From Erythrobasidium yunnanense (taxonomy: Eukaryota > Basidiomycota > Cystobasidiomycetes > Erythrobasidiales > Erythrobasidiaceae): DNA of 64,000 nt. Each line of letters opens with the position of its first letter. Within the stretch, counting starts at the first letter, position 1. Positions 1-64,000 of this stretch are shown here, piece by piece. The position numbers and the translations under genes are program-made. Location: the NCBI GenBank assembly GCA_001600175.1, contig BCJC01000005.1, positions 476,471 through 540,470 on the forward strand. The letters run 5' to 3'. The notes beneath the pieces were generated by a model. The model ran no database searches and was not told the origin of the DNA. It worked only from the letters and a program-made list of their open reading frames with translations.

Positions 1-908
1 CTTCTACCCGAGGTGAAGTAGCAGCAGCCACCATAAGCGAGAGCTTATCCGAATCGTCATCCTCGACTTCGGGATCGATATACATGCCAAGCTTAGGTGA
101 CCATTCGTCGTCGATGTCCTCGTCATGCTCTTCCTCCTCCTGCAGAGACTGTAGCTTGACAGAAGCTACAGATGGAGTCCGGGAAGGAGGGCTGCAGAAG
201 GTTGCTATGGTTTGATCTTCGAAGAGTGAAGCGGGTTGCTGTCCATTGTGGACAGAGAGGCGAGTGAGAGGGATGCCTCTGACCAATGGCTCTCGTTTGC
301 GAGGTGCAGGCGAAGGTGAGGGAGGGGAAGTCCGCTTGGAAGCCTTGACTGCGTTGACAGGAGTGACTGGGAATGCGTACTGATCCAGAGTAGCGATCTG
401 AGGAGGTGTCTTGAAGGTTGGGAATGGGAAAGCTGAGCCAGCTGGATCTTTGAAAGGATCTTCTTGAACCGGCGTGATAGGCGAGTAGGTCGACTTAGGT
501 GATGAAGTGCTTGAATAGGGAGAGTATGCAGATGGTGTAGTAGGCATCGACAGTGGAGAGCATGGTGAAGTGCATTCCGAGAGTAGAGGGCTTGGGAATG
601 CAGAGCCAGGTCCATCGGGACTGTTGTAGTATCTATCCCACTCCATAGCGCCAGTGCAGCCGAAGTCACTGCTTGAACTGATGGTGCGGGAACGTGTCTT
701 GAAGGCTCTTGTCAGCGAGACGTTGATGCGCGAAGAAGATGAGGGAGAGCCGAGCGTCCTTGCCAGAGGATGGTCGGAGGGCTGGAAGCAAGCAGGATAT
801 TAGCAGACTGTTGCAGGCAGTAGAGACTATACGTACATCAGACTTTGAGCGAGGTTTTGTTGTGCATGCTGCCGCAACCGTTGAGACCAAATTGCGGAGA
901 GCAGGCAT
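1..908 (-). CDS. Disordered Ser/Pro-rich hypothetical protein (3' end beyond window)
   Basis: Two exons are visible: 908-837 (24 codons from an ATG) and 781 to the window edge, joined by a 55-nt GT-AG intron with a CTAAT branch site. The second exon stays open to position 1. The protein is low-complexity: Ser/Pro/Thr-rich with short aromatic patches, then a Glu/Asp run and the segment DEWSPKLGMYIDPEVEDDDS. I recognise no domain. Composition suggests a soluble, phosphorylatable regulatory protein, which is inference only. The ORF at 205-669 in another frame is a shadow; the frame used here reads through the intron and has protein-like composition throughout. Confidence 0.6.
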
Positions 909-1626
909 GTCGATCTTGTGCCTTGTTGAAGTGATGAAAGAGTAGAGGTGATGGTATACCTGTTGATGTGTTATTGAAGACTCGTCTTGATGAGTGTCCA
1001 GCAGGAGTAGCGAGATGAGACTGGAGAGATGGGAGCAGGCGGATGAACGAGGAAAGAGAGGTAGGCCTCCGCAGTAGGCTCTTTTTATACACGAGCAGAG
1101 CCAAAGAATGCAGCATCTTTTCAGACTGAGAATGCCAGATCCTCAAGACCTCGAGTACGCAGGAGGTGAAGCACGAAGAATGTTGGGCGCCCCTGTGTCC
1201 CATCGAGGGGCGCCCTTACATTTCAGTCGCAGTATGCAGGATCTTTCAGTACGCAGAATATGGATCAACGTGAATTATGGGAGGAACAGGACGTGAAATA
1301 TGCAGAGTCCGCCGAACCTTGCGAAGAAGCAGGGGAAGAGGAACGGCCAGACATCGTCGAGGCATCGCTTCTCGCACTCCTTCATACTCGAGATACTGCG
1401 TTCTAGTTGCGAATCATCGTTCATCTTCGTTCAGGCATTTCGTACTTGCGTATGTAGCAGCAAAGTCGGTCTTTTCAAGCAGCGAGCGACGCATTCGCAA
1501 TATTATTCAGTGTCAGTATATCAGCTTTAGCGTCTCGTGCGAACGTCTTGCTCTTTCTTGCGAACGAGTTGTCCACTTCCAAGCAGCGCGCTCGTTGCTT
1601 CTTGACCATCACGATACTCAAGCAAG
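909..1626. other. Divergent intergenic region
   Basis: About 720 bp separate two divergently transcribed genes (the minus-strand start at 908 and the ARPC3 start at 1627). Short ORFs occur on both strands but none has a recognisable protein or a consistent splice model. The region holds the perfect inverted repeat listed separately and repeated TGCGAACG-type words around 1540-1570. It presumably contains both promoters. Confidence 0.4.
1185..1215. repeat. Perfect 10-bp inverted repeat
   Basis: Arms GGGCGCCCCT (1185-1194) and AGGGGCGCCC (1206-1215) flank an 11-nt loop, so a hairpin with a 10-bp G+C stem can form. Each arm also contains the self-palindrome GGGCGCCC-like core and a CCCCT/AGGGG word, which is the fungal stress-response element. 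It lies between two divergent genes, so a regulatory role is possible but unproven. Confidence 0.6.
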
Positions 1627-2361
1627 ATGCCAGTGAGCAGGAATATCGCAGATTATACGTCTAACGAGAATGCTGCTGACGCTGTCCCGCCAGGCTTATC
1701 ACTCTGCGTACAACGATGACCCGCAGTACGGCGTCGTTGGCAACATGGCCCTCCTGCCTATACGAACCAGAGTTCGCGGTCCAGCACCTACGCCTGGTGT
1801 GCTACACTGCTCCTGAGATGTCAAGAAATGAAGCTGATGCTTTTGTCCCGGCTCCCAGAGGACCCCGCTCAAGCAGATATCATTGACGAGTCGCTCAACC
1901 TGTTTCGCGCAAACTCGCTCTTCCGCAACTTTGAGATCAAAGGAGCAGCAGATAGGACGCTCATCTACTTGATCCTGTTCATCTCGGACTGCCTGAATAA
2001 GATCGGCTCGCCGGGTGCAAGGGGATGGTCTACTACAGAAGCCACCAAGCAGCTCACTATACTCGCATTGGAGAACTTCGCACTCCCTGGCGACTCCAAT
2101 TTTCCCATACAGGGCCTGTTCCAAGCGCCGGGAAGCAAGAGCGAAGCGGATAACCTTAGACAATACTTGTCACAGGCTAGACAGGAGATGGCTCCCAGGC
2201 TCGTAGAGAGAGTGTATGGAGAGGATGGCAAGCCAAGCAAGTGGTGGATGGCCTTCCAGGTGATTACATGCTCTCTGCATTCTGTCGTAATCGCTACGGT
2301 CGCTAACCCATTTCCCTTACAGAAACGTCGCTTTATGGGCAAGTCGCTATCGGGTCCATAG
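1627..2361 (+). CDS. ARC18: Arp2/3 complex subunit 3 (ARPC3, p21-Arc)
   Basis: A 182-residue protein matching ARPC3 along its whole length: N-terminal AYHSAYNDDP, then NMALLPIRT, ADRTLIYLILFISDCL, the KPSKWWMAFQ motif and the C-terminal FMGKSLSGP. It is a structural subunit of the Arp2/3 complex, which nucleates branched actin at cortical patches and endocytic sites. Four exons: 1627-1632, 1694-1796, 1859-2259, 2323-2361. The first exon carries only ATG CCA, and splicing is needed to give the conserved M-P-A-Y-H start. The last intron is 63 nt and in frame, so an unspliced reading also stays open there; the family alignment shows it is removed. Confidence 0.93.
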
Positions 2362-2687
2362 ATCAGTATACGAAGACCCAATTGAGCTACTCCTTTTGGT
2401 CCGCTCGACCTGAAAACATCAAGACCTTGGCATCCGGTAGCAAGAGGGAGGTACAAGACGAGCTTGCGCAAAGGATGCTATGTAACTAGTAGAGATTAGA
2501 GTGACGATGTGTAATGTGATCAAGAGCTAGGGACTCATGCTCGCTTTCATGCTCATTTGTACGAGCGCCTCTATGCTCTCCAACAACTTGGCATCAAATA
2601 ACCTACCTTTCCTCAAGTGATTCAGAGATCTCGGTATCGTCAACAACCTCAGACGATCTGGTCCAGGCTGTTTACGACACCAGCGAG
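2362..2687. other. Intergenic, ARPC3 to UBL3-like gene
   Basis: About 325 bp between two plus-strand genes. The frame of the downstream gene is open upstream to about 2523 but lacks an ATG, so an additional 5' exon cannot be excluded. No other feature seen. Confidence 0.3.
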
Positions 2688-3638
2688 ATGACGGCTGCGA
2701 CAGCGTCAGTGGTCGCCCCGCGGACGAGCGTAGAAACAGCGCGAACAGCAGAAGCGACATCGCTTGCGCCCAGCAAGAGTGCTGAACCTACCATTATCAC
2801 ATCTACGACTGCTCCTGCTTCTACAACTGGTATGGACAATGAGCAAAGTACCGGAGCTCCTGCAGCCGCTGTGGACCCGTCAACCACTTTGGAGACGGAG
2901 AAGCCAGCGAATGGACTACTACAACAGCCAGCTTTGCATATAGTACAGCCTGCAACCGAAGGCAAAGAGGCAGCGTCGACGACCCCGTCTAAATCCGAAA
3001 CTGATATCGAAATAGCAAGTCGCGCATTCGCCAGAACCGTGATCCACCTGCTTATCGATGCATTTCGTTCTACAGCTCCTGCTCTCTGGCGCGCGGAAGC
3101 GCTTCTCCTTCACTACGTCTTCAACCGTCAGCGAGATCTTGGCTTTTGTCTACAAGGAATGGCCAGAGAGTAAATCCGACTTGTTTGAAAGCTGCTGACA
3201 ATCCAACTGATGCATGTTGTTTGCAGGCTGGGAAGAGAAGAAGCCCGAAAGGCTCGATCAGCTGCGGTTGTAAGTCTGCATCACATTCGTCAGATAAGAG
3301 ATGTAGCTAAGCGCTTGTATTTTGATAGACTCCATCGAGGTCGCTTTCTTCCTGAGTCATCCACTCTATCTTGTGAGCTCCCGGTCAGCCGCCAAGCTAG
3401 AATATAGCTGATCAAACGCCTTCTTTCCAGCTTGCGGCATCGAGGCTGGGCAAGTGACTGTAATGCATCTGAATATTCGACCGTCAGAGGCAGCTGCTCA
3501 AGGTATGTGTACTTCGCAACTTGTGGCGCCTCGCAAATGCTGACTGCCGATGTTCCAGCGGAACAACCCAAGAACGCGATTGCAGCCAAGAAGACAGCTG
3601 AAGGCTCGCACGGCAGTCGTTGCTGTATCATATCGTGA
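2688..3638 (+). CDS. UBL3/MUB-like membrane-anchored ubiquitin-fold protein
   Basis: Six exons give 227 residues: 2688-3038, 3076-3169, 3227-3269, 3329-3372, 3431-3502, 3559-3638. The first 117 residues are a disordered Ala/Ser/Thr-rich tail. A ubiquitin-like domain follows, starting LLLSGARKRFSF, with the family words YKEWPESWEEKKPERL, LLHRGRFLPESSTL and GQVTVMHLNIRP. The C-terminus is CCIIS, a CaaX-type prenylation box preceded by a second Cys that could be palmitoylated. UBL3/MUB proteins are membrane-tethered ubiquitin-fold proteins that are not conjugated like ubiquitin; in other organisms they recruit E2 enzymes or sort proteins to vesicles. The first intron is only 37 nt; without it, a short form starting at the ATG at 3060 would also keep the UBL frame. 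The start at 2688 is the least certain part. Confidence 0.78.
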
Positions 3639-3797
3639 TCTGTACAAGAGCAGGAAGGCGGTAAAGGTATACACTGTAGCGGACATTTTAGGAGGATTTA
3701 CCCATTGTTGAAGTCATTAGCGCATTCTTTGTTATTCTTGTAGATCTGTGAGATACCCAGATGCATCATCAACCAGGCATTCATTCCTTGCAGCTCA

Positions 3798-6626
3798 TCA
3801 AGATGTGACAGAGCTCCCAGTGATGCGAGCGGTTGGTTTTTTGTTATTTTCTCGGATCCTTTTGCAGGCGAATTCTGAAATACATGCAGGTATAGAGAGA
3901 CAAAAGCTAAAAGATCTTACCTCTGCGCTTCATGCCGGAAGTAACTTCTTTGTGCAATTCATCCTTGCCTGTTCAGCCGCCAAATCAGCTTGCTCCGCCA
4001 CGCAAAGACTGACAAATCGAGAAGAATCACTTACGGTCATATGACTTGTCGATGGCGCCCAGCATGAGCTTCACGAGCCACTTTGCCATGGAAGGTGGTT
4101 TGTGACGTCTTTTGTGGTATTGTTTCTGTTCCAGAAAAGTCAGTTCCGGCTACTGCTTGGCGCCTTCGGAATGGCTTACGCATTCCATCTCGTATCCAGA
4201 GACGGCATCGATAAGATCCTTAACCTGCGCACGGACAACGTCTTAGCTCGCTCGCCTAACCGTTGAAATGCGACTGCAAAGTCTTACGATGGGGTCCTCG
4301 TCAAGCTCTTGGAGCCACTTTTCTGCTTCCTCGTCGTCTCCAACTTGTCTGTAGGCAGGATGCTTAGCGATCAGAGCCGAGTCTGGCGTAGACTACTTGC
4401 TCGACTTACGAAAACATGAAGGAGACCGCATCTGGGGTATACTTAGTACCTTGCAGTTCGTTGTGAATCTTGGTGATGACACGATTCATCATTTTCCTGT
4501 CTTCGCCTGTAGGCTCGCCATCCGTAATGGCTGAGGAACAATCGGGGACACCGTCAATAGTGACCAAGGCGTGTAGCGCGTACCTCACAGATAATCAACA
4601 ATGGCTTCTTGAAGTTGTTTTCCCGGATAGGCTTTCTAACATATCTATCTAGAATTTCCTTGTCCATACCAGTTCCAATAGGCGTCTGTCAAAACACAAT
4701 CAGCGATACTATGCTATGGTAGGTGCTGCATCTGGCAACTAACTCCGTGATCATACTTTGTCGCCTGCACGATGGCAGAAGCGTCTTGCACGGTTTTGAC
4801 GTTATCCGCTCCCCTTGGATGGGCTGGGTCCGGCTCTGAGCTGTTGATGAACCGGATACTGATACCGTCTATATGTCGTGTAAGTATGCTACAGCCGATC
4901 TATGACGAGGCACTTACCGTCATCGAACATCAACGATGCTTCCGTCACTTTTGCCGCTATCTTAGCCAAGTCTCTGATGCGGTGGCCGCCACGCATAGAA
5001 TAGGAATCATCCAAGTAGAGTACGACTGTAGAACAATTTGCTTAGTTGTAATCTTGGGCAATAAGCAGGAATTCGAACAGCTTACTGTCGAATAAGGCCA
5101 ACTTGCACATCTTGAGCGCTTCCTTATCTTCTAGACCCCATGCACTCTTAATCTGTGCACATGAGCCGACTTTGCCTACTTCGTACGCGACCGTGTTGAG
5201 CTGATCCTGTTGCCAAAAGTAGCCGATGCCTTGCTCGCCTACGCAGAACTGTAGCGTTTCCAATATAGCACCTTGGCTGAATGGCCCGCCTAGTGCGCCG
5301 TTCCCGTAGCCACCTTGCTGCTGGCCGTATGGAGCGACTTGCTGTTGAGTGCCGTATTGGTTGCGACCGCCACTCTGGTTCATATTGCTGTACGAATTCT
5401 TGCGCGAGGGTGGTGTCGGTGTACCGTATGGATTTTGGCCATACTGACCATACTGGCCATACTGAGTCTGATTGATGTTGTTGTACGAGTTTTTCCTGGA
5501 AGGCAGTTTCTGGCCCATCTGTTGAGCTTGCTGGTACTGCATTGCATACGAAGCGTTGTTGTTATTGCCTGGAAGGGCTTGGGACATCGAGTTCATGTTG
5601 TACGGGTCATATTGTTGCTGGTGCTTGCTAAAGCTAGGAGGACGTCCGAGGGCTGGCTTGCTGAAGCTGGGTGGCCTCTGAAGAGGAGGCTTTTGATCGT
5701 AGGTAGGAGCACCTCCGTAGGTAGAGCTTGCGCCGTATCCATACGAGTTACCGGTGTTTTGACCGTAACCACTGTTTGGTTGATCATACGAGTTTGCGTT
5801 ATTGTATTGTCCGGTGTTGTACGATGTCTGCGATCCGTAGCCATACTGGTTGCTATTTGCGGCCGAGTTCCAGTTCTGCTGATAGCCTCCTTGCCCGTGC
5901 TGGTCCCAGGGATTCGTAGATGCAGGTGCTTGCCAAGCGTTCTGTTGCTGAGTAGGCCATGCCTGCTGTTGTGCAGGCTGACTCCACGACTGCTGACCAG
6001 ATGCTCCCTGAGAAAATTGGTTCCAATTGTTCTGGTTGGGGTACTGTTGCTGACCTGGGTACTGCTGTTGACCTCCGTAGCCTTGCTGATAACCTTGCTG
6101 AGCTTGAGCTTGCCCTTGCCATGGGTTGTTCGAATTGGCTGCAGGCGGCCCTGCATACTGCGAATATGGAGGGGGCGCGTCACCGGCCTTCAAAGATCCC
6201 TGCGAAGGCCTTTTGCCAAGTTTCTGTTGCGATAGCTTGTTTGCTAGACCTCGCGAGGCTGGGCGCGAGGGAGGTTTAGTACCTGCTTGAGGACTGGCAT
6301 AAGTCGGCTGAGCAGGATAGTATTGTTGCTGCTGAGGATACGCTGACTGATTTGCAGCAGCGCCGTAGTATGCTTGAGGAGCACCAGCCCCGCGTGATGG
6401 AGGCCGGCTGCCACCGTATCCCGACTGAAGGAGCATTGTCAGCTGTATTCGAACAGAGTCAGAGACGACTTACATCGGAATAGCGGCTCCGCATGCTACC
6501 GCTCGATGCTTTGCCATTGAGCCCAGCGCCTAGGCCCGTCTGCTGGTAGTGCTGCTGCCCAGATTGCGAGCGCGCACTGGCACTGGAGCTCTTGCGGGTG
6601 AACGGATTCGAAACGTGGAGGGGCAT
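3798..6626 (-). CDS. vWFA-domain protein with Q/N/G/Y-rich N-terminal half
   Basis: Eleven exons give 754 residues. From about residue 50 to 440 the protein is a low-complexity Gln/Asn/Gly/Tyr/Ser region with recurrent PPSRKNSY and PPSFSK words, resembling prion-like or condensate-forming sequence. A von Willebrand factor A domain follows. Its MIDAS motif DDSYS (D-x-S-x-S) lies in IVLYLDDSYSMRGGHR, and the later strand is LLIISITDGEPTGEDRK, with the ITDGEP acidic loop. The C-terminus is basic. Exon borders (minus strand): 6626-6474, 6424-5086, 5025-4918, 4868-4744, 4685-4589, 4530-4410, 4348-4288, 4224-4180, 4125-4035, 3968-3921, 3874-3798. The ATG inside the first intron (6436) would give a shorter product and is not used here. 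Function unknown; metal-dependent ligand binding through MIDAS is inferred from the family. Confidence 0.8.
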
Positions 6627-7391
6627 GCTGATCTGTGTCAGCTGGACTGTTGTCTGCAGAGAGAAGCTGAGTTGCAGCAGCGAGCGGGGTTTTGAGGCCG
6701 TCAAGCAGGGCTCTCACATGCATGACAAGGGCGTCAGACCACAAAGGTTCCTGTACTTGTAAGGATGCTGATATAGGGAGGTGTTCAAGGGAGTATGACG
6801 GTTCCGGCAGTCTTGCGGACAGTCGAGATGGGACAGTGCCGCATGACAGTGCGGTCCGTCTGCGCGAGGAGTCAGTAGGGACAGCGTGCGTAGAGTGAGC
6901 GTTGGAAGCAGTAATTGTCTATAAGGCGAGCAGCGAAAGCTATAGTATATGATAGACGAGAGCGACGATACCGGCTTTCGCGAGAGTCAATCTGAGATCA
7001 TTGAAGGACAGATCGTGGACCATGATGAGCATGACGCGAGGCAGCGCAGTAGAGGGTCGATGTGTTGCAGGCTTGCTCGCTGAGCCGCTTCGTATAGCGA
7101 GTACAAAGACACGAGCTTGGCTTTGGGAACAGAACAGCCGGAGGAGAAGAGCTTGCAGACCCATCGCAGAGCATGTAAGTTGGGTCGCAAGGTTCTGCTG
7201 ATGTATGCGTCTTGTAGACCTCTGTAACACGAGGCGGGCTCACTAGCAGTAATTGGGAGCAGCAAGAAGCGTGCAGCCCCAACGAAACGTCTGCAAGCGT
7301 AACTCGAAGATAACCGCACAAAGTCAGCAGAGACGCTCGCTCTGTTCCTCGCTCTATTGCTGCGACTGCTTATGCTACATGCCAAACTGCC
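6627..7391. other. Intergenic between vWA gene and P5B ATPase
   Basis: About 765 bp upstream of the minus-strand vWA gene and downstream of the minus-strand ATPase stop. Several overlapping ORFs exist on both strands, none with recognisable family features or a coherent splice model. Expected to hold the vWA promoter and the ATPase 3' UTR. Confidence 0.35.
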
Positions 7392-10300
7392 CTAGTCCAT
7401 GTCCCGTTCTATAAGCTTGTACAGCTTGCCATCCCGCTCTCGCTTACCACCACGCCATCGCCGTATTCGTCTCTTCAGCTGACCTATCTGGCTAGCTACT
7501 GGCAGAACCAGGTGCTTCTCCCACACCCAGCTGATTGCGGTATTTGCGATTGCCAGAAGGAAGAGCTCCAGCTGGAACTCTCTTGGGAGATACACTAGTC
7601 CCAGCATGTTGAAGATGACACCATAGTGGACGAAGACAGTGTAGGTGGAGAAGCCAGCCAAGATGACCAGGGTGATCAAAAGAAGGATATTGGAGTGGAT
7701 AGGCTTACGATAAGGTGGGCCGACGCAGAAGACCACTGCGACGATGATGTACTGGAAAGACGAAATGAGGAAGAGAGCCGAGTTCTCGTAGCTCACGGTG
7801 TCCAGCTCGTCTGGATCAATGAAGGGCGGTTCGTAGAAGGACTGCGAGCGTACGTAGAGGAAGACGAAGAGTTGAAGGCCTGAAGTAAGGAAGACGTGAC
7901 CAAGAAGTGAAGTAAGAACTTTCTTCGACACCAGGTTGGCTGTTGGACCTTTAGGGTGCAGGCGGCCGAAAGCCTCTGTGCGGCCCATAGTGATAGCGAT
8001 AGGGATGATGATAGCCAGGTCGATGTACAAGAACTGGAAATCGCCAAGAGAGGACGCTAGAGCGTAAAGAAGCGTGACTGTCGTGAACTGAATGAGCGAA
8101 TATAAAGCCATGAACTTGAAGCAGCTGAAACTGGTGACCAGAGCTGCTCGTCCTTCCCGAATAACATCGATGAAGCACGAGATATCGGTTGAGCGACTTG
8201 TAAAGGGAGCTGCGACTGAGGCTTCTGCTTCAGATAGAGATAGACCGACATCTGCTGCTTTGAGAGCGCCACAATCGTTGGCACCATCTCCGCAGAAGCC
8301 GACTGTGTAGTCGAGGTGCTGTAAACGCTCCACGACTTCGGCCTTCTCGTCCGGTGACATTCTTGCATAGATGACACATCGAAGAAGAAGCTGTTAATAC
8401 TGTTAGTATACGAAACATCTAAGCGAGGGAAACTGAGACTCACCCTGTTCAGCGTATCTGTTGACCCATAGTCGACCATCCATCGAAATACATCGCCGCT
8501 GACTGCAAGGTGGTAGTCCCGTTCGCCCATGTCGAAGCTGAGCAGCGATCCGGTGTCCGAGACAGGTACTCTAGGTTTCAGGCTATGTGGATCCAGCCTG
8601 AGTCTCTCGTCCTCCACATGCGTCCACTCGATGACTGCCTTCGGGTCGAAGATACCTCCTTCCTTGAAGGTCGGCATGTAGACGTGATCGTGGTAATTGA
8701 CCATACCGCACTCTCTGGCAACACTGACTGCCGTTCGAATATTGTCTCCTGTTATCATGCGACAAGGGATATGTGCATTCAGCAGCGTCCTGATAGCTGG
8801 CCCAGTGCCTTCTTTGAGCTTGTTCTCGAAGACGATCAGGCCCAAAAAGCGCAAGCCAGACTCGACTTCCTCTCTAAATAGAGCAGACTTGGTCAGAAGA
8901 GGTTCGCGTCGATATGTTCAAAGCTACTAACCTCTTCAGACGCTGTGCTTTCACCCAAGTCAAAGCTGGGAAGCTCTTAGCAGCGAGGGCAATTACTCGG
9001 TAGCCGTGCTTGGTATAATTCTCTAGAACTTCGCTGTAGTCTTCCGGTACTAGTTGTCTATGCGTCAGCTAGCTCACGTCTTGGCATGACAAGCTCGACT
9101 TACAGGTATCCTTGTCGCAGATGTCCACCATGACTTCGGGAGCGCCTTTGACGTATGCTTCGATAGTCTGAGACTTAAGTTTCTTGACTAGCACACTCAT
9201 TCTGCGCAAAGACGATACAAAGTCGAAAGTCCGGATCACACCGAGCTCGAGAAAGTGTGCACGCTGAAAGCAACTGCGTTAGTCTACGATCGTAGCGACA
9301 GGTAGCAGGAGAAGTCACCTTCTTTCCGGCAGCCGCAACAGCAGCTTCCAGATTGAAAGCCTCACCGCCAGGTGGCCGAACTACACTTTGCACAAGCTGA
9401 GCGGGTCGGTCTGGCATACGGTCTGTTTTCGGTTTCTTTGTCGGCTTTGCTGCTCCTCGTTTAGTATCTTGGCTCGGACGACTGGATTCCTTGCCTTCTT
9501 CAAGCGTCCATTTCGTGAACTCGAACATCCGCAAATCCAGAGGATCGCCAATAATCTCGCCATTGACAAGCTTGAGACCATGACATGTCGCTAAAGCGTG
9601 CATAAAGGGAGTCTTCGCGTCCGCCGCACCGATAATAGGCACATTCTCGATATCGTTGTGCAGCTCTGAGAAGCATTTATTGCTTCTGTCCACACTTCTG
9701 ACACCCAGGATATCAAGACCTTCTTCCGTCAGAGTACCAGTCTTGTCAAAGCATACGATGTTAATCTTGCCTCCAATGTTTACCCTGTTTGGTGAGATAC
9801 AGAAGATGTCCTTCTTGCGCAGCCGAGAGATGGCGAAGGAAGTTCCGATGGACATGGTTGCGGGTAGAGCGGGAGGCACGACGATAGTCACCAAGTCGAG
9901 CGCTCGAATCACTATAGTGTGCCATTTGATGCCGAGCTTGACGAAGTTGAACGATGAGCCCAAGAAGCCGACTCCAGCTATTCCAGCCAGAACACCGATA
10001 AAGCGGAAGGAGTCCCGATAGAACTTGAAGCCCATCGGTTTCGGGAAGAGCATAGACCGTACTAATGCTCCCTTGGTTGTATTGAAGCCAGTCCTAACGA
10101 CCATTCCGATTGCCTCTCCACCTTTTGCTGTGCTATGCGAGCTCTCCAGCTTGCGGATTCGGACAATACGAGTACCACAGAAGAGGAAGTGCTTGCCCAG
10201 ATCCGGTGCTACGTCTCCACCAACGGACGTCATGCTTTGTACACCTTTATCGTCGATAGGTACTTTTGACACTGGCACTGATTCGCCAGTCAACATCGAC

Positions 10301-12579
10301 TCGTTCACTATCGCATCTCCAGAGAGCAAGACCAGGTCGGCAGGGAATGTATGTAGCGAAGCGTCTGCTAAATCGACCAAGTCTCCGGGAACAAGCTGAG
10401 AAGAGTCGCCCATCTCCCAAGAGCCCTTTCGCCAAATACGGACATCGCAGATGAAGCGTGACATCTCGCGCATTCGTTCGACGTTCTGACCCACTTGGAG
10501 TCAGCAGATTTCGTCACATTCGACAAGCTGGACTTACGTTGCGAGTCTCTATCAGCGTAGTAACGATACTGAGAACCGAAATGAGAGCGATAGTGACAGC
10601 ATAGAAGTAGTAGTCATCAAGCGACCAGAGGATGATCGAAGCGATCTGGAAGATATAGAAGGGATGAAGCACCTCGTCGATGAGAAGCTGGAATATGGAG
10701 CGGGCTTCGACTTCTATAGCGTTTGCGTCAAAGAGGATCCTCCGCTCTTCCCGCACGCCATCGCTGATTCCGCTACGTAGAGCTCGCAAAGACTGCCAGT
10801 TTGGATCTTTCCAGTTACTGAGATGTCAGTACGTTAGCGGGAGGACTGCGATGTCGCTTGATGATTGACGTACCGGCTCATATAGAAATGCCCATTTACA
10901 GGATGGAGCAGGAAGCGATAGTAGCGGAAATCGACGTATTTGTAGTCTTTCAGCTTGGCCTCTTTCCCGCTCTTAAGCGATCCGTTCTCCTGAACACTTG
11001 CAGGCGTACTGGTTCCATTTGTCTTGTAGACACGCGCAACGCCATTCTGTACTAGTATTGGTGTGTTGCTACCAGCAGCGGGGGGCTTAGAAGGCGGAGC
11101 GGTTCCGTTCGTGGATGTAGAAGCTATTCCTGCGCTTTTTGGGGGTTCTTCCGAGTCTGATTCGTCCATCGCTTCATTGCGCGACGTAGGCGGAGGTTCA
11201 GAAGTAGCTGGGAAAACAGTAGAGATAGGCATAGGAGTTTGAAACGAGATAGTCTTGATGGGCACGACATATGTGGTCCCATGCGACGTCTTGACGACTA
11301 CCTTCGTCGCCCGTCCGAACTCTCTTGTCTTTCCTCGGCCTTTCAACCACCATTCTGGGATCCATTTGCCCATCAAGCTTAAGATGCCTAGCGAGAGAAC
11401 CGTGCCGAGTGTCCAGAGCATGCTCTTGTATGTCTTCTCTCCCCATCCTTCGAACAATATCTGTAGATCCTCATCGGGTATATAGATGGTTTGGCGGAAA
11501 GCCGTGATCTCATCTAGGAAGAAAGGCTCTTCGTCTTCTGAGTCTTCTGCATCTGAGCCTTTCGGAGACCCAGCAGGTGATTGACCACCTTGGTCCGCTC
11601 GAGAGTCGCCAAAGACGGGGTCGTTGCCGCCGAATGAGGGCAGGAACATGCTGCCTGAGACAGCTCGTTTCGTACGCCGCCGGCTTCGCCCATCGTCGGA
11701 CGTCATATCGCTGCCTCCAGAAGAGGAAGAAGTAGTATTGATGGACGATGAGGAAGACCCATACAAGCCATAAGGATCATTCTCGTCGATCTCACCGTCT
11801 GATTCCTCTTCGGCCTCGCCTTCGCCCTGCCGCGCTAGATTGGAAGAACTACGTTGACGATGTCCCTTCCTTCGCTTTGTATCTGTTGATTTCCTGGACG
11901 AGCGAGAGATGACGGAAACGGACGATGAGTTTCGTTCCATTGAAGGCCTGGATTTTGATGCTGAACTTCCGAAGAAAGCCGACAGCATGCCTCTCTTCTT
12001 GGGTTTCTTTCCTCCTTCTTCATCTTCGCTTGCACTAGACGCCGACTCGATAGCCGTCGCAGGGACATTTCGCGAAGACCGGTTTTTGGGCGTACTGACG
12101 AGTCCATCTCTGCTTCTCGCGCTGCTGACGCTGGATCTCCTAGAGCGTTGACTATCATTACGCTGTAGCTTCTTCCGCTTCGAATGCACGCTGCTGCGTC
12201 TAGCTGATTTGGAGAGCAGGAGGGCAGATCCAGCACCATCGTCGTCCGACTCGACTTCGCTGCGATAGACTACTGATCTGCTTCTAGATCTCCTTCGCAT
12301 AGAGACGATGGACGTGGGCACGCTGACAGCCAGCTCTCCATCATACATCGCCATATTTTCGTAGATGTCTCTATTTCGAGCGTTGTTTTCATCGTCGTCG
12401 GAGTCGCCGCCTGCTTCTTCATCTTTCGCAGCTTCGCGAGCGGCGGCTGCCTCTTGCTCGTCGACAGTCTCTTCAGGAAAGAAGTCGTGTTGCTCCAGCT
12501 CGCCCAGCGAGTCAGTGTTTGCGCTGTTTGCCTCGCTCGCTGGCAGGACACTGTATCGCAGTATGCTCGTAGATGCCAT
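7392..12579 (-). CDS. YPK9: P5B-type ATPase (Ypk9/ATP13A2-like, vacuolar/lysosomal)
   Basis: Seven exons give about 1,619 residues: 12579-10874, 10817-10538, 10485-9319, 9263-9104, 9049-8932, 8873-8444, 8390-7392. The first ~370 residues are an acidic and Arg/Ser-rich disordered tail. The core has the P5B transmembrane signature PPALPATMSIG, the phosphorylation motif DKTGTLTEEG, MLTGES in the actuator domain, and GDGANDCGALKAADVG in the hinge. Six membrane helices follow the P domain. P5B pumps sit in the vacuole/lysosome membrane; ATP13A2 exports polyamines from lysosomes and yeast Ypk9 affects Mn and heavy-metal tolerance. Polyamine transport here is inferred from the family. All catalytic residues I can check are present. 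Introns are 52-58 nt, and one acceptor is CTAG where the frame demands it. Confidence 0.93.
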
Positions 12580-12975
12580 GTTGCTCGCAGACTCGTGTTC
12601 TTTGTGCTAGATGCCCTGTTTCCGCCGTTCTTGTCTTTTCCTAGCAGGCTGACACCGAACTTGCTGCGTCTGGATACGGCAGAGCCGGCCTTGACTTGCG
12701 GCAATGATTTGGAGTGGTGCAATAGTTGTAATGCTAGCAGAGCATGGCGGCTGGAAGTTAGCAACTTGACAAATTGCAACTGAGGAGAGAGCCAAACTCC
12801 GACAATTCAAATGACAACAGCATAACGCGAACATGTATTGAATAATTGAATAGATGAGAGGATCTTGAATGGTAGTACCGCACTTGACGGTCTGCTGCAT
12901 ATCGATAGCTCGGCTATTTCGAGACAAGCTGCCATATTCGTCATCCAGCCTCTGCTCGAGAGACGCGGAGTGCAC

Positions 12976-13538
12976 TTAAATCGTTCCGTAACCCTGACCG
13001 CCAACAGGGACTTGTGCAGGCTGAGCGTATCTTCCAGCACCGTGGAATTCTCCCTTTTTCGTCATGCATCAGCTTCCGCCAGCATCACTATGAGCAAGAC
13101 GAGCAGAGGCGTACGTTTCCGTGATAAGTGACGTTACCAGGTCCGTGGACCTCTTCAGCCTTTGCCTTTCGGTAGATGAGCCCTACATAGATACGGTATG
13201 GTCAGCGCTTCTCCTGCAACCTCGGGGCTCGGACAGGCTTACAGAAAGCATGAATGTGACCTTGCAACAAGCAGCATCAGCCAACGTCCTATCTATCATC
13301 TAGAGAAGCTCATTCGCGCCTGGGATGTACCCGAAGCACGTCAGGGCGATATTAATGAGCAAGTCGCAGCTGCAGCCCGTCATCAAGAACACGCTGACGG
13401 GAGGTAGGAGGATAGCGATCTATAGGTGCCAGCCAGAGCAGAGAAAGGGCTAGCGTCATTGTTTGTTGGCGCGTAGATGGGCAGTCCAGCTCAGCGGCAG
13501 CTTACGAGGATGAGGAGGAGGTTTCCTGTAGTTGACAT
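12976..13538 (-). CDS. PMP3: PMP3/UPF0057-family small hydrophobic membrane protein
   Basis: Five exons give 98 residues: 13538-13506, 13419-13320, 13260-13243, 13182-13115, 13053-12976. The N-terminus MSTTGNLLLIL and the second exon (IAILLPPVSVFLMTGCSCDL, then INIALTCFGYIPG) are the two-helix PMP3 core. The 18-nt third exon supplies HIHAF, giving the family motif YIPGHIHAFWLIYRK, followed by a hydrophilic tail ending GGQGYGTI. Yeast Pmp3 is a plasma-membrane proteolipid that affects membrane potential and salt tolerance. The donor after exon 2 is GC, not GT; it is needed to keep GYIPGHIHAF intact. The long tail distinguishes it from the ~55-residue yeast protein. Confidence 0.85.
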
Positions 13539-13710
13539 ATTGATAGATTGAGTGTGTATGCGGGAGGACGTAGTTTTATTCACTTGATGGTGGGACGGAC
13601 GCAAGAGTCGAGCACCGCCAGTCACGTCACGCCTATCTAGATGAAAGATTGCAGTATACAACAACGACTTCTTTCTTTCTTCCATATTTACTTTCACCTT
13701 GAACACGTAT

Positions 13711-15420
13711 CTAGGGCACATCTACAAGCTGGAACGAAATAGTCGCGAAAACCTCTTCTTCCGAACTACCTTCTGCCAGCCTCGTCGAGCGCAGAGTATA
13801 TCTGACAGGCATGTTGCTGAAATACCGCTCGAGGTTCATGCTCACTGGTCCGATTGCTAGATCGAAAGTGTTGAAATTCATGAATGGCGCGAAGAAGGAG
13901 GACGAATAGACGCTGCGAAGCACAAAAAGCCGGTTCAGCTATGTGAGCAGTATGGAAAGAGACGAGTGGTGCGTACACATCCGGATCATAAGTGAATGAC
14001 TTCAGCGACTCGGCTTTCGAAAAATGCTTCCTCCGCTTCGCGACAGGTACGTTCTGATCCAGGAACACGAATGTATTGTCTTCCATCGGCTCACTTGCAG
14101 GATTCTCGAATCTCCATGGTCCAAGCTGCGCTTCTACTGGGTCTTCCTTGTTCACAGCTGGTAAGCGAAGCGTGTCTGCCCATGTCAAGTCGCCTTTTGC
14201 TAATCCTTTCAAGTCCGGTACGCCGGTTGGAAGTGAGACGGAGTCGACGTGTCGCACCGGGAGAGGAGAAAGATCATCTTCGCTCTCGGAGTTGTGTGGA
14301 GAAGTCTCGGTTGTCTGAGGCGTAGTCTTCATGCTCAGAGCACCAAATCGACTCGTGATGCTTGAGAAACGCGATTTCTTGGGCGCTTCAGTACTCTGTT
14401 GCTGCTGTTGTTGAGCCCGCCTCTGATCCGCAGCCTGCATCAACTTCTCATGATATTCCCTATTCGCCAGTTCTTCATTCTCGTCCCTCTCTGTCCGCGT
14501 ACCGAAACTGATCTGATGTTTCGGCATGGGGCGTTTAGCTGCTGGCGCACCACCAGTCTCTGCTATAGCCGGGTCCGGGAACAGATGAGCATGCTTCTTC
14601 GCTAAAGCTTCTATCCGCGCATCCCTGCGTAAACCTAGGAAATGCCAGTACTTTTTCGCTTGTCGAGAAGCTTCTACGGGAACGAGATCTTGGATTGAGA
14701 CACTTCGCCCGCGTGTAGATAGGTGTGTAGGCGCTGCTGCGCTGGTCACGCCAGGTGGATGCTGAAGTGACACGAGGGCATCGCCATATCGTGCAGGTGA
14801 AGGCCAGGCTGCAAAGGTATTCATGCAGGCCAAGTATGGGGACATGATGAAGGGTCTGCCTGAAGGAGGGTTGAAATCGTAGTATGCTGTAAAAGACCAT
14901 TAGCATTACAAGACTGTCTCATCTGCAAGTCCACTTGCTGTTAGGATCGATAGATTTGGCTACGCGCATGCCTGACAACCTCATCTCGTCAGCAACGTCA
15001 CTTGAATGAATAAGCGTAGCCTACCCAAGCGGAACGGTGTCATAGGGAACTCCAAGAATCGATCAAAGTCGGTTCCAAACTGGATCTCATCGCCTTTATA
15101 AGGCTGCACGCCCGGTCTCGCTTTGAATCTTCCTTCGATCTGTATGTCGAATCTTCTATTCCTCCCTTCAAAGTAGGGATGGTCATGGTTAGGAGGTGTC
15201 CCGTCTGGAGTCGCTCCAGCAAAGTCGCGTATCTTGATGAGTACTCTTCCGACGAACAGGTCGTTGTCGATGATGGTAGGCTTTGAGGAATCGTTGACCC
15301 AAGCTACTTCTGTAGCATCACGGTGAGGCCCTCTAAAATAGATGGAATTAGCTATGAAACCTGACAGATGTCAGAACAGCCAGGCTCCACTTGCATCTTG
15401 ATGAGCAGTCGTTTGGGCAT
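13711..15420 (-). CDS. DUF1769-domain (Duc1-like) protein
   Basis: Five exons give 492 residues: 15420-15395, 15332-15025, 14971-14939, 14886-13977, 13912-13711. The fungal DUF1769 blocks are visible: IDNDLFVGRVLIKIRDF, YFEGRNRRFDIQIEGRFK, then YYDFNPPSGRPF, and near the C-terminus FMNFNTFDLAIGPVSMNLER and NMPVRYTLRS with EEVFATISFQLV. The middle is a disordered insert with a Gln run. Fission yeast Duc1 of this family binds phosphoinositide at the plasma membrane; that role here is inference. Two introns start with GCAAGT, the standard GC donor: one after 26 nt of coding sequence and one after SIDPN. Using GT instead breaks the frame in both cases. Confidence 0.82.
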
Positions 15421-15590
15421 GCTGAATGGATGTCGCTACAACGTAGAAAGCAAAGAATGCAGAATCAGGTTTTGCTCTGTTTTTGGCTCTCCCAATTTTA
15501 TGACGCAGTACAAGTCGCAGCCTGCCGAAACACACCAAAATACATCAATACATTGACCGATTCTTGCATACAACGACGACTACGAAGACG

Positions 15591-16627
15591 ATGGTCTCTC
15601 TGCTGGCAGACATTGCGATATGCGCCGCTATCCTCGCTGGAGCGTACTTTTGGGTCCGCCAGCGGAGTTCTGCTGGATTAAGCAGTAGCAGCAGCAAGAA
15701 GAAGAAGAACAAGAGCAAAAGTAAAGCTAAAGCAGCAGCCAACGATGTAGCGCCCGCTGTCGTGTCAGGGAAACAACTGTCTCAGCAACAGCCTGCGAAA
15801 CAGGCCAACCTCGAGAAGGAGAAGCCAGCTGCAGTACAGCCTGCACCACAAGAGCAATCGCATGTTAAGAACGGTGCGAACCAGAAGCCCAAACCTCAGC
15901 AGCCGACGAAGAACAGGCATACGCAAGGCCAAGCCTGGCGCGCCAACGAAGAGTTCCCACCTCTCTCAGCAGCCATGAAACAATCATCGCAGGCTCAGAA
16001 ACCACTAGCAGAACGACATGCGAAGCCTGTGCCTAAGACTGCTGTGGACGATATGCTAGATAGGGAGGTCGAGCCTGAAAGGACATTTAGCAGGACTATG
16101 CGGATAGTCAAGCCAGCGCCCTCTCCTCCGCTTCTCATTGATGAGCCTGTTGAGGAAGAGAAGGATAGTTCTGATCCGTTCGGCGAGGGAGACTCGAGGA
16201 TAGAGAAGGAAGCAGCTTGGGAGAGTGTTCCCATAACATCGCAGAAGAGTAGGCGCACCTCCTGTCCCGTTCTTGATATATACTGACTGTCTCATCCTCA
16301 GAACCACCTACGATCCGCATCGGCATATCACCAGCATCTTCAGGGACGTCCACGCCCGTACGCTCTATACCAGGCTTGACTGAACAAAGCAAGAAGCAGC
16401 GCCAGAATGCTGCTAAAGCAGCTGCTGCAAAAGCTGCAAAAGATGCTGCTGAACAGGATCGATTGCAGAGATTGGCTATGCACAAAAGGCAGTTGGAGAA
16501 GGAGAGAATGACAACGCAGGCGAAGGAGAGGGAGAAAGCGAATGGAAAGGCGAGGAGCAATAGGGAGACGCTCAGTGGAGGAATGACGGCGAAAGTAGCA
16601 GAGAATGGGGCTCTTATCTGGGATTAG
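15591..16627 (+). CDS. Single-pass membrane protein with Lys-rich stalk and coiled-coil tail
   Basis: Two exons (15591-16248, 16302-16627) give 327 residues. The N-terminus, ADIAICAAILAGAYFWV, is one hydrophobic helix followed at once by a Ser run and KKKKNKSKSKAK, so a signal anchor with the basic part in the cytosol is likely. The middle is Gln/Pro/Ala-rich with the patch WRANEEFPPLSAA. The C-terminus is an Ala/Lys/Glu-rich predicted coiled coil. No known family recognised. It starts 170 bp from the divergent DUF1769 gene, so they share a promoter region. An alternative TTG start upstream at 15564 is unlikely. Confidence 0.65.
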
Positions 16628-16858
16628 ACAGCAGGCAGGGTCGAGAGGTATCAGTACAAGCTGTTACGGTAAAGATAGAGTGGGAAGACATACTCGCGTT
16701 GTCAATCAGACAACAGAAGAGAACCTCAAACAGAGCAAGACAGAAGAGCAGTCCAGATCCGCCAGGGGCTCCTGTTCGCGTCGCGTCCCCTTATTGATTT
16801 TTCAGGGCAAAGCACTCTCCTGTCCTCTTTTTCTCTCTCCAGCGACGCTTCTGCGACG

Positions 16859-18043
16859 ATGCCGCAACCGCAGCTGTCTGTATTCACGGCTCTCCAGCAT
16901 CTTCACGATACCGATATACTCAGATACCGCAGCCTAGATGAGTTCAGTACTCGACTGTCTCGCAAAGACAACGCGTTGAAAGTCCTCGTAAGCTCAGCCA
17001 GCTTCTTTGGGGACTCTGAACCTCCAGAGCTGACATACCTACGATTGTCGATAGAAAATGCAGCTCTACCGCAAAGCTGGTCTTATAAGACACGAATACC
17101 TTATCTTTACCATCGCGAAAGACAAGCTTGCGACATGCGAATACTATCTACGGATAGACTGCACCACGCAGCCAGTGCAATTCCCGCTGCCTGCAGTCAG
17201 CTTCGTCTCATCCATACTCAACTGCAATCCGCGCGATGCTGTCCGCCTGACAAGACAGATCGATGGCAACGCGCACTTCAACGATTCCAACGCTGTTCTT
17301 CTCGCCGATGCTATCTTCCTCCCTTCCTTTGGCTTCCGGGTCAAGTATCTCATTCGGATACTCGAGTACGTTAACGACCAAGCAAGCGAGTGGGAGCACA
17401 CTCTCTTCTGGTCCAACTCGAGATGTTGCGCTCGCACTATCTTTCTGGCGCTGAGCCGTCAGCAGTGGCCGAAAGAAGCCTACATCCGCGATGCACTACT
17501 AGGCGAAGTCCTCTCTCCCACCAGCCTAGATAGCTTCTCCGCAAATCTCGTACGGCACGATACCAACGCGTTCATCATTCTATCTTTCGTCTACATTATG
17601 GCTGTTACTGGCGTATTGAACGTAACATGCGGTCTCTTCCCTTCAAGCCCATTCTTGTCTGGTCTCGGTGCTCTCCGTACATTTGCGTTAATCGTCATTA
17701 CGCTCGCGGCCATCTACGTCGGCCTTATAGCTATAGAAGGCCAGCTACTCGTCCTCTACACTACGCACAAGTACGAGGTAAGACTATGCGGCATGCTCGA
17801 GTTGACTCTCATGTGGGATCGGACACTGCTTTTCTCGAGCCTGCCGGCAAATAAGGTATGTTAGCGGGAGTTCGGCCAGAAGAACCGAAGTATGGTCTGA
17901 TGTGGTGCTTGATCTAGAAGAAGTCGCAGGCTCGAAGACGGCGTCCTTCACCTATCTTGTCACTCGAGGACTTCGCGAAGATGCACCCTATTAATTTTGG
18001 CGCTCCAATGCATCAGTCATCGCAATCGAGCGTGTCCACCTGA
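16859..18043 (+). CDS. Unknown membrane-associated protein, tandem paralogue 1
   Basis: Three exons (16859-16987, 17055-17777, 17918-18043) give 325 residues. It is clearly paralogous to the next gene: both start with DTDILRYRSLD/NEDILRYADVR-like sequence, share an intron after the same residue, continue QLYRKAG or QLYRGAG, EYL(I/V)FTIA, YYLRID, and share the block FWS(N/S)SR..ARTIF.ALSR..WP. Two C-terminal hydrophobic helices follow. I recognise no family. The last intron is 140 nt, long for this genome; reading through it instead would stop at about 17864. Function unknown; a tail-anchored topology is inferred. Confidence 0.6.
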
Positions 18044-18242
18044 GCGGTCAAGGCGCACCGGCTAAGATCCGCTCTGTCGAACACTGAGCAACGATGGATC
18101 GTGGGATGTCGAACATCACGCTCTATCACCTTTTTTCGCCTTCTTCTGGCCGCCCTCCAACGATTTTTTTCGTTCTTCGCTTGCACTCCTTCCCAATCTT
18201 TACGACCGCCATCACTCGCAGCCTCGTCATATCGATTACAAG

Positions 18243-19199
18243 ATGGCTTCTGTCTTCGAGGCTCTGGATCGTCTGAAGAATGAGGATATCTTGCGATATG
18301 CAGACGTACGGGACGTTGCAGATAGGTCGTCTCGCAAAGATAGCGAGCTGAAGATTACGGTGCGAGCCCAGACATGACCTAGCATTGCAGAGCAGGCGCA
18401 TAGCTAATGCTAGCCTGTCCAGACAATCCAACTCTACCGCGGTGCTGGCTTCACTAGTCGCGAATATCTGGTCTTCACCATCGCAAGGCAGGAGCGCATA
18501 GCATCCGAGGGCGGTCCTTACTATCTGCGGATCGACAACTCTATGACTCGCTTCCACCCCTTGCTATCTGACGCGGATCCCGTTTCTGGGCTTCTGAGTC
18601 GAGTCGCTAGAGACAGTATGCGCATAACCAAGCAGCCTTACGGCGGCATAGGCTTTCACGAACCCAGCGGTAATCTGCTCCTTGGGGAAGCTACCTTTGA
18701 CCCGTCTTGCGGCCCTTGTTTCAAGCAGTTAGTCACTATCCTCAAGCTAGTCCAACAGCGATCGTGCGTAGAAGCAGATGCGACCTTTTGGTCGAGCAGA
18801 GCTTTCGCGCGCACCATCTTCTCTGCCCTGAGTCGATACAGATGGCCAGTGCCCGCGTTGATACGTGCGCCAGACCCAGAGACAGGAAGGGGTCTAGTTA
18901 CACAAGAGCTAGAACTCTTCTCGGATGCTCTCAGACAGGAGGACACATCTAAATTCATGGCTATGGGATTTGCCTATGCTGTCTGTGCCCTACTTGGCCT
19001 AGGGTTTGCTTTAGCGCACCCTTCACCCGGCTTATTGCAGTTTCTCGTAGCTGCACTCTGCGTCCTACTTCCACTCTATCTGAGTACTGCCAGCTTCGGT
19101 GGTCAAACCTTCATAATCTACTGGCGAACATCCTCGGAGGAGCGGATGCGTCATCTGACAGACTCGATCAAGGCCACGTGTGGCTGTGCCTCTGCATAG
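18243..19199 (+). CDS. Unknown membrane-associated protein, tandem paralogue 2
   Basis: Two exons (18243-18359, 18423-19199) give 297 residues. The phase-0 intron is at the same protein position as in the upstream paralogue (KIT|TIQLYRGAG against KVL|KMQLYRKAG). A Cys-containing loop CGPCFKQL precedes the conserved block FWSSRAFARTIFSALSRYRW. Two adjacent hydrophobic segments (GFAYAVCALLGLGFALAHPS and FLVAALCVLLPLYLS) lie near the C-terminus. The sequences have diverged well beyond recent duplication. No function can be assigned. Confidence 0.65.
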
Positions 19200-19472
19200 C
19201 ATATGTATGTCATGTACGGTTCTCCCTGTATGGTCCCACTAGATAGGAGACTGACTTCACAATTCGTCGCGGTCGTGTGCCGATGTAGGTCTCCGAACTG
19301 GCACCATGCATGCTCGTACGACTAGAACTCAAACGTCCGCTAGCACTTTCGTTACTACAGTTACGGTGCGGCCGATAGCCGAACTACTGTTTGTGTTCCT
19401 AGCCCTTTCAACATTCTCCTATCTTTCACTATCCCTCCTATTTGTCATACTCTATCTAGATGCTCTCCTATT

Positions 19473-21064
19473 ATGCCAAGACCTTTAGACATGCCTTCCA
19501 AAAGCCAGACTTGGATAGGCTTCCTAGTCCTATTGGTCTTCACCTCCTATTTCTTTTTCCCTTTCAGCTCATCTGGTCGCTCGTACCCTGTTCATCAATT
19601 CTCATCTTCTGACTCTCCAGACTCTCTCCGCGATCTGCGAATCGCAGTGATTGACAATTTCGACGAAGCACATGATGGTGAGCTGCGCCCTTGTTGCATT
19701 GCTATTATACGGAACTGAATTTATGGATCAAATTACAGAAGTACTCGGTCCTCTGGTCTATGCCCTTCAAAGTATCCCAGGCGTCTCAGTCACGGTCTTC
19801 AAGGATGCGTACAAAGCCGGATTTCTAGAAATGTTCAAACCTTTCTTCGATGGACCCTACCTACCTTTCGATGCTTTCTTCCATCCTTACAACATCACTG
19901 CTACCAGCATACACAACGTAGACGCCGTCTTTCTGCCAACAGCCGAATTCACCCTACCTGTCTTGATGAACGATACCTATTTTCAAGCTTTCCCTCGTCT
20001 AAACGATCCCAAGATCTATGCTGTCGTACATCGACCTTCTCGAAACTTCTGGCAACGCTGGTCGCTCTCCGAAGGCGTTCCGGAACGCCTAGCTTCAGCA
20101 ATCTCGAGGAAAAGGCTTACCTTTCTGACACTGGCACCACACGTAACACATGCTTTACAAGACTTCTTTCGACTACCCCGCTTCGTAAACCTCACTTTCA
20201 GCACTCCACAGATCTATCCATTCATACCTGTCATTCCAAATGTTCTTCGCCAAGATAAACTCCCTCCGACAGCTAGCAAAGCTTGCAATAGAGCTGTACT
20301 GCAAGGTGCAAACAGAGCAGAAGACTTCTTGCGGGTTCAAGAGGATCTTCTGCGGGAGATACGGGGTGAGTCAGCAAGCATCGCCGGGGAATTATCCTGA
20401 CTGGCGCGTGTAGCAGCTCCACGGTCCTGGGGGTACCAACTTGAACGATTAAAGGAAGCAGCAGATGATGTTCCAGAACGCTACATCCCGGATGCAAATT
20501 CACGCGATACTCGATTCACATTGTTCGCACTGGGAAGAGGCGAGCAGAGTAATCCCTTCAGAGTACTAGAGCCTCTGGAAGAAGTTGTAAAGGTATTGAC
20601 GGATCTGCCGTACGATCTGGTAAGCATCGTTCGTCAAATGGTCGTTCAAGCAGTCTACTAACCTTCCTTTCAGTTTTGGCCTCTGATTGCGAACTGCGTA
20701 AGCATTACTTCTCACTGCTACCACCATATGCTGATAAGCATCGTCGCTATAGGATGTCATGCTCACCGGCTGGCCGCTGCCTACCTCACGCTACATCCGC
20801 AAGTTCGCCAGCTCCACCATTCCAACAGCACTCATGAACCGCCTCCCCATCCTATTGTCAAAAAAGGAATACCGAGCGTACAATTACCTGGACTCGCCTG
20901 CCATACTCGAGATTAGGAAGGACGAGACGGAGATACAGGCGCTAGCCAGACTTCGCAGGACAAAGAGTTGCAGGAGAGGAAGTACCGCACAATGGGAGAG
21001 GTTGGAGAAGAAGATCTCTCTTGCCAATCAGAAGATGCTTGAGAAATTGCTTCTCAGCAAGTAG
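19473..21064 (+). CDS. Signal-anchor protein, possibly a Golgi glycosyltransferase-like enzyme
   Basis: Five exons (19473-19677, 19739-20365, 20414-20619, 20674-20697, 20753-21064) give 457 residues. An N-terminal hydrophobic helix (IGFLVLLVFTSYFFFPF) follows a short basic end, as in type II Golgi proteins. The lumenal part begins LRIAVIDNFDEAHDEVLGPL. Later blocks are DPKIYAVVHRPSRNFW, RDTRFTLFALGRGEQ, and a C-terminal IRKFASSTIPTALMNRLPIL. The fourth exon is only 24 nt and encodes FWPLIANC. Layout and the ordered-loop character near the C-terminus suggest a GT-B-like sugar transferase, but I cannot name a family, so treat that as a guess. Asn-X-Thr sites are present. Confidence 0.62.
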
Positions 21065-21571
21065 GAAACTGCAAGCCAAATCAGGCATGCTCTTTAAGTG
21101 TCAGGCAGACTCTGGAGATGCTCTGACTTCGGCCTCTCTTCGATATCGGCTGCAAAGCCACGAAGCTGGCATCTTCCATAACTGTTGCTCTGGACACAGT
21201 ATCGACAAGAGCAGAGGAAGGTCGCTACACGATGAGAGTTTGGACAGATGCCGGGAAGGAGCTTAGAGCGATGCCAAGACTAGAGGGATATGTGTGTGGC
21301 GAGGATCAGCCAGAAAGGCCTGAAGAGAAAAGGAAGGAAATCCGCCGGGGACGTTGTCAGCGTAAAGTAGTCATCAATTAGTCGTCGTTGTAAGAGAAGA
21401 GAAAATAGTAAGAAGAAGAAAAAGCTAATCAACATGGTAGTAGAAAGAATCGCAGTCCAAGCCAAACCAAACCGAGAACATCTAAACGAAACCATTGCCT
21501 CCATTCCTTGTATTGTCTAAGATCAAGCATATCTCATAGCATCAAAGTCTCTTAAGCAATCTGCACATTGC
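21065..21571. other. Convergent 3' region
   Basis: About 500 bp between the plus-strand signal-anchor gene and the minus-strand KAP123 stop. It holds an A/G-rich stretch around 21385-21425, consistent with 3' UTR or terminator sequence. No gene supported. Confidence 0.35.
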
Positions 21572-24500
21572 TTACAGGTATTGCTGCAGTCCAGCAGCCT
21601 GTACCTTGTCACCTGGCAGAGCTCGCACAAGCTCCAACAAACTAGCGTGTGTAGTAGCTGCCAAGGGCTGAGCAGCCTCGTTCTTAGCTGATCTCTGTTC
21701 CTCCAATACTTTTGCGAAAGCAGGTAAGAGCTGATCCACACTTCCTAGCAGAACCTGGTTGTTCTGCGCAAAGAGGGTGAAGAACATCTCGAACACGCTC
21801 GTGTATGGCTCTGTATCTTGAGTGAAAGGAAGAGAAGCTATGATAGGTGGGAGAACCTGTTCGAGCGGAACGGCGGATTGGTTCTTCATTACGATTCGGG
21901 CGATAGCGCCGCAGGCGTTGTCTCGTGCGCGAATAGATTCCTTCTTCTCGTCTTTGATAGTGAACAAAGGTTGAAGTGCTCCAAGGAGTGTGTTGTATTG
22001 CCCTGAAAGATCGGTGGAAGAGACGGACACTAGGGTGCCAACGAGGAAAGCGGCATTGCTCGTCACTTCGGAATCGGCGTCGGCGAGAGCAGCTAGACCG
22101 ATTTGCAGGAGCTGAGGCGTGTACGAAGTGATGTTGGGTCCCATGCCTTCTGCGACTTCGGCAAGAGCACCGACGGCGGTCGATCGCTCAGTGACAGTTC
22201 GGGTGGGGCTCTGCAGAATCACACATATCAGCTAGAGCATCATGGAAGTTGTATGAGAGATACGCACGTAGTACTTGGCCATCTCAGGGAAGAAAGATCC
22301 GAAAGCGGAACCAAAGTCTGGTCCGACAGCTTTCGCAAGTGCAGCTACGAGGTCACAAGCTGAGCAGATGAGGAGTGCATCGTATTCTGACTGTTCTGCA
22401 GGCTGGTCTACCGGTGCTTCCTCTTCATCCGTATCGAGTTGGCACGGTGCTTTCTTCTCCAAGATCTGCAAGACCTGATGGCAGATGTTGTCCAAGTGCT
22501 GAGGTACGATGACTGCGGGTCCGACTTTCTCAATGAGGACTTGGAAGTCTTCACAGAGGGAATTGACGACGTCTCGATCTTCTTCGCCCTCCCACATCTC
22601 CATGACGGGCGGGATGATGGCATCTACCAATTGCTGCAAGTTTTGCGGAAGAGGAGTGGGATGCAGGCCTGCTGTCCATTTAGGCAAGTCGCTCATTTCG
22701 TTGAACGTAGCGATGTATGATAGGAGAGTAGTAGCGGCTGCTTTTCGGATACCGTCCCAGAAGTGCTCGAGCATGCTCAGAAGCTCTTTGACGACAGTCT
22801 CGACGTACGGAAGGAAGTGCTGGCGAGTAGAGCGGAAGATCTCTAGAAGAGCATCTGCTGCCACTTCTTTCTCAACAGCAATGGCGGACCCAGCTGCGAA
22901 GTCGAGATCCTCGTCGTCAAGGTCGTCAATGTCGACAAAGTCATCCTCGTCGTCATTGTCGTCGTTGCCTTCAGGGTTGGAGGTGAAGCCGTTGGCTGTC
23001 ATCCCTGACAAGTCAGCTTTTCTCGCCATTGTCGAGGTGTAGACTATACTTACCAGTGAGAGCCAGGGTCTTCTCGTCGCTCTCTGGAATCTCAGCTTGT
23101 GACAAGCTTGCAATAAGGAGCGGCATGACAGTTGGCAGGAGGGGCGCGAATTCCTCTCCATAAACCCTCGTCATGACCGCAAAGTAGATGAACGAGCATT
23201 CCTTGAGTCTTGCATTGTTTAGCGCTGTAGCTTTGAACGCCAACTCCATCGTAGGTTGGTAGAATGGTCTGAATACTTCTTTTCCTACAGCTTCCGCAAG
23301 TGTGCCGACTGTATCTTGGGATACTCCTCGCAAGTCCGTCTTTGTGCCCTGCTCAGAAGACTCGCCTTCTTCTGGTACGAGTTCCAAGAACGGTAGGATG
23401 CGCTGCATCGTAGGCTCGAAATAAGGTGTGAACTGCTCTTTTGCAGCATGGGCGGAGGAACCGATAGCACCGACGGCGATGGACTTGAGCTTCGTAGGTG
23501 CATTGTCGAGAAGCTGGATCAGGCGCTCCATTACGGTAGGTAGGTACTGGACGATCGTCTCGCCTAGACACTCTAGGTAGGCGTCTAGTGCAACCATGGC
23601 ATAGCGCTGAGTGCCTTCATCGTTGATGAGGTTGGAGAGAAGCTGCCCATACCATTTTTAATTAGCCTACACTCTCTGATGGAAAGTAGAGTGCACTCAC
23701 AGGAAGCAGAGTCTCGTGCTTTCTTGCGCAGTCCTCTCCAAGCATGTCTGTGATGCACATAAGAGCTTTACAAGCTGCGTTCCTAACGATTACTTCATTA
23801 TCCTTGAGTGCGTTCTCCAAGAACGGCCAGAGCTGTTCCAGATGGGGCTGAATGAAGAACGACACTCCTTCGACCGTGACACCAAATGCCATGATGGCCG
23901 ATTTCCTAAGATGAGGATCGGGGGACGCGCAGTACTGTTGGAAGATCTGGAATAAGGGCGGAAAGACGTGTGATGGGGGCAGATTTGTAGCGAGTGCATC
24001 GAGGCACTTGAATGAGACTTTTGAAGGTGAATCACCCTCGTCATCTTCGTCGTCTTCGATCTCTTCAGGCTCAGCGCCGATGGGTAGAAGACCCTCAATA
24101 ATGGTGTGTGCTAAACCGAGAGAAGTCACTTTCGATTTCTTGAACTTGATGAGCCATACGAGACTGTTCAAGGCCATGATTCGCGCATCGTCCCCGTAGG
24201 CCTTGTTGCCGGCGGCTGTGAGTTGGAACTTGACAAGTTCTGCCAGGTGGGGGGTGAGGTAGGGCACGTCCTGTTACACATCAAAGACATCAGCTTCCTT
24301 CAAACTCCCGTGTCTCATGTATGAAGTAGACCCACAATGTAAAGCAGCGTCTCGAGCACATCGAAACCATGTTTCACACCATCCGTATCGTTCGCTTCGA
24401 GCGCCTGCCCAAGGACAGTGACCATATTCGGGATCAGGCCCTGAATGATAGCCACTTCATTCTTATCGTCGCTCGTCATGTACTCTGCTACTTTTCCTAA

Positions 24501-25596
24501 AGCGCGTAAAGTGATTATTCGGATGCCTAGGTTTTCGGGATCGTTCAATGTTCGGCTGAAGAGTTGCAGGACTTGGCCCATTTGTTGTTGGAGCTCCTCC
24601 ATGACCACCGTGTCGAGGATGCAGTAGAGCGTGTAGATGCCGATCTGAAATCAACGCGTAGGGGTTTTAGCACGGCTAGAAATGTAAGGGAGAGGGATCG
24701 CGCAGCCTACCTCGCGGACTGCAGCATCGCTGTCGGAAGAAGCTGCCCATAGCCATCCTAGTAGCTCAGGCCATTGTCTGCGAAGAATATTGTAAATCAG
24801 CTGGGTAGACAGTGAATGAGCGGATAAGGCATCGCCTACTTCTCTGGGATCTCAATTTTGGCGATAGCAGCTACCAATCTCGAGATAGCGTGTCTAACAA
24901 GGGGAGGTCTGCATTTCACATACCCATCATCAAGCCAAGAAAGGTCAGCCTCAAATCTCCTACGCGCATAAAGATGGGAGATTACGACGCACGACGAGCT
25001 TCCACCAGCTAGTCCTTGAAGTATCCCACTCTTGATCTGATTTCTATCTGCAGGCTGAGTCTTTGTCCATAGTTTTGCTTTTCCAGATCCTACGCGTTTT
25101 CGGAGTTCTACGGCTGCGAGTTGCTGGATCTATGACCCACACAACTATGTGTAAGCTCTTCTGTTATTACTGTAAGCTACCGGCGAACCAATGTTCACTA
25201 GCTTGCGAACAAGGTAATCGAATCTCGCTTGCAGCGCATTGGAAACGTGGTTCGCCGGCGCCTTGGGATGGGAGGGAGTGCCTGCTCACCGTCTGGTTCT
25301 GGTTTGTCTGTAGTATCTGGAAGAGTGCGGGTACGCATTTGGGCGACTTGAAGAATTGCTCGTTGAGTAGTTTTGTGGCCTGTAAACCCAGACCAAAAGC
25401 GATAAAGATGAGGATTGGGGATTCAGAGTAGGATGAAGAGAGTGTATGCACCTGCTGGATGACCTGAGTGTCTGGAGCCAGAGTTCCCTCGAGTGCTGCT
25501 GTGAGCTGCTGGACATACTGGGGCTGAAACACCACAAGTACTAAATGTCAGCCTGCGGATCCAGCTGTGATAGTGTCGTGGATGTACATCTGCCAT
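21572..25596 (-). CDS. KAP123: Importin subunit beta-4 / karyopherin Kap123
   Basis: Eleven exons give 1,095 residues of HEAT repeats, matching Kap123/IPO4 throughout. Landmarks: LAAVELRKRV in repeat 1, VRHAISRLVAAIAKIE, GIRIITLRALGKVAEY, RKSAIMAFGVTVEG, an acidic loop DDNDDEDDFVDIDDLDDEDL typical of the family, and a C-terminus ending GLQQYL. Kap123 imports ribosomal proteins and histones H3/H4 with Ran-GTP. The first exon is 9 nt (M-A-D), then 25523-25452, 25379-25290, 25129-24993, 24908-24840, 24777-24711, 24644-24336, 24270-23701, 23642-23054, 23004-22268, 22210-21572. The intron 25289-25130 is 160 nt, about three times the local norm, and contains a strong hairpin. An alternative non-ATG start upstream of PQYVQQL is not needed. 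Confidence 0.93.
25180..25258. repeat. Long hairpin inside the Kap123 intron
   Basis: Arms CCGGCGAACCA (25180-25190) and TGGTTCGCCGG (25248-25258) are perfect complements. CCAATG (25188-25193) pairs with CATTGG (25237-25242) as an inner stem register, and GCGA/TCGC can pair further in. The hairpin lies in the only 160-nt intron of this gene. It could be an intron-encoded structured RNA or a structural device that brings splice sites together. I see no clear C/D boxes; an ACA follows on the sense strand. Confidence 0.5.
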
Positions 25597-26116
25597 ATTG
25601 ACTGTATTAATGGTGCTGTTCCAAGCTTGATTGTCCTGCAATCGCCGTGCTATTGACGCGTAGGATTGCGAGGAAGGCTCAAATTCTGCGCGAGAAGTTG
25701 GAATGGCAATCCAATCCCAGAGCGATGTCCCTTTCCTTTCTACCATCCATTTCACGATGGATCAAGAGAGCGTGAGTTGGGATCCCTTACTCGCTTAAGT
25801 GGTGTCCCTCCTCGTCTCGTCAGATTGGAAGCGTCCCCTCTCTCACTGAGGTTCTGGTTGCGTATACTCTCCATGACGACGCATCTCAAGAGCACAAGTT
25901 GGGAGAGATGAGCACGACAGTGAAGTAGCGTAGCTAGCATTATGCTGGCATCACTGTTGTGTATCATTCCCCCAAGGATCCCCTGCCATATTCTATGACT
26001 TGGTCGTGCAATCTGCATCTCGATGTAGCCAGCTGCTAGATCAGCCATTCACGCCGAGTAAAACCATGGCAGGGACATGTCACACACTCTTCATTTTGTA
26101 TCTACATTCATATTTA
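25597..26116. other. Intergenic KAP123 promoter / NUP85 3' region
   Basis: 520 bp upstream of KAP123 and downstream of NUP85, both minus strand. A 98-codon minus ORF (26048-25752) starts MADLAAGYIE but has no family and no support, so I left it out. Confidence 0.3.
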
Positions 26117-29061
26117 CTACTGCCGCATGAAACACCGCGAGAGATTCAGCGCTAGTGCATATTTCACCACTTCCAACTGCTTCAGACCAGCTTGCACTTC
26201 TTGCCTTTCTGCATCATCCTTCGATTGATCATCCTCCTGCTTCTCAGCTTGCTTCTCTCCTGATGGTGATAAGACTCTGCTCAAACACGCTAGATGGCCA
26301 TAGATGTCCTTCTGCGCCTTTTCGACAGGCAGGACTATTTCTTGCAAGCAGCGCATTCTTTCCAGTGTATTCGCTTCTGAAACAGCAGCTCGAGGATCTG
26401 CAAAACAGTCCATCAGCTATTCAGTCTGAACAGATTTGTGGAAGGGAAAGCCACCATTCAGCAGCGTGATGCTATCGACGAGCATGAGCGCCCAGAACTT
26501 CTTCGGCGCAACATGGGACGTCATCAGCAACACCAACAACTCAGCGGCACCAGCACGGTCTCCGCTCGCGTACAAGGCATGGAAGTCCCTATATCGAGCA
26601 AGGAAGGGAAGGCGGGTGCTTTGTAGTAATGTGAGAAGGTGGGAGTTGTCTTGTGTTTCTTCGGAGAGTGAAAATGAATCGAGGGAAGAAGGGAGGAAGG
26701 AGGGCCGGGAAGTTGCAGAAGGGTGAAGGAGCGAAGTCGGGATAGAATCGATGAGCGCAAGAGCTTTGTCGCCTGGTAAATCCGAAGTATCTCGTCAGTA
26801 AATGCTGCAGCTAAAGGAAAGAGAGCGTGCCCACCATTCTCGACATATTCATCGAGTATCAAATCTACGACTCGATTGATACGCTTGACGTCGTTTGCAC
26901 GCACAGCATACGCTATTGCCTGTCCGTACTTGCGCGCATGGATCAGCGACTCCGCTGCGGTCTGCGTGTCCAGACAGAGTCTCAGCACCGCTCGCTTCAC
27001 TGAATCATTCTCAAGATAGAAAAATCATAACTCACCAAGCATATGCTCCTCGCTACATCTTCCAGGCCGTAGTTGACACAGACAGTAAGGATGTCCTCTA
27101 CGCTCGTCTGCTTCATCCCCACTTTCTTCACTTTCTCGTTCGCTCTCTCCCCTTCCCCCTCATTCTGCTTATCCTTCTCTTCTGTTGGTATCTCATCCGC
27201 TTCTTCTCCACCGACGAACGTACTAGCAGTAGCTCCCATGCTTAGCAGTAGTTCCCTCATTCTACCTCTTCCTATATCTGCATTCTCCAGACTTGCCAAA
27301 TAATCGACTGTACATCTCCACAGCCCCGGATCGCTCATCAATAGATCCGTATAGCTCAACACGAACCAGTCCCTCAACGAGATCTCATTCCTTGATTCAC
27401 TTCCGCTTTGCATATCGTCTTCGAGAAGCGGAGGAGCGGAATCCAGGAGTAGACCGAGCTTGGAGAAAAGATCGCATAAGTGGGTGACGAACCATGTATC
27501 CACGTCGTTTGATAATCGGAGGGCTTTGGGAATATCACCGCTTAATAAAGCGATGGAGAGTGATTCTTTAAAGAGCGTAGAATCGGGCGGGAGACGAGTC
27601 GTTATGGACTGGATGATGTCGCTATTTAGAATATAAACATGAGTCAGTCCAGTGTTTTCTGTAGAGGGAGACGGTAATACGCACGGCAGATCATCCCTCT
27701 TGAGCGCAGGTCTGACCAACAGACACCAAGCCGCAAGCGCGCTCTTCCATCCATCTTCACTCGCATCTATGATACTCGTAATATCTCCATTCAATAAATT
27801 CAATAATCCTTTAAATCCAGCTTGCCAATCGAATCTCTCATCCTGGCATCGCTCCTCATCTTCACCTCCTTCTTCTTCGTTCAGGATCTCATCCAGGAAA
27901 TCATCCATTTCGGAATCTAAGCGCCCGAGAAGGGAGAGAAGACGATTCCGCCAGGATCGGATAGCGTTGAGGAAACTGGATTCGTAGGAGTAGGAAGAAG
28001 AGCTGGACCGGGGAAGGGAAGTGAGTAGGTCAAGACAGGATTGAGTGAGTCTTTGAAGGACTTGGGAAGGATGGTTTAGTAGTGTTTTGAGTATCGAAGA
28101 AGCCAGTGCGAAATGACCTCGGAGGATGCAACTGTCCCGCATCTCAATCAGCTTGCTAATCTTCGAAACGAGGGAAAGGAGGAAGCGCACGAGTAGATAA
28201 AACCCCAGAAGTCACCGTTCTCATACGGCGCACTCATGCCGCTCAGCGTATCTCTCCTCTCATTGCTCGGCCAAGGGCTGCTCGCATTTATCCAGTCTAC
28301 GATTTCTTCAGCTACGATGCCATCGCCTCGCCCATCTTCAGGGATGTAGATGATGGATGCTAGATGGAAGATATCCCGCAATGTCTGAATGAGGGAGAGC
28401 TCGGAGGTGTCGATTGTAGATTGGGCCTGGTAAGATAATAGGATGTGGGTTCAGCGAGGTGCTAAGGAAAGAAGGAGGAGAAACATACAGATAGATCTTG
28501 GGCGTAGCGCGTTAGGCAATCTTGATATAGCTGTGCGAACCGAGAGTAGTAGGCTATCCGCTCAGTCGAGGGTATTCTATCACATCAACCCACGAAGCAT
28601 AATCAGCTTCTAACTCTGCTGAGGGAATGAGTGCTGCACACCCATCTCGCCCACGAAGAGTGAGGCCTCGTCCTTCCGGTGCACCATCGTTGTCATCCAG
28701 GTCTTTCCCTGTATTCGCGAGTGTCTGCAGAGATGCATAGACAGTATACGTTTCCGTGATGAACTGCAAGCAAGCACAAATATCTAGTTAGTCCTCTTTG
28801 TCTGCTACTTTAGGCGGCGTGCAAGCTCACCGCTCTTCTGCCTTTTGGCAAGCTATCGTATTGAACAAACTTGACGGCTGATGCTTCTTCATTCGATTTG
28901 TTGCTGCTCTTCAACTTCTTCTTCTGCTTTCCCTTATCCCCAGTCCCGGCATCTCCGTCTGAGAAGGTCGCTGATGGAAAACACGCGATGCTGTTTCCTA
29001 GACTGGCGGGAACGAACGAACTGCTGTAGACTGGCGCGTAGGATGTCGAAGCTTGCGACAT
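26117..29061 (-). CDS. NUP85: Nucleoporin Nup85 (Y-complex)
   Basis: Nine exons give 822 residues: 29061-28831, 28763-28642, 28576-28489, 28426-28191, 28131-27685, 27621-27036, 26994-26835, 26772-26455, 26397-26117. The alpha-helical Nup85 core is visible: RIAYYSRFAQLYQDC, CILRGHFALASSILKTLL, DTWFVTHLCDLFSKLGLL, WRCTVDYLASL, then the ancestral-coatomer C-terminal part ARYRDFHALYASGDRAGAAE, PKKFWALMLVDSITLL. Nup85 is a scaffold subunit of the Nup84/Y complex of the nuclear pore. A charged insert (ADEIPTEEKDKQNEGEGE) lies in the middle. The intron before exon 7 is 41 nt if the AAG acceptor at 26995 is used. The upstream ATG at 29151 is possible but lies before a Met better placed for the family. 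Confidence 0.85.
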
Positions 29062-29346
29062 GGCGGCTAGCCGCTGTCGAATGAAGAAGATGGTCGAGAT
29101 GCAAGTGAAATCAAGCAAGAAACCCGCTGCCAATATCAAGACTGCCTGCAAGACGATGGAATGAAGCTATTCGGAAGAAATACAGCATGCTCTAATGCCT
29201 TATTATCTAAGTCTCTACGACGAAGACGCTTGTCTGCTCAGACTACCATTACAGCCGCTGTCACGAAAGTCTACTTGGCTACGGTATTCATTCTGTAACT
29301 ATATCATACCTCCTCGTTCTCTCGTGACAAGAACAAGGTCTGCTGG

Positions 29347-29925
29347 TCATGCCTGCTTAGGGCTTCCTGCAGGCTTGAGCTCGAAGACTTCGCTGAAAGC
29401 CATTAACATATTGGCTGGCGTAAGCTTGTCAGCGAATCATGTTCAAGATTATTGTTGTGACAGACACTCGCGCAAGGCGTCAGCATCCGTCGCTTAGGGC
29501 GCCGTAAGGAAAAGGACACATCACCTGCTTTTCTTCCAAGCCCTGATGAAGGCGCCAAGATGCTCGACATGGAGATACCAGCGGTATTATAGGAGAAGAA
29601 GTTACTGATCTGGGTTCACACAGACAAGTTGACGATCCTACCTTGAGACTGACTTCGCCTGGCGACTGCGGTGGACCGACGAATCCCTGCTGGGCGGACA
29701 TCAGCTTGCTTGTCTTGATGAGGTACTCGGTAGCGAACCTTTCCACGTACCATAAGAGTCTCGATGGCAAGGTTATAGCTTACCTTTCGGTCTCGTCCAT
29801 AGTAGAGCCTGAAGGCAGAGATACAAACTCAGCCCAAGTATACATCGAGCTATACACTCATCCGTTTTGTGGGCGTGGATCAAAGCTCGTAGACTGGTCT
29901 TATCAGAAGATCCATCAACTCCCAT
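29347..29925 (-). CDS. Small hypothetical protein (108 aa)
   Basis: Five exons (29925-29858, 29808-29751, 29689-29642, 29609-29525, 29414-29347) keep one frame and give 108 residues, starting MGVDGSSDKTSLRALIH and ending FELKPAGSPKQA. Blocks such as LYYGRDRKVSYNLAIETLM and GFVGPPQSPGEVSLK look protein-like. One intron is only 32 nt, which weakens the model. Upstream minus-strand sequence is also open with no clear promoter gap, so this may be the 3' part of a longer gene. No family recognised. Confidence 0.35.
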
Positions 29926-29947
29926 AGGCAGTTCTTATTGGTGCCGT

Positions 29948-30720
29948 CTATGAAGGCGAAGCGCAGAAGGTAGACCATCGATTCGGCTTCTCCGCAGACA
30001 GAAGGCCTGATCCTCGAATCGTCTGAAACAGATCGTGTGCGAATAAGTATGAGTGGCTCCTATGGGCTGGAGGTTTTCTACGGTCAAGACGTTCTCCTTT
30101 ATCTTCTTATCCTGTGTATGCATGTGCCAATGATCCTGGCTTTCTGCGAGAAGTTGTTCCACAATCGCGAAGGACGGTCTCGGTTTCAGCAGGAGAACCA
30201 AGGCAAGTCTTGCCATGGAAACACTCACAGAGCATGACGAACAGAGCGAAATCACAAGGGTCAGAGTAGCTGGGAGTAGAGTATTTCGTCTTTCCGTCGA
30301 CCGTCTCGCTTGGTGGTCGCCTCTTCTCGTGTATCTCATTCACGTCAAGCTCTAGATCCTATCGTTCGTTGCGACCATGCCCACCTTGACGGTTATATTT
30401 TCCATTGCAGCAGGCTGTCCCATTATAAAGGACAAGTTTGCCTTCGAATTCTTTGTTAGGACCGTCAGCAGTCGCTGCGTCCCGTGAGCGAGACAGATCG
30501 TAATCGGCTGTCCAGAGCATCCGAGAAGCTCTCAAAAGCGCCTTGTACATTTCAAGGTAGCATGGTCTTGTCCAGATTGTGCTTCAACAAGAACTGACAC
30601 GCATGTTGATCTTCTGCGCAGTCATAGCGCAGCCTTCGGCGATACCGCCGAGACTTTGTCCTGTCTGAGCTTAGGTGAGGTATCTATTGCCGTCTCCGAT
30701 CCAGTGCTATTGATTGTCAT
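29948..30720 (-). CDS. Unresolved minus-strand coding region, part 2
   Basis: Exon-like segments can be chained: QSLGGIAEGCAMTAQKINM, RALLRASRMLWTADYDLSRS, then NEIHEKRRPPSETVDGKTKY, DPCDFALFVMLCECFHE and SQDHWHMHTQDKKIKENVL. The joins need a 33-nt intron and a GC donor, and the C-terminus can be read in two frames (one ends at 29948, another at 29880). The composition is clearly protein-like, but the model is not settled and no family is recognised. Its best ATG (30720) overlaps the stop of the segment upstream, which is odd for a fungus and suggests that the two parts belong to one gene. Confidence 0.3.
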
Positions 30721-31380
30721 TTCAGAAGCAGGTGTATCTTGATGCCTCTAGCTTGTAATTGAGAGATGGTCGGCACCTCCTAGAACATATATGATTGAGC
30801 AGGCCCCGAGGTTCGTATAGGATGGCTTCAGCATTTGGACCCTTGATTCCTTTGACTGCAACTTTACCATTTGACACAGCATTACGTACTGATGGTCGTC
30901 CATAGCTTTCTTAGCCTTTGGGGAGAACACTTCGACCCTGCCGCTCAAGAGACTGTTGTGCCCGAGGATGCGTCTCTTCTTTACTCCAGGACAGAGGCCT
31001 ACTCCGAATACAAACGGGCTTGTATGCACTCGCCATAGATGCCTTGCTCTGAAGAGTTGCTGGACATATACGCGTGAATCCTGAAATTGGGAGCAACAGC
31101 ATGCTCATAGCGGACTTGCGCTTGCTTCATACAATTGTAAGATGACTCGAGCTTACAAGCCGGCGATTTCGGATACTGAGCTCTCAAGAGTGAACGAATG
31201 TTAGATTGAGATGTTAGAGTGCATATTGATGACGATTGGATAATAGGGGAATGAAGGATGGATAGCGATACGTCGAGTGGGATATAGCACAGGAAAGGTG
31301 AATGAAATCAGCTGAATGGTGAAAGCGAAGACAAGATGCGAAGAACCCAAGAGTGCCCATTTTATGCTCGCGGTCGGCAT
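30717..31380 (-). CDS. Unresolved minus-strand coding region, part 1
   Basis: The most convincing segment is about 80 codons open from 31080 with VYVQQLFRARHLWRVHTSP, FVFGVGLCPGVKKRRILGH and SLLSGRVEVFSPKAKKAMDD, followed by a strong GTACGT donor near 30852. A possible N-terminal signal-like helix starts at the ATG at 31380 (MPTASIKWALLGSSHLVFAF). A second frame through the same DNA is also open for 60 codons, so the exon chain is ambiguous. No family recognised. Confidence 0.28.
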
Positions 31381-31569
31381 GATTTCGGCAGCCAAAAACT
31401 TCCAACTTCCATTGTCATGGAAGTGGAAACATCGATCTATGCAGTACTGATCAACGCAGCTAGTGTGGTGGAGGATGTGAGTCAAGTCAGCTTGTCATCG
31501 ACATGATGTAAGGCGTTTGTGAGGGCGCATCTTCCAGCCTTGGCCAAAGAGCCGATGCCCTTTCTTCAC

Positions 31570-31943
31570 TTAAGCGCCCAGCACAGCGAGTGAAACATCA
31601 CAGATAGCCAACTTGAAGTAGTAACGGGCGTGCACAGCGCATCTGTACTTAGCCGATCCCACTTGGAGCTTGCTGTCGCTGAAAGAAAAGCGCGCAGTAT
31701 CTTGCAACACCATGAATGCTCTGATTGTTTCGGAGGATGCCTCGACAAGCCGGAAGAGCTCTTGTTCGGTTGGAAGCTGAGATTAGTCAAAGACCGCCTA
31801 CCCGTCCGAAGCAGGTCAGTATGTGATAATAGAGAGTCATGGACTTCTTACACTGATTCTCCGTGCTCCGGCTGCTGTTCCTCGCGGAAGCTCTCGACGC
31901 GACTTGTTTTGTGCGTGCCTGGTCGCGCAGTGACCTCCCGCAT
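31570..31943 (-). CDS. Small hypothetical protein (98 aa), head-to-head with histone H2A
   Basis: Two exons (31943-31854, 31776-31570) give 98 residues: a basic N-terminal exon beginning MREVTARPGTHKTSRVES, then ELFRLVEASSETIRAFMVLQ, FSFSDSKLQVGSAKYRCAVH and ARYYFKLAICDVSLAVLGA at the C-terminus. The second exon has strong protein character and no recognised family. The start is only 109 bp from the ATG of the plus-strand H2A gene, so the two share one promoter. Confidence 0.5.
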
Positions 31944-32052
31944 CACTACGGGGCAGCCAGCCTTCCCCCTCCTCTCTCTTTCATTAAATTTCATCTTCTT
32001 CCTTTCGTCTCTTGTCTTCCTTTCAACCACTTCCTCCCACCTCCCAAAGAAC

Positions 32053-33023
32053 ATGTCATCTGGAAAGGGCAAGACCGGAACAAAGACTTATCAGTCAAAG
32101 AGTGACAAGGGTAGGTACATTAACCCTGAGTGATGAGATAGCTCACATTGTCTCGTCGTCTTCGTCCAGCTGGTCTCGTATTCCCTGCTGCTCGACTTCA
32201 CCGCTACCTCAAGAAGGTGAGTGCGACCGCGACATCTGACCGTACTCGCTGCTGACTTTGCTCCTTCCAGTGGGGCGGGAAGAAGCACAGAGTCGGAGAA
32301 GGTGCTGCTAGTACGTAATGTCTCCATCCCTTGACGCTCCGGCCCTGACAGGTCCCTCTTCAGTCTATCTGGCGGCTGTCCTCGAGTAGTCAGTCTATCC
32401 CCGGGTCTCCCTACACTTGTCCCCATCTCAATTTGCTCCTTTATCCAGTCTGACTGCAGAGATCGTCGAGCTGGCTGGCAATGCTGCTCGAGGTCAGATG
32501 CTTCGTGTTCATTGATTGTCTCCAGCGTGCTGACACTCCACTCCTGCCCTTCCAGATAGTAAGAAGACTCGCATTGGTCCCAGGTACTTTACTCCACTTG
32601 CTTCTCTCTGACCTGGCTGACGACCCCTTCCCAAACTAGACATCTTCAGCTAGCTGTCAAGTACGCGACCGATAGCTCGCTTCCTCTTCTGACACTGAAC
32701 CTATCTTTTCCTAGGAACGATGAAGAGCTCTCCAGACTTCTCAAGGATGTTGTGATCTCGCAAGGCGGAGTGATGCCAGGGTACGCTCATCTAGAATCGT
32801 GATGCTATCCAACCTCCTGATGAATGTCCCTTGTTCCTTTTGCAGTATCCGACCTGAGCTCATGCCAGGCTATGTCCATCCACCAATTCGAATTCCCAAA
32901 GAGAAGAAAGAAAAGAAGGAGAAGGAGGCCAAAGGAGAGGAAAGTGAGGAGGAAGATGAAGATTTCGAAGATGAAGGAATGGGAGGTGTCAGAAAGTACG
33001 TAGAAGCTATCGAAATCTACTGA
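32053..33023 (+). CDS. Divergent histone H2A with acidic C-terminal tail
   Basis: Nine exons (32053-32110, 32170-32216, 32271-32310, 32364-32388, 32449-32492, 32556-32583, 32640-32660, 32715-32780, 32846-33023) give 168 residues. The histone fold is clear: AGLVFPAARLHRYLKK, YLAAVLEYLTAEIVELAGNA, ARDSKKTRIGPRHLQLAVKN, DEELSRLL, ISQGGVMPGI. The nucleosome acidic-patch residues (E-Y-L-T-A-E-I-V-E and N-D-E-E) are kept. The L1 loop is KWGGKKHRV instead of the usual KGNYAERV, and the docking domain reads GIRPELMPGYVHPP. A tail of alternating Lys/Glu, then Glu/Asp, follows (EESEEEDEDFEDE). There is no SQE motif as in H2A.X. The IAQGGVLP-like form argues against H2A.Z. A last donor-like GTACGT at 32998 could shorten the tail. 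Confidence 0.85.
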
Positions 33024-33321
33024 ATGCTATGGCGGAATCTCCTGGCTTGCGAAATCAGCAATGCCTAGAGATCGGGAAATTTAGACATAATTAGAAAAAC
33101 TTACCTTTGGACCGCTTGTAGCTATACTTTCTTCCCTTTTCTACTCTTCCCCATACATCAACCCGTTACAAACGCTTGATCCCTGTCTTTGCGCTAGTGA
33201 AAGAAGGTTAGACAGCTTAGAAATTGTCAGTTATCGTACGCTACCTGGTTTGCAGTAAAGCTAAGAGAAATGACAACAATACTTAGCAGAGAACGATATC
33301 AACAGCTACTGCCCAATCTGT

Positions 33322-36298
33322 CTAAATAACGACCATGCAATTACAGTTCTCACTTCCCTCCGTCGGCTCGACTTGTATACTCAAGTCTACCAGTCCTTCA
33401 ATAGCACCTTTCAACAGTGCTTCTACTCTCTTGACGACTTTCTCTGCGTTTGCATAATGGTTGATCTGGTGAGAGTGGCCATTTGCGTGTGAATGGGAGT
33501 GTGGCTTGTGATCGTGGGAGGGAGAAGGAGCGAGTTGGATATGTATGCTTCCGACAACTGTTGCTGGGTCTTTCGGCCAGAACTTGGCTGATGCGTAGCT
33601 GGATAGGCCTTCGACGGAAGAGAGCTGAAGATGGACCAGAGTCAGTCTTGTCTATCAGAGATACAAGAGCGGAAGCTCCTGCACACCTTCGCTAACGCCG
33701 CTCTGACATCCTTTTCTCGGTGTTCTCCCATATCTAGCACGAGTAATCTTCCGGAATCCGCAACGAGCGGGACCACGCTTGCGAAAATAAGCACAGCAAT
33801 GAATATACTCGCGATAGGGTCAAAGCCTGTCCAGCCATATCTGTTGATGAGAAGAGTAGAAATGATCACGCCTACTGAGCCGAGCGTGTCGGCCATCACG
33901 TGCAGGAAGACGCCGTGCATGTTGTGAGAATGGCCGTGCTGAGAAGGATACCCTACTCAGCCTACATAACACAGGAATGAGTATATAAGCCTACCGAATG
34001 CCCGTGATCGTGTCCATGCGAGTGACCATGGTCGTGGCCGTGATCGTGCTGCAGCTGTCATCAGCTCTTCTCCTCCAACTTGGTATATAGTAACGCACTC
34101 CGTGACCTCCATGAGAATGACCGTGATGATGATGCCCCGTAGCGAACATTCCGACCAGGTTTACTGCCAATCCAAGGGAGCTGACCACCAAAAGCTGGTT
34201 TGTGTTCATAACAGGCGGGTCGATCAATCGTTGTATAGCTTCGAAAACGATGAAGATGGAGATCAGGATCAGGAAGATTCCGTTGGCGAAGCCTGATAGC
34301 GTTTCCACTCTAGCGTAGCTGAATGGGATACAGTCAGTCCACAAAGATCTAGGAGAGGGTCAGAAGAAGAGAAGCTTACCCATATGTGAAGGTCTCGTTT
34401 CTAGGCCAGGTAGCCATTACGGACGCCAGAAGACCCATCCCCAAGGCGAGACAGTCGAAGAACATATGAATGGCTACATCGTTAGGTTAATCAGATTTTG
34501 ATGATCCGAGCACCGCTGCATATTCCTTACAATCGGAGATTAAGCCTAGACTGTTTGTCCAGATGCCATACCTATCAGAACACATGACAGAATCAGCCAA
34601 TCTTCCACAGCAGGAGCAGTGAAGGATTCTCACATCATCTGCACAAACATGAACGCCAGGTTCAAGCACAAGAAGAAGTAGATTTTCTTTGAATCTGGAT
34701 TCTCTAGGATCGTCTTGATAGTAGCGCGGACCTGTCTGTATTGCTTCTCGAGCGACTCGAGGGGCGTACTAGTGTTTTGGCGAGTGTGTTTCTGGCTGAG
34801 CTGGAAGGATGCGGAGGAGGAGGAGGTGCTGCTGCTTGATGCGCCGTATAAGTCGGCCAGCAGGATAGGGTTGGAATGGAGGATGTGCGTGATGCCTTGT
34901 GCAGAGATGGGATCAGTAATGTAGTGAATGTTGTGGAAAGCAGGCTCACCGAAATAAGCGCATGCTCCGACCACGAAATCGCCCACATGTAAAGTCCGTT
35001 CGAAAGCGGTAATGCCAATAAATGCGCTCGTAAGAGCAGCTGTGATCCAAGAAAGCTTGAACGCTCTGATGATTGGTACCCTTGACTTTGCTGAAGAAGT
35101 AAAGAGGGGATCTACGATATATACTGCCAAGACTAGGAGAGCCAAAGTCGGTAGTAGCTGGGCTTTGTTGAGCGATGAGGTCGATGAGGTTATGTCTGCT
35201 TGTGGAAGAGAGGATGGGAAAAGGAGGTTGTAGGTGACGGACAGAGGTACGCTCGTAATTATCGCCAGAGAGGAATGTCGAGACGTGCTTTCCGGCTCTG
35301 CAGAGCTCGATGAAGCGATACTGCTTGATAGGGATGTCCTGCTCGCATTCAAGAAGAGATAGGCTACTACCCTCAGATAACCAGAGTTAATGGCTGTCTT
35401 GCTAAGGCCTGCAAGGGAGAAAATAAGTACGTGCTAGAAGCCGGCGGAACGGTATACGCACGGCGATTTAGATATTGTTCTGCGAGATAGCATATCCCAA
35501 GCGTTCCGACTGCTACAAAATTTGCGTTCCTCTGCTTACACTGATCAGCTTGCTCCTGAGATTGGCGATTGGAGCTCTCACAGCCGTCGATGCACTCGCG
35601 CCCTTCTTTCGCATTGTCTGCAGACCATGTATCCAGAACTCGCTACATTGTGTCAGCATGACCAGGCTGTTCACAGAATTGACTGTCAGCATCACGTTGC
35701 CGAGCTCGACCTAGAAAGTACAGACGCACCGCAAGACTGGCAGGTTGTTGGCTGCCGTTATGAATGCGAAGGTCTCTGCTGCAAACAGAGCTGCAGCTGT
35801 GAGCAAGGGCATAATCTGAGGAAAACACAAGCAACCCTCTGGGCCATCAGAATTTCGGCGCGTCCTGGTGCAGCGATACGTCCGAACCCTTATCCGCGAT
35901 GATGTCCCCAGTAGTTCCCAAGATCTGTGAACGAGAGCAGTCGCTATTGCAGCCAGAATGCCCAATCTTGCATTGACATCTCCAGCATCGATAGGTTTCG
36001 ACATGATCCATTCTTTAACGAGGTGCAAGCTCAAAGCCAGCAATGATTTCGCTAGAATGCTTGTAAACACAGTATCTGCTGGAATCCCACTGCGAGCTCG
36101 CCGTCTTGCGATGTCTCTGCTGGGTGGGAGGACGTGCGCGATGCTCACTCGCCCGCGCTGGCGTGCGTCTGGCAGGTAGTCGCCATTCTGAGTGCTGCTG
36201 GTGTTGCTGCCGTTTGAGTACGCGTTGACATAGCCAGCTGGCATCGCTCGCTGCTCGTTTGTCGCGAACAATTGGGAGAGAATCGAAAGCAATTGCAA
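33322..36298 (-). CDS. MSC2: CDF zinc transporter, Msc2/ZnT5-like (ER/Golgi)
   Basis: A multi-exon gene with a long N-terminal set of membrane helices followed by a cation-diffusion-facilitator domain, as in yeast Msc2 and animal ZnT5. The two intramembrane zinc sites are visible: HMFFD (H-x-x-x-D in TM2) and HVMAD (TM5). RVETLSGFANGIFLILISIF is typical. A His loop (GHHHHGHSHGGH and DHGHDHGHSHGHDHGHS) sits between TM4 and TM5. The C-terminal cytosolic domain ends NCNCMVVI. Msc2 with Zrg17 loads zinc into the ER. I resolved outer limits and most exons. One intron near 35500 must be about 29-32 nt to keep TM segment TLGICYLAEQYLNRR. Two starts are possible, 36298 or MPAG at 36244. Confidence 0.88.
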
Positions 36299-36542
36299 GT
36301 CGATTCAAATTGCAGCTTTCTGTCCTACCAATATCTTACAATGATGAGACTGATGAGGATATAGCTGAGGTTGCTGCTGCTGCTGTTGGTCCATCAATCT
36401 CTCGTTCCTCATGCTGCAAGACCGTCGGTCATGACCTAATCTCGTCTGGAAGATAGCAAAGACACCTTCGCATCTGGGCATTCATCCGGGCTTGCTTCTG
36501 CTCCAACCATTCCAAACATGTCTGCTCCTCATACCGGATTCT

Positions 36543-37928
36543 ATGCCTATGACTACATCGGTCGGTCAATATCAGTTAGGTAAGATGAGCTACACAAGCT
36601 GAGAAAGTCCGCAGCGTCCCTCAAGAAATGGCCATCTTCCATATCATGGAAAGCAGGCGTTCCTAAAGACTTCATCACCGCCTTCATGAAGCAAGACAGC
36701 CTGATCAGAGGATGTTCGCGAGCTCCGAAGGGGGATAAAGTATAATAAGTCAGCATTCTCTTCCGGTGCTGTACTGATTCTGTAGCGCAGGTTTGGTCTG
36801 TGCCGCATGTCTTCTACGAAGGTACACTAGCGGCTACCGGCGTGAAGAACCTCTATTTCGCAGCAAGCGATGTTGATTCTCTCATCGACATTGTCCTCTC
36901 CCACTATCCTGATATTCAACCACGTCTGCTCGTCCCTGCTCCCGACAAGTTCTTCCCACTCTCAGCCTTTTCCAGTCCGCCTACCCCAATCCGCTTCAAG
37001 ACTGTTGACGCGCTACAGATGTATCGATCTGGCACACAGCTATCCCAAGACACGCCTATCTATCAACAGAACAAAGCTGTTTTCGAGCAGATGCGAAAGC
37101 AAGGGAAAGGTACTGTCATCGCGGTGGATGTAGAGAGCTGGGAAGAGGATCATTCTATTGTGATAGAGATTGGCTGGAGCCACCTAGCATGGAGGAGCAG
37201 TGCTCTCTCTGGAAGGACGCAGGAGGTGTCTGCTGTCAAGCACTTCATTATTGACGAGCATAGGGAGTTCCGAAATGGGCAGTACAGCCCGGACAATCGA
37301 GACTACTTCTCCTTCGGCCGTTCAGAGACTGCATCACTCAAGGCTACCCTCCATCAGCTACAAGACTTCCTCGACGATGCGAAAGCCAAAGGACCCGTAC
37401 TTATGGTCTTCCACAATGCTTCGGCGGAGAAGGAATATTTCGCAAATCTCAGAATCGATACAAAAGACTGGATCGAAGGCTTTGAGCCTCTTCTTCCCGT
37501 CAAGAACAAAGATGTCGAAGAGCTCCTCATTGATCTTTCCGTAAACGACGCCAATTCGAGTATGTCAGCTAGTATTTCGTCGAAAGAGCATGCACTAGTG
37601 AAAGATGGATATGTCTATATGCAAGATACGCAAAAACTTTATGCTGGATCGGGACTGCCTGGCGCGATCAAGCAGATTGGCCTGCAGAATGCCCTCAACA
37701 AGCTCGAAATACCGAGTCGAAAGATGCACAACGCTGGGAATGATGCGCACTGTAAGTTTCCTCGCATGTTCTGTTCAGAGCGAGCTGATTATGTCGACAG
37801 ACACGCTTGCGCTGTACGAGACGCTCGTTGGAGGAGGCAAATTCAAGAAAGACCTCGTCGAACATGAGAAGAACAGGAAAGCGAACGAAGCAAAGAGACA
37901 GAACGAAAGGGGCTGGGGTGATTGGTGA
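36543..37928 (+). CDS. Gfd2/YDR514C-like RNase H-fold protein
   Basis: Four exons (36543-36579, 36615-36739, 36791-37751, 37801-37928) give 416 residues. The exonuclease-like core reads GTVIAVDVESWEEDHSIVIE, then KHFIIDEHREFRNG, VLMVFHNASAEKEYF and a late HNAGNDAHYTLALYETL. The D-x-E near the first strand, the internal H-N and the final N-D-A-x-Y are positions expected of DEDD-type nuclease folds and match the fungal Gfd2/YDR514C C-terminal domain. Yeast Gfd2 is linked to mRNA export; enzymatic activity is unproven. The N-terminal 35-nt intron keeps the frame into SLKKWPSSISWKAG. It is divergent from MSC2 with a gap of about 245 bp. Confidence 0.75.
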
Positions 37929-38020
37929 CAAAGCCCTCGATTTACACTTCAAGCGGCACCGAAGCAGCGAGGCAGGCAGTAGGGAGATTCAGTAGAATGT
38001 TGTACGATGGAAAAGCCACA

Positions 38021-39784
38021 CTACTTTCGATTCGAGCTGGTGCTCGACTTTCGACTGGGCGTCTGCTTGTTGAGCAGAGCACGATAGTCCTTCCTTTGGC
38101 TGACTTTTTCGCACCTGAGAGCCATCTCGCCCCTTTCCAAGTTGACGAGAGCTCGCTTCAGCTCCACTATGCATTCCTTTGTGAATGCATTGGGATGCTC
38201 GAGCGCGCCACGTATGAAAGTTCTTGCAAGTGCTCGGATGAGCAGGAATTCTCGGGCAAGCGGAGCGTCGATGACCTCGAACTGCTTATTACCCTTCGCT
38301 GCCTGTTCAAGCTCTCTTTTCCTGTTCTGAGCTTCCTGTACCATTCGATAAGAAGACCAGGCTGGTTGGAGTGTCTTTGATTCTTTAGCATAAGCCAGAA
38401 AGAAGAGACCGCCAGTGGGATGGTATCCTGACTCTCCGACTTGGATTTGATGATCGTGCAGTCGCTTGTGTGTTTTGAGGCCTTTATCGAGTATATTTGC
38501 TGACCTTAAGACGATCAAGCTTTTACGCTTTGGACTTGGCACATCAAGAGGGCAGCCAGCTAGCACGTCTGTGTTACCTTTCCATGGGCATTTGAACAGA
38601 GCGGCCATCTCAGCCAACGAGTATGAAGCGTTCCATGTTTGCTCAGACTCCTTGCGGACTTGACATCTTAGTGTTGTTGCCCATATGTCGGAGGCTCTTT
38701 CGTGACCTGGAAGTACAGCACAATCTATTGCCGCTAACTTACCGGCTATCAGAACACGGGCTTGCGTGACTGTCAGGTTCTTGGCGTGAACGTAAGCAAG
38801 GAATGACATATATATAGCATTGCTTGGAAGGATGGAAGATGTCTCAGTGATAGTATTGATCAATCCGTAGCATTATCTCACCCATGTGGTAGCGAGTCAT
38901 GTAACGATATACGTCTGCTTGGTCTTTCCCTGTAACATAGCTTGGGTATTCGAGCTGCACCCATCCCTTGAGATATGTGTTGAAACGGATCTTCTAGCCT
39001 GACAAACTCGAGTGCAAGGAGAGGAACGGAACCCTAGCAGTGTTCGCATAATCCAAGACACGCGTGAATGCGCTCATAGAAGGAGTTTGTGGATCCCATG
39101 CCGTCCCGCCTCCTCTAATACCATTTGCACTCAGATCAATTGCGCCTGTAAAGGTGCATGCTTTTAGCTGTCGAATGACAGGCAACATAAGAAGTTTCTC
39201 GAGCAGCTTGAAAGATCCCTCGTTGTGGAAGATGAAAGCTCTCACACCGATAGCTTGACTTAGTTCTAAGGCTGCGATTTGATGAGTGTCTTGATTGCGA
39301 TTGGTTGGGCCGACGAATGAAGACTGCCTCAGCAACCTTACGCGGGAGGGCGTAGTGAAGATTCCGGCTGGTGGTATAGCTGTGCTTCTCAGTAATGAAG
39401 CGGCATCGCTTAATGCATACAGCCAATTTTCGTCATTGTTGCCGTCTCTTCCATCGTCGTTGCCATCGCCGTTGACATTGACCCCGCTGTTCACAATGAT
39501 GAGTTCGGCTTCCTTAGATGACCAACGGGAGAGTAGATGTGTGTATCTTATACTATAGCGTGGAACATGATCTGATGGCGTGTCTTCAGCCTTTGCTCTC
39601 CCAAAGCACATACGGAAGCAAAGGACTCACACACTACGGCCATACCAGGCTTAGGAGCGAGTGCATCCAGTACGTGATTGGTATAGTCCCACGCGGGCCC
39701 TTTGAAGTCGACGGCACCAGGCGCTGAGCGGAGATGCTGCAGTCGCGGATCATCCGGACTGATAGATTTGCGAACTTTACTCAT
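38021..39784 (-). pseudogene. Array copy A: decayed member of the nucleoside-hydrolase-like family
   Basis: Paralogue of the three intact genes to the right, sharing the start (SPDDPRLQHLRS, WDYTNHVLDALAPKPGMAVV), the first intron position, AFIFHNEGSFKLLEKLL and the C-terminal half (GCPLDVPSPKRKSLIVLRS, GGLFFLAYAKESKTL). The acidic motif FDGELDD is replaced by VPRYSIR. An in-frame TAG (about 38993-38998) falls where the intact copies have Trp (LSG-stop-KIRF against LAGWKKQ). After the former second intron (YHMG) the frame no longer joins cleanly. It is therefore probably a pseudogene, or at most yields a 240-residue N-terminal product and, separately, a 280-codon C-terminal ORF from 38863. 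Copy A also has an Asp/Asn/Gly-rich insertion. Confidence 0.7.
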
Positions 39785-40052
39785 AGTGCCCTTATACTGT
39801 CTTGACTCAAAGCGATAGGATACTTGCTGGAGTCAGAGAGACAAGCTGTCAAAGTGCAGAGGCACATCCAACCTGGAGGCGATGTTTTACGTTCGGGAAG
39901 AAAGGATGTTGAGCTTGGCCACGATCTCCAGCCATAGACCCTGTATATATCAGAGGGAGACCAAGTGCTATCATTCAAGTATGAATCCGAGGAGATGGTC
40001 TGAGATTGATGTCGTGAAGTACATCATATAAAGTCAGACAATAGCGGTATGC

Positions 40053-41682
40053 TCAGCCGGAACTGGATATTCGACTGCCTGTCTTTCGAATCTCTTTACA
40101 GAGCCTTGTCATCTCACCTCCTTTCAGATTGTCCAAGGCAAGATCAAAGCAGGCCTTACTGTTCGGAGGAAAGATGCCGATGTTGTCGAGTGCGCCGCGC
40201 AAAAAGAACTCGAATACCGTTCGGTACTGGAGAAACTCCTCGGCCAGTCGGCGGTCTATGATTGCAACTTGTCGGTTTCGGAGATTTGGCGTCGCTCCAT
40301 GTCTCGCGGTTCTGGCGAGACGGATGGATGCCCAGGCAGCATCTACCGTTTCGGACTCTTTCGCATACGCGAGTAAGTAGAGTCCACCTTTGACACTATA
40401 CGTAGGAGTTCCAACGGTAGCAGCAAAGCCGAGGTGAGCGTTGTTGGGCGAAAAGCCCTTGTCGGTAAAAGTTTGCGTTCGCAGTATGATCATTTTCTTT
40501 CGCTTGGGACATGGTATGTCGAGCGGTGATCCACCGAGATCACCCAGTGTGTTTGATAACGGTACGCCAGCGTTGCCCGCCATGGCTCTGAATCGAAACG
40601 ATTCCTTTGAGGGCTCCAGCGTGGACCAGGCTAACGCACGATCGCTAATCAGACTAGCCCAGCCATCTGAACCTTTAGACTGTACAGGGCGCACTTGAAA
40701 GTTGACAGATGCCAGTTTCTCTTGTACGAGAGTTTCAGTCTCCTGACCAGAAAGTCGCTTCGCACAAGCGTAGCCAGCAATTGCCCATCTCAACGCCAGT
40801 CCCATACCGAAGCGTACCATTTCGCGTGCATAATTGGCGTTGGCTTCTGTCGCAGCTGGTGCCAGCATGGTCGCAGCCCAATTCTTGAGCTCCGGCAAAT
40901 CTTGCTTCTTCCAGCCTGCCAAGCTGCCGTGAACGGAAAGGAAAGGGACACTTGCTGTTTTAGCGAAGTCGATGACCCGGTTGAATGCAGGCAGGTCCCA
41001 GCGCGCATTGGCGCCGGTTCTGATGGCTCCTTTGAATGCTGGAGTAGCGCAGGTGAAGCTGCAGCCCCTGAGCTGCCGATGCACGGGCAGGCCGAGCAGC
41101 TTGTCGAGTAGGCTGAAGGATGTGTTGTTGTGGAATACGAAAGGTCTCGTTCCGATAATCCGTGCTACATGGGCTGCTACTTCTTCAATCGTTTTAATCT
41201 TGCCAGCATCCGCTTTGCGGTTGGTCAAAGTACTCAAGGGTGCACCTGCCAGTAGACGTATGTTGTGCGAGGTGCTGAAGTGACCGTTTGGGAGCATCTT
41301 GCAGCCAAGTACTTCGTTGATGATTCCTTTCATTTCCTCGTAGGTATCGTCACCACCTAGGCGCTGTCCCGCAATGATCACCAGCTCTGCAGTGGAGGAC
41401 CAATGCAGAAGTAGATTCTCCAGCCTCAGCTTGTCGTCGAGCTCGCCATCAAAGTTGTCTTCGAGACAGATACATCCGTTCAATCGTCGTAGGCTTACGG
41501 TCAAAGGACTGCTCACAAATAATGGCCATGCCAGGTCTCGGTGCCAACGCATCCAGTACGTGATCGGTATAGTCCCACGTATGGTTCTCGAACCGAAAGG
41601 CTGGATTTGATCGTAGATGCTGCAGCCGTGGATCGTTGGGAGCGATTGGCTTAGGCATCTTCTTTCCTGTCGATACTTGCAT
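40053..41682 (-). CDS. Array copy B: nucleoside-hydrolase-like protein, unknown family
   Basis: Two exons (41682-41517, 41458-40053) give 523 residues. N-terminal half: WDYTDHVLDALAPRPGMAII, the acidic loop FDGELDDKLRLENLL, then ELVIIAGQRLGGDDTYEE, PFVFHNNTSFSLLDKLL, and GANARWDLPAFNRVIDFA with SVPFLSVHGSL. These recall the Ca-binding D-x-x-x-D-D loop, VAGN strand and N-x-x-x-D-P-E-A segment of inosine-uridine nucleoside hydrolases, in the same order. The C-terminal half is family-specific: GDLGGSPLDIPCPKRKKMII, GGLYLLAYAKESETVDAAWA, EFFLRGALDNIGIFP. No signal peptide or membrane helix. The intron acceptor is AAG. Unlike copy E it has no second intron. Confidence 0.75.
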
Positions 41683-42013
41683 TGTGCTAGACGTGCGGTA
41701 AGAGAGAGAGCAAGCAGGTGTTGCGAGAGAGCCAGCCGACGCTGAAATCGATGAAGGGCCCTAACGAGAAAGGGGCCCAATATGAAGGGCCCTGATGAGA
41801 GGTCCTAGTGTGACAAATATCTCAGGTTTCTGTAGAAGCGGCTGGCCATTTATACGAATTATACTGATGGTACTTCCAGTTAAACAGCTGAACTTGCAGT
41901 CGGACTTCAGGACAGTAGTAGGTTTTTCGCGCTTGCAATGGAGTCCTGCGATCGGATGCTACGTATATATCGTCCCAGGATACAGCAGTTTTCTACACTG
42001 TGTTCGACTTGCA

Positions 42014-43681
42014 TTACGCAAGCGAGGACTGAGACAGACGAGAAGACCCTCTGCGATTCGGCGCAGAGGTGCCCTGCTTTCGAATACCCTCGCAGAGCTT
42101 TGTCAGCTCTCCCTTCTCGAGGTTGGCAAAAGCGAGCTCGACGAAGGCCTTGCTGCTTGCGGGAAAGATACCGATGTTGTCCAGTATACCGCGCAAGAAG
42201 AATTCGAATATGGCTCGATAGGTTCTCCATTCCATAGCTAGTTGCGCGTCGAGGATCGGGAACTGCAAGTGGGAGCTCGAGCTTGTGCGCGCACCTTGAC
42301 GTCTCGCAGCTCTTGTGAGCCGAATTGCCGCCCAAGCTTTGTCGAGAGTTTCTGACTCTTTCGCATGAGCGAGGATGTATAGGCCACCTTTAGCAGTGTA
42401 AGTCGAGCTTCCAATCGTTGCTTTGTGACCAAGGCGGGTTCCTTTAGGAGAAAGACCTTGATCGACCCAAGATTCTACCTTGAGAATGACCAGCTTGTTT
42501 CGCTTTGGAAACGGCACGTCAAGCGGACATCCGCTGACATCACCAACGGTGTTGCTCCAGCTGCAGCCTGCGTTGACCACCATCGCTCTGATCGTAGTGG
42601 CATCTCTCGCCGGATCACGATTGGAAAATCCTGCTTCCTGACTGCTGACGTGACTCGTCCAGCCGTCTGATGGCTTCGGACGTCCAGTCTCAATGGTAAG
42701 ATGTGCGGCAGCTAGTTTAGCGTCCACCACGGCTTGCGTCTGCGGGCCAGACAGTGATTTGGCTGAAGCATAACCGCATACCGCCCACTCGAGGGCGACG
42801 CCCATACCAAATCTCACCATTTTGCGAGCGTAAATGGCATTCACTTCTGTTGCAGCGGGAGTGAACATAGTTGTAGCCCAGTTGCGGAGCTCCGGTAGAA
42901 CCTGTCTCTTCCAGCCTGCTAGGCTGCCATGCATTGCAAGGCAAGGCACGTTGAGTCTTTGAGCATGCTCGAGGATCCTCTCGAAGGCGGGACGATCCCA
43001 ATTAGCATTGGCTGCGAGGAATAAGTGACCTGGAGGGGCCGCAAGAGAGCAGGTGAGGGAACAGCCCTGCAACTGCTTACCGACCGGCAAGCTGAGTAGT
43101 TTGTCGAAGAGCGAACAAGAGGTGTTGTTATGGAAGACGAAAGGTCGAGCTCCGATTGCTTGCTCTACACGCTCTACTGCTTTCTGTAAAGCCTCATTTT
43201 TCACGGGATCCACCTTAGAGTTGGTGAGGCTGCTTAGTGTGCCACCTCTGATGAGTCGAACGTTGGGATGCGAAGTGAAGCAGCCAGAGGGAAGTGATTT
43301 ACAGCCCAGCACTTCAAGTATGACTCCCTTCAGTTCCTCGTAGGTAGCGTCACCATCATATCGCTGTCCAGCAACAATGATGAGATCGATCCCGGATGAC
43401 CACTTCAAGAGCAGATGCTCAAGTCTCAGATCGTCATCCAGCTCGCCATCGAAGCTGTCTGAAAGAGCGGCGAGGCAATGTCAGCGGGGAATAGTGCAAA
43501 ACATAAGCGAGCTGCGCTCACAGACAACGACCGTGCCAGGATTTGGTGCTAGTGCGTCGAGGACATGGTCCGTATAGTCCCAGATATACTGCATGAACTC
43601 CATGGACGGATTGGTGCGTAGGTGCCGTAAACGGGGGTCCATAGGCGCTATCGGTATACGGCGTTGTCGATGTTGACTCAT
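42014..43681 (-). CDS. Array copy C: nucleoside-hydrolase-like protein, unknown family
   Basis: Two exons (43681-43522, 43458-42014) give 534 residues. The same blocks are present: DPRLRHLRTNP, WDYTDHVLDALAPNPGTVVV, SFDGELDDDLRLEHLLLKWS, DLIIVAGQRYDGDATYEEL, PFVFHNNTSCSLFDKLL, ANANWDRPAFERILEHA, GWKRQVLPELRNWATTM, GCPLDVPFPKRNKLVIL, GGLYILAHAKESETLDKAWA and EFFLRGILDNIGIFP. The first intron is phase 1 after the strand VVV, as in all copies; there is no second intron. All three acidic residues of the loop are present. The substrate is unknown; hydrolase activity is inference from the motif layout. Confidence 0.75.
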
Positions 43682-43860
43682 TTCGGTGACCTAAACAATG
43701 TTTTGCTTGCGTGGTAGTAGTGATGAAGGCAAGAGCGGATGCCCCCATTTGCAATAGGCTCCCAGTTTCGTCCCCTTCAAGCCAAGGTTTTACCGCTGAA
43801 CAGTCGTCCGTAGCGGGGCCGTGGATGGACGGTATTGGGGGCAACAGTTGTGTGGTCTTA

Positions 43861-44258
43861 TCAAGATAGAGATCCTCTTCTACTGGAGGAGGGCGATCGC
43901 TCCTTTTTGCTGATCTCCTTGCAGAATCTGACCATCGTTCCATTCTCCGGATTGACCACAGCTCGTTTAAGGATTGCTTTGCTCTCTTTCGGGAAGATCC
44001 CCACGTTTTCCAAAGTACTTCGAAGGAAAAACTCGAAGATCGACCTCCAGAGCATCCATCCGGACGCTCAGCTAGCGTCAAAGATTTGAATATCTTCTGT
44101 ACAGGTCCGATGCGAGCAGTTAAACGACTTCTTGCTGTTCTAGCAAGTCCAATCGCAGCCCAAGCTGGATGCAGCGTTTCTGACTCTTTCGCAAATGCGA
44201 GGATGTGTAGATAGCCTTCGGAAGTATAGGTCGTCCCGTACGACTTGAATACTGTCGA
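43861..44258 (-). pseudogene. Array copy D: 3' fragment
   Basis: Only the last 130 or so codons of a family member are present, from GTTYTSEGYLHILAFAKESE to the C-terminus (SIFEFFLRSTLENVGIFPKE, SKAILKRAVVNPENGTMVRF). A frame disruption lies between IQIF and MLWRSIF. It is closest to copy E (EFFLRGTLENVAIFPKESKA), and even the 3' flank matches: AGATCCTCTTCTACTGGAGG occurs beside both. It thus arose by duplication of the end of copy E plus flank. Upstream of it the unrelated 214-residue gene begins almost at once, so the break may mark an insertion or deletion boundary. Confidence 0.7.
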
Positions 44259-44264
44259 GAATCT

Positions 44265-45094
44265 TTATAGTCTGATCAAGTCCGCCGTATCCGCGCGGCC
44301 GCTGCTAGAGGAAGCAAGCTCCTGGGCTTCCGGCTGGCTGCTCTCATCCTCTGAATTTCTGTCTGCCCAAGCCTTGCCGAATGCGATGCTGCGACGAACT
44401 TCGATTTCTAAAGTCCGCATTTGCAATCAGCGGAGCTGAATGGCAAGGGCGCACCTGGACTCACCCATCTCACGGGCGTTCTTGACTAGTATCTGAGCCA
44501 AAGCTCCTCGAAGCTCCCTGCACAGTTCGTTGACAGCGTGCTTCAGCATGAACTCCGAGATGAATGTGCCCGCATCATCTTCATAGATACACGTTTCGAT
44601 CGCAGGCATGATGTTACTGATAGCCGGCGCTACCAAGGGGTAAGCAGCGTACTTTCCGGAGAGATGAGGTAGGACAAGATTGAGGTGGTATACTATCTGA
44701 CCCTTTGCGACCCAAGTTTCGAAAGACAATGGGGAAGAAGAACGAGGTAACCAATTTTTCGGTACTTTGATAACTGCGCTCGCGCCGTACCAGACGAAGG
44801 ATCACGGTTGGACGAATAGATGTACCGTCCATGTTGCGCTTATAGTTCAGGGATCCCGGAAGCCTTGCCAGCTCGCCCAAGATATACCTTCAACGCAAAC
44901 GCAAACAGGCCAAGTCAGACAATGTCTGTAAAGATCTTGCCTTTCTGCACTGTGACTGCTCACTTGATGTTCATCGTACATTGCTCGTCAGATGACGGGG
45001 CCCGGAAAGGCAGCTTGTTGGGCGTGGTCAATCTCGAGTACTTTATGGCGAGCGGGGCATCATCGAGGCAGAACAAGACTTTCTCGATGAACAT
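44265..45094 (-). CDS. Unknown 214-residue protein inside the array
   Basis: Four exons (45094-44964, 44887-44826, 44773-44465, 44407-44265) join with consensus GT donors, and the total divides by three. The product starts MFIEKVLFCLDDAPLAIKYS, continues YILGELARLPGSLNYKRNMD, LSFETWVAKGQIVYHLNLVL, AISNIMPAIETCIYEDDAGT, NELCRELRGALAQILVKNAR, and ends in a Ser/Glu-rich tail. It is unrelated to its neighbours and I recognise no family. The frame is open further upstream to about 45230, so the start could lie earlier. Opposite-strand ORFs here (44820-45146) are open too, but splice less well. Confidence 0.5.
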
Positions 45095-45331
45095 CGATAT
45101 CAGTGATGGTCGACAGCCGTGCTCGAATCGTATCTGGTATTCATGACATGGAAGGGACGCAAAGGCGTTTAAAGAGCTGCGTAGCCGTATGCTGCACTTC
45201 GAGAAGACAAAGAAGTCGGCGAATGAAGCTATGGTCCAACAATGCTTTACGCGTGTCGATTCTAGAGAATTGAAACCGCTCGCAGCAGCTTATGATGAAG
45301 ATCGAGATCCTCTTCTACTGGAGGAGTGAGA

Positions 45332-47023
45332 TCACTTCCTTTCGCTCATAGCCTTGCATAATCTGACCATCGTACCGTTCTCCAGGTTGACCACAGCTCG
45401 TTCCAGTATTGCTTTGCTTTCTTTTGGGAAGATCGCTACGTTTTCCAATGTACCTCGAAGGAAGAACTCGAAGATACTCTTCCATAGTAGCCACTCTTTG
45501 CTGAGCTGGGCATCCAAGATCGGGAACGTCTTCTGCGTGACTCCAGCGCGCGCGGCCGCACGCTTTCTAGTTGTTCTAGAAAGTCGGATAGAGGCCCAAG
45601 CGGTATCGAGCGTCTCCCACTCATCGGCAAAAGCCACTATATGCAGGCCACCCGTTGGCTTATAAGCTGATTGACCGAATTTTGCTCTGTAGCCAAGTTG
45701 TACACCTTTTGGCGATTCACCCTTGTCGGCAAACTCGTCGATCTTCAGGACGATCATTTTGTCGAGTTTTGGACGTGGTACGTCGAAGGGAATACCCGCT
45801 AGATCCCCTATCGTGTTCCCCACGGGAGTCTGCAGCTTGCCAGCCATTGCCTCAAATCTGAAGGCGTCTCTTGAGGGCTCCAGCTTAGACCAGGCGGCCG
45901 AACGGTTACTGACCAAAGTGGCCCATTCATCTGAGCTCTTCGAGGACCCTGACTGCATGTCGCATTGTACTGACTGGAGCTTGCTATCTACCAGCGCGGA
46001 GGTCTGTGGACCTGCGAGGCCTTCGGCGAGTGCATATCCTGCTATACACCACCTGAGGGCAAGACCTGCAATGTCAGACAATATATCAGATTATAAGCTC
46101 CAGTGGTAAATGAGAAAGGAGGAAGACCAACCCATGCCAAATCGAACGATCTTGCGTGAATAAGCCGCGTCGGCCTCACTGGTAGCTGGCGCCAGAACAG
46201 TCTCTGTCCAATTCGGCAAGTCGTCCAGGTTGACTCGTTTCCAGCCTGCATTTAGCCCATAAAGCGTAAGCATGGGCGCGTTCGATGTTTTGGCGTATTC
46301 CAGTACTCTGTTGAATGCGCCTTCGTCCCATCGGGCATTGGCTCCCTTGTAGAAGCCTTTGGCGACTTTGGCAGTTGCACAAGTGAAGGTACAACCTTTC
46401 AGCTGCTTCGCGACTGGAAGTCGGAGCAGGTTGTCGAGCAGGCTGAAGGATGTATTGTTGTGAAAGACGAATGGCCGATCGCCAATGTATGAAGCTAGAA
46501 GCTTTGCTATGATTTGCAGTTGCCTAACTTTCTTCGCGTCTGGTACTTTGGTAGATTCGTTGACGCTAGTAAGAGGTCCACCTCGTAAGAGTCGGATATT
46601 GTGACGGGATGTGAATCGACCTCCAGGTATTGTAGAACACTTCAAGACTACGCTGATGAGAGCGCTGAGCTCATCGAATGTATTGTCCCCACCGAGGCGT
46701 TGACCAGCCAAGATCAACAGTTCAGCGGGAGAAGACCAATGTAGCAGCAAGTGCTCAAGTCTGAGCTTGTCGTCAAGTTCACCATCGAAGTGGTCTGCCG
46801 GACGCGAGACACAGCCTCAGTGTATGTAGATGCGTGGAGGTCTGTAGAAGCACTTACAGAGAACGACTGTGCCAGGCCTGGGAGCCAGTGCGTCCAGTAC
46901 ATGATCTGTATAGTCCCAGACGGGTCCTACGAAGTCGAAAGAGTCATGCGAGCGGAGATGCTGCAAGCGCGGATCGTTGCTATCCAACGGCTTTGGGGTT
47001 TGACTTTTGGGAGAGGTCGTCAT
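45332..47023 (-). CDS. Array copy E: nucleoside-hydrolase-like protein, unknown family
   Basis: Three exons (47023-46858, 46794-46132, 46065-45332) give 520 residues. Blocks: NDPRLQHLRSHDSFDF, WDYTDHVLDALAPRPGTVVL, HFDGELDDKLRLEHLLLHWS, ELLILAGQRLGGDNTFDEL, PFVFHNNTSFSLLDNLLRLP, GANARWDEGAFNRVLEYAKT, GLALRWCIAGYALAEGLAGP, PFDVPRPKLDKMIVLKIDEF and EFFLRGTLENVAIFPKESKA. The second intron (66 nt, phase 1, after RFGMG) is absent from copies B and C but its site is recognisable in copy A. This suggests that B and C lost it, or that A and E share a later gain. The start is supported by the conserved spacing to DPRLQHL. Confidence 0.75.
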
Positions 47024-47468
47024 TTTGCTGCTTGACTGTCTTTAGGTGTGATACGGAAGCCAAGCAGAGAGTCGCTCCCAGCTTTTGTAGGTAGATCACT
47101 CCAGCACCGCCGGGGAGCCTTCATAGGGAGGAAACTCTTCCTCTGTGGTCTCGAGGTGACAGTGATCTTTTTGCCTCGCTCGTGACTAGGTGAATTCACT
47201 GGCTTGCCAGTCTGGTAAATTGATAGTTCCGCAGGCGTATCTAGATCTACACATAGTCAGAGCGGGTGCGTTAGTAGAGGGAAAACAGAGAAAACGATTG
47301 TTGCTGTGCGTTGAGAAATCTATGAAAGAGAACGACATGATTTTACATGTACTGAATACTAAAGCATGAGTACTGCAAAGAGGCGAGGATGAGAGAAACG
47401 AGGGATGCGAACCAAGCATGGAATGAAGGAGAAAGACAATGTGTTTTTGCCGTTACGCTGCATACTCT
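47024..47468. other. Intergenic, array to Spg1
   Basis: About 445 bp between the start of array copy E and the stop of the Spg1 gene, both minus strand. A 77-codon ORF (47419-47186) has no protein character. Presumed promoter of copy E. Confidence 0.3.
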
Positions 47469-48650
47469 TCATGTATCGACGTAAATCAGGAGAGGTTCGC
47501 CCGTTTCTGTGATTTCCGGGATTGTACATTTAAGGTCGAAGGCCTATACGGGTCAATTTCTAAGCTTTGCACCGATCAAGCGGAGCTTTCGACATACCTT
47601 CGACAAGACAATCTTGAATATCTTCTGAACGTTTATCGAATGACTTGTCGAGCAGAATATCAAGGGTGCTTTCATTGCTCTTGCGAACTTCCGGGACTTG
47701 CAGTAACGGATTTAGCTATGGCTTAGAAAAGAGGGAGACGGAAAGTACCTGTTTTGTAATTTCTTCTTGTTCTTCTTTCGTAAATGCAGAGAACTGGTCA
47801 TATTTCGTTCCGATCTGTTCGACCTTCATTAGCGACTAGCCCTGCCTATCTGATGGAAAAAGACAGTCTACTCACAAGGAGCGGTATAGCCGTCTTGTTG
47901 AATCCCCTCGCCTGTCTATACCACTCTTTTATGCTATTGAGCGTACTCTTCCTACTCAGGTCAAACATGAAGAGAATAGCTACTGCGTCATTACAGACGA
48001 GCGGCAGCATGTTTACGAATTCTCTCTGCCCGCCCAGATCCCAGATCGAAAACACTATCTGCGTGTTGCGGATCGATATGCATTTCTCCATGAAGCTGCG
48101 CGAAACACACACGCCGATTCATCAGATCTTTTCTGCGAAACTTCTAGAATGGAAGAAGAGCCTCACTTCACGCCCAGCGTCTGTATATAGTCTTCGTCAA
48201 AGCTGCCCTCGACGTATTTCACCATCAAAGACGTCTTCCCAATCTGAATCAGGACCACGTTGTTGCGTTATGTAATCAGGCACGGGCGCAGGTAGTGATG
48301 GATGAGGAGTAGCGAAACCAACGATGATATCAGCGAACGTCAATTGTTGAATTAAGCGAGGGCTCGCACCTGCGCGTCACCGACCATTCCGACCTTGTTC
48401 GAATTGGATGTCAGTACCGATTCTCGCGTAGAGTTCATTCGCTAGCAGCCGCAAAGCCCACCTTGAGCACCACGCTACAGATTATAGATTCTATTAGCTT
48501 GCTGTGCGCCTGCCTGACTTCGCACGACCCGGCTCACCTTGTCCTCTCCTCTGAGTCAGTCGACGTCGTTGGATCAGATGGGACATCTGCGTCGCTTGCT
48601 TGATGGTGATGACTTGATGTCGATGCTACTGGCTGCTGCTGTTCTGCCAT
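47469..48650 (-). CDS. SPG1: Spg1/Tem1 septation GTPase
   Basis: Eight exons (48650-48538, 48474-48462, 48393-48370, 48243-48167, 48095-47876, 47814-47749, 47696-47598, 47543-47469) give 228 residues. GTPase motifs: P-loop GDAQIGKTS, switch [19 protein letters not shown]3 [10 protein letters not shown]4 TKYD. The word [14 protein letters not shown] and the WDLGGQ form are diagnostic for Spg1/Tem1, which starts the septation or mitotic-exit network at spindle poles. There is no C-terminal prenylation box, as expected. Two internal exons are tiny: 13 nt (encoding VVLK) and 24 nt (VGMVGDAQ), and the P-loop is split by an intron. Confidence 0.92.
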
Positions 48651-48874
48651 TTTGACACTTTGACCAGGCCTGAGCCCTTGATATCACGACGCTTGATTTG
48701 CCTTGGTTCTCCTTGATCTTGATACCGCTACAGCCTGGACTACTGTATATCTATCATATACTTCGGGCGATTCTACTTCCTGACGAGTTTGCTGACGATG
48801 AGTTGCTAACAAAAGGGCGAACGAGGACTAAGATGCATATGGCTGAACTTGACGCTTCCTCCTCCTCCCCCTTC

Positions 48875-49480
48875 TCATGCCATTCTGTATCTGCACCTAT
48901 CCACAGCGAGCAAAAACTCGCTTCCTTGACTCTGGGTATTACCGGTTTGGCTGCCCTGCTGACCGACCATCTGCTCGACTTCTCTTCCCAGGTCTTTCCC
49001 TTTAGCCTCGACATGCCATCCTAGCGGTCCACAATCACAGTCTGCACATGATAGGAAGCGGATGTTGTCGCCATTACTGTCACTCTGCACGCCTTTGGTG
49101 AAGCCGATATTCTCAAAAGTCAAGGCAGACGTGACGAGCCAGACATCATGCAGGCTGTCGGTAGATTCTGAAGATGATGTAGAAGGTGGGAAAGGTGATT
49201 GTTTGTCGTCGGTATGCCGTGACTTCGAGCTTGCTTGCGGTAGGTCGAGCTGGCAGAAACAGAGTCGCAAGACTGTCGCATCAGCTTAGATGCCTTCTGA
49301 TGCATAAAATGAATGATTGCCTACTACTCTTGTATCTCGCTGTGCCAATGTCGCCTGTCCTTTCCGCAAGATGTACCCTCTGCATTTCTCCAGCGGGCAG
49401 AAGATGTCTGCTGTGTTGCGCCCATCTTCGCCAACAAGTTTAGGCCGTAGTTCTGGTGTATATGGTTGGATAGAAGCCAT
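48875..49480 (-). CDS. DSS4: Dss4/Mss4-like Rab-binding zinc protein
   Basis: Starts MASIQPYTPELRPKLVGE, with the first zinc pair CPLEKC and RKGQATLAQRD. The second exon has SLHDVWLVTSALTFENIGFT and the second zinc pair CADCDCGPLGWH, the signature of the Mss4/Dss4 family. These proteins bind nucleotide-free exocytic Rabs and act as chaperone or weak exchange factor in secretion. To keep the frame between the two zinc pairs the intron must use a GC donor (about 49307) and a CAG acceptor (about 49260). With the GT donors nearby the frame shifts into a dead end. The C-terminus RYRMA is reached at 48875. Confidence 0.75.
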
Positions 49481-50328
49481 GTCGAAGCTCGAATGCCCAA
49501 AGATTTGATGTCAAAAGCCAACGAGCCTCTTTCCTTCGCTCATCGTCATTCAGTCCGGTCTTTCTGTACTAACATGACTATGAATCAGTCCTCGAGAAGT
49601 CCAAGGAGTAGTATATCTACAGTGCTCTGCTGCAAGCCATCCTCGAAACTTGGCCTACGAATAAGCAAGCCGCGCCCTCTCCGAACTGCTAAAGGTCGCC
49701 TCTCCCTCATCCAACCGCTTCGTTGATACGAATGGAACAGCTTGCGACTCTGACTATCGTCATGCGCAATGCGCTGTGCTGCACTCCCGGCTGCGCTTCC
49801 TACAAACCTCAAGGCGATGAAGCATCAGCACCTGCAACCAACAAGCCATGACGCGCATTCCTACCATCTGCTACAAAAGCACCTGAGACACGACGCAGCA
49901 GCAAATCAGCAAATGAGCGCCACCATCAACGCTAGTGATGATAGCCGACAGCCCGCGAAGCGAAAGTGGGTATTCATAGATCTTGACGGGTTCTTTCTCA
50001 AAATAATAGCACCACTTTCTCATAACTTACGCGAAGTCGTTACCCGACAAATCATGACGAAGTCTTCTTCTGACACATACTGTCATGAGCGGCATATTAC
50101 CTGACCGCAGGTGAACCGGGTGCTAAATGACTGCAACAAATTGGCTGCCCGCTGAGGCTCCCGCCGAATTACACCTCCCCGCTGCGAGTCCCTCTCATCT
50201 CTGCACCTTTGACGCGTCATAAAGACACTATACATAGTGCAAGACACCCTGAGTACCTGCAAATCCGCGAATGTACCTGAAACAGTTGCAATTAGCGCAA
50301 TACGGCAAGCCAAATTGTGTGACGCGCT
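49481..50328. other. Intergenic region, no resolved gene
   Basis: About 850 bp between the minus-strand DSS4 start and the promoter of the secreted repeat gene. Short ORFs are present, for example MRNALCCTPGCASYKPQGDE at about 49762, but I could not chain them into a gene. Nothing recognisable. Confidence 0.3.
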
Positions 50329-50352
50329 CCCCTCAAGTAATGCATTGAGGGG
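50329..50352. promoter_or_regulatory. Palindromic pair of CCCCT stress-response elements
   Basis: CCCCTCAA (50329-50336) and TTGAGGGG (50345-50352) form an 8-bp inverted repeat with an 8-nt spacer. Each arm holds CCCCT/AGGGG, the Msn2/4-type stress element known in yeasts. It lies about 20 bp upstream of the TATA box and 143 bp before the ATG of the secreted repeat gene, so it is a plausible activator site for it. Confidence 0.45.
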
Positions 50353-50370
50353 ATCGTCGTCCATCAGAGG

Positions 50371-50376
50371 TATAAA
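50371..50376 (+). promoter_or_regulatory. TATA box of the secreted repeat gene
   Basis: TATAAA, 119 bp before the ATG at 50495, followed by a long CT-rich leader (50384-50430) and a CA-rich stretch. This layout is typical of highly expressed fungal genes. Confidence 0.55.
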
Positions 50377-50494
50377 GACTGCTTGTTTCCCGTCTCTTCT
50401 TTCTCTTCTTTCTTCTCCTCACACAACCACCACACACTCCTGCTCCGCCTTCATCTTCATCCTTTGCTTCTAGCTTAACCAACCAACATACACG

Positions 50495-51567
50495 ATGGTT
50501 GCCTTCAAGCATGCATTCATTGTCTCCCTAGTCGCCGGGTTCACCCTTGGCGCACCCATCCTTGTCGAAAGACAGGGAGCCGGTGTTGGAGCTGTAAGTG
50601 AACGACTCTCCTGCGTCGATACTGCTTGGCAATGCTGATGTGCGTCTATCTGTCTAATGTAGGGCTGTGATGCCATCCTTACCGATGCAGACACCGCTTC
50701 TGGCCAAGTCGTCAAGCAGGGTGGTGCTTACCTTGCCGACAAGCTCAAGGGAGGTGGCCTTCGACGAAGACAAGGAGCAGGTGTCGGCGACGTAAGTTGC
50801 TGAACAATCCTGTCCAATAGCGGTTCTGACGGATCTTCTCTCGCCACGCAGGGATGCAATGCCATCTTGACCGATGCCGATACTGCCTCGGGTCAAGTCG
50901 TAAAGCAAGCTGGTGCCTACCTCGCCGACAAATTGAAGGCAGGAGCAGCAGCTGGCCCTGGCAAGCGACAGCTCGACAAGATGGGTGCGGGTATCGGCTA
51001 CGTCGTCGAAGCCCTCCCTGGCGGTCAGACAGCTGGAGAGCAAATCATCTCTTCCACTGGCACCATCGATGGTGATGGCACCGAAGGCTCAGCCGATCTC
51101 GGTGAAGCGATCGGACAGGCGGAGCTCAGCACGGGCAACGCAATCACCAAGACTGCGTTCGGTACCACAACTGGCTCAAACGCTGGCACGGGTGCAGGTG
51201 GACCTCCCGACCCTAAAGGACACAAGAGACAGCTCGATAAGATGGGAGCTGGAGTCGGATACGTAGTCGAGGCGCTTCCAGGTGGACAGAGCGCAGGAGA
51301 GCAAATCACCTCTTCCACCGGAACCATTGATGGAAACGGTACAGAGGGTTCTGCAATGTTGGGAGAGGCAGTGGGGCAGGCTGAGCTTAGCGTTGGAGAC
51401 GTAAGTCGTGCTGTCATCATTGGGTCTCGGTCGACATAGAGCTGACTCTCGCATCGAATCAACAGGCCGTTACCGAGACTGCCTTTGGCACCACGACTAA
51501 CAGTGGAAACGCTGGAAAGGGCGGCAGTGCTCCTCCACCTCCTGCTCCCAAGGGCAAGGGTCACTAA
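50495..51567 (+). CDS. Secreted repeat protein with Kex2-type sites (KEP candidate)
   Basis: Four exons (50495-50593, 50663-50791, 50852-51400, 51466-51567) give 292 residues. A signal peptide (MVAFKHAFIVSLVAGFTLGA) is followed by VERQGAGVGA. Two copies of a ~40-residue repeat follow (GC-AILTDADTASGQVVKQ, GAYLADKLK), then two copies of a ~70-residue repeat starting KRQLDKMGAG-GYVVEALPGG and ending TAFGTTT. The units begin after RRRQ, GKRQ or HKRQ, so Kex2-like cleavage would release peptides with N-terminal Gln, which can cyclise to pyroglutamate. All three introns are phase 0. The tail is Gly/Pro/Lys-rich. Processed repeat proteins of this layout include Ustilago Rep1 and fungal pheromone precursors; the role here is unknown. 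Confidence 0.8.
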
Positions 51568-52090
51568 GCTGTCTGAGCTGCCCGCCATTTCCTCTCACTT
51601 CCTCATCTCTCTACTCAAGATCAGTATCTCTACTCAAGACCAGTATCTAATGATAATGCCAAAACGTTCGCGAGTCACAGTTACAATTGTAGTCTCGCAG
51701 TCAGCTATCATGTGAAGAAGCAGTATCAACCAATGTAGCCTTAGATCATCCAAAAGCCGCTATAGGCAAACCAGTAATTCATGCATCATCATTGAAACAG
51801 TCCTTGCTCAGTTGAGCTTTACATGACCGCTTGTCGCCTTGCCTTTCTCGCTTGTTCCTTCTTGGACAGCTTCCGGATGTACCATAGCTGTCAATACAGC
51901 ATGCAATAACATGATACATCGCAGGCTCTTGCTTCTTGGTGCTGGAACCGTGAAGTCCGGCCCGCCTGCAAATCTATGCTGCCGAAGGCGACCATCTCCG
52001 ACCTCGATTCTGGCTTTCTGCTGCTCTAACACCTTGAATACACGAATGACATAGTCTACGACCCTGACCATATTAGCCGAAGACCTTGCG
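51568..52090. other. Intergenic, repeat gene to MFS transporter
   Basis: About 520 bp between two plus-strand genes; presumably 3' UTR and promoter. ORFs in the region are short and without family features. Confidence 0.3.
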
Positions 52091-54084
52091 ATGCCTGCTC
52101 CTCAGGATCCAGAAATACATGCAAATCCTGGCCATGCTGGAAATGCGCTACACCCAGCTAGTTCGACATCTTCCGTCAAGAGCATACAGCGCGATGTGGA
52201 AGCTTCCTCGTCCACGTTACCTTCTTCCTCTGCTGCCATCATCACAGAATCGACACAAGTATGGCCAACTCTCACGACTTTTCAGAAAATCATCATTCCC
52301 TTAATAACGACAATGGCTATGATCATGCAAAGTGCATCAAGTATCGGTGTATCACTTCTGATCCGCCCTATCTCCCTCGATCTCGATATTCCAGCATATG
52401 AGGTTCAATGGCTCGCTTCGACTTCCGTGCTGGGATTCATTACGACACTACTGCTGTTTGGAAGGATAGCAGACATATACGGCCATAAGCCGTGTTTCGT
52501 GCTGGGACTATGCGTTGCGACGCTTTTCAATTTGGCGTGTGCGCTGGCGAAGACAAAGAACCAGATGTTCGTTTTCCGTGCGATATCAGGATGTGGGTTT
52601 GCATGGTACGTTTCTCTCTCTGTTTACCATACCCTTGTACGCATATTGATGCGGAATTGTCATCTCTGCCAGCTCGATACCCGCTGGCTTAGGCATTCTC
52701 GCTACATCCTTCAGACCTGGTCCAGCCAAGTCAAGGGCGTTTGCAGCTTTCTCAGCAGGTGCCCCGACAGGCGCAGTTGTGTACGTATCGTAACACCGTC
52801 ATGCCTGGATAGTTCTGATGAGCGGCTCTCATCACATCACAGCGGTCTACTACTCTCAGGACTTACAGCAGAGACTACAGCGCCAGGCTGGCGGACGAAC
52901 TTTTATCTGTTGACTGGGATCTGTGCGCTCCTCGTGATCGGTGCGATCTTCATTGTTCCAGGCAGTCTTCTGCCTCGAAAACCCTCATCCACTATTACCG
53001 ATAGCAGCATAGACTACATCGGCGCCCTTCTATCCGTCTCTGGCTTGGTACTCTTTGCATTCGCGTTAGCCGACGGATCAGGCGCAGATAAGGGCTGGAA
53101 AACACCTTATATCCCTACATTCTTGGCAGTAGGAGCATTGTTATTGGTTGCCTTCCTAGTTTGGGAGTGGTATGTCGAGAATAGGACAGATAAAACTCCC
53201 CTGATGCGGCTTAGCATTTGGAAGAAGGGAAAATTTGCAGTCCTGCAGTTGGCTGGCTTCCTCCTCTTCGGAGCATTCACTACGTAAGTCGTCTGCATCT
53301 TACTACATGGACGAGGCCGAAGGAGACGTAGCTGACCTCTTACTTTGATTTGGGCAGTACCATGTTCTATATGTCGATGTACTGGGAGAACTACGAACAT
53401 CTAGCCATCACGGCAGTGACAGCACGCTTTGTTCCGTTTACTATCGCTGGGATATCGATGAACGTCATTGGCGCAGTCATAGTATCTCGCCTGCCTGCTC
53501 AAGTTATCTTACTCGGTGGACTGGCCTGCACGGCGCTTTCTTGCTTACTTTTGGCAATTATGGATACAACAGCAACTTGTAGGCATACTCTCATACCTGA
53601 ATCTTGAGTACTGGCTGACTAAAGACTTTGAAATGCAGACTGGGCCTATCAATTCGTCTCGACATGTCTGCTAGTGATGGCAGCGGATGCGTTCTTCCTG
53701 ATCGCGCTCTTATACGCCTCCACCATCAGTTCAAAGCACGAACAAGCGCAAGCAGGCAGTATAATCAGCACGATGACGCAATTGAGCAGTATCGTCGTGC
53801 TGGCGATCTCTACCATCATCTCCTCTTCTGTCCAAGTCAAGGAATCTGCAAGACTAGGAGAGCCTTTGCTGGATTTCCGGAACACACCGGCTACGAGCAT
53901 ACCGAGGCCTGCCCTGCTGAAAAGCTATAAAGCGGCTTGGTGGTTCTGCTTTGCGCTAGAAGCGGCAGCTATCCTGGTGGTGATTGTGGGTTGTAGAGGG
54001 ATGGGATATGTAGGCCTGAGAAAAACGGCGAAAGCGGCCTCTGTACACAAGCCCATCGCAAAACAGGCGGAGGAAAAGCTATAA
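52091..54084 (+). CDS. MFS transporter, drug:H+ antiporter (14-TM) type
   Basis: Five exons (52091-52605, 52673-52780, 52843-53283, 53358-53578, 53639-54084) give 576 residues with a ~70-residue hydrophilic N-terminus and about 14 hydrophobic helices. The loop 2-3 signature GRIADIYGHKP is the MFS G-x-x-x-D-x-x-G-x-[KR] motif. WLASTSVLGFITTLLLFGRI and GWRTNFYLLTGICALLVIG match DHA2-like antiporters. Acts at the plasma membrane or vacuole; substrate unknown. No biosynthetic cluster surrounds it. Each splice join restores the helix pattern. Confidence 0.88.
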
Positions 54085-54267
54085 TATTATATGCAGAAGG
54101 TAGAAATCGGGTTAGTTTAGCAGAATAGAGGATGTTGCATTGTAGTTGGCATTATAGTAGAAACAACAGTATCATAGATGAAAAAGACCGCCGGCCACAG
54201 ATGTTGGCTCAGAATGCAGTTCCACACCCGCGCTCGAGCATCTCCAGACTGCACTTTCAGATCTCAT

Positions 54268-55925
54268 TTACTTCAGGAGCTCCTTGATCATCTGTGCGCC
54301 CTTCGTATTGACTTCCGCAAATCTCGGTCTGAACCACTCTGCCGTATTCTCAAACCTTTTCCTGTATGCCTCAAACTCCCCGAACCTCACACACTGGCTC
54401 CACCCTCTTGCAGCGACCATGAATTCTGCATCGTCCGATCTATGCGACTTATCATGACATGCCGCTCTGATGGCCGATTCGAGTCTTTCGGTATCGCGAA
54501 ATAGGTATTCGGATACGCCAAACCAGAGGCGGAAGATGGGCGTTGCTGCTAATGATAGGTGGGAATAGGGAGATAGCTGAAGCTGATGCCACGAATCGAC
54601 GATTGCAAGAAGTGATAAATGCGAATTTGCAGGTGCGCCAGACCCGTTTTCGCCATTACTTGTTGGAGGAGGCCCAGTTGCGAATTCGTCGAACACCGCA
54701 TCTTCAATGAAGACAGCTTGTTGCCCTTCCTTCTTCGCCGGCGGAAAGACGAAATCCCGCGCTTTGTACATCCTTTCTCTCAATTCGTCTTCTTTCTCGC
54801 CAATCATGAGCTTGAAGATCTCCGTCACGCTTTTGGCGTACTGGTCTATTTGAACCCTGGCGACTGGATTCAGTAAGGCTAGGCCGGCGTAGACATGCCA
54901 CTTGGAAGAATAGATTCGAAGTGTGATGTTGATTTTCGCGACTTCTATACCGCGAACATATCGGCCAGACTCCCAAGGGAAGGCGCCGGACATATGCCAT
55001 GCTGTACCCATGCTGATATTCAGAGATGCATCAGCCGTCCCGCTCCTAGCATGTTCGCCGGTAGTCACCTCAAGAACGCTGCATGCGTGACTGCCTGCGT
55101 ATTGGCTGTCACTTCATCATGCTCGTCGTAGCTCAAGTATACCAGCCGGCTCTGTAAAGGCGCAACAATGTCCTCCACGATCTTCATCTGCTCATCGGTG
55201 CCTCTGTGCTGTATCAGAATCTGCACAGAAGTCACTTCAGTCCCATAAGACACTGATTGAAATGACACTTACCAAAGCCTGGCCTGCAGGATTCACGCTG
55301 GGGCCGTGAAGCGAGTGAAGAGAGATAATCGAGACGTCTTGAGGGAGATGTGCTTCGAAAGCATCTTTCTCAGGCGCCTTTACAGATGTTTGGCCTGCGA
55401 CTATCGCCCCTAATTTGGTAGCTGCATGTAAATGTCAGATCAGTATAGCTCGCTGTAGCTGTGAGTGAAGTAGCTTACACGGTCCAAACTCTTCCACTAC
55501 GCGGTCGATGTACTCTGCCTCGACTGAGTATATGATATAGTCGGCTATCCGTGACACCAGATGCCCATCTCTGAGGACTCTGACGGATGGATGGTCTGCC
55601 TCAGACGCATCAGCTTTACGCAGATTGCGTAGCATTGATATCTCAAGCTACCTTTCCACTCTTCACGCAGCCGGTCATACGCGCTTGGCTTGTCGCATAC
55701 ATAGACCCTGGTACATCAGTTCGCAAAACAAATGGGATAGGGATAGGACGTCAAGGAAGTGAATAGAGAGAGTGGGAGCGAGAGAATGTCAGGAGAACTC
55801 GAAAACATCAGTCGGTCAAGTCCAGTTACGCACCTCCGCCTGCCGTTGTCGCTCATGTACTTTGCATACATCTTGCCCATTTCGCCCATCCCGATGATCC
55901 CTACGCTCGCTTTGCTGTCGACCAT
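54268..55925 (-). CDS. TYR1: Prephenate dehydrogenase (tyrosine biosynthesis)
   Basis: Six exons (55925-55834, 55707-55652, 55595-55479, 55421-55273, 55220-55069, 55012-54268) give 436 residues. The NAD-binding motif is VGIIGMGEMGKMYAKYM (G-x-G-x-x-G). Further family words are RIADYIIYSVEAEYID, GAIVAGQTSVKAPE, VSIISLHSLHGPSVNP with the conserved His, and HDEVTANTQAVTHAAF. It oxidatively decarboxylates prephenate to 4-hydroxyphenylpyruvate using NAD(P)+. Length matches yeast Tyr1. The upstream Met at 55958 would add 11 residues before the Rossmann start; the Met at 55925 fits better. Confidence 0.92.
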
Positions 55926-56010
55926 TGTGTATACCGTGTATAGTTGGAGCTGTTTCAAGGGAATTGCTTGCTTCTTGGCTTTCGCATTATCTCAGTATCA
56001 CTATGCACCC

Positions 56011-59000
56011 ATGAGGCCATCCAGAGCTGCAGCGAGCCTTCTGAGGCAGCAGCGTCGGCCTGCGACGACGTCCAGATTGCTGGCTTCTTCGACGTCGCCG
56101 TCTCCCGTTCTGACGAGATCCCTCTTCACGCGAAAGACTCCCGCTCAGCGCATCAAAGGCCGTATCTGGACAGCGACTGGCATTGTTCTAGGTGGTCTCT
56201 TTGCAGTATATGCCTACGACAGCAGCGCAGGCGTTCATCGGTAACAGCCAGCTTTCACCTATGCAACTTGTTCGCAATCCAAATGCTCATGTTTCTGTGC
56301 TTTTCCCGCTTTCGCACACGTTCGCAGATGGCTGTTTACACCTCTACTTCATGCATTCACGAAGGATGACCCCGAAGCTTCACACAAGTTCGCTATAAAG
56401 GTCTTGAAAAGCGGACTATCGCCAGTAGATGTCCAGGACGATCAGAATGTGCTAGCTTTTGAGGTAGATCATTCCCCCACATCTTATCAACGCTCGCTAA
56501 TTCGTCTTACCAGCTATGGGGCAAACGCTTCTCGAATCCAGTCGGCTTGGCTGCCGGTTTCGACAAGCATGCAGAAGCTATTGACGGGCTCTTCAATCTT
56601 GGGTTCTCCTACGTCGAGATAGGATCCGTAACTCCTCAAGGACAGCCTGGCAACCCCCAACCGCGCATGTTTCGCCTACCTGAATCGCAAAGCGTGATAA
56701 ACCGATATGGCTTCAATTCGGATGGTCATCTAGCTGTACTTGAGCGCTTGAGAGATAGGATACATGCATATTTAGTCAAGAATGCACGGCTCCTGCCAGC
56801 GACGACTTTCCCTGAACAACCTATATCAGCCAACCCAATTACCGATCCTGTACAAGCTATCCTAGCCAACAATACCGACACTGGCGTCCTCGATAACCTC
56901 GGTCTACCACGCTCTCTGTCGAATGGAAAGATCCTCGCCATCAATCTGGGCAAGAACAAGCTGTCTGCGCCAGAAGCGGTGGATGACTACGTAGCGGGCG
57001 TGCAGACCCTCGGCCCATATGCAGATGTGCTAGTCGTCAATGTCTCATCTCCAAATACACCCGGCCTGCGGTCACTTCAGAAGAGAGGCATCATTACCGA
57101 CCTTCTGAGTCAGGTCATTGCGGCAAGAGATGGCCTGAAAGGAACCAAGCCCGTAGTATTGCTCAAGATCGCACCGGATCTATCAAGACAGGAAGTGGCG
57201 GATATTGGAAGAGCCGCGAAGGAGACCAAAGTTGACGGAATCATCGTCTCAAATACTACCATCTCAAGGCCGGCTTCAGCAGGAAATGGTGAGTTTGTCC
57301 CTGCTTCTGGGTCTGAACGATCACTTTATGAGCACAGATTGACGTCCTTGTCGCTCATAGACTCCGCTCTTAATGAAGCTGGTGGTCTTTCCGGTCCTCC
57401 GCTCAAGCCGCTATCTATTCGCACTCTACAAACACTCTACGCCCTCACGTCAGGCTCAATCCCTCTCATTGGCTGCGGTGGCATCAGCTCCGGTGCCGAT
57501 GCGCTCGACTACGCAAAAGCTGGTGCTTCCTTCGTTCAGCTATACACTGCTCTCGGCTACCAAGGAGTCGGACTACCCCGAATGATCAAGGACGAGATTG
57601 CAGTGGAGCTTCAGAAGGATAAGAAGACCTGGAAAGATATCATCGGGAGCGGGGTAGATCTGAAGAGCGTTCAACAGCTAGGCAGAGATGTCAACCCAGT
57701 CAATGTACTTGGGCTAGAAGGAGATGAGAGCGGATTCAGCAAGCTGAAACGGGAGATCGAGGATGTATTGGCTGGACGCTCGCCAGTCTCTCCAGTACAG
57801 CAAGTCGAGCAAGAACTGCCGGACTGGGAGGACTCTCCTGCTTTCAATGGACGAGCCGCTTCCTCTGCCCTTCCTTCGTCTTCGCACTCCGAATCTGGCT
57901 TGATTCCGGAAGGCTATCCCCAAATCATCATTGTCGAGACACCTCCGAAATATGCTCCTGCACCGCTTTGGACGAAGAAGGATGTAGACGAGAAGCTTGC
58001 GCAAGGGAAAGAGCTTGTCCATAAAGTCGAAGACAAGCTTGCAGACGCAACGCAAGCCACGAAGGAGATACTGCAACAGACCAAAGACAATGCAGTCGCT
58101 GTGGCGCATGACATCGCAGATGATGAACTCGCACGACGAGTCAAGGATGTTACTGCGGAAGTCACTCGCCAGACCACCGAGAACTTCAAGAAGCTAGGCA
58201 AGGACATCAAGAATGACGAGTTTGCCAAAGAGGTCAAAGATACAACCGAGGCTATTCTCAAGCAGACTAAGGACAACTTCGTGACGGTGGGTCGCAAGAT
58301 CCGGGATGAAGGACACGCCGGTGAGGCAGTCCAGTCATTCGTAGACGAGACAGTCGACAAAACACGAGCGGTTGCTCATAGCATTGTGAATGACGGCGAG
58401 TTCTCGAAGGCAGTCTCAGCTTTCACATCCGATGTTGTTCGGGAAACTATAGCCCGATCGAAAGCTCTAGGCAAAGCCGTGAGGGACGAAGGTCACTTTA
58501 GTGAGGCTGTACAGGGCGTCGTTCAAGAAACGCTCGCGAGGTCGAAAGCTTTAGCGAACAGCATCAAGCATGATGGTCCAAATTACAGCGAGGAGGTCAA
58601 GACTTTGACGCAAGACGTAGTCAATGAGACTATCGCACGCTCTCGCAAGCTCGGCCAGCACGTTGTGGAGGATGGAGACTTCGTTAGCAGCGTCAAGGAA
58701 ACCAGCAACAGTATCGTCCAAGAGGCGCTGGCCCGATCCCGCCAGCTAGGAAGGAGCTTACGCGAGGACGGAGATCTGCCAGGTGCCGCTAGAAATACGG
58801 CAGAAAGCATTGCGCATAACGCATCTGTCAAGACCCAGCGTGTCGTGGATGACATCAAGTCTGACTCGTTCCTGGAAGAAGTCAAACAGGCTTTCCGGCA
58901 GGCGACTGAAAACTTTAAGCAAGTCGGGAGGGACATCAAGCATGATCCCCTACTGCACCAGCAAGTCAACTTAGACGAAGCGAAGCGGGAAGTGCAGAGA

Positions 59001-59126
59001 GCACAGGCAGGACTCAAAGAGGGTCCAACGGGAGAAGATCAGAGGAACGGCAGTGGTATATTTAAGCTGCTTAGCACGTTTGGTGAGCGTGCCAATGTGA
59101 CGAGCGAAAGTAAAAGGATTGTGTAA
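56011..59126 (+). CDS. URA9: Mitochondrial dihydroorotate dehydrogenase fused to a repeat-rich C-terminal extension
   Basis: Three exons (56011-56240, 56328-56463, 56514-59126) give 992 residues. An Arg/Ser-rich mitochondrial presequence is followed by a TM helix (WTATGIVLGGLFAVYAY). The class 2 DHODH domain spans about residues 90-520: NPVGLAAGFDKHAEAIDGL, RYGFNSDG, NVSSPNTPGLR with the catalytic Ser, KIAPDLS, VSNTT and GCGGISSGADALDYAKAGAS. It oxidises dihydroorotate to orotate with quinone at the inner membrane. After a Pro/Ser linker come about 400 residues of roughly ten 30-33-residue amphipathic units, consensus ETIARSKALGKAVRDEGHFS, rich in Ala/Lys/Asp/Glu. They are in one exon with the enzyme and without a stop, so the fusion is real in this sequence. 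They resemble LEA or apolipoprotein helices. Confidence 0.93.
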
Positions 59127-59888
59127 GGTAGTCAAGTAGATGTGTCATCAAAATCGGGTAGATCAACTCGCAATACATGCATAGATGAACATCAGCTCGA
59201 GATTGACGGAACGCACATTCGATGCGTTGAACAGCAACTTGGCATCAGTTCGGCAGCTGCCTGCCAATTGCGCTGGAACAAAGTGAGCTTTGTGAATTTG
59301 CTTGCGTTTAGCAAGAGACATTAGCAAGCTCGGCGATTACTACGTGAATACGATACGCAGGGTGTGAAGGTATAAGCATCATTTGTACCGCAATACAAAG
59401 GAGGGCTTTACAACAGCTTTATCGCACAAGATTTAATCGGTCTAGAGTGAGGGGACTGGAAAGTCAGCAGTTGATCCAGATAACAAAGGAGAGATAGTGA
59501 AAGAGTAGAGGGAATGGTGGATATGTCTCAGAGGTGTTTTATTAAGGTAGCGAGTGTTTTTCTTCACGATGACATAGCTCGCGCGGGCGTTATCCACCTT
59601 TGCCAGCTATGCATCACTACGGCCAAATGCCTTGTACTCAAACATCACAGAAGGGAGGTGGGAGAGAGGCAGCGGAAGGTTGCAGGAAAAGTATGAAAAT
59701 TTGGAAAACGAGAGAATGCTACTTACGCTGGCGATTCAAAGTAGCAGGATGGTATTACGACGGTGAACTAGATGGATCGTCTGTCGTTATGTTGCTGCGA
59801 GCTTTTGGCCATTTTCTCAAGGTGCTGGAGCAGAGACAACCTGTCGTTTCGATTTCCAGCGAATTTGTAGGGCAAATCTGGGCGACGA
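59127..59888. other. Intergenic, DHODH to ARP8
   Basis: About 760 bp between two plus-strand genes. Only short ORFs without protein character. Presumed terminator and ARP8 promoter. Confidence 0.35.
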
Positions 59889-62368
59889 CATGGCAGCTTC
59901 GACGTCGACATCTACGACGACGATCGATCCTTCTGCTACCAACGATGTGATACTTCCTGCAGCCAGCGCCGTCCCGCTCAAGTATTCCAGCTTGCTCGGT
60001 GTAGGCGGAGCGCTGCAATCCAAAAACATGAGCAGCACTTTTGTCAAGGACGACAAGCAGAGCTACTGGACGCGAAGAAACAATAATGCCGACCATGTCC
60101 TAGGCGAAATGCGCCAGAAGAAACGAGCCAGAATGCTCGACCCGTCAGAAGATCGCAACGGAATGCAGCTTGATCCCTCCTCTAGCTTTACAAGTAACGG
60201 TGCTGGAGTGGATATGAAAGGCAAAGGAAAAGAGACTGCCGTGAGCCTGGTCTCAACTACCGAAGACCGACCTGTTCCTGATGTACATCCCTTGCGAGCA
60301 GACCTCTTCTTCCCTTGCTGATCCAGATAAAGTACTTGTCATCCATCCTGGTTCAAGGTATTTGCGCTTCGGAAGAGCAACCGATAGCCTGCCTATCGAG
60401 ATTCCCAACTGTATCGCACGCAAATTGCCGACTACAGCAAATGGCCCTACTGCTTCGTCATCGTCATCGACACGATACAAGGAGCTATCTGAAGAGAAGC
60501 TTGAGATCCTGAAGCTAGATCTGCGCGCAAGAATGCGGGTACTAAAGCTGCGAGGTACTACTGGCGGCTCGATAGCTGCTTCAGAGTACAATAAGGCAGT
60601 CGTACCGGAGGATGTTCCGTTTGAGACCGATGAGAACTATCTAGAATGGACAGACCCGTCAGGCAATGGGAAATCAGTCTATTTCGGAGAGGATGCCATG
60701 CATCTCGCCAATCCAGAGAAAGATGGATGGAGAGTCAAGTGGCCGTACCTCAAAGAAACATTCAATACGAAAGATTACACCACTTCAAGGGAGCTATTGG
60801 GAGATATTGCAGATATGTGGATAGATGCGCTGGAAAAGTTTTGCTTGATCCCGCCCAACAAGCTGGAGGAATATTCGGTTATTCTCCTTATACCAGATCT
60901 CTATGATCATACGTACATCACGGAGATGTGCGATATGATGCTGAAAACGATCGGCTTTGCGCAGGTCATATTGCATCAGGTGAGCATCGTTTTGTATCAG
61001 AGAAGCCAATGCTAATGATAGAACTACAGGAAAGCTTGTCGGCAACATTTGCGGCAGGTCTGCCCTCAGCTTGCGTGATCGACATCGGAGCATGCAAGAC
61101 GTCCATCTCGTGCATCGACGAAGGGATGGTGATCAATGATTCGCGGATGGTCATGGATTTTGGAAGCGACGATGTCATCGAGACATTCACGCAAATCATG
61201 AAGACTATAGACTTCCCGTTCAAAGAAGTCGACCTGGCAAGACCCGTTGACCGAGAGATGATGCAGGAATTGTTCGCGAAAGCTGGAGCTTTCAATGAGG
61301 TGCGCGTGTCGCATCAGAGCTCACTGTCTAATTGGCTGAGTTACTTGCACCCAGTTCAATTTCGGAGTCAACACGTATGATTTTATAGTGCGAAGGCCGG
61401 ATCAGCCAGTCAAGCGATACAGTATCAAGATGCATGATGAAGTCTGCTTGCCTACTTTCGTGAGTCCAAATCTTCTAGCAGCGGCTGGAGTCGCGCTGAT
61501 CAGCTTTTGAAACAGTGCTTCTGGGCTCCTCGTATCCTCGACTGGGAACGCAAGTCCGCCGCTACTGTCGCAGGCAGGATCGACAAACTTTGGGCACCCA
61601 AAGACAGCATCGAAGACACGATCGACCTCGGCGGGAATGCGATCAGTGCGGCTATGAAGAAATCCGTTGCGCATCTTACGCAACCTCGTTTGATATCCGG
61701 TGCATTAGCTGGTCAGACACAGAGCTTGGCAGCGCCGCTGGCTATCCCGAATAGCGATTCAAGAGCTGCTTCGCCAGCTCTGACGAACGTATCGAATGGA
61801 GACGAGGCAGTTTCTACGCAACTAGGGGTATCCAAGGCTGGAACACCGGTACCTCCTTCTACCAACGAGGTGCCGAGCATAGATTATGTCTTCGAGTCTG
61901 GCAAGTTGCCGCTGGACGTGGCTGTCTTCGAAAGTCTGGCGGCTGCTGGAGGTGAAGATAAGGTCAAAAGAGTTGCTACGAACATCGTGGTAGTAGGAGG
62001 TATCGCAAACGTACAAGGAGTAGGCCTCGCGTTACAGTCTAGGTAAGCCTTCAGCCTCTCCCGCATGGAGTAAGGCTGACAATGTCATAGACTGGATCCT
62101 CTGCTCAAGCAACGCTATCCTGGCGTATCGCCGCTGGTCATACCTAGCAATAAGTACGCAGATCCTGCTCACCTGGCTTGGAAAGGCGTACAATCGCTGT
62201 GCAAGCTAGACGTGGTCAGCGATATGTGGATCAGAAGGGATGACTGGGAGATGTGAGTCGCCCAAAACCAAAATCCCATCATAAACGGAGTCACGTCTGA
62301 TTCCTTGCCTACCCTCTCAGGATGAACGTGCGAGCTCTCCGCGATAGATCGTTCTTTGTGCTGCCTTG
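59889..62368 (+). CDS. ARP8: Actin-related protein 8 (INO80 complex)
   Basis: Seven exons (59889-60240, 60302-60979, 61030-61299, 61355-61459, 61516-62042, 62091-62252, 62321-62368) give 713 residues. After a disordered N-terminus the actin fold begins VLVIHPGSRYLRFGRATDSL. Other Arp8 words: LLGDIADMWIDALEKFCLIP, ACVIDIGACKTSISCIDEGM, VVGGIANVQGVGLALQSR, and a C-terminal RDDWEM, ALRDRSFFVLP. Arp8 is a nucleosome- and DNA-binding subunit of the INO80 chromatin remodeller. Two Ala/Ser/Pro-rich inserts lie before the last third. The first intron (60241-60301) joins KGKGKETA to TSSSLADPDKV. Confidence 0.92.
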
Positions 62369-62611
62369 ATATACGGAATTCAGGATGTGTGTCTATATGT
62401 GTAGCGTTAGCACACACATTGACATAAAAGGTCAGAGAACATAATGCCGACTGTTAAGCGACTCGTATGATCTCACTCCATGGAAACTTGCTCTGGAATT
62501 TATATCGTACATCGTGTTCAGGCTACATGATAGACTAGGTAGCAGCTAGGTTAATGCCCAGCTAACGCGGGCAGGCCGCTTTGAACACGGTAAAATGGCA
62601 ACCTTGTGCAT
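62369..62611. other. Convergent 3' region of ARP8 and AGX1
   Basis: A 240-bp gap between two converging genes. It contains only 3' UTR-like sequence. Confidence 0.4.
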
Positions 62612-64000
62612 TTAGGCATTCTTTGGTTTGTAGCCTGACTCTACTAAAGACTCTGTCAAAGCCTTGATGATCTGGTCGATATCGCCGCGCGATTTGTCGA
62701 CTACGGTCACGCCCCTATTTCACAATTCATCATCAGTGTCTCGCTTCTGATCTAGAGGAAGAAGACTGTACATATGTCCTATTCTCATGTAGCGAGTCTT
62801 GATGTCTGTCAATTTGAGGCGTTTAGAGGCATCTACAAAGCTCCGGTAGGTGGACCTACCTTTGTGCAGACCAGCGGCAACAACGACACCCTTCTTGAGC
62901 ATCTTACCGACGACGTCACCTGGTGTGATACCCTCTGGTGTGTATATTGCTGTCATGCCATTTGCAGCGGCATCCGAGCTCTTGGTGACAAGGCTAAGCC
63001 CCATATTTTGAACCGCAGTCTTCAACTTGGTAGAGGTCTCCTTGTGCATCACAAATCGTTCTTCAAGCGAAGGAGAGCGAGTTGTCATGGTAGTCAAGGA
63101 AGCTTGAAGAGCGTAAATGAGTTGCACGGCGGGAGTTGCGAAGTATGCGGCCGAGCCTTTGCTGTAGGCCTCCATGACAGGCAACCATTTGGCCCATGAT
63201 GCGAAGTAGGATGTTGCAGGTGCTTTGCGGGCTTTGAAGACCGAAAGTGCCTTCTGCGAAACGCATGTTACGCAAAGACCGGGAGGAACGCCGAGACCTT
63301 TTTGCGAAGCAGCAAGGACCTGTCTATATAGATCAGTATCGTGTAGGTATGTGTGCTGATACTTTGCAGCATGGGAAATGTCTATACTGACGACATCGAC
63401 ACCCCACTCGTCCATCCTGCAGGGAAGAACGTCAGACAAGGGCCTCAACAGGCATAGAGAGCACAGATATACACACTTTATCAACTCTGAGCCTACAGAA
63501 CACACACCATCAAGAACGGTGATTGTATCGGGGCTGACACGCTTGACGATCTCGCAGATTTCCTTCGCATCGCTGAGCACACCTGTTGAGGTGTCTACGT
63601 GGGTGAAGGTCAACATCTTGTACTTTGTCTTCTTGAGTGCTTCTTCAATCTGCGAAGCAGTAGGCTTGTCGCCAACTGGTGCACCAAGCTGCTCCACTTT
63701 GGCGCCGTAGATGGACAGGCACTCCGCGAAAGAGTCGCCAAAGTATCCAGTGTTGAGTACAAGTACATCTTCACCAGGCTCGATCAAGTTAGATGCTGGT
63801 ATATGCGCGCGTTAGTAAGTATCCGCTTGTAATATTTAGCGCTTCCTTACCTGCCATATCCCAGCCAAGAGTACCGCTGCCAGCAACAATGATAGGCTGT
63901 GCGGTTTCGGTGAATAAGACTTGCTTCAACTTGGCTATGCAATCCTGGAAGACGCCAGCGAATTCCGGGGACACTGAGCAGATTGGCGGAGCTTTCAGCA
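62612..64000 (-). CDS. AGX1: Alanine-glyoxylate / serine-pyruvate aminotransferase (5' end beyond window)
   Basis: The coding sequence enters from the right edge with SPEFAGVFQDCIAKLKQVLF and IIVAGSGTLGWDMA, the substrate loop of class V aminotransferases. Then come EDVLVLNTGYFGDSFAE, TFTHVDTSTGVLSDAKEI, VLDGVCSVGSE, MDEWGVDVVSIDIS, and AASQKGLGVPPGL, where the Lys of SQK is the PLP Schiff-base lysine. The C-terminus is GDIDQIIKALTESL, GYKPKNA. It transaminates glyoxylate with alanine or serine in glycine and serine metabolism; peroxisomal or mitochondrial. The end KNA is not a clear peroxisomal signal. The start is outside the window. Confidence 0.9.

Follow-up and report, generated by a model that had tools for sequence, protein, structure and literature searches.

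A locally expanded, undescribed gene family of Erythrobasidium yunnanense and its possible kinship with nucleoside hydrolases

The gene array and its surroundings

The window spans 64 kb (C5:476471-540470) of a genome that comprises 10 contigs and 20.9 Mb. It carries on its minus strand, between positions 38021 and 47023, three intact genes (B, C and E), a decayed copy (A) and a fragment (D) of one protein family. This arrangement, given in a preliminary description of the locus, is borne out by the verified coordinates and strand and by open gene models. In its spliced model gene B (40053-41682, minus strand) encodes 523 aa from exons 41682-41517 and 41458-40053, gene C (42014-43681, minus) encodes 534 aa from exons 43681-43522 and 43458-42014, and gene E (45332-47023, minus) encodes 520 aa from exons 47023-46858, 46794-46132 and 46065-45332. 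Splice sites were chosen by conservation from 8 (B), 8 (C) and 20 (E) in-frame candidates; the resulting first introns measure 58, 63 and 63 nt, respectively, and the second intron of E 66 nt. The long exon 2 of B and C is open throughout, as are exons 2 and 3 of E. Translation places the hallmark DGELDD motif at 41433-41450 in B, 43433-43450 in C and 46769-46786 in E, all on the minus strand, and the other blocks singled out earlier (FDGELDD, ELVIIAGQR-like, PFVFHNNTS, N-x-x-W-D and EFFLRG) are likewise found in the translations. The proteins are 56% (B-C), 54% (B-E) and 50-51% (C-E) identical, and the copies are linked by families of direct repeats of 39-199 nt with 61-83% identity. A strongly hydrophobic N-terminus is absent from the family proteins (maximum 19-residue mean 0.69 over starts 1-30); they therefore look cytosolic and are probably intracellular, as judged from sequence.

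Copy A (38021-39784, minus) was delimited by tblastn with family members and by translation. Its exon 1 starts near 39784 and ends near 39632, exon 2 is mostly kept and is broken by one in-frame TAG at 38994-38996, and exon 3 is open to 38021. DGELDD was not found in any minus-strand frame of 39530-39640, where by eye only its first D remains. In A, differences are still greatest at third codon positions, so that its decay looks late; this excess speaks against A as an old relic, a reading that we rejected, yet the A branch (1.49 changes per column, compared with 0.33-0.50 for B, C and E) is 3-4 times as long as theirs. Fragment D (about 43900-44234, minus), recognized by tblastn and repeat comparison, is the 3' end of a copy nearest to E. 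It matches E residues 409-520, split over two frames with one internal stop, and is 71% identical to E over residues 459-520; at the DNA level it shows 83% identity to the 3' end of E, a similarity that reaches 43860.

A domain scan of 10 open frames identified neighbours of the array that include a Nup85 gene, a dihydroorotate dehydrogenase gene and an MFS transporter gene; together with the short introns, these are consistent with a fungal genome. The gene adjoining the array (36749-37864, plus strand) carries a DEDDh_C domain (PF21762, E 3.6e-35). A single 887-aa frame at 56463-59123 (plus) combines the dihydroorotate dehydrogenase domain, with its best stretch at residues 17-270, with a long C-terminal part whose sole match, to an apolipophorin-like domain, lies below the cut-off. 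The stretch separating D from E contains an open frame of 124 aa (44427-44801, minus) with one other genomic match, C5:1143351-1143485, at 42% identity over 45 aa; this frame is possibly a gene fragment or part of another small gene family.

Relatives in the genome and conservation of the family

The family extends beyond the array. Genome searches with exon 2 of E and with C, H and G recovered three further relatives outside the window, gene F about 25 kb past its end (C5:565876-567561, plus), gene G (C1:4222507-4224115, minus) and gene H (C6:719730-721605, minus), which refutes a restriction of the family to the array; no member besides A to H was found in these searches, and a stretch on C7 at E 0.97 in the search with H was taken as chance. 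The genome thus holds six unbroken gene models (B, C, E, F, G and H), three of them in the array, encoding proteins of 496-570 aa. Among these models only H has a long terminal tail rich in Ser and Arg.

Intron 1 is common to all six models and falls after base 1 of an invariant Tyr codon, which immediately precedes x-[FWT]-D-G-E-L-D-D. Since splice sites were selected by conservation, its placement to the base is in part a matter of choice, but all the genes have their exon 1-exon 2 junction at this point. Intron 2 lies where a GMG or equivalent stretch ends; E, G and H have it, as does A according to tblastn, and in B, C and F it is missing and the reading frame continues through this position. 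An unrooted tree unites A, B, C and E (support 99/98), pairs G with H (97/96) and places F between these two groups. This grouping, which agrees with the local duplication proposed for the family, makes the array a local expansion within an older family.

Protein identity among the six members is 27-56% overall, and 53 columns are invariant. These include, in B numbering, Y56, D59, G60, E61, L62, D63, D64, R67, E69, W75, G86, R88, T94, E97, H165, N167, T191, C192, N206, N358, G361, D362 and D369; the polar residues D17, R19 and H22 are invariant as well. The family bears signs of purifying selection. Among the 15 pairs of models dN is 0.36-0.88; dS could be computed in seven pairs (2.3-4.9) and is saturated in the other eight, and in those seven dN/dS is 0.14-0.31, a ratio to be read with the caveat that dS values this high are unreliable. 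Differences between B and C at codon positions 1, 2 and 3 are 0.33, 0.26 and 0.57. The family had also been called fast-evolving, which the dN/dS values do not support; they give no sign of rapid adaptive change. Open gene models, a common intron position, signs of purifying selection and invariant polar residues are the features shown directly for the family.

Comparison with named families and with nucleoside hydrolases

Conserved families without a named domain, and uncharacterized lineage-specific paralogues, are common in fungi. No named family was identified for these proteins in the Pfam, NCBIfam, PADLOC, PHROGs or PDB libraries, which upholds their description as an undescribed family. 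Pfam gave the six members nothing below E 0.15, and with it no profile match to another known family; NCBIfam, searched with four family proteins, reached E 0.18 at best, PADLOC gave no match at E 1, the best PHROGs match (E 0.076) was to a group of unknown function, and the PDB gave at best E 0.77 with a single protein and 0.6 with a profile, none of these being relatives. Searches of phage records with exon 2 of B yielded no relative, and the 44 pattern matches in viral contigs included none. None of the scattered weak database matches fell below E 0.07; each concerned a single member or an isolated stretch, and all were taken as chance. A six-member profile found nothing at E 1 in 10 prokaryotic genomes, three of which are the centres of three-phylum sets; in the 396, 398 and 296 genomes of those three prokaryotic phyla (1090 in total) it gave 2, 2 and 0 short marginal matches (E 0.0016-0.0043), which were also taken as chance, in searches that lacked a positive-control genome carrying the family. 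Among the matches listed in a literature search on related fungal families, nothing concerned this one.

The preliminary description had likened the proteins to nucleoside hydrolases (NHs), and this likeness has some support from motif order and from part of the low-confidence structural comparison, and none from direct profile comparison. The family resembles the inosine-uridine preferring NHs (PF01156, IU_nuc_hydro) in its order of beta1, DxxxDD loop, beta2, N-xxx-D and (I)P strand, with a spacing slack of 15 residues. When this order was scored as ordered blocks with the same slack, 5 of 1000 and 1 of 1000 shuffles scored as high; three NH blocks have their best site colinearly, and four of seven have it elsewhere in the family. 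The Ca ion of NHs is held by two Asp of DxDxxxDD together with another some 230 residues further on (PMC8910321). The DxDxxxDD fingerprint after beta1 is incomplete in the family, the second Asp and the DD being present in 6/6 members and the first Asp being N, S or H in all six. A candidate for the later Asp is D362, part of an invariant GD some 300 residues after D59; alignment leaves it unplaced, and a nine-block chain put the HDP block elsewhere. The Asn of EFN-xxx-D has a ribose-binding role in NHs. In the corresponding region of the family the Asn is kept in 6/6, Gly or Ala replaces the Glu two positions upstream in 6/6, and the Asp four positions downstream is present in 4/6. The proteins are also longer than the 313 positions of the NH profile.

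By HMM-HMM and profile measures, kinship with NHs is undetectable. None of the six members exceeded the curated cut-off of PF01156, in a search that did find PF01156 genes elsewhere in the genome. An HMM of 79 of 80 bacterial NH loci, our reference set, gave at best -2.4 bits in hmmsearch. Local hhalign probabilities against NHs were 0.4% (whole family), 0.7% (N-terminal half) and 0.2% (C-terminal half); the scores were 19.7, 19.7 and 14.9, and the top-scoring of nine control clusters reached 19.7, 19.7 and 15.6. In global mode the NH scores fell below most controls. Profile Smith-Waterman scores were under the shuffle mean in all four settings, a 5-row NH alignment likewise did no better than controls or shuffles, and single family members scored inside the control range. 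The PF01156 genes over cut-off lie at C1:3870790-3872024 and C2:2787362-2788553, with a weak match at C5:1423760-1423912 (E 0.015); ordinary nucleoside salvage, we infer, need not depend on the array family.

Two predicted structures, both of low confidence, were compared with the PDB by Foldseek. Model 1, of C with its intron read through and nine rows from the window (pLDDT 47, pTM 0.34), alternates strands and helices in its first half, the first strand being made of intron residues. It had no match at E 0.001; among the best 50 listed, NHs took ranks 2, 3, 4, 17 and 28, with dehydrogenases and other proteins between (TM-score to the target 0.31-0.37, rmsd 8-13 A). Model 2, of B from just before exon 2 with seven rows (pLDDT 43, most of the first half below 50), gave mostly ferritin-like matches and no NH among the best 50 listed. 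Viral structure models included none named NH among 50 listed, many of them nameless. Taken together, the structure predictions lean towards NHs but are not decisive.

Possible activity and alternative readings

The assignment to NHs is based on indirect evidence, and neither a profile match nor the full fingerprint, two of their defining features, was found. We nevertheless tentatively read the N-terminal alpha/beta domain as a very divergent NH-type domain, joined to a C-terminal half of unknown type and perhaps acting in ribosyl cleavage. A divalent metal would be coordinated by D59, D63 and D64 and by an invariant Asp further on, for instance D362; together with N206, this metal would grip the two ribose hydroxyls, and D59, acting as a base, would activate water for cleavage of the N-ribosyl bond. 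In classical NHs, Glu and His aid catalysis. Because the first fingerprint Asp, the catalytic Glu and probably the His are replaced in the family, an unusual riboside or an ADP-ribose-like molecule would be a likelier substrate than a common nucleoside. The array would have grown through local duplication, with A and D now decaying. That the family in addition forms a separate fungal branch of the NH superfamily, with a rebuilt active site (DGELDD for DxDPGxDD), its own C-terminal domain, an intracellular location, an unusual riboside or ADP-ribose-like substrate and local expansion, is conceivable, if somewhat less probable.

The chief alternative, almost as probable, is that the N-terminal domain adopts another Rossmann-like alpha/beta fold, that DGELDD is an independent metal or catalytic loop, and that the NH-like order arose by chance. 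The background-level profile and HMM comparisons speak for it, and 45 of the best 50 listed matches of model 1 are non-NH proteins, including many alpha/beta proteins such as dehydrogenases and epimerases. Dehydrogenases, however, need a glycine-rich loop after beta1, where the family has DGELDD, and the colinearity of three NH blocks at their best sites also argues against chance. A purely non-enzymatic role, in which ordinary lineage-specific paralogues are kept as structural or binding proteins, would accord with the lack of named family matches and is very improbable given that 53 columns, often with Asp, Glu, Arg, His or Asn, are invariant despite an overall identity of 27-56%.

It is unlikely, though less so, that the proteins keep an NH fold and bind a ribose-bearing ligand such as ADP-ribose without hydrolysis, as is reported for NH domains of XopQ type. 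PF07632 (Sde182_NH-like) is an NH-fold domain with an acidic DD loop; it matched none of the six members at E 1 and nothing in the genome at E 10, which weighs against such a relation. The retained metal-site Asp residues and the replaced first fingerprint Asp and EFN Glu would suit an inactive protein, but the invariant D17, R19, H22, E61, R67, E69, R88, E97, H165 and N167 look like a catalytic or a very specific binding centre. PMC8910321 describes NH-fold proteins that are inactive although their Ca site is retained. Sde_0182 is another NH-fold protein without activity, and lack of activity on common nucleosides is stated there for the Sde182_NH-like type; the same text gives the NH domain of XopQ type an altered active site that binds ADP-ribose, and assigns the NH-fold proteins XopQ/HopQ to plant-pathogenic bacteria. 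ADP-ribose binding makes XopQ/HopQ a possible functional parallel, although, unlike those bacterial proteins, the family described here is encoded by genes with introns; no XopQ/HopQ was named among the best 50 listed PDB matches of model 1.

Should the kinship with NHs prove false, the genes would still represent a conserved family without any named domain. If it is true, they would encode unnamed proteins, probably of fungi, whose ribose and metal centre looks complete yet is altered, and the paralogues, together with the naturally motif-less copy A for comparison, would provide a test case for other uses of the NH scaffold.
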